A stretch of DNA of 64,000 bases from contig NZ_JACHBR010000001.1 of NCBI RefSeq assembly GCF_014200435.1, positions 2,604,001-2,668,000 of the forward strand, written 5' to 3'. Under the pieces are notes generated by a model. It saw only the letters and a list, made by a program, of their open reading frames with translations. It searched no databases and had not been told where the DNA came from. Both the position numbers and the translations under genes were made by a program. Source of the stretch: Sphaerisporangium krabiense. GTDB taxonomy: Bacteria; Actinomycetota; Actinomycetes; Streptosporangiales; Streptosporangiaceae. Of this stretch, positions 1 through 64,000 are shown in pieces (within the stretch, counting starts at the first letter, position 1; every line of letters starts with the position of its first letter).

Positions 1-224
1 GGGCCCAGAGCCTGGTCGTCGTCTCGGGCACGCGCGAGCAGGCGGCCGACATCATCGACGCGGTGCGCGAGGTGGCCCGCGTGGTGGTCGAGCCGCAGGA
101 CGGCCCGGTGGCGACCGCGTTCGGCGTGCACGGCTCGCCCACCTTCGTCCTGCTCGACCAGGACGGGACCGTCCGCAAGGGCGCGGTCAGCGTCCGCGAG
201 CTGCTCGCCCCGGCCGCGGTCTGA
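1..224 (+). CDS. TlpA-like thioredoxin-fold protein, C-terminal part
   Basis: Only the last 73 codons are inside the window. The reading frame ends with a TGA that overlaps the ATG of the ABC transporter (TGATG). The segment AFGVHGSPTFVLLDQDG is typical of the cis-proline strand and following beta strand of TlpA/redoxin-type thioredoxin folds, which act on disulfides outside the membrane. The CxxC active site, if present, would lie upstream of the window. Translational coupling to an exporter and a signal peptidase suggests a role in maturing an exported substrate; that is inference. Other thioredoxin-fold families cannot be excluded from this fragment. Confidence 0.6.
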   Translation, partial: AQSLVVVSGTREQAADIIDAVREVARVVVEPQDGPVATAFGVHGSPTFVLLDQDGTVRKGAVSVRELLAPAAV

Positions 225-2077
225 TGACCGGTCCCGCGAGGGGAGGACACGGCGGCGACGCGCCGTGGCGGGAACGCCTCGCCGCCGCGCTGGGCATCGC
301 CTGGCACGCCCGGCCGGCGCTGCTGTTCGCCTACCTGGCCACCGCGATCGCCGGCGGCGCCACGCCCGTCGGCGTCGCGTGGCTGACCAAGCTCGTGCTC
401 GACGAACTGGCACGGCGTGAGCGCATCGGCTGGCTCGTCGGCGAGGCCGTGCTGCTGGGCCTTCTCGGGCTGACGGCGGCCACGGTGCCGCAACTCTCCC
501 GGTACGTCCAGGCGGAACTGGGCCGGGCCACCCGCCTTCGCGCGCAGGAACGGCTCTACGAGGCGCTGTCCCGGCTCCAGGGCCTGGCGCGGTTCGACGA
601 CCCGGCGTTCTTCGACCGTATCGGCCTCGCCCAGCAGGCGAGCGGGATGGCGCCGCAGATGGTCCTGGAGGCGTCGCTCGGCGGGCTGCGTGCGGCGGTC
701 ACCATGGCGGGTTTCCTCGGCTCGCTGCTCGCGGTGCGCCCGGCGATGGCCGCGGTCGTGCTGGTGTCCGCCATCCCCGCCGTGGCGGCCGAACTGGCGC
801 TGAGCGGGAAGCGCGGGCAGATGCTGTGGACGACCAGCCCGATGGCGCGCCGTCAGATGTTCTACTCCCAGCTCATGACCGACAGGACCGCGGCCAAGGA
901 GATCCGCCTGTTCGGCCTCGGCGACTTCCTGCGGCTGCGGATGCTCGCGGAGCTGCGCTCCCTGCACGGCGAGGAGCGCCGTATGGACCGGCGGGTGTTC
1001 GGCGTCCAGGTCGGCCTCGCGGCCCTGACGGCGCTGGTCTCGGGCGCCGGCCTGGTGTGGGGCGTCCTGCTGGCCCGCGCGGGCGAGCTGACCCCCGGCG
1101 ACGTGATCGTCTTCGTGGCGGCGGTCGCGGGCGTCCAGGCCGGGCTGTCGGGGCTGGTCACGCAGCTCGCGAGCGGGCACCAGGCGTTGCTCAGGTTCGG
1201 CCACTTCGTCGACCTGCTCAAGGCCGCCCCCGACCTCGCCACGCCGCTCGCGCCGGCGCCGGCCAGGCCGCTGCGTGACGCGATCGAGCTGAGGGACGTC
1301 TGGTTCCGCTACGGCGACGACCAGCCGTGGGTGCTGCGCGGCGTCGACCTGCGCGTCCCCCGCGGCGGGCTGGTGGCCGTGGTGGGGCTGAACGGCGCCG
1401 GCAAGAGCACCTTGGTGAAGCTGCTCTGCCGGCTGTACGAGCCGACCCGCGGTTCGATCACCTGGGACGGCGTGGACATCCGCGACATCCCGGTCGCCGA
1501 CCTGCGTGCGCGGATCGGCGCCGTCTTCCAGGACCACATGAACTACGACCTCAGCGCCGCCGAGAACATCGGCGTCGGCGACCTCGCCGCGCTCCGGGAC
1601 CGCGACCGCGTCCGCGCCGCCGCCGCCTCCGCCGAGGTCCACGAGACCATCACCGGCCTGCCCTACGGATACGACACGCTGCTCAGCCGCATGTTCTTCA
1701 TGAACTCCCCCTCCGACGGGGAGAAGGCCGGGGTGACGCTGTCGGGCGGGCAATGGCAGAGGATCGCCCTGGCCCGCGGCCTCCTGCGCGCACGGCCCGA
1801 CCTGCTGATCCTGGACGAGCCCAGCTCGGGCCTGGACGCGGAGGCTGAGCACACCGTTCACCGGCGGCTCGCCGAACACCGCCGAGGAACGACGGGCGTC
1901 GTCATCTCGCACCGGCTGAACGCCGTACGTCCCGCCGACCACATCGTCGTCCTGGACGGCGGCCGGATCACCGAGGAGGGCACCCACGAGGAGCTGATGG
2001 CCGTGGACGGCGAGTACGCGCGGCTCTTCCGCATCCAGTCCGCGGGATACGCCGCCGCGCCGCGGGTGACCTCCTGA
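224..2077 (+). CDS. ABC transporter, fused permease and ATPase (ABCB type)
   Basis: The 617-residue protein has an N-terminal six-helix exporter domain (about residues 25-320) and a C-terminal nucleotide-binding domain. The domain shows Walker A GLNGAGKST, the signature LSGGQWQRIALARG and Walker B LLILDEPSSG, with a following histidine switch in VVISHR. This is the architecture of homodimeric or heterodimeric exporters of lipids, drugs or peptides. No N-terminal C39 peptidase domain is visible, so cleavage of a substrate leader would need another enzyme. The gene overlaps the redoxin end by one base and is followed 38 bp later by a signal peptidase, implying one operon. The substrate is unknown. 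Confidence 0.93.
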   Translation: MTGPARGGHGGDAPWRERLAAALGIAWHARPALLFAYLATAIAGGATPVGVAWLTKLVLDELARRERIGWLVGEAVLLGLLGLTAATVPQLSRYVQAELGRATRLRAQERLYEALSRLQGLARFDDPAFFDRIGLAQQASGMAPQMVLEASLGGLRAAVTMAGFLGSLLAVRPAMAAVVLVSAIPAVAAELALSGKRGQMLWTTSPMARRQMFYSQLMTDRTAAKEIRLFGLGDFLRLRMLAELRSLHGEERRMDRRVFGVQVGLAALTALVSGAGLVWGVLLARAGELTPGDVIVFVAAVAGVQAGLSGLVTQLASGHQALLRFGHFVDLLKAAPDLATPLAPAPARPLRDAIELRDVWFRYGDDQPWVLRGVDLRVPRGGLVAVVGLNGAGKSTLVKLLCRLYEPTRGSITWDGVDIRDIPVADLRARIGAVFQDHMNYDLSAAENIGVGDLAALRDRDRVRAAAASAEVHETITGLPYGYDTLLSRMFFMNSPSDGEKAGVTLSGGQWQRIALARGLLRARPDLLILDEPSSGLDAEAEHTVHRRLAEHRRGTTGVVISHRLNAVRPADHIVVLDGGRITEEGTHEELMAVDGEYARLFRIQSAGYAAAPRVTS

Positions 2078-2115
2078 ACGCGGGGGCGTCCACGGCGCGG
2101 GACGGCGGGGATCAG

Positions 2116-2592
2116 ATGCTCCTGGATCGGTACCGGGTCGCCGTCGCCCTGGTCCTGCTGGCGCTCCTCACCCTGGCCGTCGCCCGCCTGCGGCGCGGAC
2201 TGGTGGTCGTCACGGTGACCGGCACGAGCATGACGCCGACGCTGCTGCCGGGCGACCAGGTCATCGTGCGGAGGTGCGACGTCACCGGTCTGCGGGTCGG
2301 CGACATCGTCGTGCTCGAACCGCCGCGCCCGCCCAGCCCGTACGCCGTCACGGTCACCGCTCCTGACCGCGTGAGGCCGCGCTGGAACGTCAAACGGGTG
2401 GCCGCCCTGCCCGGCGACCCCGTGCCCGAGGAGGCGCGCGCCGCCGCCGGCGGGCTGCGCGTCGTCCCGGCCGGGTCCTTGGTCGTCATCGGGGACGGGA
2501 CCGGCAGCCGCGACTCCCGGCACAACGGCTTCTACTCCGCCGGCCGCATCCTCGGCGTCGTCATTCGCCCAGGACGCCTCGCACGACGATGA
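2116..2592 (+). CDS. S26 family signal peptidase
   Basis: A 158-residue type I (S26) signal peptidase. It has one N-terminal membrane segment (about residues 8-24), then the catalytic serine in GTSMTPTLLPGD and the lysine general base in VKRVAALPGD. The C-terminal part carries GDGTGSRDSR, matching the conserved box E region. It is shorter than housekeeping LepB enzymes and sits behind an exporter and a redoxin, so it may be dedicated to one exported substrate. The start is the ATG at 2116; no strong ribosome site is seen before it. The family call is secure, the dedicated role is inference. Confidence 0.88.
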   Translation: MLLDRYRVAVALVLLALLTLAVARLRRGLVVVTVTGTSMTPTLLPGDQVIVRRCDVTGLRVGDIVVLEPPRPPSPYAVTVTAPDRVRPRWNVKRVAALPGDPVPEEARAAAGGLRVVPAGSLVVIGDGTGSRDSRHNGFYSAGRILGVVIRPGRLARR

Positions 2593-2604
2593 GCCCGTGC
2601 GGGC

Positions 2605-3336
2605 TCAGGACGAGCGGCGCGCCGCCCCGTCCAGGCTCGCCAGCAACGCCGGGACGTCGTGGAGGGTCTGGATGGCGGGGATCCGCGGCGGGCGGCCCGT
2701 TACCCCGGAACGGTTCAGCCAGATGCCGTGCATGCCGGCCCGCGCGGCGGGGATCGCGTCCACCTGGAGGCGGTCGCCCACGTAGGCGATCCGCCCGGCG
2801 GGCAGGCCCATGCGCTCCCGGGCGCGTTCGAAGATCAGCGGATCGGGCTTGGCGGCCCCGGCCTCGCTGGAGACGATCAGCTCGGGCAGGTCCCTGGCCA
2901 GGCCGACGGCCTCCAGCTTGCGGCGCTGCTGGGCGGCGTCCCCGTTGGTGAGGACGCCGAGCAGCAGGTCGGGGCGCTGCTCGGCCAGCGCGTCCAAGGC
3001 CGGCCGCACGTCGGGGAAGAGCCGCCACGCCGCCTCGTAGTGCCCGAGGTACTCGGCGAACCACGCGTCGGCCTCCGCGTCGTCCCAGGCTCCGAGCCCG
3101 AGCTCGGCGGCGAGGGACACCACGCGCAGCCGCCGCTGAGCGGTGAAGGTCAGCTCCCCGGCCAGGTAGCGGTCCATGGCGTGCCGTTCCAGCTCGGCCC
3201 ACCGCCGGCCCGCGCGGCCGAGGTCCACGCCGGGGACCTCCGCGAGCGTCTCGGCCAGTGCCGCCGCCGCGGCCGCGTCGTGGTCGAGCAGCGTGCCGTC
3301 GAGGTCGAACAGCAGTGCTTGGACGAAGGGTTTCAT
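2605..3336 (-). CDS. HAD-superfamily hydrolase
   Basis: The 243-residue protein starts with the HAD motif I, LLFDLDGTLLDHD, whose first aspartate is the nucleophile. Motif II is GVLTNGD, the motif III lysine is in AAKPDPLIF and motif IV is YVGDRLQVDA. An alpha-helical cap lies between motifs I and II, as in the YjjG/2-haloacid dehalogenase-like subgroup of phosphatases. The ATG at 3336 places motif I at residue 7, the usual distance. It converges with the signal peptidase gene, leaving only 12 bp between stops. The substrate cannot be told from sequence. Confidence 0.9.
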   Translation of the reverse strand: MKPFVQALLFDLDGTLLDHDAAAAAALAETLAEVPGVDLGRAGRRWAELERHAMDRYLAGELTFTAQRRLRVVSLAAELGLGAWDDAEADAWFAEYLGHYEAAWRLFPDVRPALDALAEQRPDLLLGVLTNGDAAQQRRKLEAVGLARDLPELIVSSEAGAAKPDPLIFERARERMGLPAGRIAYVGDRLQVDAIPAARAGMHGIWLNRSGVTGRPPRIPAIQTLHDVPALLASLDGAARRSS

Positions 3337-3629
3337 GCGGACGGCCTCTTCCCAGGTCTGTACGCGGCGGTCTCTCCGGCGGCGGTGCGCCCGCGCCGTC
3401 TCCGCAGGGCCTGATCGTGGCTCTGTGGCAGGCGCCGCTCTGGCGATGGTTCCCGCCGTCGCCGCCGGAAATCCAGGGCCGGAGCAGGGCGTCGCGGACC
3501 GCCGGAAGGCCTGCGGACATTTCAACCCGTCTGGCCGACGGCGTGTCGTTATGGGGGGCGGCAGCGCCGAGCCCCGTGCAATCATGTGTCTCGGTCCAGG
3601 GACCCACTCTGGAGAACAGGCAGCTTCCC
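3337..3629. other. Intergenic region without a recognised gene
   Basis: This stretch separates the HAD hydrolase from a small plus-strand gene and probably holds their divergent promoters. No open frame here has convincing family features, and no clear -35/-10 pair stands out. Confidence 0.4.
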
Positions 3630-3773
3630 ATGGAAACCCCCCCTTCGGAACCGCCGCCGCTTCCCCGGCGAGACGAGGCCATGCGCTGCGCGGAAACCGA
3701 CGGCGACCGTCGCTGCGTCCTGCCCCTGGATCACCCCGGTGACCACGTCTACCCCCGCCAGCCCGACACCTGA
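3630..3773 (+). CDS. Small Cys/His protein, 47 residues
   Basis: A short frame from ATG 3630 encodes a proline-rich start followed by MRCAETDGDRRCVLPLDHPG and then DH. The spacing C-x8-C-x5-H-x3-H looks like a small metal-binding motif seen in short actinobacterial proteins of unknown role. The ribosome site is weak, with a GGAG about 15 bases upstream. An internal ATG (codon 18) just before the motif is an alternative start. It could also be a chance frame, so it is listed with modest confidence. Confidence 0.4.
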   Translation: METPPSEPPPLPRRDEAMRCAETDGDRRCVLPLDHPGDHVYPRQPDT

Positions 3774-3828
3774 CCCGCGCCCGCGGCAGGACGCGCCCGC
3801 ACCGCCCGTCACGTGCTTGGATACCTGT

Positions 3829-4281
3829 GTGGCCGAAGGAGGCGGACAGTCGCGGGAGGAATGGGCGCGCGCGAGGCTGGCCGACGCGCGCGTGGCCAGG
3901 CTGGGGACGACCGGTGACGACCTGGCTCCGCACCTCGTCCCGATCACGTTCGCCGTCCAGGGCGGCCGCATCCTGACGGCCGTCGACCACAAGCCGAAGA
4001 CCACCACCGACCTGCGGCGGATCCGCAACATCCGCGCGAACCCGAAGGTCTGCGTCCTCGTCGACCACTACGACGAGGACTGGACGCGCCTGTGGTGGGT
4101 CCGGGCGGACGGCCTCGCGACGGTGCTGCGGGACGAGGACGAGCGCCTCCCCGCCCTCGGCGCCCTGATCGCCAAGTACCCGCAGTACGCCGAGCGCCCG
4201 CCCGCCGGGCCGGTGATCGCCATCGACGTCGTCCGGTACGCCGCCTGGTCCTCCGGTGAAGGGACCACGCCACAGGGCTGA
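3829..4281 (+). CDS. PPOX-class F420-dependent oxidoreductase (TIGR03668-like)
   Basis: From the GTG at 3829 the product has 150 residues and begins near EEWARARLADARVARLGT, the normal opening of the TIGR03668 group of split-barrel flavin/F420 oxidoreductases. The central segment ITFAVQGGRILTAVDHKPK and RRIRNIRANPKVCVLVDHY matches cofactor-binding strands of this fold. The frame stays open upstream to 3586, but that part lacks family features. A GATACC sequence lies just upstream of the GTG, so a leaderless transcript is possible. The physiological substrate is unknown. Confidence 0.78.
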   Translation: MAEGGGQSREEWARARLADARVARLGTTGDDLAPHLVPITFAVQGGRILTAVDHKPKTTTDLRRIRNIRANPKVCVLVDHYDEDWTRLWWVRADGLATVLRDEDERLPALGALIAKYPQYAERPPAGPVIAIDVVRYAAWSSGEGTTPQG

Positions 4282-4307
4282 CCCGCCGGTCGCCGTACGA
4301 TGACGCC

Positions 4308-4763
4308 ATGCGGATCTTCGCGGGCGTCGAGGAGCTGAAGGCGGCCCAGGGCGAGCACCTCGGGGACACGCCCTGGCGCGAGGTGACCCAGCGGCAGGTG
4401 GACCTGTTCGCCGACGCCACCGGCGACCACCAGTGGATCCACGTCGACGCCGAGCGCGCCGCCGCGGGCCCGTTCGGCGGCACCATCGCGCACGGCTACC
4501 TGAGCCTCGCCCTGCTGCCCTCGCTCGTCCGCTCGCTCTACCGGGTCGAGGGGCCGAAGATGATCGTCAACTACGGCCTCAACAAGGTGCGCTTCCCCAC
4601 GCCCGTCCCCGTCGGCGCGCGCGTCCGCGCCGGCGCCGAGATCGTCGAGGTCAAGGACACTCCGTCCGGCGCGCTCGTCACCCTCCGCGTCACCGTCGAG
4701 GTCGAGGGCGCGGCGAGGCCCGCCTGCGTCGCCGAGACCCTGACGCTGCTCGTCACCGGCTGA
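4308..4763 (+). CDS. MaoC-like dehydratase (hotdog fold)
   Basis: The 151-residue protein carries the hydratase 2 motif FADATGDHQWIHVD with the catalytic aspartate and histidine, followed by the overhang segment GPFGGTIAHGYLSLAL. It is the length of single-domain MaoC dehydratases, which hydrate or dehydrate enoyl-CoA thioesters in the cytosol. It lies 26 bp after the PPOX gene and may be co-transcribed. No other fatty-acid genes are adjacent, so the acyl substrate is not defined by context. Confidence 0.9.
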   Translation: MRIFAGVEELKAAQGEHLGDTPWREVTQRQVDLFADATGDHQWIHVDAERAAAGPFGGTIAHGYLSLALLPSLVRSLYRVEGPKMIVNYGLNKVRFPTPVPVGARVRAGAEIVEVKDTPSGALVTLRVTVEVEGAARPACVAETLTLLVTG

Positions 4764-4774
4764 CCGGGCCCCCT

Positions 4775-5392
4775 TCACATACCGGAGTAGAGGATCGCGG
4801 CCTGAACCCGGCTGCGCAGGCCGAGCTTCCCCAGCATGCGGCTGACGTGCGTCTTCGCCGTCGCCTCGCTCATGTGCAGCGCACGGGCGATCTCGGCGTT
4901 CGACATGCCCCGCGTCACGCAGGCGAGCACCTCGCGCTCGCGCGGCGTCAGCACGCCGAGGTCCCGCGGCTCGTGCTCGTGCGTCCGGGTGAACGCCGTG
5001 ATCAGCCGGCGGGTCACGGACGGGGAGATGAGCCCCTCGCCGCGCGCCACCAGCCGCACCGCCTGGACGAGCGCGTCGGCGTCGGTGTTCTTCAGCAGGA
5101 ACCCGGCGGCCCCGGCGCGCAGCGCGCCGAACACGTACTCGTCCAGGTCGAACGTGGTCAGGACGAGCACGTCCGCGATACCGGCGAGCCGGCGCGTGGC
5201 GGAGATGCCGTCCAGCCTGGGCATGCGGATGTCCATGAGCACGACGTCCGGCCGCAGCTCCTCGGCCGCGCGCACCGCCGCCTCCCCGTCGGAGACCTCG
5301 CCGACCACCTCGATGTCGGACTCGCCTTCCAGGATCAGCACCACCCCGGCGCGCACCGCGGCGTGGTCGTCCGCCACCAGCACCCTGATCAT
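4775..5392 (-). CDS. LuxR/NarL-family response regulator
   Basis: A 205-residue response regulator. The receiver domain starts MIRVLVADDHAAVR, with the phospho-acceptor aspartate in VVLMDIRMP and the lysine in FLLKNTDADAL. The C-terminal LuxR helix-turn-helix is LTPREREVLACVTRGMSNAE. The ATG overlaps the stop of the kinase gene upstream (ATGA), so the pair is translationally coupled. This is the usual partner of HisKA_3 kinases and acts as a DNA-binding transcription factor. Its regulon is unknown. Confidence 0.95.
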   Translation of the reverse strand: MIRVLVADDHAAVRAGVVLILEGESDIEVVGEVSDGEAAVRAAEELRPDVVLMDIRMPRLDGISATRRLAGIADVLVLTTFDLDEYVFGALRAGAAGFLLKNTDADALVQAVRLVARGEGLISPSVTRRLITAFTRTHEHEPRDLGVLTPREREVLACVTRGMSNAEIARALHMSEATAKTHVSRMLGKLGLRSRVQAAILYSGM

Positions 5393-6579
5393 CCGCGGTC
5401 CTCCGCCGTGATCAGCTTGGCCTCGAACGGCTGCGACTCCACGGTCAGCGTGGCCACGACCCGCCAGAAACGGCCGTCTTGATCGTCGGAGCCCGCCGTG
5501 AACGTGCCGCCCACCAGGGCCGCGCGCTCGGCCATGCCCACCAGCCCCGCCCCCGACCCCGGCAGCCCCGCCGGGCCGGTCGCGCACGGGTTCTCCACGG
5601 TCAGCACGACCTGGTCCTGCCCGTACCGGACCCGCACGTCCGCACGGCCCGTGCCGTGCTTCATCGCGTTCGTCAGGGACTCCTGGAGGATGCGATAGCC
5701 CGCCAGCTCGATGGACGGCGGCAGATCGCGCGGCGTGCCCGACACCGTCAGATCGACGGCCAGCCCGGCGCGGCGCGAGCGCGCGACCAGGTCGGACGCG
5801 TCCCTCAGGCGGTGGCCCGTCGTCTCGGGCTCCTCGTCCTCGGCGCGCAACAGGCCGATCATCGTCCGCATCTCGGCCATCCCGCGCACGCTGTTCTCCC
5901 GGATCGACTCCAGCACCTTACGCACCGCCGCCCGGTCCAGGTCCGTGCGGGCGATCACCGCCGCGGACTGGATCGCCACGGCGCTGAAGTGGTTGGCGAT
6001 GATGTCGTGCAGCTCGCGGGCCATGCGGGTGCGCTCGGCCGTCACGGCCGCCTGCCGGTCCAGGGCGGCCAGCCGCGCGACCTGCTCCGCGCGGACGCGC
6101 TCGGCGATCACCTGGTCGCGGTGCTGACGGATGATCATCGCCGTGATGGTCGGCATCGTCAGCACCAGACCGGCCTGCACGCCGGCGACCGCCAACGCGC
6201 CCCAGTCCCTGGCGACGAACCCCACGACCGCGCCCGTCACCACGGCCAGCACGACCGTGGCGCCGAGCAGCCACGTGGCCAGGCGGCGCGGGCCGTACAA
6301 CGTGGGGGAGTACAAGTTGTCGGTGAAGACCAGGACCGTGCCGAGCGAGGGTCCGACGCACAGGTCGGCCACCATGCCGGCCACGCCGACCACCAGCGCC
6401 GCCACGGGCCTGCGCCGCCGCAGGACCACGCCCGCGCAGGTCATCGCCAGCGGCACCGCCAGCAACGCCACCGGCTGGCCCCGGTGGACGTACGCGCCGC
6501 TGGCCAGCAGGACGAGCCCGAGGGCGAACACGGCGACCCCCATCAGGGCGTCCTGCCGGAACGGATTCATGCCTTTCAT
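5389..6579 (-). CDS. Sensor histidine kinase, HisKA_3 type
   Basis: The 396-residue protein has four to five membrane helices in its first 150 residues, a short coiled region, and a HisKA_3 dimerisation box RMARELHDIIANHFSAVAIQ with the phosphorylated histidine. A HATPase domain follows, with NAMKHGTG (N box) and GAGLVGMAERAALVGG. It has no large extracellular sensor, so sensing is probably in or near the membrane. It is coupled to the response regulator by a 4-bp overlap. The start may be ATG 6579 or ATG 6570; neither has a strong ribosome site. Confidence 0.94.
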   Translation of the reverse strand: MKGMNPFRQDALMGVAVFALGLVLLASGAYVHRGQPVALLAVPLAMTCAGVVLRRRRPVAALVVGVAGMVADLCVGPSLGTVLVFTDNLYSPTLYGPRRLATWLLGATVVLAVVTGAVVGFVARDWGALAVAGVQAGLVLTMPTITAMIIRQHRDQVIAERVRAEQVARLAALDRQAAVTAERTRMARELHDIIANHFSAVAIQSAAVIARTDLDRAAVRKVLESIRENSVRGMAEMRTMIGLLRAEDEEPETTGHRLRDASDLVARSRRAGLAVDLTVSGTPRDLPPSIELAGYRILQESLTNAMKHGTGRADVRVRYGQDQVVLTVENPCATGPAGLPGSGAGLVGMAERAALVGGTFTAGSDDQDGRFWRVVATLTVESQPFEAKLITAEDRG

Positions 6580-6684
6580 CGCACCACGTCCGCACTCCCC
6601 GCGACACCGTCCGTGTTACGGCACGCCCGTACATACAAGGATGTAGACGGGTTCATCATCGCCGACGACGACGGCCGCTCCGAC

Positions 6685-7350
6685 ATGGCCAAGGCTGGAG
6701 GTGTGATCGTAGCCGTCATCATCGGATGTGAGATCGGGTTCTGGATCTTGCTGGGCCTCGGCCTGCTGACACGCTACAAGCTGCGCCGGCGCGCTCTGAG
6801 CAACGCGTTCCTGATCGCCGTCCCCCTTGTCGACGTCGTCCTGCTCGCCGCCACCGTGATCGACCTCCGCGCCGGAGGCACCGCCGAGTGGACCCACGGC
6901 CTGGCCGCCGCCTACCTCGCCTACTCGATCGTCTTCGGCCACCGCACCATCCGCTGGGCCGACCAGATAGCCGCCCACCGCCTCGCCGGCGGCCCACCCC
7001 CCTGGAAGCCCCCCGCAGGCGGAATGGCCAGAGCCAAGTACGAATGGGGCATGTGGCTCCGGATCATCCTCGCCTACGGCATCGCGTGCGCCCTGCTCGC
7101 CTCGGCCATCTGGTTCATCGGCGACCCCTCCCGCACCGCCGCCCTCAGCGACTTCATGCTCGGCCTGGCCCGCGTCCCCGTGATCGCCCTCCTGTGGCCC
7201 CTCTCCTACACCCTGTTCCCCAAGAAAACCCGCGACCAGCCCCCACCCACCCCAACCCCCACACCTGACCGCGCCCTGCCACACCCCGCCCAAGACAGCT
7301 CAACGCGCCCCGACGCCGGCACGCACGGCCAGCCGCGTCACGCCCCCTGA
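6685..7350 (+). CDS. Integral membrane protein of unknown function
   Basis: The predicted product of about 221 residues has five or so hydrophobic segments: VIVAVIIGCEIGFWILLGLG, ALSNAFLIAVPLVDVVLLAA, GLAAAYLAYSIVFG, ILAYGIACALLASAIWFIG and VPVIALLWPLSYTLFP. A proline-rich tail follows. It is divergent from the kinase gene, so shared promoter control is possible. The start is uncertain: ATG 6685 lacks a ribosome site, while GTG 6703 has AAGG and GGAG just upstream. I do not recognise a named family. Confidence 0.7.
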   Translation: MAKAGGVIVAVIIGCEIGFWILLGLGLLTRYKLRRRALSNAFLIAVPLVDVVLLAATVIDLRAGGTAEWTHGLAAAYLAYSIVFGHRTIRWADQIAAHRLAGGPPPWKPPAGGMARAKYEWGMWLRIILAYGIACALLASAIWFIGDPSRTAALSDFMLGLARVPVIALLWPLSYTLFPKKTRDQPPPTPTPTPDRALPHPAQDSSTRPDAGTHGQPRHAP

Positions 7351-7403
7351 TCGAAGCGGCTTACGGCCATCCCCGGAGCAGATCACATCCAATGGGCCGA
7401 GAA

Positions 7404-7482
7404 CGCCGTCAGGCCACCTGGTGCCGTCGAATCACCGGGGTGCCGTCAGTTCACCAAGTACCGTCAGGCCACTTGGTACGGC
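7404..7482. repeat. Short imperfect repeats with an inverted repeat
   Basis: The element GCCGTCAGGCCACCTGGT at about 7405 recurs as ACCGTCAGGCCACTTGGT at 7460, with a third partial copy between them. ACCAAGT and ACTTGGT in the last part can form a small hairpin. The block lies between the membrane-protein gene and the end of the convergent HATPase gene, overlapping the latter's 3' end, so it may act as a terminator. No transposon features are visible. Confidence 0.4.
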
Positions 7483-8042
7483 AGCTCCGCGTGCACCCGC
7501 CAGCCGCCCTGATACAGCCCGGCCCACGCCGACCCGCCCAGCTTCGCCGCGCGCCGCCGCATGGTCTCCACCCCTTGGCGGGCGCCGTGCGAGCCCGGCA
7601 ACCGGCCCTTCAGCCGGTTGTCCACGGTGAGGACGATCCGATCCGCCCGGTACGCCAGCACGACCGTCGCGCTCGGCGCCCCGTGCCGCAGCGTATTGGT
7701 CAGCGCCTCCTCCAGGATCCGCATCCCGGCCAGATCCACAGGATCCGGCAGCGGCCTGGGCGTCCCCGCCACGTGCAGGCGTATCGTCAGCCCCTCCAGC
7801 CGCGACGACTGGACGAGACCGGCCAGAGTCGGGCGCGGATAGTCGTACTGGGTCCGCTGCAGCAACCGCCTGAGGCGCACGACCTGCTGCTCAAGCTCGT
7901 CCACAGTGCCGGACGGCCGATGCCGCCGCCTGACCAGCACGACCGCCACCACGATGACCGCGACACCGAGACAGGCCAGCCCGACGGCGACGACGATCGG
8001 CGTCGAGAACCCGGCGATGCCGTGAAGGGCTGGCTGGTCCAT
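7464..8042 (-). CDS. HATPase-only histidine kinase-like protein
   Basis: The 192-residue protein has one N-terminal membrane helix (about residues 14-37), a short linker with a coiled stretch, and a kinase ATPase domain. The domain has the N box EALTNTLRHGAP and the glycine-rich region GARQGVETMRRRAAKLGG. There is no HisKA_3 box with a phosphorylatable histidine, and the region between helix and ATPase domain is too short for one. No response regulator adjoins it. It may be a decayed kinase or an ATPase partner of another kinase. The ATG at 8042 gives a normal membrane-anchored start. Confidence 0.75.
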   Translation of the reverse strand: MDQPALHGIAGFSTPIVVAVGLACLGVAVIVVAVVLVRRRHRPSGTVDELEQQVVRLRRLLQRTQYDYPRPTLAGLVQSSRLEGLTIRLHVAGTPRPLPDPVDLAGMRILEEALTNTLRHGAPSATVVLAYRADRIVLTVDNRLKGRLPGSHGARQGVETMRRRAAKLGGSAWAGLYQGGWRVHAELPYQVA

Positions 8043-8307
8043 ATCTCGACCCCGAAGTGCTCGCCACGTACAGGGATGTCGCGGTTGTCATTGCCACCCA
8101 CCCCCACCGCCACGCCCACCCCCGAGAAACCTTGACCTCCTTTTGCCCACTTCCCCCAGACTCACCCAATAGATCCACCAAACCCCCCTTCTGTCCCCCG
8201 CCGCCGGTTGCCTCGCTGAACATCCCAGCAGCATCGACCCAGCGACCTCGACGGATCCCCCGGGCCTACGACCTCGGCAGCGCTGGTCCCTCGTCGCAGG
8301 GGGCCGC
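8043..8307. other. Intergenic region, nothing recognised
   Basis: This stretch between the HATPase gene and the S4-domain gene should contain their divergent promoters. It is C-rich on the plus strand, and the small open frames in it show no protein features. AGGGGG at 8298-8303 is a likely ribosome site for the next gene. Confidence 0.4.
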
Positions 8308-8622
8308 ATGACCGTCATGACACCGTCCGGCCATCCAACTGTCCATATGCTGGGGCTTGTGGACGATGTCCATATGCTGGGGCCCGTGGACGACGAGACC
8401 TTCCTAGAGGAGACCTTCCAGCTCCGCACGGACTACATCCCTCTGTGCGACCTGCTGAAGTACTGCTCCATCACCGAAAGCGGCGGCGAAGCCAAGCACT
8501 TGATCGCCGAAGGCAACGTCCTGGTAGACGGCGACGTCGAACTCCGCAAAACCGCCAAGATCAGACCCGGCCAGATCGTCAGCGGCCTCGACTTCCAAAT
8601 CCACGTAGTAGCCGCCCCCTAG
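8308..8622 (+). CDS. S4-domain RNA-binding protein
   Basis: The 104-residue product ends in a compact S4 RNA-binding fold: DYIPLCDLLKYC, then GGEAKHLIAEGNVLVDGDVE and RKTAKIRPGQIV. This matches small YbcJ/YaaA-like S4 proteins thought to bind structured RNA. The ATG at 8308 has AGGGGG just upstream. The first 30 residues contain an in-frame duplication of nine codons (VHMLGLVDD, VHMLGPVDD) that is not part of the S4 domain, so internal starts at 8374 or GTG 8386 are possible. It ends about 100 bp before the tRNA attachment site. Confidence 0.82.
   Translation: MTVMTPSGHPTVHMLGLVDDVHMLGPVDDETFLEETFQLRTDYIPLCDLLKYCSITESGGEAKHLIAEGNVLVDGDVELRKTAKIRPGQIVSGLDFQIHVVAAP
8341..8394 (+). repeat. 27-bp tandem duplication inside the S4 gene
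   Basis: Two adjacent 27-bp units start GTCCATATGCTGGGG and differ only near their ends. They encode VHMLGLVDD and VHMLGPVDD in frame. Confidence 0.9.
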
Positions 8623-8674
8623 CCCCACCCGCACACCACCCCTCCACCCCCACCGCCCCCACTCCGCCAACCGG

Positions 8675-8704
8675 TTCGGCACACTGCCCAAGACCCGCTA
8701 TGCT
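8675..8704 (+). promoter_or_regulatory. Probable native promoter of the tRNA-Arg gene
   Basis: TTCGGC (8675-8680) and TATGCT (8699-8704) are separated by 18 bp and lie 15 bp upstream of the tRNA 5' end. After prophage insertion this promoter drives only the 5' tRNA fragment. Confidence 0.55.
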
Positions 8705-8719
8705 TAGCGAGGCAGCCAG

Positions 8720-8757
8720 GCGGCCGTAGCTCAATGGATAGAGCATCTGACTACGGA
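8720..8757 (+). repeat. attL core: 5' half of tRNA-Arg(ACG)
   Basis: These 38 bases are identical to 49563-49600, which begin the intact tRNA-Arg. They cover the acceptor 5' strand, the D arm, the anticodon 5' strand and the whole anticodon loop (CTACGGA). Identity ends sharply on both sides, defining the prophage attachment core. The remainder of this tRNA is missing here, so this copy is a non-functional fragment. Confidence 0.93.
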
Positions 8758-8770
8758 ATATACCGAATTT

Positions 8771-8818
8771 AGCGACGTACGGTATCCCATTTGACCTGGA
8801 CGCCACACAGCGACGTAC
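8771..8818. promoter_or_regulatory. Putative integrase arm-type sites, left end
   Basis: AGCGACGTAC occurs at 8771-8780 and 8809-8818, close to the left core. A third copy lies near the right core at 49498-49507. Identical short repeats on both sides of the reconstructed attP are what tyrosine integrases use as arm sites. The role is inferred from position only. Confidence 0.55.
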
Positions 8819-8839
8819 ATGTGAAATCAGATTGCTAAT

Positions 8840-8864
8840 CAGGGCTCTTGAATGGGCCCTTTTT
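8840..8864 (+). terminator. Intrinsic terminator at the left prophage end
   Basis: CAGGGCTC and GGGCCCT flank a short loop and are followed by TTTTT. In plus orientation it would stop transcription entering from the truncated tRNA promoter. Confidence 0.65.
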
Positions 8865-8876
8865 CATTGCACGAAA

Positions 8877-8922
8877 GAGCCCCCGGTCCCTGCGCTACCG
8901 CGCGCGCAGGGACCGGGGGCTC
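8877..8922. terminator. Strong stem-loop, likely end of the late operon
   Basis: GAGCCCCCGGTCCCTGCGC is the exact reverse complement of GCGCAGGGACCGGGGGCTC, with an 8-base loop. The 19-bp perfect stem lies just past the last minus-strand phage gene. On the minus strand it is followed by TTTCGTGC, so it can terminate the late transcript; it may work in both directions. Confidence 0.75.
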
Positions 8923-8961
8923 ACCCCGCCCGGTGTGGGGACCCGGGCGGGAGCCTGGGGG

Positions 8962-9237
8962 TTAGGAGGACGGGCTCGGCCGCGAGGGCGGCGGGACCGC
9001 CCCGGGATCGGGCAGCGGCCGGCCGCGGCGGCGCGTCTCGGCCTGTGCCTGCTCTTCGAGCTGGCGGGCGAGCTCGTCGAGGGTGTCGGCGCCGAGCACG
9101 TTCGCGATGCCGTACCGAGCCGCGGCCTCCTCCGACCAGGGGTGGCGCCGGATCGCGACCCACCCGCCGTAGAAGTCCATGACATCCCACGTGCGGCCGT
9201 AGCGGTGCTGAACCTGGGGGAGCGTCAGGGCACTCAT
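8962..9237 (-). CDS. Small phage protein, paralog of its upstream neighbour
   Basis: A 91-residue product of unknown function. Its core GGWVAIRRHPW and GADTLDELARQLEEQ resemble GWLVFQSD and DADTLDELVETIRKQ in the preceding gene. It starts at ATG 9237, overlapping the previous stop by 4 bp (ATGA), so the two are translationally coupled. It is the last gene of the late operon, after the holin. The C-terminus is basic and proline-rich. It has no membrane segment or known motif. End-of-genome genes in actinophages are often accessory. Confidence 0.72.
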   Translation of the reverse strand: MSALTLPQVQHRYGRTWDVMDFYGGWVAIRRHPWSEEAAARYGIANVLGADTLDELARQLEEQAQAETRRRGRPLPDPGAVPPPSRPSPSS

Positions 9238-9449
9238 ATCGGCGCGTCGGCGACTAACGCTTCCTGCTTGCGGATCGTCTCGACCAGCTCGTCGAGGGTG
9301 TCGGCGTCGTTGGTGCGCCAGATCGCCGCGCCGAGGCCGGCGGGGACGTGCGGCCACGGTCGCAGGCGCGTGCCCCAGAACCGGCCGCTATCCGATTGGA
9401 ACACCAGCCACCCCTCGACGGGCTGCTCCAGGCGCTTACAGTTGGTCAT
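9234..9449 (-). CDS. Small phage protein, unknown function
   Basis: A 71-residue product starting at ATG 9449, nine bases after a GGAGG ribosome site. It shares a short fold-like pattern with the next gene: an aromatic strand region (EGWLVFQSDSGRFWGTRLRP) and a helix containing DTLDELVE. The two look like a tandem duplication. It is preceded by a GC-rich stem-loop (9477-9509) that separates it from the holin gene. No catalytic motif or transmembrane helix is visible, and no function is proposed. Confidence 0.72.
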   Translation of the reverse strand: MTNCKRLEQPVEGWLVFQSDSGRFWGTRLRPWPHVPAGLGAAIWRTNDADTLDELVETIRKQEALVADAPI

Positions 9450-9545
9450 CAAGTCGGACCTCCGATGTCCGGCGAGGAGCCCGTACGGCGTGTCAGCGCC
9501 TGCGGGCTCCGCTTGTTTTCGCAGGGTACGTTACTTCCCCATGGT

Positions 9546-9827
9546 TCACCAGGGGTCATCAGTGGGTATCTGGGGCCACCACTGCCGACCTAGGGCATTG
9601 GTGTACACCGGCTTCTTGGACGTCAGGCCGAGCGACAGCAGGAACGAGCCGAGGGCGGGCTGCCACTTTTCGACCAGCCGGGCCAGCGTGTAGTAGGCCG
9701 TCGTGACGACCACCGTGACGACCTCGGTGACCGCCCCCTCGGGCAGGTTGAAACCGACCTTGGCGGCCTGGCCGAGCAGCACGCCCACGATGACGGGGAC
9801 GACGGTGCGCAGGATCGATGCGAGCAT
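9546..9827 (-). CDS. Putative holin
   Basis: The 93-residue product has two membrane segments, ILRTVVPVIVGVLLGQAA and VTEVVTVVVTTAYYTLARLV, and a short polar tail rich in tryptophan and proline. Size, topology and position right after the endolysin fit a phage holin, which opens the inner membrane to release the lysin. Small holins have little sequence conservation, so this rests on topology and context. A second membrane protein upstream of the lysin (10583-10852) could share the role. Confidence 0.72.
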   Translation of the reverse strand: MLASILRTVVPVIVGVLLGQAAKVGFNLPEGAVTEVVTVVVTTAYYTLARLVEKWQPALGSFLLSLGLTSKKPVYTNALGRQWWPQIPTDDPW

Positions 9828-9854
9828 GACGGGCTCCTTGGAGGGGTTGGGGGG

Positions 9855-10580
9855 TCAGGACAAGCGCAGCAGGACCGGCCAGGTCTTCGGGCCGACGATC
9901 CCGTCGGCCTCGATGCCGGCGGCCGCCTGGAGGCCGCGCACGCCCTCGGCGTGCGCCGGGGTGAACACGGTGTCGTCGACGCCGTCCAGACCGCCATAGT
10001 CCCTGGCGAGCAGCAGGTAGTGCAGGGTCTTCACATCCCAGCCCTTGTCACCCTGGCGCAGGACGGGCAGCTTCTTCACGATGACCTCCGTGGGGTCGGG
10101 GGCGGGGGGTGCCTCGCCGTCGATCGGCATGCCCTGGTCCACCCACGCCTGAAGACGGCTTCCGGGGCAGGCGGTAGCGAATCGTTCGCCGTGGCCGAGC
10201 ATCTTCAACTCCCGGCCGGCGCGGCGGCAGGCTTCGTCGTACAGCCACCGCATGCTCCGGAGCGCGGCCGCCGTCGGCGTGTCTCGGCCGATGTAGGCCA
10301 CGCTGTGGCCGGTGCGGTTGTGGCCTGGGCAGTGCGCGCCGACGACGAGCCAGCCGCGGCCCTCGTAGATGGTGCCGCTGTCCCGGACCAGGTGGTTGTA
10401 TCCGATGTCCGACCAGCCGTTGCCGTCCATGTGGAAGTCCTGGATCGACCGCATGGTCTGGTCGACGGGCCCATCGGTGTGGTGGACGAAGAACTCCGTC
10501 CTGAGCGACCACGGCACGGTGTGGCGCTGGCGAGGCGCTCGGGCACCCCACGCGGCGCGTGACACGAGATCGATCTGCAC
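9855..10580 (-). CDS. Endolysin: N-acetylmuramoyl-L-alanine amidase with peptidoglycan-binding domain
   Basis: The 241-residue protein begins at GTG 10580 behind GGAGG. The N-terminal domain is an Amidase_2/PGRP zinc amidase. Its zinc ligands are in FFVHHTDG and ATACPG, with the fold motif GWSDIGYNHLV and the central segment GRGWLVVGAHCPGHN. The C-terminal 70 residues form a PG_binding_1 domain (LRQGDKGWDVKTLHYLL, ADGIVGPKTW). It would cleave the amide bond between MurNAc and L-alanine at lysis. The gene sits between two small membrane proteins in the lysis cassette. Confidence 0.93.
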   Translation of the reverse strand: MQIDLVSRAAWGARAPRQRHTVPWSLRTEFFVHHTDGPVDQTMRSIQDFHMDGNGWSDIGYNHLVRDSGTIYEGRGWLVVGAHCPGHNRTGHSVAYIGRDTPTAAALRSMRWLYDEACRRAGRELKMLGHGERFATACPGSRLQAWVDQGMPIDGEAPPAPDPTEVIVKKLPVLRQGDKGWDVKTLHYLLLARDYGGLDGVDDTVFTPAHAEGVRGLQAAAGIEADGIVGPKTWPVLLRLS

Positions 10581-10582
10581 GA

Positions 10583-10852
10583 TCAGCCTCCTCTGGCGAA
10601 CGTGATGACGGCGAGGATCAGCGACGCGAGGGCGATCAGCGCGGCGAGGGACGGCAGCGGCCAGCGGTTTCGCTCCAGCGCGCGGATCCGGGTCTCGTGG
10701 TCGAGGTGATCGCTGCGGATGTCCTCGTGTGCGATGGTGACCGCGTCGATCTTGTTGCCGAGCTGGTCGACTTTCCCGGACACCGTCCGGAGCTCGTTGT
10801 ACACCTCGCGAGCTCCTATGGTCACTGAGCCGAGCGGCTCGGTTGTGGTCAC
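10583..10852 (-). CDS. Membrane-anchored coiled-coil protein of the lysis cassette
   Basis: The 89-residue product has an N-terminal heptad-like region (VYNELRTVSGKVDQLGNKID) and one C-terminal membrane helix (LPSLAALIALASLILAVITF). It ends two bases before the endolysin start. This layout is common for actinophage holin-like or lysis-accessory proteins encoded next to the lysin. A single helix with a soluble coiled region could also make it an antiholin or spanin-like factor; sequence alone does not decide. Confidence 0.68.
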   Translation of the reverse strand: MTTTEPLGSVTIGAREVYNELRTVSGKVDQLGNKIDAVTIAHEDIRSDHLDHETRIRALERNRWPLPSLAALIALASLILAVITFARGG

Positions 10853-10904
10853 GCGGTCTCCAGGGGTCAGGCGCGGCGGCGCACCGCCGCGGTGTGAAGA
10901 GGGC

Positions 10905-10935
10905 GCCGCCCGGGGCGTGCGGTTCCCCGGGCGGC
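10905..10935. terminator. GC stem-loop between tail and lysis genes
   Basis: GCCGCCCGGGG and CCCCGGGCGGC form a perfect 11-bp stem with a 9-base loop. There is no T-tract, so it may attenuate rather than stop the late transcript, or protect the mRNA 3' end. Confidence 0.5.
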
Positions 10936-10949
10936 ACGATCAGGGGCGG

Positions 10950-11366
10950 TCAGCCGAGCATCAGGTCGGCGTTCTTCAGTGCGATGAGCGTCGCGTTGAT
11001 CGTGTTCTTGCTGGACACGAGGCCGTCGTAGATCTGCTGAGCCCAGCTCTGCGAGTACGACGAGGGCGCGTTGCCGGAGGTGATGTTGGCCGCCGGGGCG
11101 ACCTCGGCAGCCTGCGGGATGTCCGGGGGCAGCGTGCTGTAGTGCCTGCTCGCCGATCGGACGTACACCTCGCCGCCCGACACATACAGGTACGCGCCGC
11201 TGCTCGGCGCGGCCGGGGCCGACGCCGAGGGCACGAGGAAGGGGGCCGACGCCCGGGTGACGGGCACGCCGGTGACCCTCTTGACCTCGGCGGCCAGCGC
11301 GTTGATCTGCCGCTGGAGGTCACGCAGGATCTCGTTCTGGTCTGCGGGGTAGGGGTTGAGGCTCAC
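10950..11366 (-). CDS. Small tail-region structural protein, unknown
   Basis: The 138-residue product from GTG 11366 overlaps the stop of the upstream tail protein (GTGA). Residues 8-30 are helical and polar (NEILRDLQRQINALAAEVKR), as in a trimerising coiled coil. A low-complexity Ala/Ser/Pro linker and a beta-like segment with YLYVSGGEVYVRS follow. A helix plus beta pattern directly after the tail tip gene suggests a short tail fibre or appendage base, but no family is recognised. Confidence 0.62.
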   Translation of the reverse strand: MSLNPYPADQNEILRDLQRQINALAAEVKRVTGVPVTRASAPFLVPSASAPAAPSSGAYLYVSGGEVYVRSASRHYSTLPPDIPQAAEVAPAANITSGNAPSSYSQSWAQQIYDGLVSSKNTINATLIALKNADLMLG

Positions 11367-13225
11367 AGTTCGACCTCCTGGTCTGTGATGAGGGTGAGCC
11401 GGTCCTTGCCGCCGGACCCCCGCTCGGCCGGGGTGAGCTCCCAGCCGATGATCCGCTGCCTCAAGTTGAAGCTCGCGCCGCCGTCGTCGGTGGGCGGGAA
11501 CCACGGGTTCTCGAGGACGAATTTCGCCCAGTCGCCGCAGGAGTTCGGCCCGAACGTGGACTCCTTGCCGAGCAGGACATCGAAGGCGAACGTGCTCGGC
11601 GCCCCTCCGGCGCGCGCCGCGGCGTAGGCGGCGTAGTCCTGCACCACCTGCGGGTCGATGCTCGCGCCCGGGTGATTGATACGCATGTCGTAGATCGGCC
11701 ACCCGGCCGCGACGTGCTCGGTGGTGATGAGCGTCGAACGGACAGGCTGGCTGCTGGAGGTGACGTCGTCGGCTGGTGGGGTGCCGCCGGTGACTCCGAA
11801 GCGGGTGCCGCCCCGCAGCGCGGAGGTCTCGATCCGCCAGGCGGTGATGTCGCCGCCGTCCGCGCCCTCGGAGAACACGTGCTCGGTGTCGGTGTTGCTG
11901 ATCTTGGGAGCGCCCAGTTTCACCAGGCGCTGGATCGACCCTCCGACGACGGTCGGGTTGAGCACGTACTCCAGTCCGCCGCCCGCGCGGGCGTAGGTCT
12001 GGAGGAGCTGGCCGTAGGAGGTGCCGGTGTCGTCGGCGGTCAGCGGGCGGGACACCCCGGCTGTCCCCGCCGAGCAGGACAGGCCGAGGTTGGAGCCGGT
12101 GGCCTGCATGTCGGTGATGACGGCGCGGAACACCTCCAGCAGGTCGCCGTCGAAGTCGGGCGGGCTGGTGGGGTAGAGCCTCTGCCAGTGTCCGTCGAGG
12201 GTGGTGCCGCGCAGTTGCACGCCGACGCCGCCGCGGACGGAGCGGGCGGGCAGGGCGTCGGTAAGCCAGTGCATGCCCCACAGCGCGCCGCCGCGCCAGG
12301 AGTGCACGACGAGCCGGCCGGGGCCCGTGGCCAACTCGGTCCGGCCACGGGGGATGATCTCGGCGAGCTGGTCGGCCTCCCGGCGTGACGGCAGCGGCAC
12401 GAACCCATCCCACGAGGTTTCCTGGCCGATGCGCCGGCCGAACCTCACCTGCCGCACGGTGGGCAGGTCGCCGACGTAGGAGCCGGTCAGGTAGTCGTGC
12501 ACGGTGTAGCGGATCTCGGCGTCGCCGGCGGTCGGCGTGAAGGCCGGGAAGGTGGGTGGGGTCGGTGGCGGGCCACCCGAGCTGACCTTGCTGCCGATGA
12601 TGATGGTGACGCCGACGTAGTTGCGCAGCTTCCCCTCGATGGCCGGAAACGCGGCTGCGCCGACTGGAGCCGAGGACACCAAGGACCGTGTGGCCAGAGC
12701 CGAGAGCACGAAGAAGGATGCCCGCTGCGACGCCCTGGGCTCGTACCCCGCGGGAGCGCCGAGGCTGTCGGCCGGATCCGATCCGTCCGGCACGCCGGAT
12801 ACGAATCGGATCTCCAGGCTGGATGCGGGCGTCGGCGTGATGCCGGGCGTGGAGGCCGCAGTGATGACGTTCACGCCGGACTCACCCGAGACGGCGACCT
12901 GAAGGGCGGCCGCGTCGGCGTTCTTCACCGCCAGGATAGCGAAGGTGCAGTCCGCGAAGCTCTCCGGCACCGGGATGGAGTAGGTCGCCGGCTCGCCGCT
13001 GGTCATGGTCCGCCGCCAGACCCGCACGCCGCCGTTGTCCACCCCGGTCCGCTCGGCGATCGGAGCGCCCCAGTCGCCGGACGGCGGGCCGAACGCGCTG
13101 ATGGGGCCTACCCACGTGCTCGCGAACAGGATGAGCACGTCGCCCACCTGGGCGCCGCCCGGGCGGGCGATGGTGCCGGGCCCGTCGGAGATGGCGACGG
13201 AGACGTCACGCACGTCAGCGGGCAC
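11363..13225 (-). CDS. Minor tail protein (Gp37-like baseplate/tail tip protein)
   Basis: The 620-residue protein starts at GTG 13225 behind GGAGG. Residues 1-210 form a beta-rich domain that resembles exposed appendage domains. After a PPTPPTFPAF linker, residues about 225-620 look like the siphovirus Gp37-like tail protein family (HDYLTGSYVGDLPTVRQVRF, YGQLLQTYARAGGGLEYVL, WAKFVLENPWFPP). This family forms the hub of the tail tip below the distal tail protein. The N-terminal extension may carry host recognition; that is inference. Confidence 0.75.
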   Translation of the reverse strand: MPADVRDVSVAISDGPGTIARPGGAQVGDVLILFASTWVGPISAFGPPSGDWGAPIAERTGVDNGGVRVWRRTMTSGEPATYSIPVPESFADCTFAILAVKNADAAALQVAVSGESGVNVITAASTPGITPTPASSLEIRFVSGVPDGSDPADSLGAPAGYEPRASQRASFFVLSALATRSLVSSAPVGAAAFPAIEGKLRNYVGVTIIIGSKVSSGGPPPTPPTFPAFTPTAGDAEIRYTVHDYLTGSYVGDLPTVRQVRFGRRIGQETSWDGFVPLPSRREADQLAEIIPRGRTELATGPGRLVVHSWRGGALWGMHWLTDALPARSVRGGVGVQLRGTTLDGHWQRLYPTSPPDFDGDLLEVFRAVITDMQATGSNLGLSCSAGTAGVSRPLTADDTGTSYGQLLQTYARAGGGLEYVLNPTVVGGSIQRLVKLGAPKISNTDTEHVFSEGADGGDITAWRIETSALRGGTRFGVTGGTPPADDVTSSSQPVRSTLITTEHVAAGWPIYDMRINHPGASIDPQVVQDYAAYAAARAGGAPSTFAFDVLLGKESTFGPNSCGDWAKFVLENPWFPPTDDGGASFNLRQRIIGWELTPAERGSGGKDRLTLITDQEVEL

Positions 13226-13249
13226 GGTTGTCGCCTCCTCGCGGGTCGA

Positions 13250-15025
13250 TCAGATCCAGGCGTCGCGCCACAGCACCGTGACCGGCGGGGCGCCGCCCTC
13301 CTGGGTGGCGTACTCGATGGTGGTGGCGCCGCGGCCCAGCACCCACGAACCGACCGCCAGGGACGCGCCGGTGAGGTACCGGACCTTGGAGCTGCCGCCG
13401 ATGGTCGCGGTGTTGTGCTCAGGGTCGATGATCAGCGTCTCGCCCGCGGCCACTTCGAGGTCGAACTCGATGACGCGCAGGATGGACCGGCCGTCGCCGA
13501 GGATCTGCTCGGAGGTCAGCGACGGCCCGTGCGCGGGCCCGGGCACGCGCACCAGCGGCCGGGTCTTCCGGTTGCCGGCGTTGAACACGTCGACAGCCGA
13601 GCCGTCGGGGATGGTCGCCGAGTGCAGGGCCCGCGAGTACAGCCGCGGATCCGACAGCTCCCACTGGACCACCGCCTCCACCCGGCCGAGGCGGAACCTC
13701 TTGTCGATGGGGGCGGCTCGGCGGATCACTGCGCCCCGGCCGACGTAGATGGTGTCCATGATACGGATCGCGAGCGGCAGTTCCTCGTCGGCCTCGGCGG
13801 CGGGCAGGCCGTTGAGGAAGTCCAGCGCTGCCTGTTCGATCTGGTCGCGCGGGGCCCGGATGCGGGTGGTCAGTGTGATGATCCGGGACTGGGGGAGCTT
13901 CTGGCCGGAGATGGATCCGTCGGCGGTCGGATGGGGCACGTTGCCGTTGTCGAGGGCGGGCAGGTCGACGGACGCCCCGTCGAGCTGGATGAACGGGTAA
14001 CGGGTGCCGGATCCCAGCTTGAAGCCGTTGAAGCTGAGCTGTCCCGGTCCGTCGAGGTCGTCGCCCGCGTTGACGGGCACGGACACCGCGGGCGCGGGCA
14101 TCGACCAGGGGGCGGCGATGAGGGGGGCGGCCACCGTGGCGTTCTTGAACGCCTGCACCGAGGGCGAGGGCATCGACCAGGGCGCGGACAGTAGCCCCGC
14201 CTCGACCGGGGTGACCGGGTCGCCGGTGAACACCTCGGGGGCGAGCATGGCCCACGGCGCCGCGATGACGCTCGGATGCTCGGTGACGCCTGTGGCCACG
14301 CCTGGGGCCGGCATCGACCAGGGGGCCGCGATGGTGCCCGGTGTCGCCTCCGCCGGGACCGACAGGGGGGTGAGGCGGCGGGGGCGTCCCTGCCGCCAGG
14401 GGATCGGCGGTCCGTCCTCGGTGGCCGCGCCGGACCCGCCGGACAGCGTGCGCCCGGCGCCGGAGTAGTCGACGGTCTCCGCGCGGGTGAGCGGGTACCA
14501 GGCGGCGAGGTTCGCCGTGCGCCGGGGCAGGTACGACCACGCTTCGGCCTCCAGCTCGGCCTGCGACAGCGCGGCACCGGACCAGAGCTTGACCGCGGCG
14601 AGGGCTCCGTTGAGCCAGTCGGAGCCGAAGCGGTTGCCCAGGTACAGGTTCGTGAGGGTCAGACCGGCGTTGCCGCCCGTCCAGGTGGAGACGGTGAAGC
14701 TGCTGTCGCCGGCGGCGCGAGACAGGACGGTGCCGCTGGTGCCGTTGACGAGAACGGCCCAGTAGTACCAGGTGCCGGCGGTGAGCGCGCGCGTCCCGGT
14801 CTCCTGCTCGGCCTCGTAGTCGAGGACGGCGGCGGTCGTGCCGTCAGAGTCTGTTTCCAGCGTGAACGCGTCGAAGACGGAGTTGCTGCCGAGCGACCAG
14901 ATGGTGGATGTGACGTTGCGGTCGACGCTGATCTTCGCCCAGCAGGCGAGGGCCCACTGGGTTTGGACGCCGAGGGAGAGGGCCCGGGTATACGCCTGCC
15001 CGTCGGCTGAGAACCTGACCGCCAC
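13250..15025 (-). CDS. Distal tail-like protein fused to a LamG-type domain
   Basis: The 591-residue protein starts at GTG 15025 after AAGGGGG. Residues about 5-190 look like a LamG/concanavalin-type lectin fold (ALACWAKISVD, AGTWYYWAVLVNGT, LYLGNRFGSDWLNGALAAVK). The middle has four spaced copies of APWSMPAP-like sequence. Residues about 330-591 resemble a phage distal tail protein, with GPGQLSFNGFKLG, RFRLGRVEAVVQWELSDPR and a beta-sandwich end. The gene follows three small structural genes and precedes the tail tip hub. A sugar-binding role for the LamG part is inference. Confidence 0.75.
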   Translation of the reverse strand: MAVRFSADGQAYTRALSLGVQTQWALACWAKISVDRNVTSTIWSLGSNSVFDAFTLETDSDGTTAAVLDYEAEQETGTRALTAGTWYYWAVLVNGTSGTVLSRAAGDSSFTVSTWTGGNAGLTLTNLYLGNRFGSDWLNGALAAVKLWSGAALSQAELEAEAWSYLPRRTANLAAWYPLTRAETVDYSGAGRTLSGGSGAATEDGPPIPWRQGRPRRLTPLSVPAEATPGTIAAPWSMPAPGVATGVTEHPSVIAAPWAMLAPEVFTGDPVTPVEAGLLSAPWSMPSPSVQAFKNATVAAPLIAAPWSMPAPAVSVPVNAGDDLDGPGQLSFNGFKLGSGTRYPFIQLDGASVDLPALDNGNVPHPTADGSISGQKLPQSRIITLTTRIRAPRDQIEQAALDFLNGLPAAEADEELPLAIRIMDTIYVGRGAVIRRAAPIDKRFRLGRVEAVVQWELSDPRLYSRALHSATIPDGSAVDVFNAGNRKTRPLVRVPGPAHGPSLTSEQILGDGRSILRVIEFDLEVAAGETLIIDPEHNTATIGGSSKVRYLTGASLAVGSWVLGRGATTIEYATQEGGAPPVTVLWRDAWI

Positions 15026-15036
15026 GTCGCGCCCCC

Positions 15037-15540
15037 TTAGGTGTCGGAGTAGGAGAGCCGGACCTCGGTGACGGCCACGTCGTTGACCAGGGTGTCGTTG
15101 GCGTGGCCGCCGAGGCGCGACACGCGTAGCCAGCACTCGTCGCCGGCGGCGATGCTGTCCAGGTTGCTGATCGTGATCGTGGCCTTGTGCAAGCGCTTGC
15201 TCGTGGTGCCGAGGTGGGTGTCGTCCACGGTGAGCGCCGTGGCGAACGCCTTGGTCTCCACGTCCTGGGAGTCCGACTCCTGGGTGATCGCGGCGAGCGC
15301 GACCTCCCAGCGGACCACGCCGGTCGTGGCGTTGACGGCGTACCAGATGATGTCGCAGGTCAGGTTGCCCGACCCGTAGTTGACCGCCTCGAACTTGAAG
15401 TAGGCCGTCTCGGTGGCGCCAGGGTCGAACAGCAGCCGCGTCACCGGGAAGTTCGTGCCCTGGACGCGGTCGAAGGCCGGGAAGGAGGAGGCGGCGAACT
15501 GCGCCAGCTCCGGATCGAAGTTCAGTCGGACCGTCGCCAT
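15037..15540 (-). CDS. Putative minor tail structural protein
   Basis: The 167-residue product is rich in beta strands and reads like a virion surface or decoration protein: TAYFKFEAVNYGSGNLTCDI, then a second strand-rich half ending in TLVNDVAVTEVRLSYS. It lies between the tape measure and the Dit-like gene, the usual place for actinophage minor tail proteins. No catalytic motif or signal is present. The ATG at 15540 is followed by a normal phage coding pattern. The family is not recognised. Confidence 0.65.
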   Translation of the reverse strand: MATVRLNFDPELAQFAASSFPAFDRVQGTNFPVTRLLFDPGATETAYFKFEAVNYGSGNLTCDIIWYAVNATTGVVRWEVALAAITQESDSQDVETKAFATALTVDDTHLGTTSKRLHKATITISNLDSIAAGDECWLRVSRLGGHANDTLVNDVAVTEVRLSYSDT

Positions 15541-15550
15541 GCTCGCCTCC

Positions 15551-15994
15551 TCACGGCGTCAGATCGAGGGCCGCGATGCCGTTCGCGTGCCAAGTGATGA
15601 GGAACGTGCCGTCCTGGGTCTCCTTCACCGCGCCGAACCACGTCGCCGAGATCAGGCGGTTGGAGTTCGACGGTGCGTAGATGATCAGGCCCTCGGCGGT
15701 GATGGTGGAGTTGTCGAGCTGGATGTTGTCGGCGTCCCACCGCATCGAGCCGGACACGGCGGCCAGCGTGGTGCCGGTGAGCAGTGGACCGCCGGAGGTG
15801 TAGCCGGCACCGGACGACTGCCCGCTGTTCCACGGCGCGGTGTTGTAAGCGGTGTCGGTGTCGAAGTTCGGCGTGACGCTGGAGCCCCAGAAGGCGGCCT
15901 TGTGCGTCTCGGCGGTGAGGTCGATGCCGAGGTTGCTCGCGTCCCACTGGTCGATGTGGGTGGCGACGAACAGGCCGGACGCGGACCACGCCAT
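15551..15994 (-). CDS. Putative minor tail structural protein
   Basis: The 147-residue product starts MAWSASGLFVATHIDQWD and is dominated by short beta strands and aromatic residues (KAAFWGSSVTPNFDTDTAYN). Its start overlaps the stop of the upstream gene at 15994. Together with its neighbours it forms a cluster of three small structural genes after the tape measure. Similar short proteins in actinophages are annotated only as minor tail proteins. No enzyme motif or membrane segment is seen. Confidence 0.65.
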   Translation of the reverse strand: MAWSASGLFVATHIDQWDASNLGIDLTAETHKAAFWGSSVTPNFDTDTAYNTAPWNSGQSSGAGYTSGGPLLTGTTLAAVSGSMRWDADNIQLDNSTITAEGLIIYAPSNSNRLISATWFGAVKETQDGTFLITWHANGIAALDLTP

Positions 15995-16410
15995 CAGGCA
16001 CCTCCGGCGGTGTTGGCGCGGCCGCGGCCGCGGATGGTCTTCGCCTGCACCTGGGCGTCACTCGGGCGAGGCAACGACGGCGGGCCCTGGCCATCGGCGA
16101 ACGCCCCGAACTCGGGCTCCAGGCGCGCCAGTTCCCTCTCTGCGGCAGCGCGCAGGTCCGGGCGCGCCTTGAGCAGGGAGCTATGGGCAAGGTCGTGTCG
16201 CAGTTGGCGCACCCGCGCGACGGAACGGATGAAGGCACGGAACTCGTGCATCTTCGCCATGGCGTCACGGCGCGCAGTGAGGGTCTCCTCGGAAGGGTCG
16301 GCCTCGTACGCCTGCTTGGCATCGGCGAGCGCTTCCTGGAGGACGGCGCACGCGTCGAGCATGTCGGCCTCACGGCGGGCCGCGATGGAGCGGGTGCGGG
16401 CGGTGGTCAC
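15994..16410 (-). CDS. Helical phage protein of the tail region, unknown
   Basis: The 138-residue product is almost entirely alpha-helical and charged (READMLDACAVLQEALADAK, FIRSVARVRQLRHDLAHS), with a basic C-terminus. It overlaps its upstream neighbour by 4 bp (GTGA/ATGA type), so translation is coupled. The position between the tape measure and minor tail genes is structural, but a helical basic protein could also be an assembly factor. No family is recognised. Confidence 0.62.
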   Translation of the reverse strand: MTTARTRSIAARREADMLDACAVLQEALADAKQAYEADPSEETLTARRDAMAKMHEFRAFIRSVARVRQLRHDLAHSSLLKARPDLRAAAERELARLEPEFGAFADGQGPPSLPRPSDAQVQAKTIRGRGRANTAGGA

Positions 16411-16658
16411 GCGTTCACCGCCTTGCCGACCCCGGTGATGAGCGGGGCGTGGATCGTCAGGTCCTGGTGGTCGCCCCGCGCGTCGCTGCGGTTGGTGACC
16501 TGGGCGATGGCGCCGGAGTCGGTCCGCTCGGTGACCACGCGCCGCCGCCGGCCGTCCTCGTCACGGGTCTCACGGCGCCGCGGGCGGCCCTGGCCGGTGG
16601 CGAACTGCAACGTCTTGATCTTCTCGGCGAACGACAGTTCACCGTCGTTTCCGGGCAC
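16407..16658 (-). CDS. Small basic phage protein, unknown
   Basis: The 83-residue product begins MPGNDGELSFAEKIKTLQFA and has an Arg-rich middle (RPRRRETRDEDGRRRRVV). It sits 29 bp after the tape measure gene and overlaps the next start. Conserved gene spacing supports it being real. The charged, probably disordered middle gives no functional clue. Confidence 0.6.
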   Translation of the reverse strand: MPGNDGELSFAEKIKTLQFATGQGRPRRRETRDEDGRRRRVVTERTDSGAIAQVTNRSDARGDHQDLTIHAPLITGVGKAVNA

Positions 16659-16687
16659 GCGGAACCGCCTTTCGTCGCTGGGTGGGG

Positions 16688-19600
16688 TCAGGGGGTGGCG
16701 AGGTACTTGAAGCCGAACTCGTTGCCGAGCCGCTGGGCGTCGGCCTCCTCGCGCATCACGGCGTTCGGCATGTTGACGACGACGGACGGCTTGCCACCGC
16801 CGGCGTCCTGCGGCGAGGAGTATGGGTCGCTTCCGCCGGTTGGCGCGGCCGGGGGAACCGACCCCGAACCCCCGCCGCCACGCTCGGGCTGGAGGCCCTC
16901 GACGGCGAGACCGAACTTTGCCCCGCCGAGGAGCCGCTTGAGCTGGGCCTCTTCGGGCGTGGCCTGGTAGGCGCTGCCGGAGATCGCGGCCTGGGCGGTG
17001 GCCGCGACGGCGTCGCCCATCTGCTTGCCGATGGTCTTCAGGTGGTCGAGCACGCCGCCCGCGCCGGACTCGATACCGACAGCGAGGCCGTCCATGGTCT
17101 GCTGGCCGATCTCGGCCATCACCTGGGACGGGCTCTTGATCTTCAGTTCCTTCTTGATGGCCTTGACCAGGGCGTCCACAATCTTCTTCATGACGGAGTC
17201 CAGCTTCTTGAGCTGGTCCTCCAGGCCCTTGAGGTAGCCCGCGCCGGCCTTCTTGCCCGTGTCGTACAGCGCGTCAGCGCCGATCTTCCCGAGCTTCTTC
17301 GACATCGAGTCGATCTGCTTCTGAGCCTTGTTGAGGGCCTTGATCTCCGAATCATCGGCCCCGACCAGCATCTCGGCGAGGCTGCCGCCGCCCTCGACGC
17401 CGGCGTCGATGATCTGCTTGAGGATCGTCTTGTTCAGGCCGCGCTTCGCCAGCTCCTGGATGTTCTTCGCGAAGTCCTTCATCTGCTGGAGCCGATCCTT
17501 CAGCCCGCTTGTCAGGTCGGACGCGCTGGTCGGGTCCTCGATGCCGGTGAGCTTCGCGAAGTCCTTCGCCGACTGCTCGATCTGCTTGGCGTACTCCTTG
17601 GCGTCGGCGATGCGCTTCAGGATCGCCTCGCGTTCGTCCGCGAGCTTCGACAGCTTCGTGGTGTTGGCCGCGATGAAGTCCACCATGGGGTCTGACTTCG
17701 GGGTCTTCCCGAAGCCGTCCTTGATGATCCCCGTCAGCTTCTCCAGCGCGCCCTTGAGCTTGTCCTCCGACCCGCGAATCCCGTCGATGAGGCCGTCGAT
17801 GATGGCCTTTCCGGCGGGTTCGAGAAGTTTGCGGTCCTTGTCGATGGGGCCCTTGTGGTCCTTGATGAACTGGGTGATGTCCGCGAGGTTGTCACCCAGC
17901 TCTCTGACCTTGGACTTGATGCCGTCGATCAGGCCCTGGATGATGGACTGCCCGGCGGCCTTCAGGATGCTCCCGGCGTTCGAGAAGAAGTTCTTGACTT
18001 TCTCCGGGAGCTTCTTGACGAAATCGACAACGTCATCGATCTTCTGGCGGACGGTCTTCTTGACCTCGTCCCAGTCGACGCCCCAGTTCTTGAGAATCGC
18101 CTTCATCGCGCTGTTGATGATATTGCGGATTCCCGCCGTCGCGCCGTCGACGATGTTCCCGAGACCTTCCCAGACCTGGGACCAATCGCCCTTGATCAGG
18201 CCGGTGGCGGTCTTGAAAATGCCTTTTATTACTTTCAAGGCGCCCTCGATCAGTGCTCCGATGTGGTCGAGAGCGAAGGTGACGACGCCCATGATCTCGT
18301 CGCCCCACTCGTCCCACACGGCCTGGATGAAATCGAGCGCGGTGTCGACGACTTCGCCGATCTCTTTGAAAATATCGGAGAATCTGTCTCGGATGCCGTC
18401 GAGGGTTTCCTTGTTATCGGAGGCCCACTGCTTTATGTCGTCAACGATACCGCCGAATACTTCTCCGGCTTTATCGCGGATTCCGGTGAGCGTTTCAGAA
18501 AGTCCGGAGTCCTCGAATCCCTTCCACAATTCTTCCAGGGCGGGAAGAACTTTTTCGCCGATGAAGTTGGTGACGTTCTGCTCAAGGCCGCGCTTGAAGG
18601 CTTCGACCTTGGTGGAAGCCGTGTCCTGAAGGGTGTCGCCGGCGTCCTTCGCCGCCCCGTCGACCTCACCGATCGCGCCTGCGGCCGTCGACAGGTCGAG
18701 TCCGGAAAGAGCGCCGGCCATGTCTTCTGCTTTGGTCCCGAAGAGCTGCACGGCGAGCTGTGCGCGGTCGGCGGGGTCCTTAACGTCACGCAATTTGCCG
18801 AGAATCTTCTCAAGCGCATCATGGGCCTTCGGGCCGCCCTCGGCGAACGCCTGCGCCATATCCTTGGCGTTCAGGCCGAGTTCCTTGAGCGCAGGCGCGG
18901 CAGACAGGTCCTTAACCCGGATGTTCAGTTCTTTCAGACCGTCGGCGACGGTGTCAGAATCGCGGGCACCTGCCTTCAATCCTTGCACCATCAGGCCGAG
19001 CGCCTCGTCGGCGGTCAGGCCGAGATCGCGAAACTGCGTCCCATACTCGTTGAAGGTGTCGAGCAGGTCTTCGGATTTGTTGGCTCCGAGCTGAGCACCA
19101 CGCACGATGACGTCGAAGGCGGCTTCCGCGTTCGGCGCGAGATCGTTGCGCAGAATCTGGGAGACAGCCCGGGTGACCGCTGAGACGTCCTCGTCCATGA
19201 TGGAGCCCACGTCCATGGCCCGTTCGGTCATGCTGGACAGGGACGACTCTGAGGCGTCGTCCATCCCGTCGAGGTTCTGGACGACCGACTTGATCGCGTC
19301 GGTGACGTCGCCCATGGATTCGCCGTAGGCGTCGGCGTACACCTTGCCCGCGACCTTGCCCAGCTTGCCCGCGTCGTCGCCGAACGCGCCCACCTGGGCG
19401 AACAGCTTCGCCTTGGCCTTCTCGGCCTCCATGGCCGATTCCAGGCCGCTCATTAGCGCGCCGCCGATGGCCGCGCCGGCCGCCGCCGCGGCGGCGAGCC
19501 ACGGGGCGGCCTTGAGGGAGCTCATCAGCCCGGACATGGCGCCAGACATGCGGGAGCGGCCCGAGGACTCGGTGCCCTCGCCGAAGCTTTCGCCTGCGTC

Positions 19601-20029
19601 CTCGCCACCTTGGCGGGCTTTGTCCGCGGCATCGTCCACGCCGCGCTTCAGCTCGTCAGCAAGGGCCTTCCCGGCGCGGCGTCCCCCCTGCTCGGCTTCA
19701 GCTTCGGCTCGGTCGAACGCCTCCTCCAAGGCGGCGTCGAGGTCGGCGGCGAACTCGTCGGCCTCATCGGCCATGGCGGCCATGGTGGCGTCGAGCTGGG
19801 ATTCCAGCCGATCCAGATCAGCGATGGCCGCAGCGGGGTCGAGGCCGTCATCGATGGCCTTGGAAATCTCGGCAAGGCTCTTAACGACGTCCCGCTCCAT
19901 GGTCGCCGTCGCCCTGGAGGTCCCCGACTGGAGGCGGTTCATGGTCTGGTCGACCTGCGCGGCCCCCGAGGTGAAGCCCTTGTTGTCGAGCTCCATGAAC
20001 GCGACCAGGTCGCCGACCTTGAGGGCCAC
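16688..20029 (-). CDS. Tail tape measure protein
   Basis: The 1,113-residue protein is the largest phage gene, starting at GTG 20029, with one base between the chaperone stop and this codon. The N-terminal 150 residues are helical (DNKGFTSGAAQVDQTMNRLQ). A TP901/PhageMin_Tail core follows around residues 190-470, with a hydrophobic Ala/Gly stretch near 175-195 and the motif LTADEALGLMVQGLKAGARD. The rest is long amphipathic helices with repeats such as IKSPSQVMAEIGQQTMDGLA. Its length should set a tail of roughly 160-170 nm using the usual 1.5 angstrom per residue rule. It also helps DNA entry. Confidence 0.95.
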   Translation of the reverse strand: MALKVGDLVAFMELDNKGFTSGAAQVDQTMNRLQSGTSRATATMERDVVKSLAEISKAIDDGLDPAAAIADLDRLESQLDATMAAMADEADEFAADLDAALEEAFDRAEAEAEQGGRRAGKALADELKRGVDDAADKARQGGEDAGESFGEGTESSGRSRMSGAMSGLMSSLKAAPWLAAAAAAGAAIGGALMSGLESAMEAEKAKAKLFAQVGAFGDDAGKLGKVAGKVYADAYGESMGDVTDAIKSVVQNLDGMDDASESSLSSMTERAMDVGSIMDEDVSAVTRAVSQILRNDLAPNAEAAFDVIVRGAQLGANKSEDLLDTFNEYGTQFRDLGLTADEALGLMVQGLKAGARDSDTVADGLKELNIRVKDLSAAPALKELGLNAKDMAQAFAEGGPKAHDALEKILGKLRDVKDPADRAQLAVQLFGTKAEDMAGALSGLDLSTAAGAIGEVDGAAKDAGDTLQDTASTKVEAFKRGLEQNVTNFIGEKVLPALEELWKGFEDSGLSETLTGIRDKAGEVFGGIVDDIKQWASDNKETLDGIRDRFSDIFKEIGEVVDTALDFIQAVWDEWGDEIMGVVTFALDHIGALIEGALKVIKGIFKTATGLIKGDWSQVWEGLGNIVDGATAGIRNIINSAMKAILKNWGVDWDEVKKTVRQKIDDVVDFVKKLPEKVKNFFSNAGSILKAAGQSIIQGLIDGIKSKVRELGDNLADITQFIKDHKGPIDKDRKLLEPAGKAIIDGLIDGIRGSEDKLKGALEKLTGIIKDGFGKTPKSDPMVDFIAANTTKLSKLADEREAILKRIADAKEYAKQIEQSAKDFAKLTGIEDPTSASDLTSGLKDRLQQMKDFAKNIQELAKRGLNKTILKQIIDAGVEGGGSLAEMLVGADDSEIKALNKAQKQIDSMSKKLGKIGADALYDTGKKAGAGYLKGLEDQLKKLDSVMKKIVDALVKAIKKELKIKSPSQVMAEIGQQTMDGLAVGIESGAGGVLDHLKTIGKQMGDAVAATAQAAISGSAYQATPEEAQLKRLLGGAKFGLAVEGLQPERGGGGSGSVPPAAPTGGSDPYSSPQDAGGGKPSVVVNMPNAVMREEADAQRLGNEFGFKYLATP

Positions 20030-20724
20030 CTACTCCACCCCCTCGCCTTCCTCGCGCGTAGGTTCCGGGCGGAGCGCGGCGGCCAGCCACGAGTCCAGGG
20101 AGAGCAGGGAGACGATGCGCAGGCGGAGCCACCGCCAGGAGCGGCCGGCGAGCAGGCCGGGCTGTTCCAGGTCGATCTGGTAGACCTTGTGCAGGTCGAG
20201 CTCTACGAGCTTCCAGCGCTCGAAGATGTCCCCCCAGTCCGGGCCCTGGTCCGGCTCCGGGTTGTACCACTCGCGGAGGCCGGTTTCCGGGTCGATCGGG
20301 CCGCCGCCGGGGTCTCCGGGTTCTCGCTCGTCGAGGTCGAGTCCGAGGTCGCCGATCGTTTTGGGTCGCCGCCGGCCTCCCAGTAGAAGGCGGCGGCCTT
20401 CTCTCCGTAGACGTGCCAGATGACAGCGGTCTGGCCGACGACCTTCAGCGTCGAGTACGGCACGCCGTCGGCGACCAGCTCGTCGTAGACGTCGCCGAGG
20501 GCGGCCCGGTACAGGCCGGTCTCGGTCTCGTCGTCGACGACCTCCTCGTCGGCGTCGTCGCTGTCGGCGGCCTTCTTCTTGGCGTCGGAGAAGCGCGCGG
20601 TGAGACGCAGACCGACCTCGGCGGAGCAGGGGGCGACGCTGTAGGTCTTCTCCTTGCCGCGCACGAGGACCGGCAGGTCGAGGGTCTCGCCGAGGAATTC
20701 GGCGATGGGAGCGAAACGGGGCAT
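20030..20724 (-). CDS. Tail assembly chaperones G and GT, made by programmed -1 frameshift
   Basis: From ATG 20724 the unshifted frame (stop at 20203) gives a 173-residue G protein beginning MPRFAPIAEFLGE. The slippery heptamer CCCAAAA lies at codons 121-122. A -1 shift there leads into a frame ending at 20030, giving a 231-residue GT protein. The T part contains IFERWKLVELDLHKVYQIDL and WRWLRLRIVSLLSLDSWLAA, the typical T-domain pattern. The T stop is immediately followed by the tape measure start. These proteins coat the tape measure during tail assembly. The frameshift is inferred from sequence. Confidence 0.88.
20359..20365 (-). promoter_or_regulatory. Slippery site CCCAAAA for -1 ribosomal frameshifting
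   Basis: On the minus strand the site reads C CCA AAA in the G frame, which fits X XXY YYZ. The downstream -1 frame stays open for 109 codons and encodes the T domain. Confidence 0.85.
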
Positions 20725-20738
20725 GAGGGGACGGGCTC

Positions 20739-21221
20739 CTAGGCGGGCGTGAGGTCGGGGTAGGGGTCGAGCTGGGTGCGTGCGCCCTGGCCGCCGAGCT
20801 TGAAGTTGAAGGGCTCCAAGGCGGTCACGGCGCCGCCGCCGCCTCCGTAGTCGACGGTGACGAAGCCCTGCCAGGCGTCGGGGGCGCCGTCCTTGCGGTA
20901 GTAGCGGATCTCCACGTTGGAGCCGATTCCGACGAGGTTGCCGGCGTTGAGGATGGCCTGCTGGCCGGGGTCGGGGACGAACGTGACCAGGTTGGAGGCG
21001 TCGCGCTTGCGGCGGCCCTCGCACTCCAGGCTCCATTTGCGCTGGGTGACCTGGTCGGAGCCCCAGCCCCCACTATCGAAGTCGCTGTCGTCCTCCATGG
21101 TGGAGGCGATGGCTTCCTTGAGAGTGGTGAGGCCCTTCACCGGCGTCCACACCGGCGCCCCGGAGGTCCCGGTGTTGATTTCCAAGGCCCAGTCCTTGGC
21201 GAGCAGCGAACGGGTTGCCAT
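20739..21221 (-). CDS. Major tail (tube) protein
   Basis: The 160-residue protein begins at ATG 21221 with MATRSLLAKDWALEINTGTS. It has the usual pattern of siphovirus tube proteins: a conserved N-terminal strand, an acidic loop (ASTMEDDSDFDSGGWGSDQV) and a central QRKWSLECEGRRKRD segment. Tube subunits stack as hexamer rings around the tape measure. The gene lies between the tail terminator and the chaperones, which is the canonical place. Confidence 0.9.
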   Translation of the reverse strand: MATRSLLAKDWALEINTGTSGAPVWTPVKGLTTLKEAIASTMEDDSDFDSGGWGSDQVTQRKWSLECEGRRKRDASNLVTFVPDPGQQAILNAGNLVGIGSNVEIRYYRKDGAPDAWQGFVTVDYGGGGGAVTALEPFNFKLGGQGARTQLDPYPDLTPA

Positions 21222-21234
21222 GTGGTGATCTCCC

Positions 21235-21672
21235 TCATCCGGGACGGTGGGTGGTGACGTGATGGGTGAGCAGGCGGTAGGAGTCGGCGCGCTCCCACCT
21301 GCCGGACTGGTCCTGGCCGAGGGGGGCCACGATGTTGCGGGTGCACAGCAGCACGCCGGCCGCAGGGAGCTCCAGGCCCTGGAGGGCGTCGAAGACGGCG
21401 TCGGCGAGGTCGTCGGCCGAGCGGGGGTCGTCGGTGCCGCGCATGCGGACCTGAAGGCCGAGGGTGCCGTCGGGGCTGACCGGGTCGTCGGTGGACTGGT
21501 CGGCGCCGTAGGCCGCCAGGGCGATGGCCCGGTCGGGCGTGGGTGGCAGCGCGCCGAGCGTGATGGGGATGTCGCCGGGCTGGTAGGTGGCGGGCGGTGC
21601 GCGCCAGGTGCCCGCACCCGCGTCGTCGAGCTGGGCGGCGAAGGCGGTGAGGAGGTCGGTGGTCCAGCTCAT
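21235..21672 (-). CDS. Tail terminator (minor capsid protein C-like)
   Basis: The 145-residue protein starts at ATG 21672, overlapping the upstream stop by 4 bp. It has an alpha/beta pattern (WTTDLLTAFAAQLDDAGAGT, then GLQVRMRGTDDPRSADDLAD) typical of the phage minor capsid/tail terminator family PF12691, often with DDPR before the long helix. It would cap the tail tube and dock to the neck. The gene order neck, terminator, tube is standard for siphoviruses. Confidence 0.8.
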   Translation of the reverse strand: MSWTTDLLTAFAAQLDDAGAGTWRAPPATYQPGDIPITLGALPPTPDRAIALAAYGADQSTDDPVSPDGTLGLQVRMRGTDDPRSADDLADAVFDALQGLELPAAGVLLCTRNIVAPLGQDQSGRWERADSYRLLTHHVTTHRPG

Positions 21673-22019
21673 GACAGGGCCCGCCGGACCTCGGCCGCCA
21701 CGATCTCCAGCATGGCGCCCTGCTCGCGATTCCACGGGTCTTCCAGGTACTTCGCCTTGCGCCCGGCGTCGTGCCGGAGCGTCAGGTCCTCGTGCTGCCT
21801 GGTCGCGTATGGGGTGTCGTAGGAGACGGCGCCGGTCAGCGTCGCGGGGTCCACCGAGGCCGTCCCCGAGCGCTCCAGGGTGCCCTCCTCGTGGGGGACC
21901 TCGGTGCGGGACACCTGGAGGCCGTGCTCCATGGCGAGCCGGAGCCCGCGCACGGCGCCCTCGCGCGCCTTGCCCTCCAGGGGGCCGAGGTTGAGGGTCA
22001 GCTTGGCGGCCTGGGTCAC
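21669..22019 (-). CDS. Neck/tail completion protein (HK97 gp10-like)
   Basis: The 116-residue product opens with a helix rich in basic residues (EGKAREGAVRGLRLAMEHGL). It then has TEVPHEEGTLERSGTASVD and YDTPYATRQHEDLTLRHDAG, which match the minor capsid/HK97 gp10 group in the neck. It overlaps both neighbours, showing tight coupling. The function is assembly of the head-tail joint. The call rests on the typical P-x5-L-x3 pattern and gene order. Confidence 0.78.
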   Translation of the reverse strand: MTQAAKLTLNLGPLEGKAREGAVRGLRLAMEHGLQVSRTEVPHEEGTLERSGTASVDPATLTGAVSYDTPYATRQHEDLTLRHDAGRKAKYLEDPWNREQGAMLEIVAAEVRRALS

Positions 22020-22330
22020 TGGAGGCTCACCTCCAGGTGGTCAGGGGTCGGCAGCCCGCCGCCGTCGCGGCGTGCCACGGCGAGGACGGTCGAGGCGCGG
22101 CCGTTGACGGTCACCCGCGAGCCGACAGGGCAGTCGGTGTCGAGCGGCAGGTACAGCGTGGTCTGTGATGTGACTTCACGGGCGTCGGGGCCTCGGACCA
22201 TCTTCCGCTGATCGTCGGCGAAGCACGCCGCGGTGAAGGCAGTGCCGTACACCGGCCCGGTGGCGGACTCTCCGCGGTACGGTTCGATGCTCGCCTCGTG
22301 CGCGAGCATCAGCGCGGGCAGGCGGCCCAT
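22016..22330 (-). CDS. Head-tail stopper (head closure) protein
   Basis: The 104-residue product starts at ATG 22330 in a TGATG overlap with the adaptor gene. It is beta-rich, with CFADDQRKMVRGPDAREVTS and QTTLYLPLDTDCPVGSRVTV, the pattern of siphovirus head closure proteins (SPP1 gp16-like) in actinophages. These proteins plug the portal channel after packaging. Placement between the adaptor and the gp10-like neck protein supports the call. Confidence 0.78.
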   Translation of the reverse strand: MGRLPALMLAHEASIEPYRGESATGPVYGTAFTAACFADDQRKMVRGPDAREVTSQTTLYLPLDTDCPVGSRVTVNGRASTVLAVARRDGGGLPTPDHLEVSLQ

Positions 22331-22995
22331 CAGCAGCTCCGCACGGTGTGGCCGAGCAGCCCGGCGCCCGCGAGGATCTCGGCGGCCTCCTGGGACATCC
22401 GCGGGTCGGCGGGGGTTCCGCCGGCGCCCGGCGTGCGAGTGAACGACGCCGAGCCGATCGACACGGTGGTGTAGACGGTGTTGGCGTCCTCGCCGGTGAT
22501 GCCCTGGGCGTTCCACCAGGCGGCCAGCGCGCACGTGGCGTCCCGCAGGGCCTTGATGACCGTCGCGCCCGTCGGCATGCCGTCGAGGTTGACCTCGTAC
22601 ACCGCGGCGACCAGCACCACGTTGTCGAGGAAGCGGGTCGCGCCCTCCAGAAGGGCCTGAGCGTTGAGCGGCGGTGCCGCGCGCATCCAGTTCGCCAGGT
22701 CGGTCGTGGTGGCGTACGAGCGGCCGCGTGCGGGCGCGGGGGCGACGGTGGCCTTCTGGTACTGCACGCCCCGCCCGGTGCCGGTGACAGTCCACATGAA
22801 CTGCCAGATCCCGGGCATCGTGTACGTGACCTCGTACGACCACACGGCGTTGCCGTTGGAGGGTGTTGGCTCAAGACCCGTGGTCACATCTCCCTCAGGT
22901 GGGATGATCGCGAGCGTGGCCGAGGTAGTCCCGTCGGCCGGGCTCACGGTCAGCTCGACGATCTGGGAGTCTCCGACATCCGGCACGGCGGCCAC
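22330..22995 (-). CDS. Head-tail adaptor with an N-terminal Ig-like domain
   Basis: The 221-residue protein has two parts. Residues 1-88 form a beta-sandwich-like domain (VELTVSPADGTTSATLAIIP, YTMPGIWQFMWTVTGTGRGV). Residues about 92-221 are helical, YATTTDLANWM, QALLEGATRFLDNVV and GATVIKALRDATCALAAWW, as in the gp6/gp15-type connector that sits below the portal. Fusion of an Ig-like domain to the adaptor seems uncommon and may decorate the neck. It is 3 bp from the upstream gene. Confidence 0.76.
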   Translation of the reverse strand: MAAVPDVGDSQIVELTVSPADGTTSATLAIIPPEGDVTTGLEPTPSNGNAVWSYEVTYTMPGIWQFMWTVTGTGRGVQYQKATVAPAPARGRSYATTTDLANWMRAAPPLNAQALLEGATRFLDNVVLVAAVYEVNLDGMPTGATVIKALRDATCALAAWWNAQGITGEDANTVYTTVSIGSASFTRTPGAGGTPADPRMSQEAAEILAGAGLLGHTVRSC

Positions 22996-22998
22996 CTC

Positions 22999-24063
22999 CT
23001 ACGGGGTGAGGGTGACGATGAGCGTCGAGGTGTCGCGCACGCTGGTCGTGAGTCGTCCGGGCCCCGTCGGGCCGCCTGCGCGGATGAACGCCTCGGCGGT
23101 GATCGAGCCGGTGCCCGCCGCGCCCTTGCGGCCCGTCGAGACGAACGTCGCCGCGGCGGCGAGCAGGCCGGCGCCGGAGCGTCCGGCCGTGCCGGAGCCG
23201 GTCAGGGCGGCCGAGGCGGCGATCGTGCCGGAGCCGCGCCGCGCGGCCGTGCCCGAGGAGGTGAGAGCGACCGTCGCCGAGATCGCCCCGGTTCCTGCTC
23301 GCCCCGCGACCCCGGACGACGTCAGGGACGCGCTGGCCGAGGTGTTGCCGGTCCCGGAGCGCCCTGCGACGCCGGAGGAGGTGAGCGTCGCGGTGGCCGA
23401 GAGGGATCCGGTGCCGCTGTGCTCCTCGGCCACGGGGGCGGCCGTGAAGGTCAGCGCGATGGCGTACCGGTCGAAGGCTCCGTCGGTCCACGTGCACGAG
23501 GGGCTTTCGGCGGCCAGGCCGGCGTTGGTCTTGTACGCGGTGAACTGGGTGCAGCCGCTGCTGCCCGACCCGATCGTGACCTCGGTGGCCGGGGTGTACC
23601 CCGACGACCAGAGGGGGGAACTGGGGGCGGGGGTGGCCAGCCGGTGGAGCAGCGCGGCGGCGACGACCAGCTCGCCGGTCTCGGCGAGCGCGCCGGTGGC
23701 GATGGCGGGGGTGGCCGCGCCGACCGAGGAGTTGATCTGCGCTCCGGCTGCGACGTCGAACGCCTGTCCGCCGCGCCAGCGCATCCAGCCGACGACGCAG
23801 TTGAAATCGCCCGTCGTCTGGATGGTGACCGTCGACCCCTCGCCGCCGACGGCCTTCCTGTAGAACCCGTAGGCGCCCTGGTTGTTGACCTGGGAGGCGT
23901 TCGACGGACAGGTGAAGTTGGTCGGAGTGGCTACGACGGTGTCGCTGTTGGCGAACAGGATGTCGATGTCGCCGACGGCAGGCGCGGAGCCGAAGTCGAT
24001 GACGTGGCCGGCGTTGCCGTCGGCGAAGGCGAAGGTGTCGGAGTCGATGGGAGTCCACCCCAT
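22999..24063 (-). CDS. Virion surface protein with tandem Gly/Thr/Ser-rich repeats
   Basis: The 354-residue product has an N-terminal beta-rich domain (about residues 1-210) that resembles exposed phage appendage domains. It is followed by at least five repeats of about 19 residues, such as GTGSLSATATLTSSGVAGRS and GTGAISATVALTSSGTAARR. Each repeat looks like a strand pair of a fibrous or Ig-like element. It lies among head genes, so it may be a head fibre or a capsid-displayed adhesive protein. No family name is certain. Confidence 0.66.
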   Translation of the reverse strand: MGWTPIDSDTFAFADGNAGHVIDFGSAPAVGDIDILFANSDTVVATPTNFTCPSNASQVNNQGAYGFYRKAVGGEGSTVTIQTTGDFNCVVGWMRWRGGQAFDVAAGAQINSSVGAATPAIATGALAETGELVVAAALLHRLATPAPSSPLWSSGYTPATEVTIGSGSSGCTQFTAYKTNAGLAAESPSCTWTDGAFDRYAIALTFTAAPVAEEHSGTGSLSATATLTSSGVAGRSGTGNTSASASLTSSGVAGRAGTGAISATVALTSSGTAARRGSGTIAASAALTGSGTAGRSGAGLLAAAATFVSTGRKGAAGTGSITAEAFIRAGGPTGPGRLTTSVRDTSTLIVTLTP

Positions 24064-24076
24064 GGCGAGCCCCCGA

Positions 24077-24427
24077 TCAGGTCAGCGAAACGTCGACGTC
24101 GGCGAGCTGGTAGGTGCCGCCGGCCGCACCGTAAGACTCCGAGCTCGACAGAGGGCCGGCGCCAAGGAACGTCCCACCGGTCGCCTCGGTCCACAGGCCG
24201 AAATGGGTGATCGTGGTCAAGGCGGGGATGTTGAAGGTCGGCGCGTTGGAGTCGTCCAGGTTGCCGCCGGACGCCGGGTTCCACGCCTTGGCCTGGCGGG
24301 CGTAGGAGCCGCCGGTGACCTCGCTGGCCCCGGTGGTGCCCGGGTCGGCGGTGTGCAGGGACACGAAGTCGGCGGCGGCGCCGAGGGCGTCCAGCGCGAT
24401 GTTCTTGCCTGCGGGGCTGAGCGCCAC
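24077..24427 (-). CDS. Gp80-like minor structural protein
   Basis: The 116-residue protein from GTG 24427 has the recognisable pattern FVSLHTADPGTTGASEVTGG, then FNIPALTTITHFGLWTEATG. This is typical of small beta-structured phage proteins of the Gp80/tail-fibre-like group. Members are virion components whose exact position is rarely known. It is followed upstream by a 110-bp spacer with stem-loops (24458-24536) that separates it from the head decoration genes. Confidence 0.72.
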   Translation of the reverse strand: MALSPAGKNIALDALGAAADFVSLHTADPGTTGASEVTGGSYARQAKAWNPASGGNLDDSNAPTFNIPALTTITHFGLWTEATGGTFLGAGPLSSSESYGAAGGTYQLADVDVSLT

Positions 24428-24537
24428 GGGGCGCCCCCTTCCTGTCTGATCATGTTTGACGCACGCGGGTGCGGGCCCCGACGAGTCCCCTCAGCCCTGA
24501 CGCAACCCGTCACCCGCGCGCGCGTCTGCGGGGCCGC
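24428..24537. other. Spacer with long stem-loop inside the late operon
   Basis: GACGC plus GCGGGTG near 24458-24471 pair with CACCCGC plus GCGTC at 24511-24525, and GGCCCCG with CGGGGCC nearby. It could attenuate transcription or process the late mRNA between head and structural genes. Confidence 0.4.
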
Positions 24538-24894
24538 TCAGGCGTCGAGGATGGCCGCGGTGATGTTGGACGGCGTGGTGCCCGACCAGTTGACGTGGAC
24601 GCTGCCGTCGGCCTGCCGGAACTCGGGCCCGAACGGGCCGTAGATCCGATAGGCACCCGCGGGGCACGCGCCGGCCTGGTAATCCGGGATCGCGAGCGCC
24701 TGGCGGCCGATCGTGCCGGGGGTGAGGAACGTCGGGGTGACGGCCGCGTCGTCGCCGTTGAGGACGAACAGCAGGCGGTGCTCCTTCCAGGGGAAGGAGT
24801 TGCCGTCGGTGGCCTCGATGGCCGCGTCCACGGCGGTGGGGTCGATACCGGCCTCGGTGAGGGTGGTGGAGGCGGTAATGGGCGTGCGCGCCAT
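24538..24894 (-). CDS. Small head-region structural protein
   Basis: The 118-residue protein includes GIDPTAVDAAIEATDGNSFP and WKEHRLLFVLNGDDAAVTPT. The NGD-containing strand pattern is typical of small actinophage head proteins that decorate or stabilise the capsid. It starts at ATG 24894, 3 bp after the upstream stop. The conserved ATDGN segment recurs in such phage families. The exact role (cement or fibre) is not known from sequence. Confidence 0.66.
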   Translation of the reverse strand: MARTPITASTTLTEAGIDPTAVDAAIEATDGNSFPWKEHRLLFVLNGDDAAVTPTFLTPGTIGRQALAIPDYQAGACPAGAYRIYGPFGPEFRQADGSVHVNWSGTTPSNITAAILDA

Positions 24895-24897
24895 GAG

Positions 24898-25482
24898 CTA
24901 CTTCTCCTCGTCGGCCTGGTCGCGGCCGTAGCGGTCGATCAGATCGGCCTTGCTGGTGGCTTCGGCCTCGCCCCGGTCGGCTCCCTGGCTGACCGCGTAG
25001 TCGACCCATGCCGCCTTGGGCGCGGACTGCGGCGGCCGGGACCGCTCGGCCACGACCGTGGCGGGCTGGCCCTCGACGAGGACGCGCTGGGCGACCTCGG
25101 TCTCGGCGGCCTGCTGCTCATCGGGATCGGGGGACACCGGGCCCGGGACGATCGGCGCCGGGGGGACGGCGTGCGCGCCCGGGGAGACGACCTGCGGGCC
25201 GTGCGGATCGGCCTGGCCGGCGTTGGTCGGCGGCAGGAAGTCCTCGGGCCAGGGGTCGACGGCGGCGTCGCGCAGGGGCGTGCCGAGCCGGACGCGTTCG
25301 ACGTCGCGGGAGTCGACCGGCGGCTCGTGGGCGGCCTCGATGGTCTCGCCGTCGACGGTGTAGCCGGCACCGCGGCAGTAGGCGATGACGGCGGGGTTGT
25401 CGGTCTCGGCGACGCCGTTCTCGAAGACGACGTCGCCGATCGTGCCGTTGTACCCCTGGACGGGGGCGGTGATCCGTGCCAT
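24898..25482 (-). CDS. Capsid-associated protein next to the major capsid gene
   Basis: The 194-residue protein begins with a strand-rich module (GYNGTIGDVVFENGVAETDN) and then AVIAYCRGAGYTV. A Pro/acidic linker follows, and the C-terminal helix DYAVSQGADRGEAEATSKAD resembles SAP-like or head-connector tails in actinophages. It directly follows the major capsid gene. Likely roles are head decoration or head-tail joining; sequence does not decide. It has no membrane or enzyme motif. Confidence 0.66.
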   Translation of the reverse strand: MARITAPVQGYNGTIGDVVFENGVAETDNPAVIAYCRGAGYTVDGETIEAAHEPPVDSRDVERVRLGTPLRDAAVDPWPEDFLPPTNAGQADPHGPQVVSPGAHAVPPAPIVPGPVSPDPDEQQAAETEVAQRVLVEGQPATVVAERSRPPQSAPKAAWVDYAVSQGADRGEAEATSKADLIDRYGRDQADEEK

Positions 25483-25496
25483 CGGGCGGCCTCCGA

Positions 25497-26501
25497 TCAG
25501 GCGCTCTTGAGGTTGCGCAGCACGGCGGCGGCCTTGGTGGCCTTGAGGACGACGGCGGCCGGGCCGAGCTCGACCTCGCCGGTCTTGACGGCGCCCGCGT
25601 CGCTGAAGTTCGGCAGCCAGGTCTGCACGAGCGGGGCGCCGGCCATGGACACGCCGTGGAAGCCGTCGAGGCCGAAGCGAACCGCGTACAGGTCGCCGAG
25701 GTTGGTGATGTTGCCGCCGCTGCCCGCGCCGTCGGCGTCCTTGGTGGCGAGCGCGATGACGTCGTTGTTGCTGCCCGCCTTGGCGCCGAGGTCGATGAGC
25801 GGGATGCCGTTGTAGGAGGTGACCGGCCTGCCGAAGCTGTCGGTCGTCTTGTCGATCTGCTCGGCCCAGGCGGCGACGTACTTGAGCAGGGCGATGGTCT
25901 TGCGGTTGCCCATGATGGCGTCGGGGGCGCCGTCCATGAGGGCGAGCCAGGAGTCGATGTGCGCCATGACGGCGAGCGCCTCGGCCTTGGTGTCGACCGT
26001 GGTGAGGTCGATGTAGCCGGTGGTGACGCCGTTGGACAGCGGCAGGTACTCGGTGCTGGTGCCCGTCAGGATCTTGTTCAGGCCGTCGAAGCCGTTGGTG
26101 TCGACGGCGCTGTCGCCGTTGATGACCTGGTCGTTGAAGAACGCGCTCGCGGCCTTGATCTTCTGCGTCATCTGGAGCGCGGTCTCGGCGCCGGCGGCCA
26201 TGCGGTTCAGCACGCGGTCGATCTGGAACGAGCCGCCGAGCGGCTTCAGGTCGACGATGTACCGCTGCTTGGTGACCTCGGCCGGGGTGTATTCGCTGTT
26301 GATCGCGCGGAAGGCGGCGGTGGGCTGGGTGATGAGCCGCTGATAGCCGTAGGTGAGCGTGGCGCCGTTGCCGGCGCCGGAGACGACGTCGTCGAAGGTG
26401 AGCCGGTCGAGCAGGAAGTTGTTCTTCTGGAACTCGTCGATGACCTTGATGTCGACGTCGTCGGTGGTCATCAGCTTCGCCTGGGCGAGCGAGACGGGCA
26501 T
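25497..26501 (-). CDS. Major capsid protein (HK97-like fold)
   Basis: The 334-residue protein has IKVIDEFQKNNFLLDRLTFD near the N-terminus and the paired segment QRYIVDLKPLGGSFQIDRVL, followed by the spine helix AGAETALQMTQKIKAASAFF. The C-terminal half includes IMGNRKTIALLKYVAAWAEQ and RFGLDGFHGVSMAG, as in HK97-type capsid subunits without a fused protease. It follows the scaffold gene, which supports a scaffold-dependent assembly. It is the main shell protein. Confidence 0.9.
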   Translation of the reverse strand: MPVSLAQAKLMTTDDVDIKVIDEFQKNNFLLDRLTFDDVVSGAGNGATLTYGYQRLITQPTAAFRAINSEYTPAEVTKQRYIVDLKPLGGSFQIDRVLNRMAAGAETALQMTQKIKAASAFFNDQVINGDSAVDTNGFDGLNKILTGTSTEYLPLSNGVTTGYIDLTTVDTKAEALAVMAHIDSWLALMDGAPDAIMGNRKTIALLKYVAAWAEQIDKTTDSFGRPVTSYNGIPLIDLGAKAGSNNDVIALATKDADGAGSGGNITNLGDLYAVRFGLDGFHGVSMAGAPLVQTWLPNFSDAGAVKTGEVELGPAAVVLKATKAAAVLRNLKSA

Positions 26502-26520
26502 CGGTTACTCCTGATTCGGG

Positions 26521-27258
26521 TCAGCCGCCGCCCGTCTTGGCGAGCTTGGCGGTTATCGCGTCGGTGAGGGTGTCGGCTTGGCCGGCCTTGCCGGGGCGGC
26601 CGGGGGGTTCGGCGCCGCCGCGGGGCGCGGGCGCGGTGTCGGCGCGGTAGATCGGGTTGTCCTCGATCGCGCGCTTCATCAGCTCGCGGAGCTTGGCGTC
26701 GAAGCCGTCGCCCGAGGGGTCGAGCTTGTCGAGCTGGGTGAGGAAGGATCGGGAGTCGGTGAGCTTGGCGGCGTCGGCGCCGACCTTGGCGGCGGCCTTG
26801 AAGACGGCCAGCTCGGTCTTCAGCGCCCTGTTCTCGCCGGTCAGGTTCCCGACCTGGGTGGCGAGCTGGGCGGGGTCTGTGGGCTGGTCGTCCTTGACGA
26901 GGCCGAGGGCCTTGCCGATCTGCTGGGCGAGGTCCTGCCGGGCCTGGTCGGCGGCCTGCTGCTTGGCGTTGACACGGTTGTTGGCCGCCTCGCCGCGCAG
27001 GTCTCGGATGAGCTTCTGGACGTTCTCGGGCAGTGAGGCGACGTCGACCCCGCTGTCCTGGCCGCCCTGCTGTCCTTGCTGGCTGGGCTGTTCGCCCTGA
27101 TCGGAGCCCTGCGAGCCCGTGTTCTCGGTGCCGGGCTGTCCGGTGTTCTGCCCGCCCGGGTCGCCCTCACCGGACCCGCCGGCGAGGAGGTAGAAGGGCG
27201 TGCCGTTCTTGCGGTAGCCGAGGAGCGCGCCGGGCGTCGTCGGCAGGGGGTGCTGCAT
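26521..27258 (-). CDS. Scaffolding protein
   Basis: From ATG 27258, behind AGGAGGG, the product has 245 residues. A short start (LLGYRKNGTPFYLLAGGSGE) leads to a Gly/Gln-rich disordered stretch. A long coiled coil follows, LPENVQKLIRDLRGEAANNR to LTGENRALKTELAVFKAAAK, and a basic helical C-terminus. This is the classic layout of siphovirus scaffolds encoded before the capsid gene. The frame stays open upstream to 27345, but the ribosome site decides the start. It would be lost during maturation. Confidence 0.85.
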   Translation of the reverse strand: MQHPLPTTPGALLGYRKNGTPFYLLAGGSGEGDPGGQNTGQPGTENTGSQGSDQGEQPSQQGQQGGQDSGVDVASLPENVQKLIRDLRGEAANNRVNAKQQAADQARQDLAQQIGKALGLVKDDQPTDPAQLATQVGNLTGENRALKTELAVFKAAAKVGADAAKLTDSRSFLTQLDKLDPSGDGFDAKLRELMKRAIEDNPIYRADTAPAPRGGAEPPGRPGKAGQADTLTDAITAKLAKTGGG

Positions 27259-27394
27259 GCTGGTGCCCTCCTGGGGCGTTGGTGTGGCGGGCTCCTGGCC
27301 CGTCATGATTCGGGTTGTGCAATATCGCCCTTTTCGGGCATCCATTCAGGATCAACCTGATGGAACGATCTACGCAGGGCCGTACGGTTCGGGC

Positions 27395-27895
27395 ATGCAG
27401 CCTCAGCAGCCCCCCGCGCCCGGCCCGTGGCCCCCCGCTCCTCCTCAGCAGCAGTGGGGGCCGCCTCCGCTGTATCAGCCGCCGATGCCGCCGCCCGCTC
27501 CGAAGCGGAAGAGCCGCGTGCCGCTGGTGCTGGGGGTGATCGGCGCGCTGGTCGTGGTGGGCATCGTTGCTGCGGTGCTGGACGGTGGGGAGGAGCCGGC
27601 CGCGGCGCCGAGGGCATCGGCGAGCAGCGCGCCGCAGATCACCTCTGGGATTCCGAAGCCGGACGGCCAGCAGACCGAAGACCTGCTGGCCGGCTTGCGG
27701 CAGATCGACAAGGAGCTCGACCGGGCCCGATCGGTGGACCGTGCGCGGAACACCTGCGCGGACCTGCTCGCAGGGGAGAAGCGCAGTGCGATCGTGGAGA
27801 AGACGCGGCTGCGCTTCGACGGCACTGCCCAGATCGATACGGCGGACGCCCAGGCGATCGTGAAGCTGATCGAAGACAGCGGCTGGTGCCGCTAG
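27395..27895 (+). CDS. Membrane-anchored moron protein on the opposite strand
   Basis: This 166-residue gene reads against the late operon. It has a proline/glutamine-rich cytoplasmic start, a basic KRKSR stop signal, one membrane helix (VPLVLGVIGALVVVGIVAAV) and an exported helical domain of about 90 residues with two cysteines (RNTCADLLAG and SGWC). The stop overlaps the end of the next minus-strand gene. A lone plus-strand gene within structural genes is typical of morons expressed in the lysogen. Superinfection exclusion is a plausible role but is not shown. Confidence 0.75.
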   Translation: MQPQQPPAPGPWPPAPPQQQWGPPPLYQPPMPPPAPKRKSRVPLVLGVIGALVVVGIVAAVLDGGEEPAAAPRASASSAPQITSGIPKPDGQQTEDLLAGLRQIDKELDRARSVDRARNTCADLLAGEKRSAIVEKTRLRFDGTAQIDTADAQAIVKLIEDSGWCR

Positions 27896-28206
27896 AGCGC
27901 GAGCACGTAATCGGGGGCGTACAGCGCCGGGTCGAGCAGGGCGCTCGCGGGCGTGCCGGCGGCGTAGGCGTCGCGCAGGATGGCCCACATGAGGGCGCCC
28001 GCGCGCACGCCGTCCGCGCCCGCGGCCTCCTCGTCGAGGAACCCGGCCGCGGCGAGGTCGTCGGTCCAGACGTGGCCGAGGAGCCGCCCGTCGTGGTCGC
28101 GCAGGGCCGCCCGCCGCACGGGGCCCTGCGCTTGCCAGTCGTAGGTCTGGGGCGTGGAGACGTTGACGGGCGTCAGCGCGTCGAGGTACTCACGCTCGTC
28201 CTTCAC
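27892..28206 (-). CDS. Small phage protein after the MuF gene
   Basis: From GTG 28206, behind GGAGGAG, the product has 104 residues. It begins with KDEREYLDALTPVNVSTPQT and includes RRAALRDHDGRLLGHVWTDD and a helical GALMWAILRDAYAAG. It starts 11 bp after the MuF-ART gene, so an accessory or immunity role to the toxin-like domain is possible, as toxin genes often precede their immunity genes. That is inference. No known family is recognised. Confidence 0.68.
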   Translation of the reverse strand: MKDEREYLDALTPVNVSTPQTYDWQAQGPVRRAALRDHDGRLLGHVWTDDLAAAGFLDEEAAGADGVRAGALMWAILRDAYAAGTPASALLDPALYAPDYVLAL

Positions 28207-28217
28207 CGTCGCTCCTC

Positions 28218-30614
28218 CTACCTGTAGTCGCCCCACGGGTTCGGCTGCCATCCCTCGGGCCGCTGGTAGTCGTCGGGGACGATCTCCAGCTCGATGTACC
28301 AGTCGAGGAGCCGCTTGTAGGCCGCGTGGACGATGAAGCGGGTGTTCCGCCGTAGCAGGATCTCCCGCTCGTCATCACCGTATACCGACAGCGGCATCAT
28401 GTTCAGGCCCTCGTGCCCCTTGGGGGCACGGATGACCAGGTGCAGGTTGCCGTGGAAGCCGGCGCGGCGTCCGACGGCCGTGGACAGGTAGCTCTTCTCG
28501 CTGATGACCCGGCCGATGAGCGACTTGACGCTGGCGGGGTCGTTGAGGTCGATGCCGAGCCAGTCGAACCACGGCTTGCCGACGTCGCGGTGCAGGATGA
28601 CGTCTTCGGGGAGCTTGGACTTGCTGATCGCGGAGTCGAGGTCCCGGATGACCTTGCTGATGTCGTCGTCGCGTTTGCGGGTTTCGTCGCGGAGGACGTT
28701 GTTGATGCGCTGGAAGCTGCTGCCGGAGTACCGTTCGGCGGCGGCGGCCTCGTCGTAGGTCAGCTTGGGGATGGGCAGCTTCTCGTGCGCCCAGCGGATG
28801 CCTTCGCCGTCGGTCTGGTGGCGGAGGGCTTCCTTCATGCCGGGCGTCTTGCGTGCCCCGGTCTGGCGGCGAGCGCGCTCGGCCGCTTCGGCTTTCGCCT
28901 TGGCGGCGGCCTCCCGCTCGGCCTTCTCCCGTGCGGCTCGGGCTTCGGCTTCGCGGCGCGCCTTCTCTGCGGCCTCCTCGGCCTGTCGGCGGGCCTTGTC
29001 TTCGGCCTCTTTGCGCGCACGCTCCTCGGCTTCGCGCTGAGCCTTCTCGGCGGCTTCCTTCGCTGCTTGCTGAGCCTTGTCAGCGGCTTCTTTGGCGGCA
29101 CGCTCTGCTGCCTCGCGGCGCGCCTTCTCCTCGGCTTCCTGGGCGGCACGTGCTGCGGCTTCCGCCTCGCGACGGGCCTGCTCTTCGGCTTCGCGCTGAG
29201 CTTTCTCGGCGGTTTCCTGGGCGGCGCGCTCCTCCGCTTCGCGTTGTGCGCGCTCGGCGGCCTCTTCTGCGTCCCGCCGTTCCTGCTCTTGGGCTTCGCG
29301 TTGCGCACGCTCAGCCGCCTCGCGCTCAGCCTGCTCTTCGGCCGCGCGCCGCCGGGCTTCCTCGTCCGAGCGAGGCGGCTCGGCCTCGGGCGCGGGGCGC
29401 GGGGCGCGGGAGCCGTCGTCGAGGGCGGGCTGCACGGGCGGCTGGAGGTCGCCGACGGGCCCGCCGGCCGGGCCGCCCTTCGGCGGGGTGTTCCCGGCTC
29501 CGGGCTGCTCGCGGTAACGGAGCCGCTTCAGGTCGGGGTGGGCAGCGAGGTGGTCGCGCAGCTCGGCCTGCCACTGGCGGACCTTGGCGTTCGCGGCCTT
29601 TTTGCCCTCGGGGGTGAGCGCGGTGTTGGCGCGCTCCTTGTGCTTGCGGATCTGCCGTTCGATCTCGCGCTGGCGCTGGCGGGCCTGGTCGCCTTGCGGG
29701 TCGGCGGTGTCCCGGAGCTGCTTGGTGAGGCCGGGCAAGTAGGCCGAGACGCTGTGCCGGCAGTTGGGGTGCTGAAACCCCTTGGCTCGCGCGCCGTCGA
29801 GGGTGTCGACGACGTCGACGGTGATCATCTCGCCGTCGCGGGTGGCGTGCTGGACCTGGACCTGCCCCGTGGGCCCGGAGATGGCGAGCACCTTGCCCTC
29901 GTAGGGGCGGCAGAGCTTGCACTCCTGGGAGTGGTCGGAGGCGATGACGAGGTTGACGCCGATGGAGGTGAGCCGGTCGGTCTGGCCCTGCACGGCAGCG
30001 CGGGCGGCGTTGGTGCGCGTGATCATCTCGGCGTAGCTGGAGAGCTTCCAGCGGCGGCCAGCCGAGTCGACGAACGAGGTGACCCCGCGGTCGACGAGCT
30101 TCTGCCATGCGGCCTGTGCGGCCTGCCGCCGGGTGAAGGCGCCGGAGACGATGCGCGCCGCGGCGGCGGCCTGCACCGAGCGGTAGGCGTCGAGGGTAGC
30201 CCGGAGGATGTTGCCTTCGACGCGGCCGAGATCGCGGTGCAGGGCGGCGGCGATGTTCTCGATGACGGGCGCGCCCGGGAACTCCTGCTGGGCTGCGCGC
30301 GCGGCCTGGCCGATGCCGGACCGCGGGAACCATCCCTCGGGGAGGTCGGTGAGCGCCGAGCCGTAGCCGTCGCGGTATGCCTGGCCGATGGCGTCGCGGA
30401 TGACGCGCGCGCGGGTGGCCTGGAGGGTGGAGATGAGGAGCTGGGCGGAGCGGCGCAGCGCGCCGACGGCGTCGAGCTTGGTGATCTGGTACGGGGAGTC
30501 GAGTTCGTCGTCGAGGCGGTCGGCGATCTGCTTGTTGAGCGCGGATTCGAGATCGCGGTAGAGGTCGGCGACGGTGGCGGCGATGTCGTCGAGGAGGTCC
30601 TGGTCGACGGCCAC
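28218..30614 (-). CDS. MuF-like head morphogenesis protein fused to an ADP-ribosyltransferase
   Basis: From GTG 30614, behind GAGGAGG, the product has 798 residues. Residues 1-310 are MuF-like, ending in ECKLCRPYEGKVLAISGPTG and HPNCRHSVSAYLPG. Residues about 425-605 are a TolA-like Ala/Glu/Arg coiled coil. Residues about 615-798 form an ADP-ribosyltransferase: catalytic arginine in VILHRDVG, STS-type motif in SEKSYLSTAVGR and ExE in DDEREILL. The R-STS-ExE pattern is that of arginine-modifying toxins. MuF proteins sit in the head, so the enzyme may be injected with DNA. The target is unknown. Confidence 0.88.
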   Translation of the reverse strand: MAVDQDLLDDIAATVADLYRDLESALNKQIADRLDDELDSPYQITKLDAVGALRRSAQLLISTLQATRARVIRDAIGQAYRDGYGSALTDLPEGWFPRSGIGQAARAAQQEFPGAPVIENIAAALHRDLGRVEGNILRATLDAYRSVQAAAAARIVSGAFTRRQAAQAAWQKLVDRGVTSFVDSAGRRWKLSSYAEMITRTNAARAAVQGQTDRLTSIGVNLVIASDHSQECKLCRPYEGKVLAISGPTGQVQVQHATRDGEMITVDVVDTLDGARAKGFQHPNCRHSVSAYLPGLTKQLRDTADPQGDQARQRQREIERQIRKHKERANTALTPEGKKAANAKVRQWQAELRDHLAAHPDLKRLRYREQPGAGNTPPKGGPAGGPVGDLQPPVQPALDDGSRAPRPAPEAEPPRSDEEARRRAAEEQAEREAAERAQREAQEQERRDAEEAAERAQREAEERAAQETAEKAQREAEEQARREAEAAARAAQEAEEKARREAAERAAKEAADKAQQAAKEAAEKAQREAEERARKEAEDKARRQAEEAAEKARREAEARAAREKAEREAAAKAKAEAAERARRQTGARKTPGMKEALRHQTDGEGIRWAHEKLPIPKLTYDEAAAAERYSGSSFQRINNVLRDETRKRDDDISKVIRDLDSAISKSKLPEDVILHRDVGKPWFDWLGIDLNDPASVKSLIGRVISEKSYLSTAVGRRAGFHGNLHLVIRAPKGHEGLNMMPLSVYGDDEREILLRRNTRFIVHAAYKRLLDWYIELEIVPDDYQRPEGWQPNPWGDYR

Positions 30615-30629
30615 GAGGACCTCCTCGGG

Positions 30630-30662
30630 CAACTCCCAGAACTGGGAGATGCTGGGAGTTAC
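30630..30662. repeat. Direct and inverted repeats at the portal-MuF junction
   Basis: Three closely spaced copies of CTCCCAG on the minus strand are followed by CTGGGAG, so a hairpin can form around the portal stop and the MuF ribosome site. It may tune translation of the MuF gene. Confidence 0.5.
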
Positions 30663-32230
30663 TGGGAGTTGGGCCCTCCGGCCGGCGGCCCGGCGGCCGG
30701 AGGGACATCCTCGGGTGGCGGTTCCTCGGCGCCCGCGGGCGGCTGGTCGCGGGGGCGCACGGCGAGCGGGTCGCCGACGGGCGCCCCCTCGTCGTCCTTG
30801 ATGCGCTGCACCTCTTCCCGCACCTGGTCGTCATCCCAGTCGGGATGCAGCATGCGGACCTTGGTGTCGAGGGAGGCGGCGCGGGCGGCCTCGAGGAGCT
30901 GGAGGGTGCGGGCAACGGACTCGGCGTCCTGAGAGACTGCCGAGCCGAACTCGACGGTCGGCATCACCGGTTCGACGCTGGACCAGCCGAGGGAGCGGTC
31001 GAGGGCGAGGGTGGCCTCGACGATGCGCCGGAGCGCGGGTGCCCAGTATTGGATCTTGCGGTCGCGGGTGACCATCGAGCGGCGTTCGCGCGCGGCGACC
31101 TCGGTCGCGGTGGCGGCGACGTCGCCGGCGAGGCCGAAGGTCTGCGCGGAATACCCGGCGGAGCGGACGGCCTGGCCGATGATGGACTCGGCGCTGGCCT
31201 GGTGTTCGGCGACGCGGATGGCGAATTGGCTGAGTGTAATCCCGCCGCCCTGTGTCGGGTCCATGTCGAGCTCTTCCCAGATCTCGCATTCCGCGTCGAA
31301 CGCGGCGCCCTGTCCCGGGCCGAGGCTGGTGAGGTAGCCACGAGGGACGATGAGCCGGGCCCGGGCGAGGCGTATGTCGCGCATCCAGCTCGTCCACACC
31401 TGGTCGAGGGCGTCGAACAGGTCGTAGCAGGGGGCGGCGTAGTCGGAGCGGCCGAAGGGCAGGCCGCGGTGCTTGCGGTTCGGCCGCATGTTCGGGATGT
31501 GCGTCGCGGTGAGCAGCGGGCCGATCTTCGTGTCTTGCCGGCCGTCGGCGTCGGCGCCGCGGGTCATCTCGGCCACGTCTTCGCGCGAGTCGAGGGGGAC
31601 GGGCTGGCCGAGGTTCTTGCCGGTGCCCTCGAACAGGGCGTAGGTGATGAGGCCGGGCTCGTGGTGTTCCAGGAAGCGCATCACCTGGTCGCCGTTGCGC
31701 TCCAGCTCGCGCCAGAAGGTGACCTCGGTCAGGCGGCCCCAGCGGAAGGTCGGGATGGCGGCGTCGCCGTGCTCGATGGCCCAGATGGGGCGCTGGGCGA
31801 CGTCGCCGTCCCAGCAGAGCTTGATGTAGACGTCGCCGAGCCCGGAATCGACCTCGGCGGCCTCCAGTAGCCGCATGTGCACGCCGCCCTCTTCGAGGAT
31901 CTCCTCCAGGCGCTCCTGCGTGGTGGCGTCCTCGACGGTGAACGTGGGGGGTTCGCTGAAGAGGAGGTCGGCGCTCGTGGCCGCGATGTCGCCGGCGAGC
32001 GGGACGTGCAGGCGGGAGTCGGGCCGGGTGAGGTCGTGGGATTGGGCCCACATGCGGTGGACGTACTGGTGCCAGTGCTCGCGGTCGCGTTCGGGCTGGG
32101 CGGCGCGAGTGTAGTAGGTGGCGAGGCGGGTCTTGTCGCCGGAGTACCAGGCGTCGGCTTCGTCGTAGTCGCGGTAGATGTCGGCGAGGGCGGGCGGTGG
32201 CCATGCCGTGTTGGGCGCGGGGAGCGGCAT
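30659..32230 (-). CDS. Portal protein
   Basis: The 523-residue protein lies between the terminase and MuF genes, the standard portal position. It has the early segment WYSGDKTRLATYYTRAAQPE, the clip/wing region with FWRELERNGDQVMRFLEHHE, and the stem and crown part with GYSAQTFGLAGDVAATATEV, a typical SPP1/actinophage portal signature. The C-terminus is Pro-rich. Portals form a dodecamer at one capsid vertex through which DNA is pumped. The start is ATG 32230. Confidence 0.9.
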   Translation of the reverse strand: MPLPAPNTAWPPPALADIYRDYDEADAWYSGDKTRLATYYTRAAQPERDREHWHQYVHRMWAQSHDLTRPDSRLHVPLAGDIAATSADLLFSEPPTFTVEDATTQERLEEILEEGGVHMRLLEAAEVDSGLGDVYIKLCWDGDVAQRPIWAIEHGDAAIPTFRWGRLTEVTFWRELERNGDQVMRFLEHHEPGLITYALFEGTGKNLGQPVPLDSREDVAEMTRGADADGRQDTKIGPLLTATHIPNMRPNRKHRGLPFGRSDYAAPCYDLFDALDQVWTSWMRDIRLARARLIVPRGYLTSLGPGQGAAFDAECEIWEELDMDPTQGGGITLSQFAIRVAEHQASAESIIGQAVRSAGYSAQTFGLAGDVAATATEVAARERRSMVTRDRKIQYWAPALRRIVEATLALDRSLGWSSVEPVMPTVEFGSAVSQDAESVARTLQLLEAARAASLDTKVRMLHPDWDDDQVREEVQRIKDDEGAPVGDPLAVRPRDQPPAGAEEPPPEDVPPAAGPPAGGPNSQ

Positions 32231-32243
32231 GGCGTCGTCCTCC

Positions 32244-32498
32244 TCAGGCGTCGGTCTGGCGGATGCGCTCGGCGATGCGTTGGCGGGTCTCTGGGGTGCG
32301 CATGGCGTGCGCCACGAGGGCGAGGAAGACAGCGGGAAGCATGAAGAGGGCGCCGATTCCTGCGAGCTTCCAGGAGCCGTACCAGACGGCTGCGAGGAAG
32401 ATGAGCCATGCGCCGCCCGTTATCCACAGTGCGTAGCTGCTGTAGCTGCTCGCCTTCCTGTGGATCTTCGCGATCTGTTCAGGGGACAAGTCGCTCAT
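32244..32498 (-). CDS. Small membrane protein between terminase and portal
   Basis: From ATG 32498, behind GGAGA, the product has 84 residues with two membrane helices: SSYALWITGGAWLIFLAAVW and LAGIGALFMLPAVFLALVAH. The ends are polar and the C-terminus is basic. A membrane protein here is not part of the packaging machine, so it is probably an inserted accessory gene read with the late operon. A DnaA-box-like TTATCCACA lies within it (32420-32428). Function unknown. Confidence 0.7.
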   Translation of the reverse strand: MSDLSPEQIAKIHRKASSYSSYALWITGGAWLIFLAAVWYGSWKLAGIGALFMLPAVFLALVAHAMRTPETRQRIAERIRQTDA

Positions 32499-32564
32499 GA
32501 GGGACTCTCCGAGGGGTGAGAGATCGGGCACGAGAAGTGTGGTTCCCGCAAGCTACCGGTGGGT

Positions 32565-33857
32565 TCAGGCAGCGAGCGAGAGCGCCGGCCGCACCAGCGG
32601 ACGCCACAGCCACGCCGAGGAGTGCAGGGCGTACCGCAGGGCGTCGCAGGAGTGGTCGTCGACCTTCAGGGGCTTGTCCTCACCCTTCTCGGCGGCCTTG
32701 TCGTCCCACGAGTACCCGGGCAGCTCGGCGAGGAGGCCCTCGCATGAGTGGTGGATGCGGAGCTGGTCGGCGCCGAGGAGGGTGGAGACGGTGCGGATGC
32801 CGTCGATGACGCTGTTGTTGGCAGCCGAGACGCTGGGCACCTTGTCCGACCAGAGCTGCGTCATGAACGAGGCGGCCGAGGGGTCGACGTAGATGCGCTC
32901 GGGCTGGATGCCGCGGGTCTTGCCCTGTTCCCGCGGGCGCTCGACGAGGGCGAGCCATGCGCGCAGCTCGCGCGAGTATTCGCCGTCGGTCAACTGCCGG
33001 CGGGCGGTGCGCGAGTCGTGCCGGTACTCGGCGACGACGTGCAGGCGGCGGTCTTCGCCGAGGCCGACGGCGAGCGCGGCGAAGGGGTTGACGGTGCCGT
33101 AGTCGATGCCGAGGGAGAACCATCGGTCGATAGCGGGCAGGTCGTCTGTGACGTGGTGCTGGTCGTCGAACATCTCGTAGATGGCGCCCTCGGCGAGGCA
33201 CCAGGCGCCTTCGATGAAGCGGCGGTACCAGAGGCCCACGTACTGGGCCTTGAGCCGGGCGATGTACGACGGTTCGAGACTTGGGTTGTCGTCGAGGCTG
33301 AAGTGCCAGTGCCGCATGCCGATCTCGGCGGCGCGGGCGATGAAGTCCCGCTTCAACCAGTGCCCGGGGCCGTCGGGGTTGGTGGTGGCCAGCATCTTGG
33401 CGCCGGGGACGCGCAGGCGGGACAGGAGCATCATCCAGAACGACTGTGGCAGCAGCGTGGCCTCGTCGACGTAGGCGAGGCCGATGGTGGCCCCGCGGAT
33501 GCGTCCTTCGGCGCGGGCGTCGGCGGCGCCGATGAGGTGCACGGTGCGGCCGAGGATGACGGCGGTCGTCGACCCGGTGGTGTGGTGGATCTGGCCGGCG
33601 AGCATGCCGAACAGGTGGCTGCTCTGCAACGGGTCGATGATGTTGCGCTCGATGGTCTGGAGGGTGCGGCCGACGATGACGACGAGGCCGTGGTCGGGCG
33701 CGGCGAGAAGCGCGATCAGGAAGGCCAGCAGCGAGGCGATCGTCTTGCCCGAGGAGACCGCGCCGGACCACAGGGCGATCTGTGGTGTGGTCTGCGCGCC
33801 GACCACGGAGCGGATCTGCTTGGGCGACAGGACTCGGGTAACGGCGTCAAGAAGCAT
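32565..33857 (-). CDS. Terminase large subunit
   Basis: The 430-residue protein has the packaging ATPase Walker A in SGAVSSGKTIA and Walker B in IGLAYVDEATLL, with the coupling motif ATTNPDGPGHW. The C-terminal RNase H-like nuclease has its acidic residues in LGIDYGTVNPF, IYVDPSAASF and KVDDHSCDALRYAL. The length is normal for the PBSX/SPP1 group. It overlaps the small subunit gene by 11 bp. It cuts and translocates concatemeric DNA into the head. Confidence 0.95.
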   Translation of the reverse strand: MLLDAVTRVLSPKQIRSVVGAQTTPQIALWSGAVSSGKTIASLLAFLIALLAAPDHGLVVIVGRTLQTIERNIIDPLQSSHLFGMLAGQIHHTTGSTTAVILGRTVHLIGAADARAEGRIRGATIGLAYVDEATLLPQSFWMMLLSRLRVPGAKMLATTNPDGPGHWLKRDFIARAAEIGMRHWHFSLDDNPSLEPSYIARLKAQYVGLWYRRFIEGAWCLAEGAIYEMFDDQHHVTDDLPAIDRWFSLGIDYGTVNPFAALAVGLGEDRRLHVVAEYRHDSRTARRQLTDGEYSRELRAWLALVERPREQGKTRGIQPERIYVDPSAASFMTQLWSDKVPSVSAANNSVIDGIRTVSTLLGADQLRIHHSCEGLLAELPGYSWDDKAAEKGEDKPLKVDDHSCDALRYALHSSAWLWRPLVRPALSLAA

Positions 33858-34365
33858 CGGCGGGCGGTGGTTCGTCGAGGGCGTTGGCGGCGACGTCGAG
33901 GGCGGCGGCGAGGGCGCCGAGCATGCTGCGTGCCTGCGCGGCCCCGTTGTCGGTGTCGAGCTTGACGAGCTGGGCGTGCTTGTCGACGGCGATGCCGAGC
34001 GAGGTGTAGGCGGCCTGGACGTCGCGTAGCGGCGGGAGAGCGAGGTCGACGACCTCGGCGCCGTCGCGCCCGTTGGTCACGACCTGGTAGGCGGACCAGG
34101 CGCGCTCACGCAGCCGCTGGACGTCGTCGAGGAGCTGCTCGGACAGCTCGGCGCGGCGCGCCCTCATATCGGCGACGCGCGCCCGCGTGGCGCTTTCGGT
34201 CTGCGCGCGCGAGAAGGCGTCGCGAATGCCGTTGTCGCTGGCGATCTTTCGGACGGTGGCGTCGCTCACGCCGTGCTGGCGGGCGATGCCGCGACAGGAT
34301 TTCCCGCCGGCGCGGATGGTCTCCAGGATGGCGGCGCGGAGCACGGGGTCGAGGGGCGGGGGCAC
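33847..34365 (-). CDS. Terminase small subunit
   Basis: The 172-residue protein opens with a helix-turn-helix: AILETIRAGGKSCRGIARQH and GVSDATVRKIASDNG, the DNA-recognition part of small terminases. Long helices for oligomerisation follow (RARVADMRARRAELSEQLLD) and a conserved-looking YTSLGIAVDKHAQLVKLD, which is frequent in actinophage small subunits. It starts at GTG 34365, seven bases after a tiny upstream gene. The packaging site is expected close by, but no cos or pac sequence is evident. Confidence 0.88.
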   Translation of the reverse strand: MPPPLDPVLRAAILETIRAGGKSCRGIARQHGVSDATVRKIASDNGIRDAFSRAQTESATRARVADMRARRAELSEQLLDDVQRLRERAWSAYQVVTNGRDGAEVVDLALPPLRDVQAAYTSLGIAVDKHAQLVKLDTDNGAAQARSMLGALAAALDVAANALDEPPPADAS

Positions 34366-34371
34366 ACGCGG

Positions 34372-34479
34372 TCACCCCCTGACGCGGGTCATGGTCTTCG
34401 GGCACTTCGTGCAGCGGTAGGTGTAGACGTTGCCGATGCACTCGACGAGGATCCAGAAGTGTGTGAAGGGGAGGCACAT
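34372..34479 (-). CDS. Tiny CxxC protein, 35 residues
   Basis: From ATG 34479 the product is MCLPFTHFWILVECIGNVYT followed by YRCTKCPKTMTRVRG. The CTKCPKT knuckle with upstream cysteines could bind zinc. It is the first frame downstream of the late promoter and terminator and ends 6 bp before the small terminase start. The size is below usual calling limits, so it may be a leader peptide rather than a stable protein. Confidence 0.5.
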   Translation of the reverse strand: MCLPFTHFWILVECIGNVYTYRCTKCPKTMTRVRG

Positions 34480-34500
34480 GGGCACCCCCGAGAAACGCGA

Positions 34501-34527
34501 AAGCCCCGGGCGTGACCTCCGGGGCTG
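34501..34527 (-). terminator. Terminator just downstream of the late promoter
   Basis: AGCCCCGG and CCGGGGCT form an 8-bp stem with a 9-base loop. On the minus strand it is followed by TTTCGCGTTTC. It lies about 25 bases after the predicted late transcription start, so late genes should need readthrough. Confidence 0.7.
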
Positions 34528-34558
34528 TTCGTGATCAAGGCATGAAGTATCAGGGGCG

Positions 34559-34587
34559 ATTATCCACAGCCCTCCGAGCTGCGTCAA
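34559..34587 (-). promoter_or_regulatory. Late promoter, sigma-70 type, with a DnaA-box-like sequence
   Basis: TTGACG (34587-34582) and GATAAT (34564-34559) are exactly 17 bp apart, very close to consensus. The -10 overlaps TTATCCACA (34560-34568 on the plus strand), a perfect DnaA-box match, so it may be either or both. It points at the terminase-structural operon. Confidence 0.75.
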
Positions 34588-34596
34588 CCTGAACGA

Positions 34597-35388
34597 TCAT
34601 CGAGTGCCCGTGACCGCCTCGCGGGCCCTGGTGATCTGCTCGTCGGCGGACATGACGCGCCGGGCGAGGTTCTCCCAGTCGGTGAGCGGCCAGCAGGGTT
34701 GCCCGCGCCACCAGGTGCCGACCTCGCGGTGCGGCGGCTCGCAGGCGCCCTCGCAGACGATGGCGATGTGCTGCTCGCAGGTGGGGCAGAACCGGCGCGG
34801 GTGGCCGTGGCGGCAGTCCTGCTCGGCGAGCAGGTTGCGGATGCGCCAGGTGCGCGCGCCGCCGGCCGGGGCCTCGGCGGTGACCCCGCGGCACCAGGGG
34901 CAGACGACGTCGAGGAGCTGCCCGTCGAGGACGAGAGCGAGGGTGCGCGCGGTCTGGTCGACGAGGCGGCGGGCGATGGGGGCTGCCCAGTCGGCGATCT
35001 CGTCGGGCAGGTGGGCGGCGGCGTAGTCGAGGTAGGGCCGGGCGTCGGCATAGGCGGTGCTCGGGTACTCCAGGGGCGCCAGGCCGTGGTGCTCGGTGAC
35101 CGCGTCGGCGAGCTGTACGGCGTCCCACAGGATGCTCGCCATGGTGTCCAACACCCCGACGTCGACCGGCGCCGGGTGCTCGCCTGGCATCACGCCGACG
35201 CGTTCGAGGCGTTCGATGCGCGCCTGCTGGTCGCGCTCCTCGGCCTGCTCGGGGGTCAGGTGCGGCTGCCGCCAGGGCCGCGCCGTTCCCGGCAACCGGG
35301 ACTCTGCCAGATCGTCCCAGTAGTGCGCAACCCAGACCAGATCGGCGGCGACGGCCGTGGTGAGTTCAGAACGGGCAGCGGTCGTCAT
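34597..35388 (-). CDS. Phage protein with zinc-binding cysteines (unknown)
   Basis: From ATG 35388, behind AGGGGG, the product has 263 residues. The N-terminal half is helical. The C-terminal half has several Cys/His pairs: LLDVVCPWCRGV, DCRHGHPRRFCPTCEQH and VCEGACEPPHREVG, which look like zinc knuckles. It ends right before the late promoter and is the last gene of the early operon. Similar proteins are common but uncharacterised in actinophages. A regulatory or nucleic-acid-binding role is possible. Confidence 0.7.
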   Translation of the reverse strand: MTTAARSELTTAVAADLVWVAHYWDDLAESRLPGTARPWRQPHLTPEQAEERDQQARIERLERVGVMPGEHPAPVDVGVLDTMASILWDAVQLADAVTEHHGLAPLEYPSTAYADARPYLDYAAAHLPDEIADWAAPIARRLVDQTARTLALVLDGQLLDVVCPWCRGVTAEAPAGGARTWRIRNLLAEQDCRHGHPRRFCPTCEQHIAIVCEGACEPPHREVGTWWRGQPCWPLTDWENLARRVMSADEQITRAREAVTGTR

Positions 35389-35740
35389 CAAATCCCCCTG
35401 GCGATTTATCGGGTACCTCGGTGGGTGGTGCGGCCGGAATAGGAGCCCCGCATTTGTGGGCCACTAATACGGGATATCTGCGTTTGGCTCGGATATTCCA
35501 TTCGTAGCGGTATTCGAGTTCTTTTCTTCTGCTGTCGCCGACGAGGTCGTATGTCGCGCGGCCCTGGGCGATGGCGATCACCTCGCCCATTTCGTCGACG
35601 GGCGCCAGATCGACGACGGCGTTCATGGCGGCGCGGTCGGCATCCAGGCCGGCGAGCACCGTGGCTCCGCAGGCGCACTGCCGGGCGCCGGCGGTGCGGA
35701 GGTTGCCGCCGCCCTTGGCGAGGAGCCAGGCGGGGATCAC
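35366..35740 (-). CDS. Small zinc-ribbon-like phage protein
   Basis: From GTG 35740, overlapping the primase-helicase stop by 4 bp, the product has 124 residues. It carries CACGATVLAGLDADRAAMNA near its start and VAHKCGAPIP later, so two CxC/C pairs can make a zinc ribbon. It ends in an acidic DDDRCPF tail. Coupling to the primase suggests a replication accessory role, such as a primase zinc module acting in trans, but that is inference. Confidence 0.68.
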   Translation of the reverse strand: MIPAWLLAKGGGNLRTAGARQCACGATVLAGLDADRAAMNAVVDLAPVDEMGEVIAIAQGRATYDLVGDSRRKELEYRYEWNIRAKRRYPVLVAHKCGAPIPAAPPTEVPDKSPGGFDDDRCPF

Positions 35741-38283
35741 AGGGCGTCCTCGGGGTCGAGAAGGAGCCCGGTGGCGGGGTTGACTCGCGCGCCGTCGACG
35801 AGGATCCAGTCGGGCACCGGGGCGATCAGGTCTGAGGGGTCTCTCGGGTCGGTGTCGGAGGCGGAGTGTGCGCCAGTGCGCCACCCCCCTTTAGGGGGGC
35901 GCACTGGCGCACTCCCGCCGATGGGGGGTGGCGCACTCGTGGCGAGGTGGCGCACTGAGCCTGTGACCTGCGGTTTGAGTGCGCCACCCCCCTGGCGCAC
36001 TGGTGGCGCACTGGACTCGGGTTCGTGATCTTCGCCGGAAGAGGGTGGCGCACTGAAAGTGCTGGTCACAGAGTCAGTGCGCCGATGATCTGTAAGGAGT
36101 GGCGCACTCGACGGTCCTGACACCGCCCAGTGCAGGGTGCTCCCGCGCGCCCCATCGGCTGCCCGCAGCAGTCCCAGGGAGACCCCTCTCTTGATCGCCT
36201 TGCGGACCTCGTTGCGGCCGAGGTCCTCGCCGAGGGCGTCCTCGATCTGCCGCTTGGAGGAGCCCGGAGACAGCGTCAGCCACTCGCTGATCGCGTCGAT
36301 GACGACGTCGCTCTTGGCGTCCTTGCGCGAGCCTCCGGCGATCTCCAGGCACCGCGCGGCCGGGTCGAAACTGAGCAGGGATTCGGGCACATCGACGTCG
36401 CGTCCATAGGCGGAGAAGAAACGCTTCGCCGAGGGATCCATTTCCCCGTCGTCGCTTTTCTCGCGCACGAGCCGCCATTCCACGTCCGGCCAGTCGCGCA
36501 GGCGCGACGCACCCCGGGACCGCTCGCCCTGGTGCCCCATGTGGTGCACGAGAACGGCCTCTTGGACTCCCGCCTCTTTCAGCATTTCGTCGAATGCGAC
36601 GAGGAATCGCCCGGCCTCTTTGTCCTCGGAAAGGCCGAGGGCGTCGAGAATGGGCGCGAGGCAGTCGAGGATGACGACGGTGGCGCCCGCGGCGCGCAGG
36701 TCCGCGGCCCACTCCGATCGCGTCTGCGGGTCGAGCAGGTCGAAGCTCGACAGCCGGCCGCGCAAGGAGACGACGGCCGCCGCCGCGGTGTTCTGGACGC
36801 GCTGGTCGCGCAGCCACCGGCGCACCATGCCCTCATCCAGCTCGTCGTCGAGGAGGACGACCTTCCCGGCGAACGGCTCGACGTCGAACTTGCCGAGGAA
36901 CGGGGTGGAGTCGACGAGCGAGCGCAGCAGGTTGCCGACCATGGTGGTCTTGCCGGCCTTGAACTGCGCGGCCAGCACGACCCGGCCACCCTTCGGCCAC
37001 AGGCCCTGCACGCGGTAGGCGACGGGCTCGTCAGGCACGGCGAGGAAGTCGTCCAGGCCGACGATGGGCGGTCGGGTGGCGACGCCCCCGCGGGCCTTAC
37101 GGGCGCGCCGGGCCGCCTCCTCGCGGATGCGGATCCGGCGCAGCTCGGCGGCGACCTCGCGCTCGAACGCCAGGGCCTCCAGGTCGATCGCTTCGGCATC
37201 TCCCGAAGTGATGTCGCCCTCGTCGTCGACCTGGCTTTTTGCCACCTCCGGCAAGAAGGTGTCACCGGCGAAAGGGGGCGGCTCCGCGGTACGGTTCTCG
37301 CTCGGCGCGATCAGCCCCGCCAGGGCGTCGCCGGGCGCGAGCCGGGTGTCCACGTCGGCGCGCACCGCGGCGAGGTCGGCGGCGCGCACCTGGGCGACCG
37401 CCCAGGCGAGGATGCCCATGAACTCCCCGCGCGCCTGAACCCGGGTGAGCGTGCGCTCGCTGCCGTCACGGCTGGTGGCCATGGCCCGGGTGAACGCCTC
37501 CAGCAACGCCGTGGCGGCCTCCAGCGCCGGGTACAGGCCGGCGGCGGCCTCGCGCATCGCCCCCGCGGTGGCGCGCAGCGCGATCCCGTGCCGAGACTCG
37601 CCGGTCGCCAGCGCGGTGGCGACCTGCGTCAGCACGCCGTGCAGCAGCTCGGGGCGCTCGCGCGCGGTGTGCCGGTCGAGGAACGCCTTGACCTCGCCGT
37701 CGGTGGCCGCGTCCGCCGAGTCGCCGGCGTCGGGCAACTCGGCCGCGACGGGCTGCGGGAGCAGGGGCAGCGAGCCGGTGCGCACCCAGTGATACCGGCC
37801 GCCCTGCTCGTGCTTCTCGTGCGTCGAGGGCGCGACGACGACGATGCCGTTCTTCCCGCGCACCTCGCCCCAGCCCTTCCCGAGGCCGCCGAGGCGGTTG
37901 CCGAGGACGCGGCCGGGCGGGGCGAGGTAGAAGTAGTGCCCGCGCCGCTCGTCGGTCGTCCTGGTGGACTGGAACGGGCCGGGGACGACGCCGAGCGCGG
38001 CCACCATGAGCGAGGGCAGCGCCTCGGGCCGGTCGACGTCGAAGACGATCGCGCCGGACCGGCCGACGTGCAGGGCGAGCGCGTCGTCGGTGCCCGCGAA
38101 CCAGGCGATGATCCGCTCGGCGTCGCGCGAGCTCTTCGACGGCCAGCCCTTGCCGAGGACGCTCCCGGCGTGCTTGGTGGCCTGGTCGACGGGGAGCACG
38201 TACCAGCCGGCGCGCGCGTAGGCGAGCGCGGCGCCGAGGGTGTCGGAGTCGTCGTCGACCTCGGGGATGTGCAGGTCGGTCAC
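35737..38283 (-). CDS. Bifunctional primase-polymerase/helicase (Prim-Pol plus RepA-like ATPase)
   Basis: The 848-residue protein begins with a Prim-Pol domain: ALAYARAGWYVLPVDQATKH, the catalytic acidic pair in AIVFDVDRPEALP and GHYFYLAPPGRVLG. The RecA-like ATPase follows at about residues 420-640, with Walker A VLAAQFKAGKTTMVGNLLRS, Walker B VVILDCLAPIL and VLVHHMGHQGERSRGASRLR. A winged-helix segment (SKRQIEDALGEDLGRNEVRK) and a low-complexity tail end it. It likely initiates and primes phage replication. The tail-coding DNA holds a repeat array. Confidence 0.92.
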   Translation of the reverse strand: MTDLHIPEVDDDSDTLGAALAYARAGWYVLPVDQATKHAGSVLGKGWPSKSSRDAERIIAWFAGTDDALALHVGRSGAIVFDVDRPEALPSLMVAALGVVPGPFQSTRTTDERRGHYFYLAPPGRVLGNRLGGLGKGWGEVRGKNGIVVVAPSTHEKHEQGGRYHWVRTGSLPLLPQPVAAELPDAGDSADAATDGEVKAFLDRHTARERPELLHGVLTQVATALATGESRHGIALRATAGAMREAAAGLYPALEAATALLEAFTRAMATSRDGSERTLTRVQARGEFMGILAWAVAQVRAADLAAVRADVDTRLAPGDALAGLIAPSENRTAEPPPFAGDTFLPEVAKSQVDDEGDITSGDAEAIDLEALAFEREVAAELRRIRIREEAARRARKARGGVATRPPIVGLDDFLAVPDEPVAYRVQGLWPKGGRVVLAAQFKAGKTTMVGNLLRSLVDSTPFLGKFDVEPFAGKVVLLDDELDEGMVRRWLRDQRVQNTAAAAVVSLRGRLSSFDLLDPQTRSEWAADLRAAGATVVILDCLAPILDALGLSEDKEAGRFLVAFDEMLKEAGVQEAVLVHHMGHQGERSRGASRLRDWPDVEWRLVREKSDDGEMDPSAKRFFSAYGRDVDVPESLLSFDPAARCLEIAGGSRKDAKSDVVIDAISEWLTLSPGSSKRQIEDALGEDLGRNEVRKAIKRGVSLGLLRAADGARGSTLHWAVSGPSSAPLLTDHRRTDSVTSTFSAPPSSGEDHEPESSAPPVRQGGGALKPQVTGSVRHLATSAPPPIGGSAPVRPPKGGWRTGAHSASDTDPRDPSDLIAPVPDWILVDGARVNPATGLLLDPEDAL
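35865..36108. repeat. Iteron-like array of about 12 copies of GTGGCGCACT
   Basis: Within 244 bp, GTGGCGCACT or its reverse complement AGTGCGCCAC occurs about 12 times with few mismatches: near 35865, 35875, 35897, 35905, 35928, 35947, 35978, 35993, 36003, 36045, 36076 and 36099. Both orientations are present. The array is inside the 3' part of the primase-helicase gene, where the protein is low-complexity. It is a candidate replication origin. Confidence 0.85.
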
Positions 38284-38353
38284 GCGGGGGCCTGCGCGGT
38301 CGATCTGGAGTGCATGAGGCGGCCTCCCTGCGGTCGTCGGGGTTTGTCTGCGT

Positions 38354-38397
38354 GCCCGCCCGGGGCTCGAACCCGGGTGCCTGCCAGTCGGGCGGGG
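38354..38397. other. Structured element resembling a tRNA T arm
   Basis: CCCGCCCG (38355-38362) pairs with CGGGCGGG (38389-38396). Inside is CGGGGCTCGAACCCGG, which on the minus strand reads like a T stem-loop with GGTTCGAGCCC. A complete tRNA cloverleaf could not be drawn, so it is called only a structured element. Confidence 0.4.
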
Positions 38398-38400
38398 GGC

Positions 38401-38610
38401 CTACTCCCCTTCGGGCAGGAGCGCCCGTACCTTCTCGGCGGCCTCTTCGAACGCGGTGTGCGCCCCGTCGAGCGCTCGCCACGCCTCCGCCAGCTCGGTG
38501 TCGCCCTCAGGCAGGTCGTTGACCTTGATGCCGTACTCCAGCGCCTCGTACAGGCCGCCCTCCCAGGCGACCTTGAAGGCCACGTCCTGGCGGCTGTCGA
38601 ATCGGCTCAC
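38401..38610 (-). CDS. Small helical phage protein
   Basis: From GTG 38610 the product has 69 residues: SRFDSRQDVAFKVAWEGGLY, then EALEYGIKVNDLPEGDTELA and a terminal helix. It is acidic and probably all-helical. It is flanked by stem-loops on both sides (38354-38397 and 38642-38769), so it may be transcribed as a small separate unit. It has a weak ribosome site (GGAA). No family is recognised. Confidence 0.65.
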   Translation of the reverse strand: MSRFDSRQDVAFKVAWEGGLYEALEYGIKVNDLPEGDTELAEAWRALDGAHTAFEEAAEKVRALLPEGE

Positions 38611-38641
38611 GGTTGATTCCTTTCGGTTGAGCAAGGGGCGA

Positions 38642-38682
38642 GGCCCCTGCGCCACCCCCTCCCGAGGAGTGGCGCAGGGGCC
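38642..38682. terminator. Perfect 14-bp stem-loop
   Basis: GGCCCCTGCGCCAC and GTGGCGCAGGGGCC form a perfect 14-bp stem with a 13-base loop. It lies between the SSB-like gene and a small gene. The arm GTGGCGCA resembles the nearby replication repeat, which may be chance. Confidence 0.6.
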
Positions 38683-38728
38683 GGGTTCCCGCGCTGGCCG
38701 CTTCCCCGCGACCGGCGGGAACAGGGGC

Positions 38729-38769
38729 CCGCGCCATGCCGGCCACCGCGAGACGGCGGCACGGCGCGG
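38729..38769. terminator. Second GC-rich stem-loop
   Basis: CCGCGCCATGCCG pairs with CGGCACGGCGCGG with one mismatch. Together with the 38642 hairpin it fills the 210-bp gap between two early genes. No T-tract is seen. Confidence 0.5.
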
Positions 38770-38820
38770 GGGCGGGGGCGCCGGGCGCTGTAACCGGTCG
38801 ACGCCCCCACGATCGGAAGA

Positions 38821-39444
38821 TCAGAGCTTCAGTGCCGCCCGCTGCTCGGGCGTCAGGCTGGCCAGCGCGGCCTGGAGCGCCCCCGCGTCGACGTCGGCCG
38901 GGGCCGGCGCCGGGGCAGGCGCAGGCGCCGCCTGCTGGGCGGCCTGCTGCTGGTCGAGGACGTTGTACCTGTTGTCCACCGCAGCGGCCGGGGCCTGCCC
39001 GCCGTTCAGGAAGTCGTTCGCGGCGGCGGCCGACGGCGGGGTGTACGTCGCGCTGTACAGCTTCGGCGGGTTGAAGCCCCTCTTGGTCGCCTCGCCGTCC
39101 CCGGTGTAGGTGATGGCCAGCGTGCCGCCGACCTCCAGCCCCTTCGCCCCGGCCCGGCGCACCGCCTCGCGCACCGCGGCGAGCATCTTGGCCTTGATGT
39201 AGAACGTGCGCTCGCCGTTGTCGTCGTCGACCTCCGGGTCGCGCAACGTCGTCTGGACGGTGACCAGGAGCTGCTGCATCGGCTTGCCGTCGTTCCAGAA
39301 CTTCGGCTCGCCGGTGTTCAGGTCCTTCTGCTGCTCGACGCGCGGCGACTGGGTGATCTGCCCGGACACGGTGGTGCCGACGACGTCGAACTTCGCGGCG
39401 GCGATCCCGCCGCCCATGAGGAACTCGTTGGCGGTCATGGTCAT
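38821..39444 (-). CDS. Putative single-stranded DNA-binding protein
   Basis: The 207-residue protein has an N-terminal OB-like region (AAKFDVVGTTVSGQITQSPR, KPMQQLLVTVQTTLRDPEVD, ERTFYIKAKMLAAVREAVRR) that looks like the SSB used by many actinophages. A disordered Ala/Pro/Gln tail and a short terminal helix follow. It lies between the primase-helicase and the nuclease gene, in the replication block. The tail lacks the classic acidic SSB tip. The call is by pattern and context. Confidence 0.72.
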   Translation of the reverse strand: MTMTANEFLMGGGIAAAKFDVVGTTVSGQITQSPRVEQQKDLNTGEPKFWNDGKPMQQLLVTVQTTLRDPEVDDDNGERTFYIKAKMLAAVREAVRRAGAKGLEVGGTLAITYTGDGEATKRGFNPPKLYSATYTPPSAAAANDFLNGGQAPAAAVDNRYNVLDQQQAAQQAAPAPAPAPAPADVDAGALQAALASLTPEQRAALKL

Positions 39445-39462
39445 GGTTTCTGTGCTCCTTGG

Positions 39463-40251
39463 CTACTGTGCGATGAGATCGGTGAGGGACGAGTCCGGCG
39501 CCGTGGCGTCGGGGTGACCCGGGCAACCCCGGGCCAGGTCGGTGGAGCCCGGGGCGAGCCACGGGCAGGAACGGCACCAGGCGGGCGCGCGGCGCAGCAA
39601 GGGCAGCGCGGCGGCGCCCAGGGCCGAGGTGAGCTTGGCGATGCCGTCGACCTTGGACACGGTCTCCAGCGCGAGCGCCTGGTCGTACGGCTCATGCCAG
39701 AAGTGGCGCTGCTTCCACTCCTGGTCGCGGGGGAGGAAGTAGATGGCGACGTTCTTGACCGGGAAGCCGAGCTGCGCCCAGCCGGCGCCGTAGGTGTGGA
39801 CCTGGCGCTGGTACTGGTCGCCGGGGCCCTCGGCCTTGTACTTGCGCAACGACGGCCCGCCCACGATCTTCCAGTCGATGACCGTGCCGTCCACGTACAG
39901 GTCGGTGGTGCCGTCGATGTCGTCGCCGTTCACCTGCCCGACGACGACCTTCTCCTCGACGTGGTATCGGGGGATGCCGTCCTCGCGGAACGAGGGCAGC
40001 GCGTGGTTGGCGAGGGCGAAGATGATCGTTAAGGCGTCGTGGACGGCGGTGCCGATGAACGGCTTCCAGGCCACCGTGCGCGAGGCGTTGGTCTCGGGGT
40101 GGCCGAGCAGCTTGTAGCCGAGGCGCAGGTCGCACGGGATGCCCATCTCGCTCGGCCCGATGCGCGTCTGAAGCGAGCGGGGCGCGTTGGCGATGGCGGA
40201 CTCGATGACGCCGTCCAGCTCGGCGACGAGGGCCTCGACGGGCGTGCTCAC
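39463..40251 (-). CDS. PD-(D/E)XK nuclease (RecB/Cas4-like)
   Basis: From GTG 40251, overlapping the upstream stop by 4 bp, the product has 262 residues. The nuclease core is PSEMGIPCDLRLGYKLLGHP with an early cysteine, VHDALTIIFALANHALPSFR, and the active-site strand pair DGTTDLYVDGTVIDWKIVGG (D-x-D-x-K). The C-terminal CRSCPWLAPGSTDLARGCPG supplies cysteines, so with the early Cys an iron-sulfur cluster as in Cas4/AddB is plausible. It probably serves recombination or end processing of phage DNA. Confidence 0.82.
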   Translation of the reverse strand: MSTPVEALVAELDGVIESAIANAPRSLQTRIGPSEMGIPCDLRLGYKLLGHPETNASRTVAWKPFIGTAVHDALTIIFALANHALPSFREDGIPRYHVEEKVVVGQVNGDDIDGTTDLYVDGTVIDWKIVGGPSLRKYKAEGPGDQYQRQVHTYGAGWAQLGFPVKNVAIYFLPRDQEWKQRHFWHEPYDQALALETVSKVDGIAKLTSALGAAALPLLRRAPAWCRSCPWLAPGSTDLARGCPGHPDATAPDSSLTDLIAQ

Positions 40252-40478
40252 TGGAGGGGTCCCTCGAACGAGGTGACCGTCTCCGGCGCCTCGTGCGCCA
40301 CCTCGACCATGTGGGTGATGCCGTCGGCCGTGGCGATCGTCTCGGAGACCGGGGAGCCGAAGGTCGAGGTGAGGATCTCGCGAATCTCGGCGAGGTTCTC
40401 GGCGGGCACCAGCCAGACGGTGACCGTGCCGGACCCGTCGGGGTGGCGTTCGCCAAGGGCGAGCGTGCTGGGGATCAT
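40248..40478 (-). CDS. Small phage protein, unknown
   Basis: The 76-residue product has an alpha/beta pattern: SGTVTVWLVPAENLAEIREI, LTSTFGSPVSETIATADGIT and a final strand. It is coupled to both neighbours by 4-bp overlaps (ATGA and GTGA). It belongs to the early replication block, directly upstream of the nuclease. No family or active-site motif is recognised. Confidence 0.66.
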   Translation of the reverse strand: MIPSTLALGERHPDGSGTVTVWLVPAENLAEIREILTSTFGSPVSETIATADGITHMVEVAHEAPETVTSFEGPLQ

Positions 40479-40669
40479 CGGGTCTTCTCCTTGCGGTACT
40501 CGTCCTCGGTGGCGGCGTCCAGCTCGGGCCCGCCGCGCACCGACACCCGGGTCTGCTCGGCCAACTCGTCGAACAGGGCGGGGTCGCGGCCGGCGAGCCG
40601 GGACAGCATGCGGATGTGCCAGTCACGGGACATCGAGCAGATGAGCTCCGTGCGCTCGACGGTGGTCAC
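40475..40669 (-). CDS. Small helical phage protein, unknown
   Basis: The 64-residue product is helical and charged, with SRDWHIRMLSRLAGRDPALF followed by a basic tail. It overlaps the next gene by ATGA and is itself overlapped by a very small membrane peptide gene. The tight chain of overlaps supports it as a real gene. It has no known motif. Confidence 0.62.
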   Translation of the reverse strand: MTTVERTELICSMSRDWHIRMLSRLAGRDPALFDELAEQTRVSVRGGPELDAATEDEYRKEKTR

Positions 40670-40761
40670 CGCGCCCCCCAGGCGGCCGCCGTGCGGGCGA
40701 TCCTGGCGAGCCCGGCGGCCACGTACAGCAGGAAGCGGACGCGCAGCGGGAGGGCGATCAC
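40666..40761 (-). CDS. Very small membrane peptide, 31 residues
   Basis: GTG 40761 opens a frame encoding a 31-residue peptide whose middle is RVRFLLYVAAGLARIARTAA. It overlaps the upstream stop (GTGA) and the downstream start, exactly like its neighbours. The peptide has an amphipathic or membrane helix and basic ends. Because of its size it could be only a coupling device between two genes, so confidence is modest. Confidence 0.45.
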   Translation of the reverse strand: MIALPLRVRFLLYVAAGLARIARTAAAWGAR

Positions 40762-41006
40762 GGGGCGTTCTCCGCGGGCGGCGTCAGCGCGAGGACCACC
40801 CGGTAGGCGCGGCGCTCGCCGGGGTCGCAGATGATCCGGTCGCCCACCAGGTGGCCGTACATGCCGGTGACCTCGCCGCACTGCGAGCAGTGGTAGTGGG
40901 AGTCCGGCTGGTCGCAGCACGGGCTGTTCGCCTCGGTGAGCAGTTCGGGCCGGGGGCGGTCCTGCGGGCGGCCGAGGCCCAGCTCGGCCGGGTTGATCGC
41001 GTTCAC
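40758..41006 (-). CDS. Small zinc-finger phage protein
   Basis: From GTG 41006 the product has 82 residues. The centre NSPCCDQPDSHYHCSQCGEV has a CC...H-x-HC-x2-C arrangement, and IICDPGERRAY adds another cysteine, so one or two zinc sites are likely. The leader before it (TCCTGCTTTCGGGAGG on the plus strand) is duplicated before the next gene. Such small zinc proteins are frequent among actinophage early genes and may bind DNA. Confidence 0.66.
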   Translation of the reverse strand: MNAINPAELGLGRPQDRPRPELLTEANSPCCDQPDSHYHCSQCGEVTGMYGHLVGDRIICDPGERRAYRVVLALTPPAENAP

Positions 41007-41075
41007 GGAAGTCCTGCTTTCGGGAGGAGAGGGGAAGGAGGGGCGGCCCGTCCCCACGCGGGCCGCCCCGGGGGG

Positions 41076-41201
41076 CTACTCGCCGCGCGCCTGGCGGATC
41101 TGCTCCCAGAACGTGGCCCGGTCGGCGTCGGTGGCGAGGAAGCTCGCGAAGTCGTGCAGGTCGGCGTCGGGCTGGGCGGCGAGGGTCGCGGAAATGTTCA
41201 T
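41076..41201 (-). CDS. Small phage protein, 41 residues
   Basis: ATG 41201, behind AGGAA, opens a frame for MNISATLAAQPDADLHDFAS and a helical end FWEQIRQARGE. It is the first gene downstream of the 41.25-kb operator-promoter, so it is probably among the first made from that unit. Its small size and acidic start recall phage antirepressor-like or inhibitor peptides, but nothing specific is recognised. Confidence 0.58.
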   Translation of the reverse strand: MNISATLAAQPDADLHDFASFLATDADRATFWEQIRQARGE

Positions 41202-41244
41202 GGGTTCCTGCTTTCGGGAGGTGGTGTCTCGCGGTGTGTGCAAC

Positions 41245-41273
41245 ACGATACAAGTCGATACAATACGATGCAA
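41245..41273 (-). promoter_or_regulatory. Early promoter overlapped by three phased operator repeats
   Basis: CGATACAA (41246), CGATACAA (41256) and CGATGCAA (41266) follow each other at exactly 10-bp steps. On the minus strand the same bases hold TTGCAT (41273-41268), a 17-bp spacer and TATCGT (41250-41245). A repressor bound here would cover the whole promoter. Confidence 0.75.
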
Positions 41274-41400
41274 GATGAGGCGAGGAAGTTTTTCGCCATC
41301 GCAGGAGGTGCCTACTATTTCAGCAGGTCAAACGGCGAGAAGCCAGACCTGGCACCTGTCGTCCGGCGCCGCGTCCGCGCGCAGAATCTGTGCAACTCGA
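41274..41400. other. Spacer upstream of the 41.25-kb promoter
   Basis: About 125 bp between the operator and the end of the MerR-like gene. It should hold the end of the upstream transcript; only a weak GGCGA...TCGCC hairpin with a T-run was seen. Confidence 0.35.
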
Positions 41401-41688
41401 TCAGATCGGCGGCGGTGCGATCTTCAGCGTCAGCCCCTGGCCGAGCTCGACCTCGTCCAGCCCGAACGCCACCACCGTGCGTGCGACCGCGGCCGCCGGC
41501 GCCGTGTGCATCCCCGCGGCGACCAGCCGCGCCAGCAGGACGGCGATCGCCACCTCGGCCGCCGGCCACTCCTGTGGCGTGCCACGCCCGCGCGGGCGGG
41601 GCTGGAGCAGGCCCTCCTCGACCCAGCGCATGAGCGTGGTGCGCGGGACGCCCGTGGCCTCGACGACGGCCTTGGCGCCCCTAGTCAC
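41401..41688 (-). CDS. MerR-like helix-turn-helix protein
   Basis: From GTG 41688 the product has 95 residues. The helix-turn-helix is AVVEATGVPRTTLMRWVEEG followed by LLQPRPRGRGTPQEWPAAEV, with the wing typical of MerR or excisionase-like DNA-binding domains. It starts eight bases inside the end of the previous gene. No effector-binding domain is present. It is likely a phage regulator or recombination factor. Confidence 0.75.
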   Translation of the reverse strand: MTRGAKAVVEATGVPRTTLMRWVEEGLLQPRPRGRGTPQEWPAAEVAIAVLLARLVAAGMHTAPAAAVARTVVAFGLDEVELGQGLTLKIAPPPI

Positions 41689-41908
41689 CGCGCACCTCGG
41701 CGTTGCTCTGCTCGCCCCTCGCCTCGGCCTCGCGGTCATCGAGGAGGTCCGCGAAGCTCCGGTCGTGCATCGCGGCGTGATATCCGTCGTCGACGCCCTG
41801 CCGATACAGCGCGGTGAGGACCTGCCGCCACACGTACACACGCTCGTGCGCGTTGGAGGACGCGGCACCTGCGAGCGTGCGCATCGCGTTGGTCAGGTCA
41901 GGCGCCAT
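41681..41908 (-). CDS. Small helical phage protein, unknown
   Basis: From ATG 41908 the product has 75 residues, beginning MAPDLTNAMRTLAGAASSNA and continuing with HERVYVWRQVLTALYRQGVD. It is mostly helical and ends in an acidic tail. It overlaps both neighbours. The region of its start (GGTGCACCTCGGCGCG) is duplicated before the next gene upstream. Function unknown. Confidence 0.62.
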   Translation of the reverse strand: MAPDLTNAMRTLAGAASSNAHERVYVWRQVLTALYRQGVDDGYHAAMHDRSFADLLDDREAEARGEQSNAEVRGD

Positions 41909-42152
41909 GGTGCACCTCGGCGCGTTGGCCCGGCTCGCCGAGCCAACGCAGAATGGTTGCGGCGTGCGACAGCACGCAGTTATGCCCTTTCTCAACGCGG
42001 TGGACAGTCGACGCGGCCAGCCCCATCCGTTTGGCTGCCGCACGCTGGGACAGTCCGCGCGCCCGGCGCGCCTCGCGAAGTAGCAGCGGTAGGGCGGCGA
42101 TCACCTCAGCCAGCTCTGCGTACGGCGCCAGGTCGCCCTTCGGGCTAGCCAC
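41898..42152 (-). CDS. XRE-family helix-turn-helix protein
   Basis: The 84-residue protein has a Cro/cI-type HTH: LLREARRARGLSQRAAAKRM and GLAASTVHRVEKGHNCVLSH. It starts at GTG 42152. Lying well inside the early operon and being small, it may be a Cro-like or secondary regulator, distinct from the plus-strand repressor at 47.4 kb. Its C-terminal end GEPGQRAEVH is shared with the next upstream gene. Confidence 0.82.
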   Translation of the reverse strand: MASPKGDLAPYAELAEVIAALPLLLREARRARGLSQRAAAKRMGLAASTVHRVEKGHNCVLSHAATILRWLGEPGQRAEVHHGA

Positions 42153-42354
42153 GGTGCACCTCGGCGCGCTGGCCCGGCTCGCCGAGCAGCGTCTCGACGA
42201 ACCCGGCCACGCCCACGCAGGTGTCCCACGTCGACACCGTCACCCGGTCGCCGTCGCGCCGGGTGAGGGTCACGGTGGCCGAGCGGGGCAGGGCAGCGGT
42301 GAGCCCCCCGGCGGCGGGCGTGACGCCGAGGGGCTCGGTCGTGCGGGCCGTCAT
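42145..42354 (-). CDS. Small phage protein with shared C-terminal end
   Basis: From ATG 42354 the product has 69 residues with LPRSATVTLTRRDGDRVTVS and TWDTCVGVAGFVETL, a beta-rich core. Its end GEPGQRAEVHRG is nearly identical to the end of the downstream XRE protein, because about 30 bp at both gene ends is duplicated. It overlaps both neighbours. No function can be named. Confidence 0.62.
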   Translation of the reverse strand: MTARTTEPLGVTPAAGGLTAALPRSATVTLTRRDGDRVTVSTWDTCVGVAGFVETLLGEPGQRAEVHRG

Positions 42355-42959
42355 GCGGACCGCCTTTCTTCTTCGGGGGACATGGGGGCGGTCACGGCCA
42401 GCCACGCCTGCACGCGGACCTGAGTCTGTTTCGACAGCAGGCCGCGCCGCATGCTGTTGAGCGTCGAGCAGTTCGACCCGGCGGCTATGGCGACCTGGGA
42501 CCAGGTCAAGCCGAGCAGTTCCTTGCGGGCCTTCATCTGCTCGTACAGCTCGCGGGCGTCCACGGGGCCGCTCGGGACATGTGTGAGGGTGGCTAGCCAC
42601 CGCTGGGCCCGCTCGCACACATCAGGGGAGGCCGTCCCGTCGTGCAGGTCGGCGAGCGACCGCAACGTGAGCCGCATCTGAGCGCGAACGTCGCGCCAGG
42701 TGAACCCCAGCGCCGCCCGGCGGTCGTCGACCTGCGCGTGCAACGCCTGGACGGCGTCGTCCCCCCGAACCGACGGTTCGACGACTTCGCCGAGCAGGAC
42801 GACCCGGCCGCCCGTGTCGAGTTGCAGGCGGGGCTGGCGGGCGATGAGGCGGCCGATGGCGTGCGCCGGCCACCCGGTGAGCCGCTCGGTCTCCGCGATG
42901 GTGCGGCCGCCCGTGGTCAGGTAGGCCAGCACGCGCTCCGCGGACGCTGGGCCGGTCAC
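42351..42959 (-). CDS. Phage regulator with several helix-turn-helix-like units
   Basis: From GTG 42959, overlapping the upstream stop (GTGA), the product has 202 residues. Three DNA-binding-like stretches are seen: GGRTIAETERLTGWPAHAIG, GFTWRDVRAQMRLTLRSLAD and GLTWSQVAIAAGSNCSTLNS. The second and third look like repeats of one XRE-like module (GFTW/GLTW, then QRWL/QAWL). The repeated HTH layout suggests binding to a long or repeated site. The target is unknown. Confidence 0.7.
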   Translation of the reverse strand: MTGPASAERVLAYLTTGGRTIAETERLTGWPAHAIGRLIARQPRLQLDTGGRVVLLGEVVEPSVRGDDAVQALHAQVDDRRAALGFTWRDVRAQMRLTLRSLADLHDGTASPDVCERAQRWLATLTHVPSGPVDARELYEQMKARKELLGLTWSQVAIAAGSNCSTLNSMRRGLLSKQTQVRVQAWLAVTAPMSPEEERRSA

Positions 42960-43423
42960 GACGCGGCCTTGAGGGCGCGTTCGTACTTGCGCGCGGTGCT
43001 CTCGCTGATGCCGAGGCGCTTGGCCGCCTCCTCGACGGACTCGCCCCACGACAGCAACTCAGCGAAGTCCTGGACGCGGTACTCATAGGCGCGGCGGCGC
43101 GTCTCAAGGCCACGGCGCTGCGCCTCCAGCAAGGACGACGGGTCGCGCGGGAACTGCTCCAGCGTTCCGGCCACGCGGTGGCGGTAGTAGCAGACGCCGA
43201 TCAGACCACGCCCGCGGTGCGGCCCCTCGGTGCCGCAGCAGACGCACTCGACGATCCGCCGGAGGTGCGGCGCACCGACACCAAGGCGTACCCGGGGAAA
43301 CTGCTCCAACGTTCCGGCCGCGCGGTGGCGCATGTAGCAGGCGCGGTCGAGGCCGCGGGCGATGAGCGCGCCCTCGGTGCCGCAGCACGCGCACGCGCCG
43401 ATCGAGCGGTCCTGGGAGCCCAT
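42956..43423 (-). CDS. Zinc-module and helix-turn-helix protein
   Basis: From ATG 43423 the product has 155 residues. Two copies of a Cys module follow each other: ACACCGTEGALIARGLDRAC and ECVCCGTEGPHRGRGLIGVC, each continuing with Y-x-RHR and GTLEQFPR. A C-terminal HTH follows: WGESVEEAAKRLGISESTAR. The Cys modules probably bind zinc. This layout is common in actinophage transcription regulators of unknown target. Its start overlaps the resolvase stop (TGATG). Confidence 0.75.
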   Translation of the reverse strand: MGSQDRSIGACACCGTEGALIARGLDRACYMRHRAAGTLEQFPRVRLGVGAPHLRRIVECVCCGTEGPHRGRGLIGVCYYRHRVAGTLEQFPRDPSSLLEAQRRGLETRRRAYEYRVQDFAELLSWGESVEEAAKRLGISESTARKYERALKAAS

Positions 43424-44046
43424 CACGACGACTCCGGCCAGGCGACAGAGCCCAGCGCGGCCCGCTGCGCGGCGGGCAGCTCGACCAGAAGCTCGCCGAG
43501 GTGGTGGTGGCCGGCCGCGGCCAGCCACCAGGCGTCCACCTCGTTGTCGTCGCGCAGGTCGATCCCGGTGCGCTGGAGCAGCGCGACGCGCATGTCGGCC
43601 TTGGTGGCGTTGCCCCGGCCGGTGGCGTACTTCTTCAGCACGCTCGGCGGGACCACGGCGACGGGCAGCTTGTACAGGTCGAGCTCGTAGCGGATCAGCC
43701 ACCACAGGCCGGCCGCCTCGTGGTGCCCGGCGCCCGACATCGACCCGTAGGAGGGGCCCTCGACGACGACGAGTTCGGCGCCGTCGATCTGGTCCCCCAC
43801 GGCGGCGTAGATGTAGCGCAGGCGCTCGGTGCCGCGCAGGTCGCCGGGGCGGATCCGCGAGGTGTGCCGGGGCGCGGACAGGTCGGCCACGCCGGTGGCG
43901 GTAAGCGACAGGTCCAGTCCGACGACGGACCGCTTGGGGGCGTGGTCGTCGCACGGCTCGGTCTCGACCGGCATGGCGCACACGTTGCACACGAAGCCGC
44001 CGGGCGGCACGGAGGTGTCCCAGACGGGGGCGTAGAGGGCGGTCAC
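43423..44046 (-). CDS. RuvC-like Holliday junction resolvase
   Basis: From GTG 44046 the product has 207 residues. After a Cys-containing start (GGFVCNVCAMPVETEPCDDH), the RNase H fold shows its acidic residues in VVGLDLSLTATGVA, LVVVEGPSYGS and LRDDNEVDAWWLAA. KKYATGRGNATKADM is a typical RuvC-family segment. It would resolve branched phage DNA before packaging. It belongs to the replication and recombination part of the early operon. Confidence 0.85.
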   Translation of the reverse strand: MTALYAPVWDTSVPPGGFVCNVCAMPVETEPCDDHAPKRSVVGLDLSLTATGVADLSAPRHTSRIRPGDLRGTERLRYIYAAVGDQIDGAELVVVEGPSYGSMSGAGHHEAAGLWWLIRYELDLYKLPVAVVPPSVLKKYATGRGNATKADMRVALLQRTGIDLRDDNEVDAWWLAAAGHHHLGELLVELPAAQRAALGSVAWPESS

Positions 44047-44219
44047 GACAGCGCCACCATCCTCGGGCCGACCAGCATGCGCGCCGCGGCGTAGGTCGCC
44101 AGGGCGGTGGTGACGCCGCAGGCGAGGGTGAGGGTCCAGTGCCGCCGCCGGGCGGCCGCCACCGCGATGAGGGAGGCAGCCGTCGCGGCGGTGACCGCGA
44201 TGAGGATTCCGGAGGTCAC
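44043..44219 (-). CDS. Small two-helix membrane protein, 58 residues
   Basis: GTG 44219 opens a frame for TSGILIAVTAATAASLIAVA, a basic ARRRH loop, TLTLACGVTTALATYAAARM and a short tail. Two membrane helices with a basic loop are clear. It overlaps the resolvase start and the upstream stop by 4 bp each, like the surrounding genes. Function unknown; small phage membrane proteins of this kind may act on the host envelope. Confidence 0.62.
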   Translation of the reverse strand: MTSGILIAVTAATAASLIAVAAARRRHWTLTLACGVTTALATYAAARMLVGPRMVALS

Positions 44220-44476
44220 GGCGTGGTCCCGTTGATGACGCGGGCGACGGCGAGCTCGAACTCGGCAGTCGGGAGCGCCTTGTCGCCGAGATCGGCGAAA
44301 AGGTCCAGGCGGGCCGCCGCGTCATCGAGGAGGGTGGCGAGCGGTTCACGGGCGCGCAGCAGGTTGCCGATCAACTGGACGAGTGCCGGGTTGGTGGTAT
44401 CGCCCTCGATCGAGCCATGGTGCTCGGTGCCACGCAGCTTGGCCGCGGCGGCACGCAGCTCCTCGGCCGGGGTCAC
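44216..44476 (-). CDS. Small helical protein (TPAEELRAAA type)
   Basis: From GTG 44476 the product has 86 residues. It starts with TPAEELRAAAAKLRGTEHHG and continues with VQLIGNLLRAREPLATLLDD. This opening is common in short actinobacterial and actinophage proteins whose role is unknown. It overlaps its neighbours by 4 bp each. It is entirely helical, with no metal or enzyme motif. Confidence 0.66.
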   Translation of the reverse strand: MTPAEELRAAAAKLRGTEHHGSIEGDTTNPALVQLIGNLLRAREPLATLLDDAAARLDLFADLGDKALPTAEFELAVARVINGTTP

Positions 44477-44955
44477 GACGCGCTCCGGGGCTGGTCGATG
44501 ACGGCGAGGATGTCCTTGGCGTATCGGCCTGCCACGCCGTTCGGCGAGCACCAGTACCGGAAGTCCTCGTCGATGAACCTGCGGATCCGCTCGATCTCCG
44601 CCACGAGCGCCGGCACGTCCGTACGAGCATGGACGATGAACTCGGTGTCGGCCGGTTCGATGATCCCGCCCGCCTCGTAGTCGTAGTTCCCCGCGACCAC
44701 CTCGCCGTTGGAACCGGTGATCTTGTGGTCCGGCTCGTACGGGTTGGGGTCACGGTGGCGATGCGCCGGCATCATCCGGCCGTTGATGTTGGCGTCGCCT
44801 GACCACACGGGGTCGCCGAGGCGGCAGAAGGCGCACTGTCCTGGAGGCATGCCGAACCCGACCCCTGCGGTCAGGTAGACGTCCCCGCGTTCCCACGGTC
44901 CGGCGCTGGCAGCGTTGACGCGCGCCTTGATGGCGTTCAGCTCTTCGGGGGTCAC
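44473..44955 (-). CDS. Ead/Ea22-like phage protein
   Basis: From GTG 44955 the product has 160 residues. The start TPEELNAIKARVNAASAGPW and the later DTEFIVHARTDVPALVAEIE are the hallmark ends of the Ead/Ea22-like family found in many prophages. The middle holds a Cys/His cluster (GQCAFCRLGD, AHRHRD). The family is of unknown biochemical function and belongs to the early accessory genes. It is coupled to both neighbours. Confidence 0.72.
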   Translation of the reverse strand: MTPEELNAIKARVNAASAGPWERGDVYLTAGVGFGMPPGQCAFCRLGDPVWSGDANINGRMMPAHRHRDPNPYEPDHKITGSNGEVVAGNYDYEAGGIIEPADTEFIVHARTDVPALVAEIERIRRFIDEDFRYWCSPNGVAGRYAKDILAVIDQPRSAS

Positions 44956-45530
44956 GATCCACCGTCCCTGGCGTACGGGTCGCGGCCGACCGGCTCGCCG
45001 TCGGCCCGGCCCAGCGTGACGCCCTGCTCGGCGGCGTGCTCGCGGTGAGCCTCCTCGAACGCCTGGAAAGCGCCCTCCTGGCCAGGCGTCCACCCGGGCG
45101 GCAGGACCTGTGTCGAGCTGAGCACCCGCCCCTCGACCTGCGGGATCGGCGGCACCTGCCCGGCCGGGCTCGGCGCCTCTGGCGCCTGGCATCCTTCGGG
45201 GGAGTGGGCGACGCCCGGCACGCCCGGCAGGCCACACGCGCACGGCCGCGCGGGCGGCTCCAGGCGGCCGCCCGTGGAGTACTGGGCGATGCTCTCGGTA
45301 AACGAGCCGGGCAGGGACGAGTGCGCCTTGTGGGCGTCGGCGTAGTTGTGCAGCGTGCGCCACCCCTCGGCGACCTGCTCGGACTCGCCGAGGGTGGCCT
45401 TCAGCGTGTCGACGACGACGCGGGGACAACGGGACACGGCGTAGTCGACGAGCGCCTGCCAGCCGCGGACGATGTCCTCGGCGTTGTCGAGCTGGCCGCG
45501 CAGGTGACTGGCGTGGACGTCGGTGAACAT
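44952..45530 (-). CDS. Phage early protein, unknown
   Basis: From ATG 45530 (or GTG 45533) the product has 192 residues. Residues 1-85 are helical (SHLRGQLDNAEDIVRGWQAL, GESEQVAEGWRTLHNYADAH). A proline-rich linker with RPCACGLPGVPG follows, and a helical end with FQAFEEAHREHAAEQG. It overlaps the stop of the upstream gene. It is not recognised as a known family. Confidence 0.63.
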   Translation of the reverse strand: MFTDVHASHLRGQLDNAEDIVRGWQALVDYAVSRCPRVVVDTLKATLGESEQVAEGWRTLHNYADAHKAHSSLPGSFTESIAQYSTGGRLEPPARPCACGLPGVPGVAHSPEGCQAPEAPSPAGQVPPIPQVEGRVLSSTQVLPPGWTPGQEGAFQAFEEAHREHAAEQGVTLGRADGEPVGRDPYARDGGS

Positions 45531-45937
45531 CACGCGGCCTCCTCGGCGTCGAGGTCGTCGGCGGTGGCGTTCAGGGCGTCGATGACCTGCTGGTCGGTGC
45601 GGTCCTCGGCGTCGTTCCAGTGGCCGATGATGCTGATCACCGTCTCGGCGGACAGCGGCTCCGGGGAGAAGTTCAGGCCGAGGTGGCCGATGAGGGCGCG
45701 CCCCGCCTCGACGGCCAGGGGGCCGGTCTCCTCCAGGAACGGCATGCAGGTGGTGACGTCGGCCCCGGCGGCGAAGCCGAGGGCGCCCGCGGTGCACATG
45801 CGGCAGCGGTCGACGGGCACGCCGTCGTCCTCGTGCTGCGCGAAGTCGAGGTAGGTCTCCCGGTTGCGCCCGTTGGCCTGGATGAGCTCGGCGGCGCGGC
45901 GCAGGACGGACTGCGGGGTGATCGTCGGGGTGCTCAC
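45530..45937 (-). CDS. Phage early protein with DUF6197-like pattern
   Basis: From GTG 45937 the product has 135 residues: TPQSVLRRAAELIQANGRNR, then RCRMCTAGALGFAAGA and FSPEPLSAETVISIIGHWND. The opening helix, central Cys-Ala-Gly segment and late WNDxxxR motif resemble a family of short actinobacterial proteins (DUF6197). No function is known. It overlaps the upstream gene by GTGA. Confidence 0.65.
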   Translation of the reverse strand: MSTPTITPQSVLRRAAELIQANGRNRETYLDFAQHEDDGVPVDRCRMCTAGALGFAAGADVTTCMPFLEETGPLAVEAGRALIGHLGLNFSPEPLSAETVISIIGHWNDAEDRTDQQVIDALNATADDLDAEEAA

Positions 45938-46659
45938 GACTGCGGCTCCTCGACGATCGTGACCCGGAAGTCGGCGGGGGCGAGAGCGGTGTCGGCGGCG
46001 CAGTGGCCGCCGATGTCCTGGTAGCGCACGCTCACCTCGTCGTGGTGCTCGCCCGCGTCCAGAACGGAGAACACACGAACCGGCTCGCCCGCGTTCCACT
46101 TCGGGGTCTGCACGATCGTGCCGGGGGCGACGCCCGCGATCGGCACGGGCTCCGGCTCGTCGACGGGCCACCGCTCGTCCTCGGCGGTGCGGGCGGCCGC
46201 CCTGCGCAGCAGGGCGCCGATCTCGGGGGAGTCGCCGCCAGCCTCGCGCAGCCGCCGGCGGATCTCGGCGGCATCATCGTCAACCGGCTCGCGGTGCACC
46301 AGCTCGACAAGCACGTGCCGCCGGTGGACCTCCTCGGGGATGTCGTAGCCGTACGCGGCCCGCTTCGAGGTCTTGACGGTCGCCATCAGGAGTGGCGTGC
46401 CGTCGCCGTCGAGGTCGCTGTCGACCAGCGTGGCGAACCACAGGTCGCCGTCGGCGTCGCGCCACAGGTCGCCCGCCTGGACGCCCCCGGCCGGGGCGAG
46501 GCGCGTGATGGTGGCCCCGGGCTGGTCGATGGGGATCGGCAGGCATCGGCTGTATGCCTGGTCGTTGTCGTGGGCGACGTGCAGCACGCCGTCGGCGACG
46601 TGGTAGACGGTCGTCTCCAGCGTGATGCGGAGGCGCTCGCCGGGTCGATACTCTTGCAT
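45934..46659 (-). CDS. Phage early protein, beta-rich, unknown
   Basis: From ATG 46659, behind GGAG, the product has 241 residues (an upstream ATG at 46674 is possible). Its first 150 residues are beta-rich (YRPGERLRITLETTVYHVAD, AGDLWRDADGDLWFATLVDS). A second beta-rich part, APGTIVQTPKWNAGEPVRVF, closes the protein. A perfect palindrome lies 19 bp upstream of this start. No family or catalytic pattern is recognised. Confidence 0.64.
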   Translation of the reverse strand: MQEYRPGERLRITLETTVYHVADGVLHVAHDNDQAYSRCLPIPIDQPGATITRLAPAGGVQAGDLWRDADGDLWFATLVDSDLDGDGTPLLMATVKTSKRAAYGYDIPEEVHRRHVLVELVHREPVDDDAAEIRRRLREAGGDSPEIGALLRRAAARTAEDERWPVDEPEPVPIAGVAPGTIVQTPKWNAGEPVRVFSVLDAGEHHDEVSVRYQDIGGHCAADTALAPADFRVTIVEEPQS

Positions 46660-46677
46660 GTGGGACTGCTCCATTTC

Positions 46678-46691
46678 CTTGACCGGTCAAG
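46678..46691. promoter_or_regulatory. Perfect palindrome CTTGACCGGTCAAG
   Basis: A 14-bp perfect inverted repeat just upstream of the 45934-46659 gene. Its position and symmetry suit an operator for a dimeric regulator. Confidence 0.55.
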
Positions 46692-46747
46692 TCGGTGTGG
46701 GGTGGTGCCGGCGGGCCTCGGGTCGTGGCGACGACCAGGGGCCCGAT

Positions 46748-47047
46748 CTACGCCGAGCGGCGGATACGCCGGGCGCGGGGCGTGATGTCGGCCTTCTTCG
46801 CCTTGCGCGAGGCCGCGGAATTCTTGGCGAGCTGCGACATGTACGCGCTGCGGCGGCTGGCGGCGGCGAGGGGGATCTCCTCTTCGCAGACGATGCCCTC
46901 CTCGCGGATGACGCGCTCCCAGTAGGCGAGCTGGCCGCGGTTGGCCTCGGTGGCGGGGCGCGTGCGCTCGGCGCGGACCGGGGTGCGGGACCACGAGATG
47001 TTCACGGCGATGCGCGCGGCGGTGCTGCGCTGCTGCGGGGTGGACAT
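46748..47047 (-). CDS. Small basic phage protein
   Basis: From ATG 47047 the product has 99 residues and is strongly basic: STAARIAVNISWSRTPVRAE, VIREEGIVCEEEIPLAAASR and the end KAKKADITPRARRIRRS. It overlaps the end of the excisionase-like gene. Its charge suggests nucleic-acid binding. It is the second gene of the leftward early operon. No family recognised. Confidence 0.65.
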   Translation of the reverse strand: MSTPQQRSTAARIAVNISWSRTPVRAERTRPATEANRGQLAYWERVIREEGIVCEEEIPLAAASRRSAYMSQLAKNSAASRKAKKADITPRARRIRRSA

Positions 47048-47250
47048 CAGGAGGCCGCCTTGATGGCGCGGTCCCGCTCGTACTGCTCGTAGGCGGCGAC
47101 GGGGATGCGGACACGGCCCGGCTTGGCGGGGTGGTTCTTGATGGCCCTCAGGCGGCCGTCGCGAATCGCGCGGGTGATTGTGAGGCGGGACAGCTTCAGC
47201 TTTATGCAGACCTCGTTGATCGTGTAGTACTCGTCCTCGCTTGCTTCCAT
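47047..47250 (-). CDS. Excisionase-like helix-turn-helix protein
   Basis: The 67-residue protein has the excisionase/MerR-type HTH: YYTINEVCIKLKLSRLTITR, then AIRDGRLRAIKNHPAKPGRV and RIPVAAYEQY. Proteins of this size and fold are recombination directionality factors or early regulators in actinophages. It is the first leftward gene divergent from the repressor. Its promoter region is filled with operator repeats. Whether it acts as Xis or as a Cro-like regulator cannot be told. Confidence 0.8.
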   Translation of the reverse strand: MEASEDEYYTINEVCIKLKLSRLTITRAIRDGRLRAIKNHPAKPGRVRIPVAAYEQYERDRAIKAAS

Positions 47251-47288
47251 GAGGGAGCCTCACCTTGTACTCTGGTGGATCTGTCTAA

Positions 47289-47336
47289 CGATCTAACACG
47301 GTACATCTCGATTATCCACGATGCAAGACGATCCAA
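47289..47336 (-). promoter_or_regulatory. Phased operator repeats at the leftward early promoter
   Basis: CGATCTAA (47289), CGATTATC (47309), CGATGCAA (47319) and CGATCCAA (47329) lie on one 10-bp grid. On the minus strand GATAAT (47316-47311) is a good -10 with a weak CTCTTG 17 bp upstream. Confidence 0.7.
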
Positions 47337-47383
47337 GAGATGTCCGATATCGGCCCGATAGGCAATGTAGGCGTGCCTAAGTT

Positions 47384-47410
47384 GCTGCAACGTGATACAA
47401 CTTGATACAT
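47384..47410 (+). promoter_or_regulatory. Three phased operator repeats at the repressor start
   Basis: GCTGCAA (47384), GATACAA (47394) and GATACAT (47404) step by exactly 10 bp; the last includes the repressor ATG. No ribosome site is present, so the transcript may be leaderless and autoregulated. Confidence 0.72.
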
Positions 47411-47936
47411 GAGCGAGGGTATTGAAGCCCCCGCGCGGCCGTTCTGGCAGCGCATGGAGCGCGAACGCAATCAGCGGGGCTGGTCGAAGCTCGAGCTGTA
47501 CGAGAAGGTGCGCGAACAGCTCGGCGGATCCTTCTCGCGCATGACCCTGGACCGGCTCCGCACCCAGAAGCGCCCGCCGGCCGCCACCACCATCAACGCC
47601 ATCGCCGAGCTGCTCGACATCCCATTGCCTGAAGCCCACGTGCTCGCCGGCCTCATTGAGACGAACGACATCCCCACCGAGCCGCACGGGGTCTCCGTCG
47701 AGCCGTCCGATTTCGCCGGTCCGGTGCCGGACGTCGTCTACGACCCTGAGATCGCCCGCCTGTACGAAGCGCTGCCGCCAGAGCGTCGTGAGCTTCTGGA
47801 ACGCGTGCGCGAGAAGACCCGCACGCGCCTGGAACGTCAGTGGCTCCGCGCACATCAGGATCTAGAGGAGGCTCGCCAGGACTTCGCTGAGCTGGTGCGG
47901 GCCGAGGCTGAGCGGTCTCAAACCGACGAAAAATGA
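47409..47936 (+). CDS. Prophage repressor, XRE type
   Basis: The 175-residue protein has an N-terminal HTH: FWQRMERERNQRGWSKLELY, FSRMTLDRLRTQKRPPAATT and INAIAELLDIPLPEAHVLAG. A C-terminal helical domain follows (RRELLERVREKTRTRLERQW) that probably dimerises it. There is no LexA-like peptidase domain. It is the only plus-strand regulator, divergent from the early operon, as phage repressors are. It likely binds the 10-bp-phased repeats at 47.3-47.4 and 41.25 kb; this is inference. Confidence 0.82.
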   Translation: MSEGIEAPARPFWQRMERERNQRGWSKLELYEKVREQLGGSFSRMTLDRLRTQKRPPAATTINAIAELLDIPLPEAHVLAGLIETNDIPTEPHGVSVEPSDFAGPVPDVVYDPEIARLYEALPPERRELLERVREKTRTRLERQWLRAHQDLEEARQDFAELVRAEAERSQTDEK

Positions 47937-48086
47937 CGAAATCGGTCCGCCGATTCGTTGATTTTTCAATAAAACACCGTTCCAAACGAGAGTATCCTCC
48001 CGTGTGCTTGTGCGGATTCAGCGCGTGATTCGCCGTTTGGGGGCGGCAAACTCATTTGCGCGCAAACGAAAACGGGAGGTCAGAAA
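47937..48086. other. AT-rich spacer with palindrome TTTGCGCGCAAA
   Basis: This 150-bp stretch is clearly richer in A/T than its surroundings. TTTGCGCGCAAA (48055-48066) is a perfect 12-bp palindrome 20 bp upstream of the next gene and could be an operator. Confidence 0.45.
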
Positions 48087-48332
48087 GTGCGCGCCATCAT
48101 CGCGGGCGCGATCCTCGCCTGGATCATCACCATCGGATACATCCCCCTGACGATCATCCTATGTCTGCACGAATGGGAATCCCTCCAGCGTGCAACCCTC
48201 GCCATCGCAAGCGTGCTAACCATCATCGCGTTCCACCGCGGCGGCGGTGAGTACAAGATGGGCTACAGCCGAGGCTGGCTCGACCGCGACAGCGGAATCA
48301 GACGGCACCGATGGTTCCGTCGTCGTCGATGA
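48087..48332 (+). CDS. Small membrane protein expressed with the repressor
   Basis: From GTG 48087, behind GGGAGG, the product has 81 residues with two membrane helices: AIIAGAILAWIITIGYIPLT and SLQRATLAIASVLTIIAFHR. The C-terminus is basic (RRHRWFRRRR). It is on the same strand as the repressor, so it is likely expressed in the lysogen. Position and topology suit superinfection exclusion or another lysogenic function. No family is recognised. Confidence 0.68.
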   Translation: MRAIIAGAILAWIITIGYIPLTIILCLHEWESLQRATLAIASVLTIIAFHRGGGEYKMGYSRGWLDRDSGIRRHRWFRRRR

Positions 48333-48430
48333 ACACAACTCTCCGGCATCCGCCACCGCGAGCCTGACGCGCGGATGCGGGCCGGCCACGCTCGCATATC
48401 GCGGTGCGAGCGCGGCCACAGGCCCGTCCT
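48333..48430. terminator. Convergent region with stem-loops
   Basis: Two GC-rich hairpins (GCATCCGC with GCGGATGC, then a GCTCGCA/TGCGAGC pair) lie between the converging membrane-protein and integrase genes. They probably end both transcripts. Confidence 0.5.
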
Positions 48431-49423
48431 TCAGAGCCGATCGCCCGGCGACAACCTCCGATGTGCCTCGCGGGCCCGCTCATCGCTCAGCTCCTCGCTG
48501 TAGCGGCCCACCATCCCCGGGGTCTTCCAGCCCAGGATCCGCTGCACGTCCCCCTCGCTCGCCCCCGCCTTCAGCAGGTTGTGCGTGGCCGTCCCCCGGA
48601 AGCGGTGCGGATGCACCACCCCCTCGATGCCGGCCTCCTCTCCGCGCCGCCGCAGCATGCGGTACACGCCCGCGTGGCCGAAGTGCTCGGTGCCCCGGCC
48701 CTGGACGCCCAGCCACAGCCACGGCGAGACCCGCGCCTTGGCGTGCGCCGAGCGCGCGCGGATGTAGCGGTCGAGCGCCGAGGCCGCCTTGGCACCGATC
48801 GGCGCCCAGTGCTCGTCCCCGCCCTTCAGCGTGATCCGCAGCCGCCGCCCGCGCAGGTCGACGTCCTCCACTCGGAGGTTGGCCAGGCCGCTCTTGCGGG
48901 CTCCGTTGTCGTAGAGGATCCAGACGATCGCGCTGTCGCGGCGTGCCTCGAACCCAGTGCCGGCGCACGTCTTCAGCAGCGCGCGGACCTCCTCCTCGGA
49001 GAGGTACTTGCGGATCTTGCGGGACACCTTGGGACGGTCGGACTTGTGCACCGGCGAGGGCTGGGTTCGCTCGGCCTGCTCCGGCGCGCACATCCAGTTC
49101 CACCACACGCCCAGGTTGCGGAAGCGAACGTCGGCGCTCGCCGGGCTGGTGCGCTCGATCTCGGCGCGCAGGAAGGCGCGCACGTGCTCGGCCTGCACGC
49201 CCTCGGCGTCGGTCGGGTAGCTGTTGCCGGCCAGGAAGGCGATGAACGCCTTAGCGGTGTCGGTGTAGGAGCGGACGGTCCGCGGCGACTTGTTGGCGGC
49301 CTCCAGGGCGAGCGTCCAGGAGTCGAGCAGGGTCTCCAGGTCCGCGCCGCGCGGCACGGCGGGCGCGCGGCGCCCGGGTCGCCGGCGCGTGCGGGAGGGG
49401 TCGAACGAGATCACTTCGGCCAT
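48431..49423 (-). CDS. int: Tyrosine recombinase, prophage integrase
   Basis: The 330-residue protein has a SAM-like core-binding domain ([20 protein letters not shown]) and a catalytic domain. The first arginine is in [20 protein letters not shown], the HxxR pair in [20 protein letters not shown] and the nucleophile in [10 protein letters not shown]. The usual glutamate after the first arginine (RxSEL) is a glycine here. It is the gene nearest the right core, with attP just upstream. It should cut in the anticodon-loop region of tRNA-Arg. Confidence 0.92.
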
Positions 49424-49462
49424 GCCAGAGCCTCCAGAGGGGGAGCGCTACGGCCTATCGAT

Positions 49463-49492
49463 TTGCCGTGCGCTGCCTGGAAGTAATACGCT
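49463..49492 (+). promoter_or_regulatory. Phage-borne promoter in front of tRNA-Arg
   Basis: TTGCCG (49463-49468) and TACGCT (49487-49492) are 18 bp apart, about 70 bp upstream of the tRNA. This DNA is phage sequence, so it would replace the native tRNA promoter now at 8675-8704. Confidence 0.5.
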
Positions 49493-49497
49493 CTAGC

Positions 49498-49507
49498 AGC
49501 GACGTAC
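49498..49507. promoter_or_regulatory. Putative integrase arm-type site, right end
   Basis: A third copy of AGCGACGTAC, 55 bp from the right core. With the two left copies it forms a set around the reconstructed attP. Confidence 0.5.
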
Positions 49508-49562
49508 GACGGGGCGGGAACCTCCACGGAGGAGGAAACCGCAGGTCAACGGGGCAAAACGA

Positions 49563-49600
49563 GCGGCCGTAGCTCAATGGATAGAGCATCTGACTACGGA
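49563..49600 (+). repeat. attR core
   Basis: Identical over 38 bp to 8720-8757. It makes up the first half of the intact tRNA-Arg gene. Confidence 0.92.
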
Positions 49601-49638
49601 TCAGAAGGTTAGGGGTTCGAGTCCTCTCGGCCGCGCCA
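49563..49638 (+). tRNA. tRNA-Arg (anticodon ACG)
   Basis: A full cloverleaf can be drawn. The acceptor GCGGCCG pairs with CGGCCGC, the anticodon stem TCTGA pairs with TCAGA around loop CTACGGA (anticodon ACG), and the T arm is AGGGG-TTCGAGT-CCTCT. Discriminator G and an encoded CCA end it. The A34 would be converted to inosine to read CGU, CGC and CGA. Its 5' half and upstream DNA come from the prophage, while its 3' half belongs to the older island or host. It is the only intact copy here. Confidence 0.97.
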
Positions 49639-49644
49639 GCTAGA

Positions 49645-49688
49645 AAGGCCCGTCACCAGGGAAAACCCGGGACGGGCCTTTCGCTTTG
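49645..49688 (+). terminator. Terminator after tRNA-Arg
   Basis: AAGGCCCGTC and GACGGGCCTT form a 10-bp stem, followed by TCGCTTTG. It starts seven bases after the tRNA end. Confidence 0.8.
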
Positions 49689-49751
49689 TCCGGACAATCT
49701 TCGGATCTTGCTAACACGCTTGCTAACGGGGAGCCACCAGGTGGCTCCCAC

Positions 49752-50370
49752 CTACTCCCCAACCGCCTGCGCGAACACATCAGCCGCGGACGCCTCCGCC
49801 GCCCTGATCACGTGCGCGTAGACCCGAAGCGTGATGGACGGGTCCGCATGCCCAAGCCGAGCGGCGACCACATGCACTGGGACACCGGCCAGAAGCAGAG
49901 TCGTCGCGTGAAGGTGCCGAAGGTCATGCAGCCGCGCATGGGGTAGTGGGTTCTTGGGGTTGGTGCCCTGCTGGGTTGTTGTAGCGCTTGATCACTGTCG
50001 CTATGAGCGAGCTCACGGTGTCGGGATGGATCGGCTCACCCCATCCGGTGGTGAACACGTAGTCGTCGGTCCCTCGCCACTCCTTGCCGACGGCGAGCTT
50101 GTCGGCGGCCTGCCGTCAGCGCTGCTCCCGCAGTGATTGCACGGTCCCGTCGTCCAGGCTGACGATGCGCTTGTGCCCGCTCTTGGTGGTGCCCTCGATC
50201 CGCTCACCGTCGACGAACGCCGCCGACCCTTGATGGTGATCTGCTTGCCGTCCAGGTCCACGTCAGACCACCGCAGACTCAGCAGCTCCCGCGGCGAGCC
50301 CCGGTGTAGGCGGCGACGTGGAAGAAGGTGCCGGTGCGGGTGTAGGCGATGGCGTTGGTAGCCAGCTCGC
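49752..50370 (-). pseudogene. Decayed tyrosine recombinase of an older element
   Basis: On the minus strand the 3' part reads HLHDLRHLHATTLLLAGVPV and then LGHADPSITLRVYAHV, the second arginine box and nucleophile tyrosine of a tyrosine recombinase. Further upstream AAFVDGERIEGTTKSGHKRI and a separate frame with RELLSLRWSDVDLDGKQITI (first arginine box) are seen. An in-frame TGA and frameshifts separate these parts, so it is broken. It lies just downstream of the intact tRNA, as integrases of tRNA-targeting islands do. It must be the former integrase of the 49.6-57.7 kb island. Confidence 0.85.
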
Positions 50371-50465
50371 TGTGATGAGCTCGGCGTCGGGGTGGTCGGG
50401 GAGGTGGGTGCGGGCGAAGCGGCGGGCTTCGCGTACCTGGTCGGTACTTCCGGGGAATGTGTGGA

Positions 50466-50579
50466 AGCCTCACCGACATCTGGGACCTCGGCCACCGCCG
50501 CATCGGCGAACTCGAAGTCGCCCTGATCTACATCGGCACACCCCACCCAGGCGACACCCTCACCAACGACGGCGCTTGA
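50466..50579 (+). pseudogene. Short coding remnant
   Basis: An in-frame stretch reads SLTDIWDLGHRRIGELEVAL and then IYIGTPHPGDTLTNDGA before a TGA. It has a natural protein composition but no start or upstream part in frame. It is probably the end of a gene lost by deletion. The parent family is not recognised. Confidence 0.35.
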
Positions 50580-50892
50580 GACGTCGTCCAGAACTACGAG
50601 GTTCGGGCAGCTCGAACGCCCCAGCACACTAAATCAGCCGAGTCCTCGAGCTGTCGGACCTCGGTTGTGCTTGACGCTTCGGCCCCGCCTGAAGCTTTAC
50701 ATGATCACGACGTGGCGTGCCGGCACGGTGGTGCCGGGCTGGGTGTCCGTACGGCCGACGTTGCGAGCCATCGGCGATCCGTGAAGCAGCGCGGCGCCAG
50801 AGGGTGTGGTTTCCGGTGCCCTGCCCGTTGACGCAGCCGCGTCGACGAAAACGGAAGGCGCTGGCCGATCTTCAGTGCCCATAATGGTTGAC
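50580..50892. other. Region with a possible gene remnant only
   Basis: No intact gene is seen. On the minus strand a segment ending GSPMARNVGRTDTQPGTTVP then ARHVVIM and a TAA at 50698 looks like the C-terminal end of a lost protein. The parent family is unknown to me. Confidence 0.3.
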
Positions 50893-51206
50893 ATGAAGCT
50901 TGCTGAGGCACTTGCGCTTCGCGCGGATGCGGCGCGCCGCGCCGAACAACTGCGCGCCCGCATCGCCGCCAGCGCCCGCCCCGCCGCGACGTGCTGCGGC
51001 TGCGGCACGCCACAGTCACCTCCGCCGCGGACTCCGCCGCCGGTGACGGGCAGCGTGGGTTCCGGCAGCTGCGCTCGGAGCTGAAGATGATCCCGGCCCT
51101 GCCGGTGGCCGCGCTGCGCGCCGAGTCCGACGACCTCGCCCGGCAGGTACGCGAGGTCGACACGCTCATCCAGCGCACCAACTGGGAGGTCGACCTGCTG
51201 GACTGA
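50893..51206 (+). pseudogene. DIP1984-family gene with an internal deletion
   Basis: ATG 50893 starts MKLAEALALRADAARRAEQL, the standard opening of DIP1984-family proteins. After about 30 codons the frame jumps: the adjacent frame carries LRLRHATVTSAADSAAGDGQ and QLRSELKMIPALPVAALRAE to VREVDTLIQRTNWEVDLL, the normal C-terminal part. Roughly the middle half of the usual 150-residue protein is missing and the frames do not match, so it is broken. The family function is not established. Confidence 0.8.
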
Positions 51207-51788
51207 CAATTCAGGTGCGGAGCAGGTAGCCGACGTGGGGGTGTGCACGAACCCGCGAGCCGGCGGGCAATCCGGCTCACTCCTGGCGCGCCGAGGGCAG
51301 GCGCAGGCGTTCGACTCCCCGAGACACACACCGCATGCCCAGCACACCGCACAGGTGACGGCGCACAGGGCACGGCACACCACCGGGTGCAGATCCACGA
51401 TGGCGAGGGCGGGCAAGGGCACTCCGCACCCCGATCACACGGCCACTGCTCAGCCATGACATCAGAGATCCGACGACCGTATCCGGCAAACATCCGCTCA
51501 TGCCGCAAGTCCCACACCCAGCACGACTACGGGTTGATCACGTCAAACCCTCCACCGAGGCTGCAGAGTCAGGCATCAACCGAAGCAGGACAGCCGAGGC
51601 CTCGAGTCTGGATGAGGACTTTCTCTACGTCCTCAAGGGCAGCCCGCCTGCGGCGGCCTGCTGCGCGGTCACTGGCCGCCTGCTGCTCTCCGGCCGGTCG
51701 CGGCCAGCACCGCCCACGCGCGCGAAACCGCCAACAGCAACGGACACGGGGCAGACGCTCAGGGGGGAGATCGACCAGCCGATCCGAT
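51207..51788. other. No gene recognised
   Basis: About 580 bp downstream of the DIP1984 pseudogene and before the end of the convergent STAND gene. Open frames exist on both strands, but their composition and lack of any motif do not support a gene. It is probably decayed island DNA. Confidence 0.45.
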
Positions 51789-54700
51789 TTAGTCGAGAAT
51801 AGTCATATTCCGAAGGAAACTGGGAGGGGCTCCTTCCAACCGTCGAGCAAGTTCAGCGATCTCTATAGCGACTCGCTGCATCTCGTCCCATAGTTCAAAT
51901 TCTCGAAGTCTGTCCATAAGGTTTCCTAGAACATGGAGCAACGTCTGATCGCCCGCCACCCCATCGATCGCCCTCAGAGATCGTGCAGCTTTGACGGCCT
52001 TGCGGGCATAGCGCAACGCTTCGCGCTGATCCCCCATTTGAGCATGAGAACATCCCGCATTGTCGAGTGTCCGCGCATATTGCTCTAGATAGCCTGCCGG
52101 ATCTCTACTCGCCAATTCACTATAGATTTCTATGGCCTGCAGTTCGCAATCTAAAGCATCTCGCGGCTTGCCAGATTCAGACAAACTTATGCCGAGATCC
52201 ACGAGCACTCCTCCAATCGATCCTGAATGCAGCTCGGGCCCGGCCACAGATAATGACTTGAATAGATCAAGAGCTTCATGGCTACAGGGTATTGATTTAC
52301 CGTAGTCACTAATTGCTGCGTACCGCTTCCCAAGTGATGCTAGCATATGGGCCAACGTACTAGAATGACGTCCTGGATTCATAGCGTCTAGTTCTCGATA
52401 GGCGTTTACGGCCTCGACGGTAATGAAAAGTGCTCTTTCGTGATAACCTGAAACCGAAAGTATCGTTCCGAGAGTCGTGAGACATTTAGCCCAATCTTCA
52501 GTGTATACGTTTGGATCGCTTCTGCGATAGGTTAGGAAGATATTTAGCGACTCCTCTGCTGTCTGCAGAGCGCCCGCTAAATCATTGCTGGAGGCCTGGC
52601 TTGACGACAGATTCATAAGAGCTCGACCAAGGTCGATATTGAAACGTTCGACCTCGCCAATTTTCGTCAGATCCTTATAAATATCAACACCCCTCGCGAT
52701 GGAAGCCAGGGCTTCACTATGACGGCCAGCCCGTCTCCTCAATAGGCCCGTGTGCACATATATCTGAGCAAGAAGCCCTCCGTGAGCCAGTCGGTCGACA
52801 GAAACCAGCTCGCGAGCAATGTCCATGGCCTCGGACATTATTGATATTGCGTCCTGCATGCGATGCTCAAGCTTGCTGAGGGTCATGGCGTAGTTGATTA
52901 AGCTATTTGCCAGCGTGACATCATGTCGATTGGGATATGCCCTAGAAAGTCCCCTTAGAAGCTGGACCCCATCCTCGATGCTTGCTATTGCTTCACGCTG
53001 ACAGCGAAGCTCTGCAAGACAATTCCCTTGATTGATAAGTGCCGAAGCGTAGTTATATTGATGAACATCGGGAGACTCGGTTATAACGTCACGATATATA
53101 GCGACCGCCGTTCTTACCTGTTCGAGAGCATCCCTATGAAGACCACGGTCAGCCATTCGCGACGCGAGAGCCATTTTGGCTCCAGCGAGCTCTGCTTGAT
53201 GATCACCTGGATGGTCCGCCTCGGATGCCTCTAGCAACTGCACTGCTTCGCGAGCGAGCGCGAGAGACTCCTCGGAAGGGCTCAAGAGGTTTGAAAGATT
53301 GCAAAGGCTAACAGCCAACTCTGGCTGATGCCGTCCGGATAGTTGGACAATCTTTCTCCTTATTCTTACAGCCTCTCGAAGGAACCATACCCCCTTGTCG
53401 TCCACCCCCTTTTGGGACAGCACCGTGCCTAGGTTATTGACGATCCTGCCGAGCTCCGATATATCGAGGGATGGGGATTGAGCCCTATTTGCATAATATT
53501 CAAGGGCCAGTGTTGTGTGCGTTAGTGCGCCATCAAGATCTCCAGCTCTCAAATCTAGTGCACCTAAGACTCGATGCCAATATGCCTTTTGGTTGCCCCC
53601 CATATTATCGAGGTGCTCTGCAAGCATCTTCTCGACAACATGACGGCTCGCGTCGAGTAGGCTAGAGCTTTCCCAAGGTAGCGCATTGGCCATAAATTCG
53701 AGATCATCATGAGTAAGGACTTTTCTTTTCAGTGAGGCATGGAGAGCCTTCCCAGCATGAGTGCCGCCCTGAAGCGCTACCGACACGATTTGGTTGATCT
53801 GATACGGCACACTCGCCTCCACGGCACGAGCCAATATCCCGTATGCCTTGTCGTGATGACTGCAGGCTCGCGAGAGAAGGGTTAGCGCACGTTTCACCTG
53901 TAGAGGCGTCAAACTGGTGAGGCATAGTCGAACCAATTCCGAAGACTTGATCAATTGATCGACAACATGCCGCTCAGCAAGCAGATCGGGCCGCAACATC
54001 CCAACTGGTTCCCTGACTCCGGGGTATATCTGGCGCAGCCATCGCACCACCGCACCGATTCGCATGTCATCCGCTCGTGCGAGGTCGGGCACCAGTCTCA
54101 CCACAGCCCGCACAGCCTCCTCATCATGATCTCGAGGATCCAGCAGGAGCGCCACAGCAGCGATCACCTGCTGCAGCACCGCGAGATCCATCCCCACCCC
54201 GGCACGCCGGGCGGTCTTGTCCCACAGTCGTCGCTCGTGCCCAAGCAACCGCTCCAACACCCCGAACTCCGCAGCAGCGCGTCCTCCCGCTGTGCCCTGT
54301 TCCTGGTCCAGCACCGCCACCAGCGCTGCAGCATGCAGCACCAAGACAGGCAACCGCTCCTCCGAATCCACGGTGAACGTCACCTGGGGCACTGGGCATC
54401 CAAGTGCAGCGGCGAAAGAAGGCAATGCCTCTTCAATCACTTGAAGGTCTTCGCGATTGGTATCCAAGGCCGGCGCCAACTCCAACACCGAAGTACGAGC
54501 CACCAGATCCCGAACTGCATGTGATTCGGTGTCTAGCTCAGTCCACCATTCACCAGCTTGTCGAGCCAACAGCAGTACCCGCAGCCGGCTCGCATGCCCA
54601 GCAGCTTCCAAACGGGCTACTTCAGTCAGCATCTCCGCCAGTTCGGACCGGGTCTCTGCGTAATCGACCAAGAGCAACACCCGCTGATTCATCTGGGCGG

Positions 54701-55229
54701 CCGCCCGGAGGGCCTCTACCTCGCGTCCCTGCCGAACTGGCAAGTACTCCCACTCCTCAAACGGCAGGGACTCGGCAAGATGCAGGGCCAACCGAGTCTT
54801 CCCCACCCCGCCCTGACCAGTCAGCAACCACACCGGACACGCATCTTCATTGCCGCACCAACCAGTCAGCGACTTCAACTCTTCTACACGCCCAGCGAAC
54901 ATCACCGCCCCACGCTCGGGACGCAACAGTTCCGCTACGCTTACACCTGCCGCAGCCACCTCACGAGTGGCCACCAAGGCCTCCCGACGCTTCTCCTCCT
55001 CCACGATCGCGGCCTGTTCAGCCGCTTTTATGGCCCGTCGTGCAGCGAGCCACTCGCTGACGTACGACCCGGCAGCCCCCGCCGCGATGACCCCAATGGT
55101 TGCTAATAGCAACTGCACCGCCAGAGGCCAGGTGGAGGGTGCCAACGGCACCACCGCCGCCACCACACCCACGACCATCAGCATGAGTACGAACCCGAAC
55201 GGCCGCCGCCTGCGGCGTCCCTTTCCCAT
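51789..55229 (-). CDS. Membrane-anchored STAND NTPase with TPR repeats
   Basis: The 1,146-residue protein starts at ATG 55229. Two membrane helices (FVLMLMVVGVVAAVVPL and AVQLLLATIGVIAAGAAG) and a coiled linker lead into an NB-ARC-like ATPase: VMFAGRVEELKSLTGW, Walker A LLTGQGGVGKTRLALHLAE (residues 138-145) and Walker B VLLLVDYAETR. Residues about 540-1120 are some 12 TPR-like repeats (AYWHRVLGALDLRAGDLDGA, YHERALFITVEAVNAYREL). The 5' part is GC-rich, the TPR-coding part much less so. STAND proteins sense ligands through repeats and trigger effectors, often in immunity. Confidence 0.85.
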   Translation of the reverse strand: MGKGRRRRRPFGFVLMLMVVGVVAAVVPLAPSTWPLAVQLLLATIGVIAAGAAGSYVSEWLAARRAIKAAEQAAIVEEEKRREALVATREVAAAGVSVAELLRPERGAVMFAGRVEELKSLTGWCGNEDACPVWLLTGQGGVGKTRLALHLAESLPFEEWEYLPVRQGREVEALRAAAQMNQRVLLLVDYAETRSELAEMLTEVARLEAAGHASRLRVLLLARQAGEWWTELDTESHAVRDLVARTSVLELAPALDTNREDLQVIEEALPSFAAALGCPVPQVTFTVDSEERLPVLVLHAAALVAVLDQEQGTAGGRAAAEFGVLERLLGHERRLWDKTARRAGVGMDLAVLQQVIAAVALLLDPRDHDEEAVRAVVRLVPDLARADDMRIGAVVRWLRQIYPGVREPVGMLRPDLLAERHVVDQLIKSSELVRLCLTSLTPLQVKRALTLLSRACSHHDKAYGILARAVEASVPYQINQIVSVALQGGTHAGKALHASLKRKVLTHDDLEFMANALPWESSSLLDASRHVVEKMLAEHLDNMGGNQKAYWHRVLGALDLRAGDLDGALTHTTLALEYYANRAQSPSLDISELGRIVNNLGTVLSQKGVDDKGVWFLREAVRIRRKIVQLSGRHQPELAVSLCNLSNLLSPSEESLALAREAVQLLEASEADHPGDHQAELAGAKMALASRMADRGLHRDALEQVRTAVAIYRDVITESPDVHQYNYASALINQGNCLAELRCQREAIASIEDGVQLLRGLSRAYPNRHDVTLANSLINYAMTLSKLEHRMQDAISIMSEAMDIARELVSVDRLAHGGLLAQIYVHTGLLRRRAGRHSEALASIARGVDIYKDLTKIGEVERFNIDLGRALMNLSSSQASSNDLAGALQTAEESLNIFLTYRRSDPNVYTEDWAKCLTTLGTILSVSGYHERALFITVEAVNAYRELDAMNPGRHSSTLAHMLASLGKRYAAISDYGKSIPCSHEALDLFKSLSVAGPELHSGSIGGVLVDLGISLSESGKPRDALDCELQAIEIYSELASRDPAGYLEQYARTLDNAGCSHAQMGDQREALRYARKAVKAARSLRAIDGVAGDQTLLHVLGNLMDRLREFELWDEMQRVAIEIAELARRLEGAPPSFLRNMTILD

Positions 55230-56318
55230 GCCTTAAGGATCGCCACTAATCGAGATCAACAAGCTTGAACATCTAGTCGCTTCAAGATTGTGACCAAGCA
55301 CTGCAAGGGAACCACTGCAAGATGGGAGGTCTGGACACGTCTCGCAGATGCCAATTGGCAGCCGGAACAATCCGTACACACTGCTACCCAAGCCGTGTAC
55401 AGGCAAGACCGCCGCGCCGTTCCTGGTGCTTGGGCCTTGGGGGCCCTGCACTCCGGGTCGGCTTGCTATCGAATGATCGTGTGGCCGTCGGGGGGTTGGT
55501 TGGGTAAGCTCGATGCGGGAGTCTCGCGACCTCCATCCCATGGACCGGAGCACTCACCCCCGCGAATTCTTCTGCCACAACATCTCGCCGTTCCCAGGCA
55601 AGCACCCCCGGAACGAGGCGGACGGCCCAGGCCATCGATACGGTCTGTATACAAAGCCTGGACCAAGGTGTGGAATGCACACAGTCGATCTTGCTGACCA
55701 TGTGCTTACAGCGGCTACGGACGTCGATGAGTGAGGGTAAACCACCGTTAGGTGCGGCGCAGGGCGGATGGCTGATCTGGACTGTGTTGGACAGCCTCGC
55801 TCCCGCTACAGATCAGATGGGGCAACACGGTGGCTGAGGCCCGTGACGATCGCGTACTTCGGCGCCCGTCTCACGGGCTGGGTGATCGCCGGCAAGGTCC
55901 TCCTCCGTCGGGCCTTGCCACTGGGTGACCATGTCTGAGGTGACAGCAACGTCCCCATACGTCGACGCACCCGCACCCCCCGTCCACACGCGCCTGACCA
56001 CGGTCTCGCTCAGGCGAGCAGGGCGATTGCTCCGCCTGAAAAGCGGCAGGTCATCCTGTCGTATCACCCGACTCGGCAGGTACGGGACATGCACGAGATG
56101 ATCCTGCAAAGCATGCGGACTATGCGGGACGTTCGGGCAGCTCACGCGAAACGAACGAGCCATACAGCCGCCGCTCTCAAAACGCGGGTGCCAGTCAGGC
56201 TGCCGCGCGCCTTTCGCTCCTCGGGCCTATCGATTCACATCCCTGTCGCAGACTACGCAACCGATCAGCCGCGCACAGCGTCACACGTCCATGATCCTGC
56301 TCGCGACCCGCCAAGACC
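55230..56318. other. Long region without a recognised gene
   Basis: About 1.1 kb between the STAND gene start and a short membrane-protein gene. Several open frames exist on both strands, but none shows a family motif, ribosome site and codon bias together. The first 100 bp should hold the STAND promoter. The rest is probably decayed element DNA. Confidence 0.45.
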
Positions 56319-56735
56319 TTGACCTTTGCCGGCATATGGAACTGGCTCACCCATCTGAACTATGGCGACGTCCCTACCTGGGTGGCGAGCGTCGGCACGG
56401 TCGGCGCCCTCTGGTTCGCCGCTTCGACGATCAAGCACCAGACGAAGCAGATGGAAGATGACCGCAAACGGCGCGACGAGGAGGAACGCCAGCGCAAGGT
56501 AGATGCGAAGAAGACTCAACTCGGCCAAGCACGCCAGGTGATGCGCGACGTCCAACCGCTCCAACCGAAAGACGAGGCCCTGAACGCACTCGTCCGACTG
56601 GTTTTTTGCTTTCCACGTTCACGCGGTGCCTTTCAGCTCTGTGGGAGCTACCGGCGGGAATCTTCCCAGGAGAGCTTCAGAGATCGTCTGCGTCGTCGGG
56701 TGTCAGGGGCAGTGGCCGCCCGGCCTTTCTGGTGA
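56319..56735 (+). pseudogene. Truncated membrane protein with coiled-coil
   Basis: The frame from TTG 56319 starts TFAGIWNWLTHLNYGDVP and has a membrane helix DVPTWVASVGTVGALWFAAS. A charged coiled coil follows (IKHQTKQMEDDRKRRDEEER, QRKVDAKKTQLGQARQVMRD). This opening is common in a family of actinobacterial membrane proteins of about 180-250 residues. After about codon 95 the sequence turns into unrelated Ser/Arg-rich residues, suggesting a frameshift or deletion that removed the usual C-terminal domain. Function unknown. Confidence 0.6.
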
Positions 56736-56851
56736 GCTTGGAGAGCAGGTGTGAGAAGGCGTCCAGGCAGTGCCGGGCGGGTCATTGAGACAGGAGCAGG
56801 CCGCTGTAGGAACACCAGGAGGATGTCATCGGTGTTCGCTTAGATGGGCGT

Positions 56852-57520
56852 ATGACTGCTCATGATGTGGCCTGTCTGCTGCCTGGCATTCCGGTGCTCC
56901 GTGACCTCTGCCGGTCGGTGGCGGTATTGGAGGCGATCCTGAGCCCTGACTGGGAGAGCCGATATCACTCCTTCGATGTGATGTGGAGCCCTGGAGAGGA
57001 GATGGCCTCGATGCGGAACGGGTCGGGAGATGAGTACTCCATCGTCTTCTCGGCGGCCGGTGCGTACATCCGCGGCTTCGACCATGAGGCGGTGATGAGC
57101 CCGTACATGGAGGACGGGCCGTGGCCGGGAGTGCTCGACTCGGTGCCCGGTGTCTTTCGTCACCTGGTGGAGGAGGCCGCGTTCTGTGACGAGGACGGTA
57201 TGCCGGTGGTAACTGCCTGCCTGTGGCGTGAGGCACGGGATGAGCATTGGCGGGTGGGAGAGATCGAGTACCCGGACGGTGAGAACGACCCGGATGGAGC
57301 CGCTCGCCTGTTCGGACTGCTCGTCGATCCGTCGCCGGAGGCGTTTCAGCGGTTCGCCGAGGATTATTACGAGATCTCCGTGGACCTCGATGCTGTGCGG
57401 CACCTCTATGCTCTTCGCCCTCTCACGTCGGCAGTCGTCACCGCGTTGAACCCTGATCTCACCTTGGGGGATCTGGCCGAAGACCTCGCGGCGGCGAGGT
57501 ATCCGTCTGTGGCCGGCTGA
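56852..57520 (+). CDS. Conserved actinobacterial protein, unknown function
   Basis: The intact 222-residue protein begins MTAHDVACLLPGIPVLRDLC and has the distinctive segment MASMRNGSGDEYSIVFSAAG followed by AYIRGFDHEAVMSPYMEDGP. The Ser/Asp/Glu-rich core and aromatic strands look like a compact alpha/beta domain. Similar proteins are scattered in actinobacteria, and some neighbour toxin-like genes, so an immunity or sensor role is conceivable, without proof. It is the best-preserved small gene of the older island. Confidence 0.72.
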   Translation: MTAHDVACLLPGIPVLRDLCRSVAVLEAILSPDWESRYHSFDVMWSPGEEMASMRNGSGDEYSIVFSAAGAYIRGFDHEAVMSPYMEDGPWPGVLDSVPGVFRHLVEEAAFCDEDGMPVVTACLWREARDEHWRVGEIEYPDGENDPDGAARLFGLLVDPSPEAFQRFAEDYYEISVDLDAVRHLYALRPLTSAVVTALNPDLTLGDLAEDLAAARYPSVAG

Positions 57521-57580
57521 GTGATTGCTCTGTGGGGACTGGGTGAGGTGCCTCCAGGGCCAGCCCCCGTGAGATGAATG

Positions 57581-57600
57581 CTGTACAGCAGTCTGTACAG
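57581..57600. repeat. Two copies of CTGTACAG near the island end
   Basis: The palindromic octamer occurs at 57581-57588 and 57593-57600, 12 bp apart. It lies about 90 bp from the tRNA 3' remnant and may be an arm or excisionase site of the old element, or an operator. Confidence 0.45.
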
Positions 57601-57691
57601 CGACATCGCCTCACTCGATCACACTCCACCAGCCCGTTTCCACCGCCTGAGCAGGCCGAGACGTCGCTGACGAGGTATCTGCTGCCCTTCC

Positions 57692-57736
57692 CTACGGATC
57701 AGAAGGTCGGGGGTTCGGGTCCACTCGGCCGCGCCA
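57692..57736 (+). repeat. Degenerate 3' half of tRNA-Arg, far end of the older island
   Basis: Starting at the anticodon loop (CTACGGA) the 45 bases match the tRNA-Arg 3' half through CCA with four substitutions. One changes the T loop (TTCGGGT) and another breaks a T-stem pair. The 5' half is absent. It is the displaced tRNA end left when the older island integrated. Confidence 0.9.
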
Positions 57737-57743
57737 GATGGAA

Positions 57744-57777
57744 GCCCTGGTCATTTCAGCGATGGCCAGGGCGTTTG
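57744..57777 (+). terminator. Terminator after the tRNA remnant
   Basis: GCCCTGG and CCAGGGC form a 7-bp stem, followed by GTTTGTG. It is probably the original host terminator of the tRNA gene. Confidence 0.65.
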
Positions 57778-57833
57778 TGCGTTGGTGTTCGCATCCATAC
57801 TGAAGGCGATTGATGCATCTGCCTGCGGGGCGG

Positions 57834-58562
57834 TCAGCGAGGCCGGGGGCCCTTCTTCTTGCGGCCGGCTAGTGCGGTCCGGCGGGCGGAGCTGTTCTGT
57901 GTGGGTTTTTGTGCTTTTCGTGGAGTCGGTTTCTCCGCGGGGGAGGCGGGGGGGCGGCCGCGTGAGCTGTTCACTGTGCGGCCGCGGACGATGCCGATGA
58001 AATCTTCGACCAGCTCGGTGGTCGCGTCCGTGGGCCAGGTCAGTGCGACCTGGGACTGCGGGGCGTCCGGCACCGGTCGGTAAGTGAGATCTCTGCGGTG
58101 GTGGAGGCGTGCCAGTGACAGCGGGACCAGGAGAATTCCGGTGCCGGACGCCACCAGCTTGATCGTGTCCGCCGTTGTGGCCGGGCGGGTGAACGCGGGT
58201 AGCCCGGGGCGGGCCGTCCATTCGATGGTGTCGTCCAGAGGGTGGAACACCTCCTCGTCGACGAGGTCGGCGATGGTCACCTCGTCGGCGGCGGCGATCG
58301 CGTGGTCCTTGGGCACCATGACCACCGTGGTCTCCACGTAGAGAGGGATCACGCTGAGTCCGTCCCGGTCGACCGGCAGCCTGACGAAGCCGGCGTCGGC
58401 GCCGCCGTTCCGCAGGACTTCCACCACTTCGGCGGCGGGAACCGCGACCAGGGTGACCGGCACGCCGGGCATTCTCTCGCTCCAGATGTCGACCCATTTC
58501 CCGAGTGTCACTCCGGGCGCGTACGCCAGTCGAAACATCCTGCCGGTCTCTCCATCAGTCAC
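57834..58562 (-). CDS. LysR-type substrate-binding domain protein without HTH
   Basis: From GTG 58562 the product has 242 residues. It contains only the LysR effector-binding fold: FRLAYAPGVTLGKWVDIWSE, PVTLVAVPAAEVVEVLRNGG, VVMVPKDHAIAAADEVTIAD and SGTGILLVPLSLARLHHRRD. The N-terminal winged HTH of LysR regulators is missing. The C-terminal 40 residues are basic (RKAQKPTQNSSARRTALAGR). It is divergent from a DUF5997 gene, a pairing often seen in actinobacteria. Its role is unknown; DNA binding through the basic tail is possible. Confidence 0.85.
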   Translation of the reverse strand: MTDGETGRMFRLAYAPGVTLGKWVDIWSERMPGVPVTLVAVPAAEVVEVLRNGGADAGFVRLPVDRDGLSVIPLYVETTVVMVPKDHAIAAADEVTIADLVDEEVFHPLDDTIEWTARPGLPAFTRPATTADTIKLVASGTGILLVPLSLARLHHRRDLTYRPVPDAPQSQVALTWPTDATTELVEDFIGIVRGRTVNSSRGRPPASPAEKPTPRKAQKPTQNSSARRTALAGRKKKGPRPR

Positions 58563-58617
58563 TTCCTCAGGGTACCGATGGCAGGGAAACCTGTTCCGGC
58601 TCACTACTCTTGACACC

Positions 58618-58989
58618 ATGAGCTCGCCCAAACCGAAGAACACCCAGACGATGAAGCCTGTGACCGCGGCCAAGAAGCTGGGTGTGCCCCTCTCGGCCAC
58701 TCCCGCCGAGTTCCAGGCGGGCGTCGTCTCCAGGGACGAGTTGAACCGGTTGCAGTCGACGCCACCCGCCTGGCTCACTGACCTGCGCCGTAACGGCCCG
58801 CACACCAAGCAGGTCATCGCCGCGAAGCTCAAGGTCTCCGTCGCCGGACTGATCAGAAACGGAGTCACCGGACCGCTCACCACCGCCGAGATCGAGGCGT
58901 TGAAAGCGGAGAACCCGGAGTGGCTGGAGCGCGAGCGGGCCCTCCAGATCGAGGTCCGCAAAGAAGCGCTCCGCCTGAAGCAACGCTAG
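58618..58989 (+). CDS. DUF5997 family protein
   Basis: The 123-residue protein starts MSSPKPKNTQTMKPVTAAKK and continues LGVPLSATPAEFQAGVVSRD, ELNRLQSTPPAWLTDLRRNG and VIAAKLKVSVAGLIRNG, which is the DUF5997 pattern. It is small, basic and mostly helical. It is divergent from the LysR-like gene with 55 bp between starts, so shared control is likely. The biochemical role of the family is not known to me. Confidence 0.88.
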   Translation: MSSPKPKNTQTMKPVTAAKKLGVPLSATPAEFQAGVVSRDELNRLQSTPPAWLTDLRRNGPHTKQVIAAKLKVSVAGLIRNGVTGPLTTAEIEALKAENPEWLERERALQIEVRKEALRLKQR

Positions 58990-59164
58990 AAAACCGAGAT
59001 CCCGCACGTTCCACCTCAGACGCGTCTTCAGGCCGCCGTCACCGCGTCGCCGAGCGACCATCTGCTTGGTAACGAGCCTGGACGAGGCCGGCAGCGAACG
59101 ACGATAACGGGATCCGGCCTTGTGTCTCAGGTCGCTCTCACGGGCGTGCGATAGGTTGCCTGCC

Positions 59165-59713
59165 ATGGCTGAACTCGGGCCCGTCGCCTGGCCACCTGCC
59201 AGGATAAGGACCGAACGGCTCGTGCTTCGTGAGCCCGAGGTCCGAGACCGTGCGGCGCTCGTCAAGCTGTTCACCTCGCCCGAGGTGGGCGCCTACATCG
59301 GTGGGCCCCGGCCGCGTGACGAGTTCGAGCGCGCGTTGCCCGCCGTGCCCACGCGGCGCCCTGGCCTCTTCGTGGTCGATCTCGATGGGACGATGATCGG
59401 CATCATCGAGATCGACCGGCGCGACGCCGAGCGTCCGGGGCACGTCCGGCCGGATGGCGGTGAGGTCGAGGTCGGGTACATGTTCCTACCGGAGGCGTGG
59501 GGATACGGGTACGCCGCCGAGGCGTGCGCGGCGGCACTGGACTGGGTCGCCGACGCGCTGCCGGGCGAGCCGGTGGTGCTCACCACCCAGACCGCCAACG
59601 ACCGCTCGATGCGCCTCGCGGCGAAGCTGGGGTTCACCGAGGTGGAGCGGTTCGAGGAGTACGGCGCCGAGCAGTGGTTCGGTGTGCGGTCCTCGGTCAC
59701 GCTGTCAGGTTGA
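59165..59713 (+). CDS. GNAT-family N-acetyltransferase (RimJ/RimL-like)
   Basis: The 182-residue protein has the GNAT fold: RTERLVLREPEVRDRAALVK at the start, EVGYMFLPEAWGYGYAAEAC with the acetyl-CoA pyrophosphate-binding loop, and VVLTTQTANDRSMRLAAKLG followed by FTEVERFEEYG. This is the pattern of the RimJ/RimL-like group that acetylates protein N-termini or small amines. The ATG at 59165 gives the usual short lead before RTERL. No linked gene defines the substrate. Confidence 0.92.
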   Translation: MAELGPVAWPPARIRTERLVLREPEVRDRAALVKLFTSPEVGAYIGGPRPRDEFERALPAVPTRRPGLFVVDLDGTMIGIIEIDRRDAERPGHVRPDGGEVEVGYMFLPEAWGYGYAAEACAAALDWVADALPGEPVVLTTQTANDRSMRLAAKLGFTEVERFEEYGAEQWFGVRSSVTLSG

Positions 59714-60228
59714 ACTCGGCCCTTCTGTCGCATCATCTCGGCGCGGATGTCGTCAGAGGTCATGGCGCGGCTCGGTGAGTTGGGCGTGGAGGCGCCCGCG
59801 CTCGCGGGTGAAGCGGGTCCTGCGGCGGCTGCGGGCGAAGGCAGTGATGATCGGGATGCCGCGTGCGCCGGTCCGGCGGGCCACGCGGCGTACGTGTACG
59901 CCTGCGTCGCTGCGGTCATGGCCGGGACCGCAGATCACCCCGCCGACGAACCGGCGCGGCAGATTTCGAGGAGATTAAAAGTGCCTTTGAGCTGGGATGA
60001 TGGGCTTATCTAAAGTCTTGTCCACATCGGCTCACAAGGTACTTCTCCCGTGAGGACCGTCGCGCGGTGGACGGCGACACCGTCTTACTCGCGCGGTCGT
60101 ACGTGTCCCCCGCGTTTTCGGAGTGTCCATGGCTGGAGCGGTGGGTGTCTGTCTGGAGCTTTCGACTTCGTCATCACTGTGCCGGGGCGCGGGCGCGGTC
60201 TGGATGAGGACGAGGTGAGGAGTTCGGG
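59714..60228. other. No gene recognised
   Basis: About 500 bp between the acetyltransferase and the reductase genes. A minus-strand stretch near 59753-59850 (RGIPIITAFARSRRRTRFTR, then ERGRLHAQLTEPRHDL) has protein-like composition but no start or family and may be a remnant. The last part should contain the promoter of the DHFR-DGPF-sigma operon. Confidence 0.4.
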
Positions 60229-60807
60229 GTGGGCACGGTCAGTGTTTTCGCGAGTGTTTGTGTTGATGGGGTCATGCAGGGGCCGGGGCGGGCGGATGAG
60301 GACACCAGGGGTGGGTTTCGGCACGGGGGTTGGGGGGTCGGGTACGCCGATGAGGTGATGGGGAGGTTCGTCGGGGGGATGGGGAGGGCGGCGGCGATGC
60401 TGTTCGGGCGGCGGTCGTACGACGATCTGCTGGGGTACTGGACGTCGGTGACCGAGCCCAACCCGTTCACCGAGGTGCTGGTGGGCTCGCGGAAGTACGT
60501 CGTGTCCCGGGAGGCAGGGGCTCGGCTCGTCCATCCCAACTCCACCCTGCTGGTGGGGGAGGCGGCCGGTACCGTCGCACGGCTGAAGGGCCGGATCGAC
60601 GGTGTGATCAGGGTGCTCGGGAGCGGCGAGTTGGTGCGGTCGCTGCATGCGGCGGGGCTGGTCGACGAGTATGTCCTGCTGATTCACCCGATCGTGCTCG
60701 GCTCGGGCGCGCGGCTGTTCGGTGAAGGAGAACGTGCCGACCTGATGCTGCGAGAGGCGGTCACCACCACGACCGGTGTGCTGGTCGCGCGCTACGGGGT
60801 CACGTGA
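60229..60807 (+). CDS. Dihydrofolate reductase-like (RibD C-terminal) protein
   Basis: The 192-residue protein starts at GTG 60229 with VSVFASVCVDGVMQGPGRAD, the typical beta strand and loop of the RibD C-terminal/DHFR-like family. It has AAAMLFGRRSYDDLLGYWTS, VLGSGELVRSLHAAGLVDEY and LLIHPIVLGSGARLF, the family hallmarks for NADPH binding. The substrate is unknown in these stand-alone proteins. It is followed 17 bp later by a DGPF protein and a sigma factor, so all three are probably one operon. Confidence 0.9.
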   Translation: MGTVSVFASVCVDGVMQGPGRADEDTRGGFRHGGWGVGYADEVMGRFVGGMGRAAAMLFGRRSYDDLLGYWTSVTEPNPFTEVLVGSRKYVVSREAGARLVHPNSTLLVGEAAGTVARLKGRIDGVIRVLGSGELVRSLHAAGLVDEYVLLIHPIVLGSGARLFGEGERADLMLREAVTTTTGVLVARYGVT

Positions 60808-60824
60808 CGAGGGAGGATCGGGAC

Positions 60825-61202
60825 ATGCGGTACATGCTGCTGTTTCATTACGGCGAGGCGAGCGAGGAGTCGATCGGGGCCGAGGCGATGGCCGCGGGGA
60901 TGCGGGCCATGGCCAGTTACGCCGCGACGCTGGAGCAGGCCGGGATTCTGGTGAGCGGCCAGGTGCTGCGACCGTCGATCAGTTCGACCACGCTCACGCT
61001 GGTCGACGGGGAACCGCGGATCCAGGACGGGCCGTTCGCCGACACCAAGGAGCAACTCGGGGGCGTGATCGTCATCGACGTGCCGGATCTGGACGCCGCC
61101 CTGGAGTGGGCGCGGCAGGCGCCGCCGCTGGCGTGGGGCGCCGTCGAGGTCCGGCCCGGTGCCGTGCACATCGAGGGCGGGACGTGGGTCGCGTCATCGT
61201 GA
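60825..61202 (+). CDS. YCII/DGPF-domain protein
   Basis: From ATG 60825, behind GGGAGG, the product has 125 residues. It starts MRYMLLFHYGEASEESIGAE, and the hallmark segment PRIQDGPFADTKEQLGG contains the DGPF motif. Such ferredoxin-like fold proteins are encoded next to ECF42 sigma factors across actinobacteria. Its stop overlaps the sigma factor start (GTGA). It may feed back on the sigma factor or be its target; the biochemical function is unknown. Confidence 0.92.
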   Translation: MRYMLLFHYGEASEESIGAEAMAAGMRAMASYAATLEQAGILVSGQVLRPSISSTTLTLVDGEPRIQDGPFADTKEQLGGVIVIDVPDLDAALEWARQAPPLAWGAVEVRPGAVHIEGGTWVASS

Positions 61203-62413
61203 CCGGGGAGACGGCCGCGCACGTCGCCGAGCGCACCGCGCGGGCGTCCTACGGCCGGCTGGTCGCCCTGCTGGCCGCGCCGGCCGGCGACCTCCAGCTC
61301 GCGGAGGACACGCTGGCGCACGCGTTCGAGCAGGCTCTGACCACGTGGCCGCGCGACGGTGTACCGGACAACCCTGAAGGCTGGCTGCTGACGGTCGCGC
61401 GCAACCGGCAGCGGGATCTGTGGAAGTCCGCCGCGCACCGCCGCAACCAGCCGCTGGAGGCGGCCACCGACGCCGTCGAGCCACTGAATGACCTCGAACC
61501 GGACCGGATCCCCGACCGGCGGCTGGCCCTGCTGTTCGTCTGCGCTCACCCGGCCATCGCCGCCGGCGTCCGTACCCCGCTGATGTTGCAGGCCGTGCTC
61601 GGGTTCGACGCCGCCCAGATCGCGCGGGCCTTCGCCGTGCCCGCCGGGACGATGTCGCAACGGCTGGTGCGGGCCAAGCGGCGGATCAGGGACGCCGGAA
61701 TTCCCTTCGTCGTTCCCGGGCGGCAGGCGATGCCCGAGCGGCTGCCGCCGGTGCTCGAGGCGGTGTACGGCTGCTACGCGCTGGCCTTCTCTGAGCGGGG
61801 CGAGGGGACGTCGGTCGCGGGGGAGGCCCGGTACCTGGCCGTCACGATCGCCGGGCTGCTCGGCGACGCGCCCGAGGCGTGGGCGCTGGCGGCGCTGCTC
61901 ACCCTGGCCTCGGCGCGTGCCACGACACCCGGCGACCGGTATCTGCCGTTGCAGGACCAGGACCCGGGCGAGTGGGACCGTGACCTCATCGCCGAGGGTG
62001 AGTCCTATCTCCGGCTGGCCGAGCGTCCCGGCCAGGCGCCCGGGCGGTTTCAGCTGGAGGCGGCGATCCAGGCGGTCCACTGCGATCGGGCCCGGAGCGG
62101 CGCCACCGACTGGGACACCCTGTGCACGCTTTACACCGCTCTGGTCGCGATCGCGCCGAGCCTGGGCAGCCGGGTGGCCTACGCCGCCGTGCTGGGCCGT
62201 ACCCGTTCGCCGCAGATGGGCCTGTCGGTGCTGGAGGCGTTGCCCGTCGAACGGGAACGGTTCCAGCCCTATCACGCGGCACACGGGGACCTGCTCGCCC
62301 GGCTCGGCCGGCACGAGGACGCGGTCGCGGCCTACACCCGAGCGTCCATGCTCAGCACGGACCCGGCCGTCCGGACCTTCCTCGAACGACGCGCCGAGGA
62401 GCTGTCCCGCTGA
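61199..62413 (+). CDS. ECF sigma factor, ECF42 group
   Basis: From GTG 61199 the product has 404 residues. Sigma region 2 is LQLAEDTLAHAFEQALTTWP with GWLLTVARNRQRDLW. Region 4 includes LMLQAVLGFDAAQIARAFAV and PAGTMSQRLVRAKRRIRDAG. The long C-terminal extension (about residues 200-404) has the ECF42 pattern ALAFSERGEGTSV, YLPLQDQDPGEWDRDLIAEG and GRFQLEAAIQAVHC, ending in TPR-like helices. ECF42 members lack a linked anti-sigma factor, and the extension is needed for activity in studied cases. It is coupled to the DGPF gene. Confidence 0.93.
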   Translation: MTGETAAHVAERTARASYGRLVALLAAPAGDLQLAEDTLAHAFEQALTTWPRDGVPDNPEGWLLTVARNRQRDLWKSAAHRRNQPLEAATDAVEPLNDLEPDRIPDRRLALLFVCAHPAIAAGVRTPLMLQAVLGFDAAQIARAFAVPAGTMSQRLVRAKRRIRDAGIPFVVPGRQAMPERLPPVLEAVYGCYALAFSERGEGTSVAGEARYLAVTIAGLLGDAPEAWALAALLTLASARATTPGDRYLPLQDQDPGEWDRDLIAEGESYLRLAERPGQAPGRFQLEAAIQAVHCDRARSGATDWDTLCTLYTALVAIAPSLGSRVAYAAVLGRTRSPQMGLSVLEALPVERERFQPYHAAHGDLLARLGRHEDAVAAYTRASMLSTDPAVRTFLERRAEELSR

Positions 62414-62492
62414 CCGCCGGCGACAGGAGCCGGACTCCCCGCCAGGAGGAGCCCGGCCCTCTGCCGAAAGGCGACAAGACGGGCGAGATCGG

Positions 62493-64000
62493 TCAGGTGC
62501 CGGCGGAGACGGTGACCGTCAGGCGCCCTTCGACCGGAGCCTGACCGGGCAGGCGGACCGAGAGTGTTCCCGTGTACGTTCCCGGCTGGGTGAAGGTCCG
62601 GTTGGATCTCGCGGTGAAGGCGTCGTTGATCCGCATGTCGGGGATGCTCGCCTCCCGGGTGGTCGTCGGGGTGAGGTTCTCCTGCACGCCGTCGCTCCAG
62701 ACGACGGTCGCCACGAGGTCGGCGGACGCGGCTCCCGGGGCGGTGACGGTCCAGGTCGCCCCGGCCTGCTGGCCGGTCCTGACGGTCACCGGGGCGCCGA
62801 GCGCCTCCGTCCGCCACGCCACGTCCGCGGTGGGGAAGAAGTTCGTTCCCTGGACGGTCAGGCGGCCGCCGGCCTTGGACAGGCGCGTTCTGAAGTCGGC
62901 GTAGTCGCGCTGTGCCTGCGGGGTCCATCCGGCCTCGGCGGTGGCGATGAGGCGGGGGAAGCTGTAGTACTGCGCCTGGCCGAGGCGCCGGATGAACTCG
63001 CCCCATAGGGCGGACTCGACGCCCAGCACGTTGGACTCGGCGACGCCGGGGACGAACGCGCCGGGGTTCCAGTTGTAGTGGCGATCCAGGCCGCAGACCC
63101 CGCCGCAGGCCCACGTGCCGCCCTGGGGCTGGCGGGAGTCCTGCTTCTGGGGCACGTAGGTGTTGGGCGCGGGGGAGAGGATCACCTTGGCGCCGCGGTT
63201 GTTCACCGCGTTGGCGACGGCCGTCAGGTCCCCGGTCCAGAACTGCACGACGGCCTTGTTCTGCGGCAGCGCGGTCCCGGCGTACTCATTCCAGCCGACG
63301 ACGGTCTTGCCGAGGGACGCGATCTTCTGCGTGAAGGCGTTGACCATCTTCGTGTAGTCGGCGTGGCTCGTGACGTGCGCCTCGTCCCCGCCGATGTGCA
63401 GGTACGGCCCGGGTGTCATCGCGGCGATCTGGGTGAGGACGCGCTCGGCGAACTCGTAGGTCACGTCGCTGTTCGCGTCCAGTGACGAGTAGCCGACCGC
63501 CCCGGTGCCGTTGGCGGGCACGGTCGACTGTCCCGGCTGGAGCTGTGGCCGGGCGCCCGCGGTGTTGAGCTGCGGGACGGCGTGCAGCGCGGCGTTGGTG
63601 TGGCCGGGCATGTCGATCTCGGGGATCACCGTCATGCCGTTCTCGCCGGCGTAACGGACGATCTCGGCGTAGTCGGCCTTGGTGTAGTAGCCGGTGATGC
63701 CGGGCTCGGTGCCCCGGTCCGTCATCGCGGTGCCGCCGCTCACCTCGGTGAGCAGCCCGTAGTCGATGCCGGACGGGTTGCTCCGCGGGTCGTCCAGCGC
63801 GATGCGCCATCCCTGGTCGTCGGTCAGGTGCAGGTGGAGACGGTTGATCTTGAACTGTGCCGCCGAGTCGATGTACGCCTTGACCTCGTTCACCGGATAG
63901 AAGCTGCGGGCGACGTCGAGCATCATCCCGCGGTGCGGGAAACGCGGGTAGTCGGTGATCGTCACCGTGGGCGCCGTCCACGGGGCGGTGACGACGGTGT
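62493..64000 (-). CDS. Beta-N-acetylhexosaminidase, GH20 (5' end outside window)
   Basis: The last 502 or so residues are inside the window; the start lies beyond 64000. The GH20 barrel begins FPHRGMMLDVARSFYPVNEV and KINRLHLHLTDDQGWRIALD. The catalytic Asp-Glu pair is in GPYLHIGGDEAHVTSHADY, and the substrate-stabilising tryptophan in VESALWGEFIRR. The C-terminal 120 residues look like beta-sandwich domains (GTWTVTAPG-like and GTYTGTLSVRLPGQAPVEGR). It would release GlcNAc from chitin or glycans, probably outside the cell. The signal peptide is not visible. Confidence 0.93.
   Translation of the reverse strand, partial: TVVTAPWTAPTVTITDYPRFPHRGMMLDVARSFYPVNEVKAYIDSAAQFKINRLHLHLTDDQGWRIALDDPRSNPSGIDYGLLTEVSGGTAMTDRGTEPGITGYYTKADYAEIVRYAGENGMTVIPEIDMPGHTNAALHAVPQLNTAGARPQLQPGQSTVPANGTGAVGYSSLDANSDVTYEFAERVLTQIAAMTPGPYLHIGGDEAHVTSHADYTKMVNAFTQKIASLGKTVVGWNEYAGTALPQNKAVVQFWTGDLTAVANAVNNRGAKVILSPAPNTYVPQKQDSRQPQGGTWACGGVCGLDRHYNWNPGAFVPGVAESNVLGVESALWGEFIRRLGQAQYYSFPRLIATAEAGWTPQAQRDYADFRTRLSKAGGRLTVQGTNFFPTADVAWRTEALGAPVTVRTGQQAGATWTVTAPGAASADLVATVVWSDGVQENLTPTTTREASIPDMRINDAFTARSNRTFTQPGTYTGTLSVRLPGQAPVEGRLTVTVSAGT

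Follow-up and report, generated by a model that had tools for sequence, protein, structure and literature searches.

We found that an array of 8-bp repeats in the 3′ part of a Prim-Pol/helicase gene is very probably the replication origin of an actinobacterial prophage, with the enclosing gene coding for its initiator. Replication itself is something we infer from sequence; the array, its place, the link between the repeat and a winged-helix domain, a dyad with an AT core and the exchange of the whole block in a relative were computed directly. A first-pass annotation of the window (the whole stretch of DNA analyzed, 64 kb) had proposed a candidate phage origin here, with about twelve repeats in both directions, and this reading gains credibility from the arrays found in relatives and from the winged-helix link. 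The repeats are located as follows:

35867..36108, both strands: repeat array, 12 copies of AGTGCGCC, 8 bp each, within 242 bp
35867 (one mismatch), 35875, 35978, 36076: starts of the plus-strand copies
35898, 35906, 35930, 35949, 35994, 36005, 36047, 36101: starts of the minus-strand copies

Eleven copies are exact and one has a single mismatch; eight lie in the sense of the gene and four are inverted, and they fall in several reading frames. A longer unit, GTGGCGCACT, has seven exact and three one-mismatch sites in 35875-36108, and the core common to all copies is AGTGCGCC/GGCGCACT. The array described earlier is therefore real, but its repeat unit had to be shortened, since four of the 11 exact core copies lack the full GTGGCGCACT (three have one mismatch, and the fourth is 36076-36083) and the invariant unit is the 8-mer. 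No other 8-mer cluster in the 64 kb is as dense: this one packs 11 copies into 234 bp, against five in a 260-bp span for the best 8-mer unrelated to it. The array holds seven of the 26 exact occurrences of AGTGCGCCAC in the 8.5-Mb host genome. In 50 dinucleotide shuffles of the 1150-bp stretch around the array, no 8-mer exceeded four copies. The 11 copies observed also surpass what codons 721-813 yield under synonymous codon draws (mean 0.45, maximum 3; n = 2000) or under permutation of codons within the segment (mean 2.1, maximum 7; n = 2000). The clustering of short repeats thus exceeds chance, a property of iteron-type origins. What counts against an origin is the cumulative GC skew, which, computed across the mapped prophage (9234-49423), does not change direction at the array.

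The limits of the prophage come from IMG/VR record 2844862658_000001, which the window matches identically over 10.5 kb and whose span of 40,190 bp corresponds by arithmetic to about 9234-49423. Terminase, portal and minor capsid genes of the prophage lie at 33857-28218. The gene that encloses the array has the following parts, all on the minus strand:

35737..38283, minus: Prim-Pol/RecA-fold helicase/winged-helix gene of the putative initiator, enclosing the array (ORF, 848 aa; PHROG DNA polymerase/primase)
37753..38229, minus: Prim-Pol domain, residues 19-177 (Pfam Prim-Pol, E 6.2e-25)
36526..37053, minus: RecA/KaiC-fold helicase domain, residues 411-586 (Pfam AAA_25, E 3.9e-24; Foldseek KaiC/RecA)
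36124..36327, minus: winged-helix domain, residues 653-720 (structure model; recognition helix 690-702, wing 706-720)
36214..36216, minus: codon of Arg690, the first residue of the recognition helix, which covaries with repeat position 7
35815..36114, minus: linker spanning the array, residues 724-823 (predicted disordered, pLDDT mostly 27-40)
35740..35814, minus: small C-terminal tail after the array, residues 824-848 (hairpin, pLDDT 57-73)

The Pfam Prim-Pol and AAA_25 domains bear out the identity first given to the gene, and the former (PF09250) gives the product the domain typical of AEP/Prim-Pol proteins. A structure model of the full 848-aa protein has a mean pLDDT of 64 and a pTM of 0.45, with a RecA-fold core (residues 405-652) mostly of high pLDDT. 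When modeled in isolation, the winged helix has a mean pLDDT of 87.6, and its Foldseek matches, to the winged helices of Zur, MarR and linker histones, are weak (best E 2.7e-3; TM up to 0.77 among the matches listed); Pfam searches with the winged helix and six C-terminal stretches gave no match above the cut-off. The array corresponds to residues about 726-806, within the disordered stretch of the model. If the array is the origin, it overlaps the end of the gene because translation continues across it, as an unstructured linker that leads to the small tail. The earlier view that DNA constraint dominates this low-complexity part agrees with both the excess over the synonymous nulls and the predicted disorder.

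Relatives of the helicase plus winged helix were gathered from genomes, viral contigs and named records. The array detector scanned both strands for any 8-mer, in a stretch reaching from 250 bp ahead of the match end to 900 bp past it, and compared the result with 50 shuffles; 94 loci were set up and one (L123) was too short, leaving 93. An array at the 3′ end of the helicase gene exceeded all 50 shuffles in 57 of the 93 loci, and at least five copies were present in 45 of the 93 versus 0 of 92 upstream controls (stretches up to the same length); none of 100 upstream stretches exceeded its own shuffles. Kept outside the 93 were the window's own record (L049), a group of 12 (L051, L052, L059, L074, L079, L080, L082, L083, L086, L092, L105 and L106), seven distant loci (L017-L020 and L022-L024, after a first look in which the cluster was absent or weak), 13 weak loci (L134-L146) and seven others (L112-L118). 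With the same detector, arrays over shuffles were present in seven of ten in the group of 12 (two were too short), in none of the seven distant relatives, in eight of L134-L146 and in four of L112-L118, that is, in 19 of 37 loci first left out. Adding eight further loci to the 93 gives 63 of 101, and adding the left-out loci gives 82 of 138, near-copies included. The 36 of 93 loci without an array over shuffles count against the origin reading, as do the seven distant relatives; two of the 36 (L028 and L058) have weaker visible arrays despite failing the detector, as does L151.

The first-pass annotation had pointed to relatives as the place to check the array, and many of them keep an array at the same position with a different repeat. 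The sequence varies from phage to phage (AGTGCGCC, AGTGCGTC, AGTGCCCC, AGTGTGCC, ACTGTTTC, GGGGTACC and others). The layout of an array inside the gene holds for the window, but among 49 loci with arrays the center falls inside the reading frame in 14 and after the stop codon in 35. On a quick tree of these 49 loci the inside/after state requires at fewest six changes; therefore, enclosure was gained or lost more than once. The small tail of enclosed forms varies: it is a hairpin in the window and in L011, L147 and L054, and, judged by eye, of the CxxC type in L050, L026 and L053. The host probably belongs to the Streptosporangiaceae, as a genome of that family has the same sequence as the Herbidospora locus L026 over the 500 bp compared.

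Similarity between repeats tracks the C-terminal winged helix more closely than it does the helicase. In partial Mantel tests on 55 loci (nine near-copies removed, with L149 judged by array likeness alone; 1326 of 1485 pairs used), it correlated with winged-helix identity given the helicase (r = 0.33, reached in 0 of 2000 permutations) and far less with helicase identity given the winged helix (r = 0.08, 188 of 2000). This is the domain, near residues 660-720, singled out earlier for binding assays. The window array thus also has the iteron-type feature of a putative cognate initiator encoded next to it, whose candidate DNA-binding domain, a predicted winged helix, covaries with the repeat.

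Within the winged helix, residue 690 agrees with repeat position 7 (AGT being positions 1-3): all 13 rows with Arg or Lys have C, and all eight with Gln have T (21 of 21). Arg facing G and Gln facing A are a commonplace contact pattern. On the helicase-core tree both residue 690 and position 7 change six times, and five of five independent pairs are concordant (sign test, 0.0625). In this 21-row set, L034, L060 and L068 have no plain AGT in this sense and their register was set by eye; L011, L033, L047, L058 and L063-L066 are outside it. An AGT-anchored set of 20 rows, with L155 and L174 and without L171, agrees in 20 of 20, with six changes and only three pairs on starred (well-supported) branches (sign test, 0.25). 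The rule emerged from inspection of the data and is therefore post hoc; it suggests that one amino acid of the putative initiator follows one DNA letter of its repeats. Both L171 and L174 (Arg) have C7, and with the register chosen by eye C7 also occurs in L033, L183, L189 and L167 (Arg or Lys) and T7 in L011 (Gln). Listed against the origin reading are the Phe690 loci L063, L065 and L066, with T7, and the Glu690 locus L190, with G7. L058 (Arg) has five AGTNNGC versus two AGTNNGT, and no array was found in the Gln690 loci L043, L163, L168 and L169, the last two of which end at the contig end; these Gln690 loci also weigh against that reading. A second covarying position, a Phe in helix 2 with T5 (L032, L036, L034 and L058; by eye), was dropped because L031 has T5 without the Phe. 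In L171, a metagenomic phage contig, there is an in-frame stop inside the helicase upstream of 1501, which could mark a pseudogene, an error or recoding.

At one end of the window array the repeats are arranged symmetrically:

35867..35913, both strands: dyad, in which an AT core is flanked on either side by a tandem pair of repeats (8-bp steps), the two pairs being inverted
35884..35899, minus and plus: AT-core palindrome CCCCCCTTTAGGGGGG between the inverted repeats, one of two such in the 64 kb

In 560 bp that span the end of the helicase and the sequence beyond it, we searched for perfect palindromes with a core CT(A/T)1-5AG and at least three further pairs. They were present in 32 of 89 loci (four near-copies removed), with about 1.0 expected from shuffles, and in none of 88 upstream, 89 mid-gene and 79 further downstream controls; a relaxed search gave 31 of 92, against 1 of 91 upstream, 0 of 92 mid-gene and 0 of 82 downstream. 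Seven of the 32 (L077, L081, L089, L090, L094, L099 and L101) share one near-identical palindrome. The four-repeat dyad has the same offsets from the core (-20, -12, +11 and +19) in the window, L027, L050 and L147, the last with a different repeat from that of the window and two mismatches in the outer pair, and nearly the same offsets in L026 and, with an unrelated repeat, in L154. The exact dyad occurs in four of 16 loci (taken from the 18 of the relaxed-palindrome set); the others have one repeat on each side or another spacing, which weighs against the reading as an origin. As for an AT-rich melting site, the window array has only the short CTTTAG core within GC-rich arms. The palindrome was rejected as a terminator, as by eye no T-run follows it in the gene sense. 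The seven loci that share a palindrome are all viral contigs; each contains a pair of AT-core palindromes, which include GCCACCCTATATAAGGGTGGC, and the TAAGGTAA-like repeats that follow the helicase are too few for the detector. A stretch of about 50% GC at 35450-35550, bordered by stretches of 62-74%, could be an additional melting region; it belongs to the next candidate gene and is some 320-420 bp away from the array.

In a mosaic relative (L011), the helicase, the winged helix and the array are replaced as one block:

35842..37221: exchanged block, comprising helicase, winged helix and array; the block in its place in L011 has no DNA similarity to it

L011 and the window are 93% identical in the DNA of the Prim-Pol part and 84% in the tail, while the intervening block of L011 has no blastn similarity to the window and a different repeat, CCGTGTCC. 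The two sequences become homologous again about 25 bp from the array of the window and about 20 bp from that of L011.

A plasmid search returned one record with a close relative, pDJL3 of Rhodococcus qingshengii (L155), a 15,865-bp circular element that carries terminase, tape-measure and integrase genes; searches with other subfamilies gave only pDJL3 or distant RepA-type helicases. The pDJL3 helicase has Gln at 690 and no array at the end of its gene. About 670 bp beyond it, at 13434-13586, AGTGCGT(T/C) repeats surround an AT-rich center; this stretch, flanked by a short gene and the integrase, has no gene listed in a table that is itself incomplete. Gln690 thus goes with T7, as expected, on a naturally circular element. 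The gap of 13385-13972 also holds a second repeat set, CTGCGGAC/ACTGCGGA, at 13715-13972, and a tRNA-end-like sequence near the integrase gene, in which ARAGORN found no tRNA.

Acting as an origin, the array could work as follows. The C-terminal winged helix would bind each AGTGCGCC, with Arg690 reading the G opposite C7, and several protein subunits would assemble on the array. The dyad, with its two repeats per side facing each other across CTTTAG, is where two helicase rings could be placed head to head and loaded in opposite directions as the AT core opens, after which the N-terminal Prim-Pol would prime both strands. The same sites may, besides replication, serve in autoregulation. On the wider proposal we are evenly divided: that these are widespread actinobacterial prophage replicons with primase, helicase, origin-binding domain and origin in one gene, evolving by block exchange, with origin identity switched by the pairings Arg/Lys690-C7 and Gln690-T7, a common CTWWAG dyad that loads the helicases, and an in-frame enclosure that arose several times.

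The array might instead be an operator, through which the protein or a phage repressor regulates downstream transcription while replication starts elsewhere. We consider this unlikely: the winged helix does resemble the Zur and MarR repressors and candidate genes follow below the array on the same strand, but the array comes after the helicase gene and covaries with the winged helix of that very helicase, a single repressor would hardly require 12 copies and an AT-core dyad, and in pDJL3 the array is flanked by a short gene and the integrase. A centromere-like partition or incompatibility site, distinct from the site of initiation, seems very improbable. Iterons can serve in copy control too, but the covarying domain is here fused to a primase and a helicase, and an AT core with inverted flanks fits initiation.

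Equally improbable is a packaging site (pac/cos) read by a small terminase, an idea that draws on two genes 1.5-3.3 kb away:

32565-33857: large terminase gene (Pfam E 1.6e-13)
33847-34365: helix-turn-helix gene, possible small terminase

Against it, the repeat sequence tracks the winged helix of the helicase, and in prophiFSIL01-1 (L009), where several genes are hypothetical, the annotation shows no terminase within 2.8 kb below or 4 kb above the array. The repeats could also be the by-product of a repetitive, low-complexity protein tail, since the translation across the array is rich in Ala, Pro, Ser and Gly. However, the copies lie in several frames and on both strands; this explanation, to which we give a negligible probability, is taken as refuted because of the two codon-level nulls (at most 3 or 7 copies) and the arrays that are centered beyond the stop codon in 35 of 49 relatives. 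An origin remains our preferred reading of the array.

Direct repeats within the initiator's own gene act as the origin in lambda O, and the initiators lambda O, TP901-1 ORF13 and Tuc2009 Rep2009 are not known to be primases or helicases. For the latter two, repeats inside the gene are likewise described as the origin (PMC8965321), a feature shared with the window. In SaPI/PICI elements the origin lies directly 3′ of the initiator-helicase gene, with short iterons in two sets around an AT-rich stretch and a Rep whose C-terminal domain recognizes the origin, according to PMC6092414 and PMC7581432. The present loci resemble this layout in outline, despite the statement in PMC6092414 that the SaPI Rep-ori organization is unique among known bacterial entities. 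In contrast, the window array is enclosed in the gene and its AT stretch is a short, palindromic CTTTAG core; SaPI/PICI helicases are described as DUF927/Cch-type or D5-type (PMC7581432), whereas that of the window is a RecA/KaiC-fold AAA_25 fused to a Prim-Pol, encoded by a prophage with its own terminase, portal and minor capsid genes and not by a satellite island.

SCCmec Cch2 and CCPol-MP are similar in that the C-terminal domain of the helicase (predicted in our case) binds repeats, just downstream of its own gene, and works with a primase partner, but Cch2 is a D5-type helicase with three iterons outside the gene, as presented in PMC7581432. ORF904 of pRN1 is a single protein that comprises a Prim-Pol, a helicase and a C-terminal winged helix, and the origin follows its gene on the 3′ side, so that domain set and origin position are shared with the window; its helicase is SF3, and its origin is described in PMC4234260 as a 100-nt stem-loop without iterons, whereas the window has neither an SF3 helicase nor a large stem-loop but a repeat array. 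Since the helicase family differs, we do not file the window as a member of either SaPI or pRN1. The Streptomyces plasmid pWTY27 has a tested, bidirectional repAB-iteron origin of 8-bp direct and inverted repeats by the gene of a predicted primase/polymerase (RepB), similar to the window but with the array in a non-coding stretch, according to PMC3583192. In AICEs, Prim-Pol genes adjoin replication proteins given as unknown in PMC3218068; other primase families are among those surveyed in PMC5862659.

An initiator-helicase gene with an origin at its 3′ end is, therefore, an established arrangement; the compact initiator-plus-origin unit first proposed is supported in the window, but its 3′ position has precedents. 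In the literature covered, mostly outside subscription journals, we found no description of the class, the position-690 rule or the AT-core dyad, which is for that reason weak evidence of novelty. The loci offer a natural series of matched initiator/origin pairs, with repeats differing by single bases, in which to test how new origin specificities arise, and they let one guess where the origin lies in an unannotated actinobacterial prophage with only the helicase gene to go by. They also suggest that the SaPI-like layout is not confined to satellites.

Other features of the prophage include a tRNA-Arg (acg) gene at 49563-49638, just outside its mapped end, which is a likely attachment site. 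The minus-strand gene at 28221-30632 codes for a fusion protein: residues 12-362 form a phage minor capsid protein 2 domain (Pfam E 3.7e-63) and residues 623-770 an ADP-ribosyltransferase exoenzyme domain (E 2.1e-23), and an 81-bp tandem repeat at 28945-29140 encodes the Ala/Glu/Arg-rich linker between the two.
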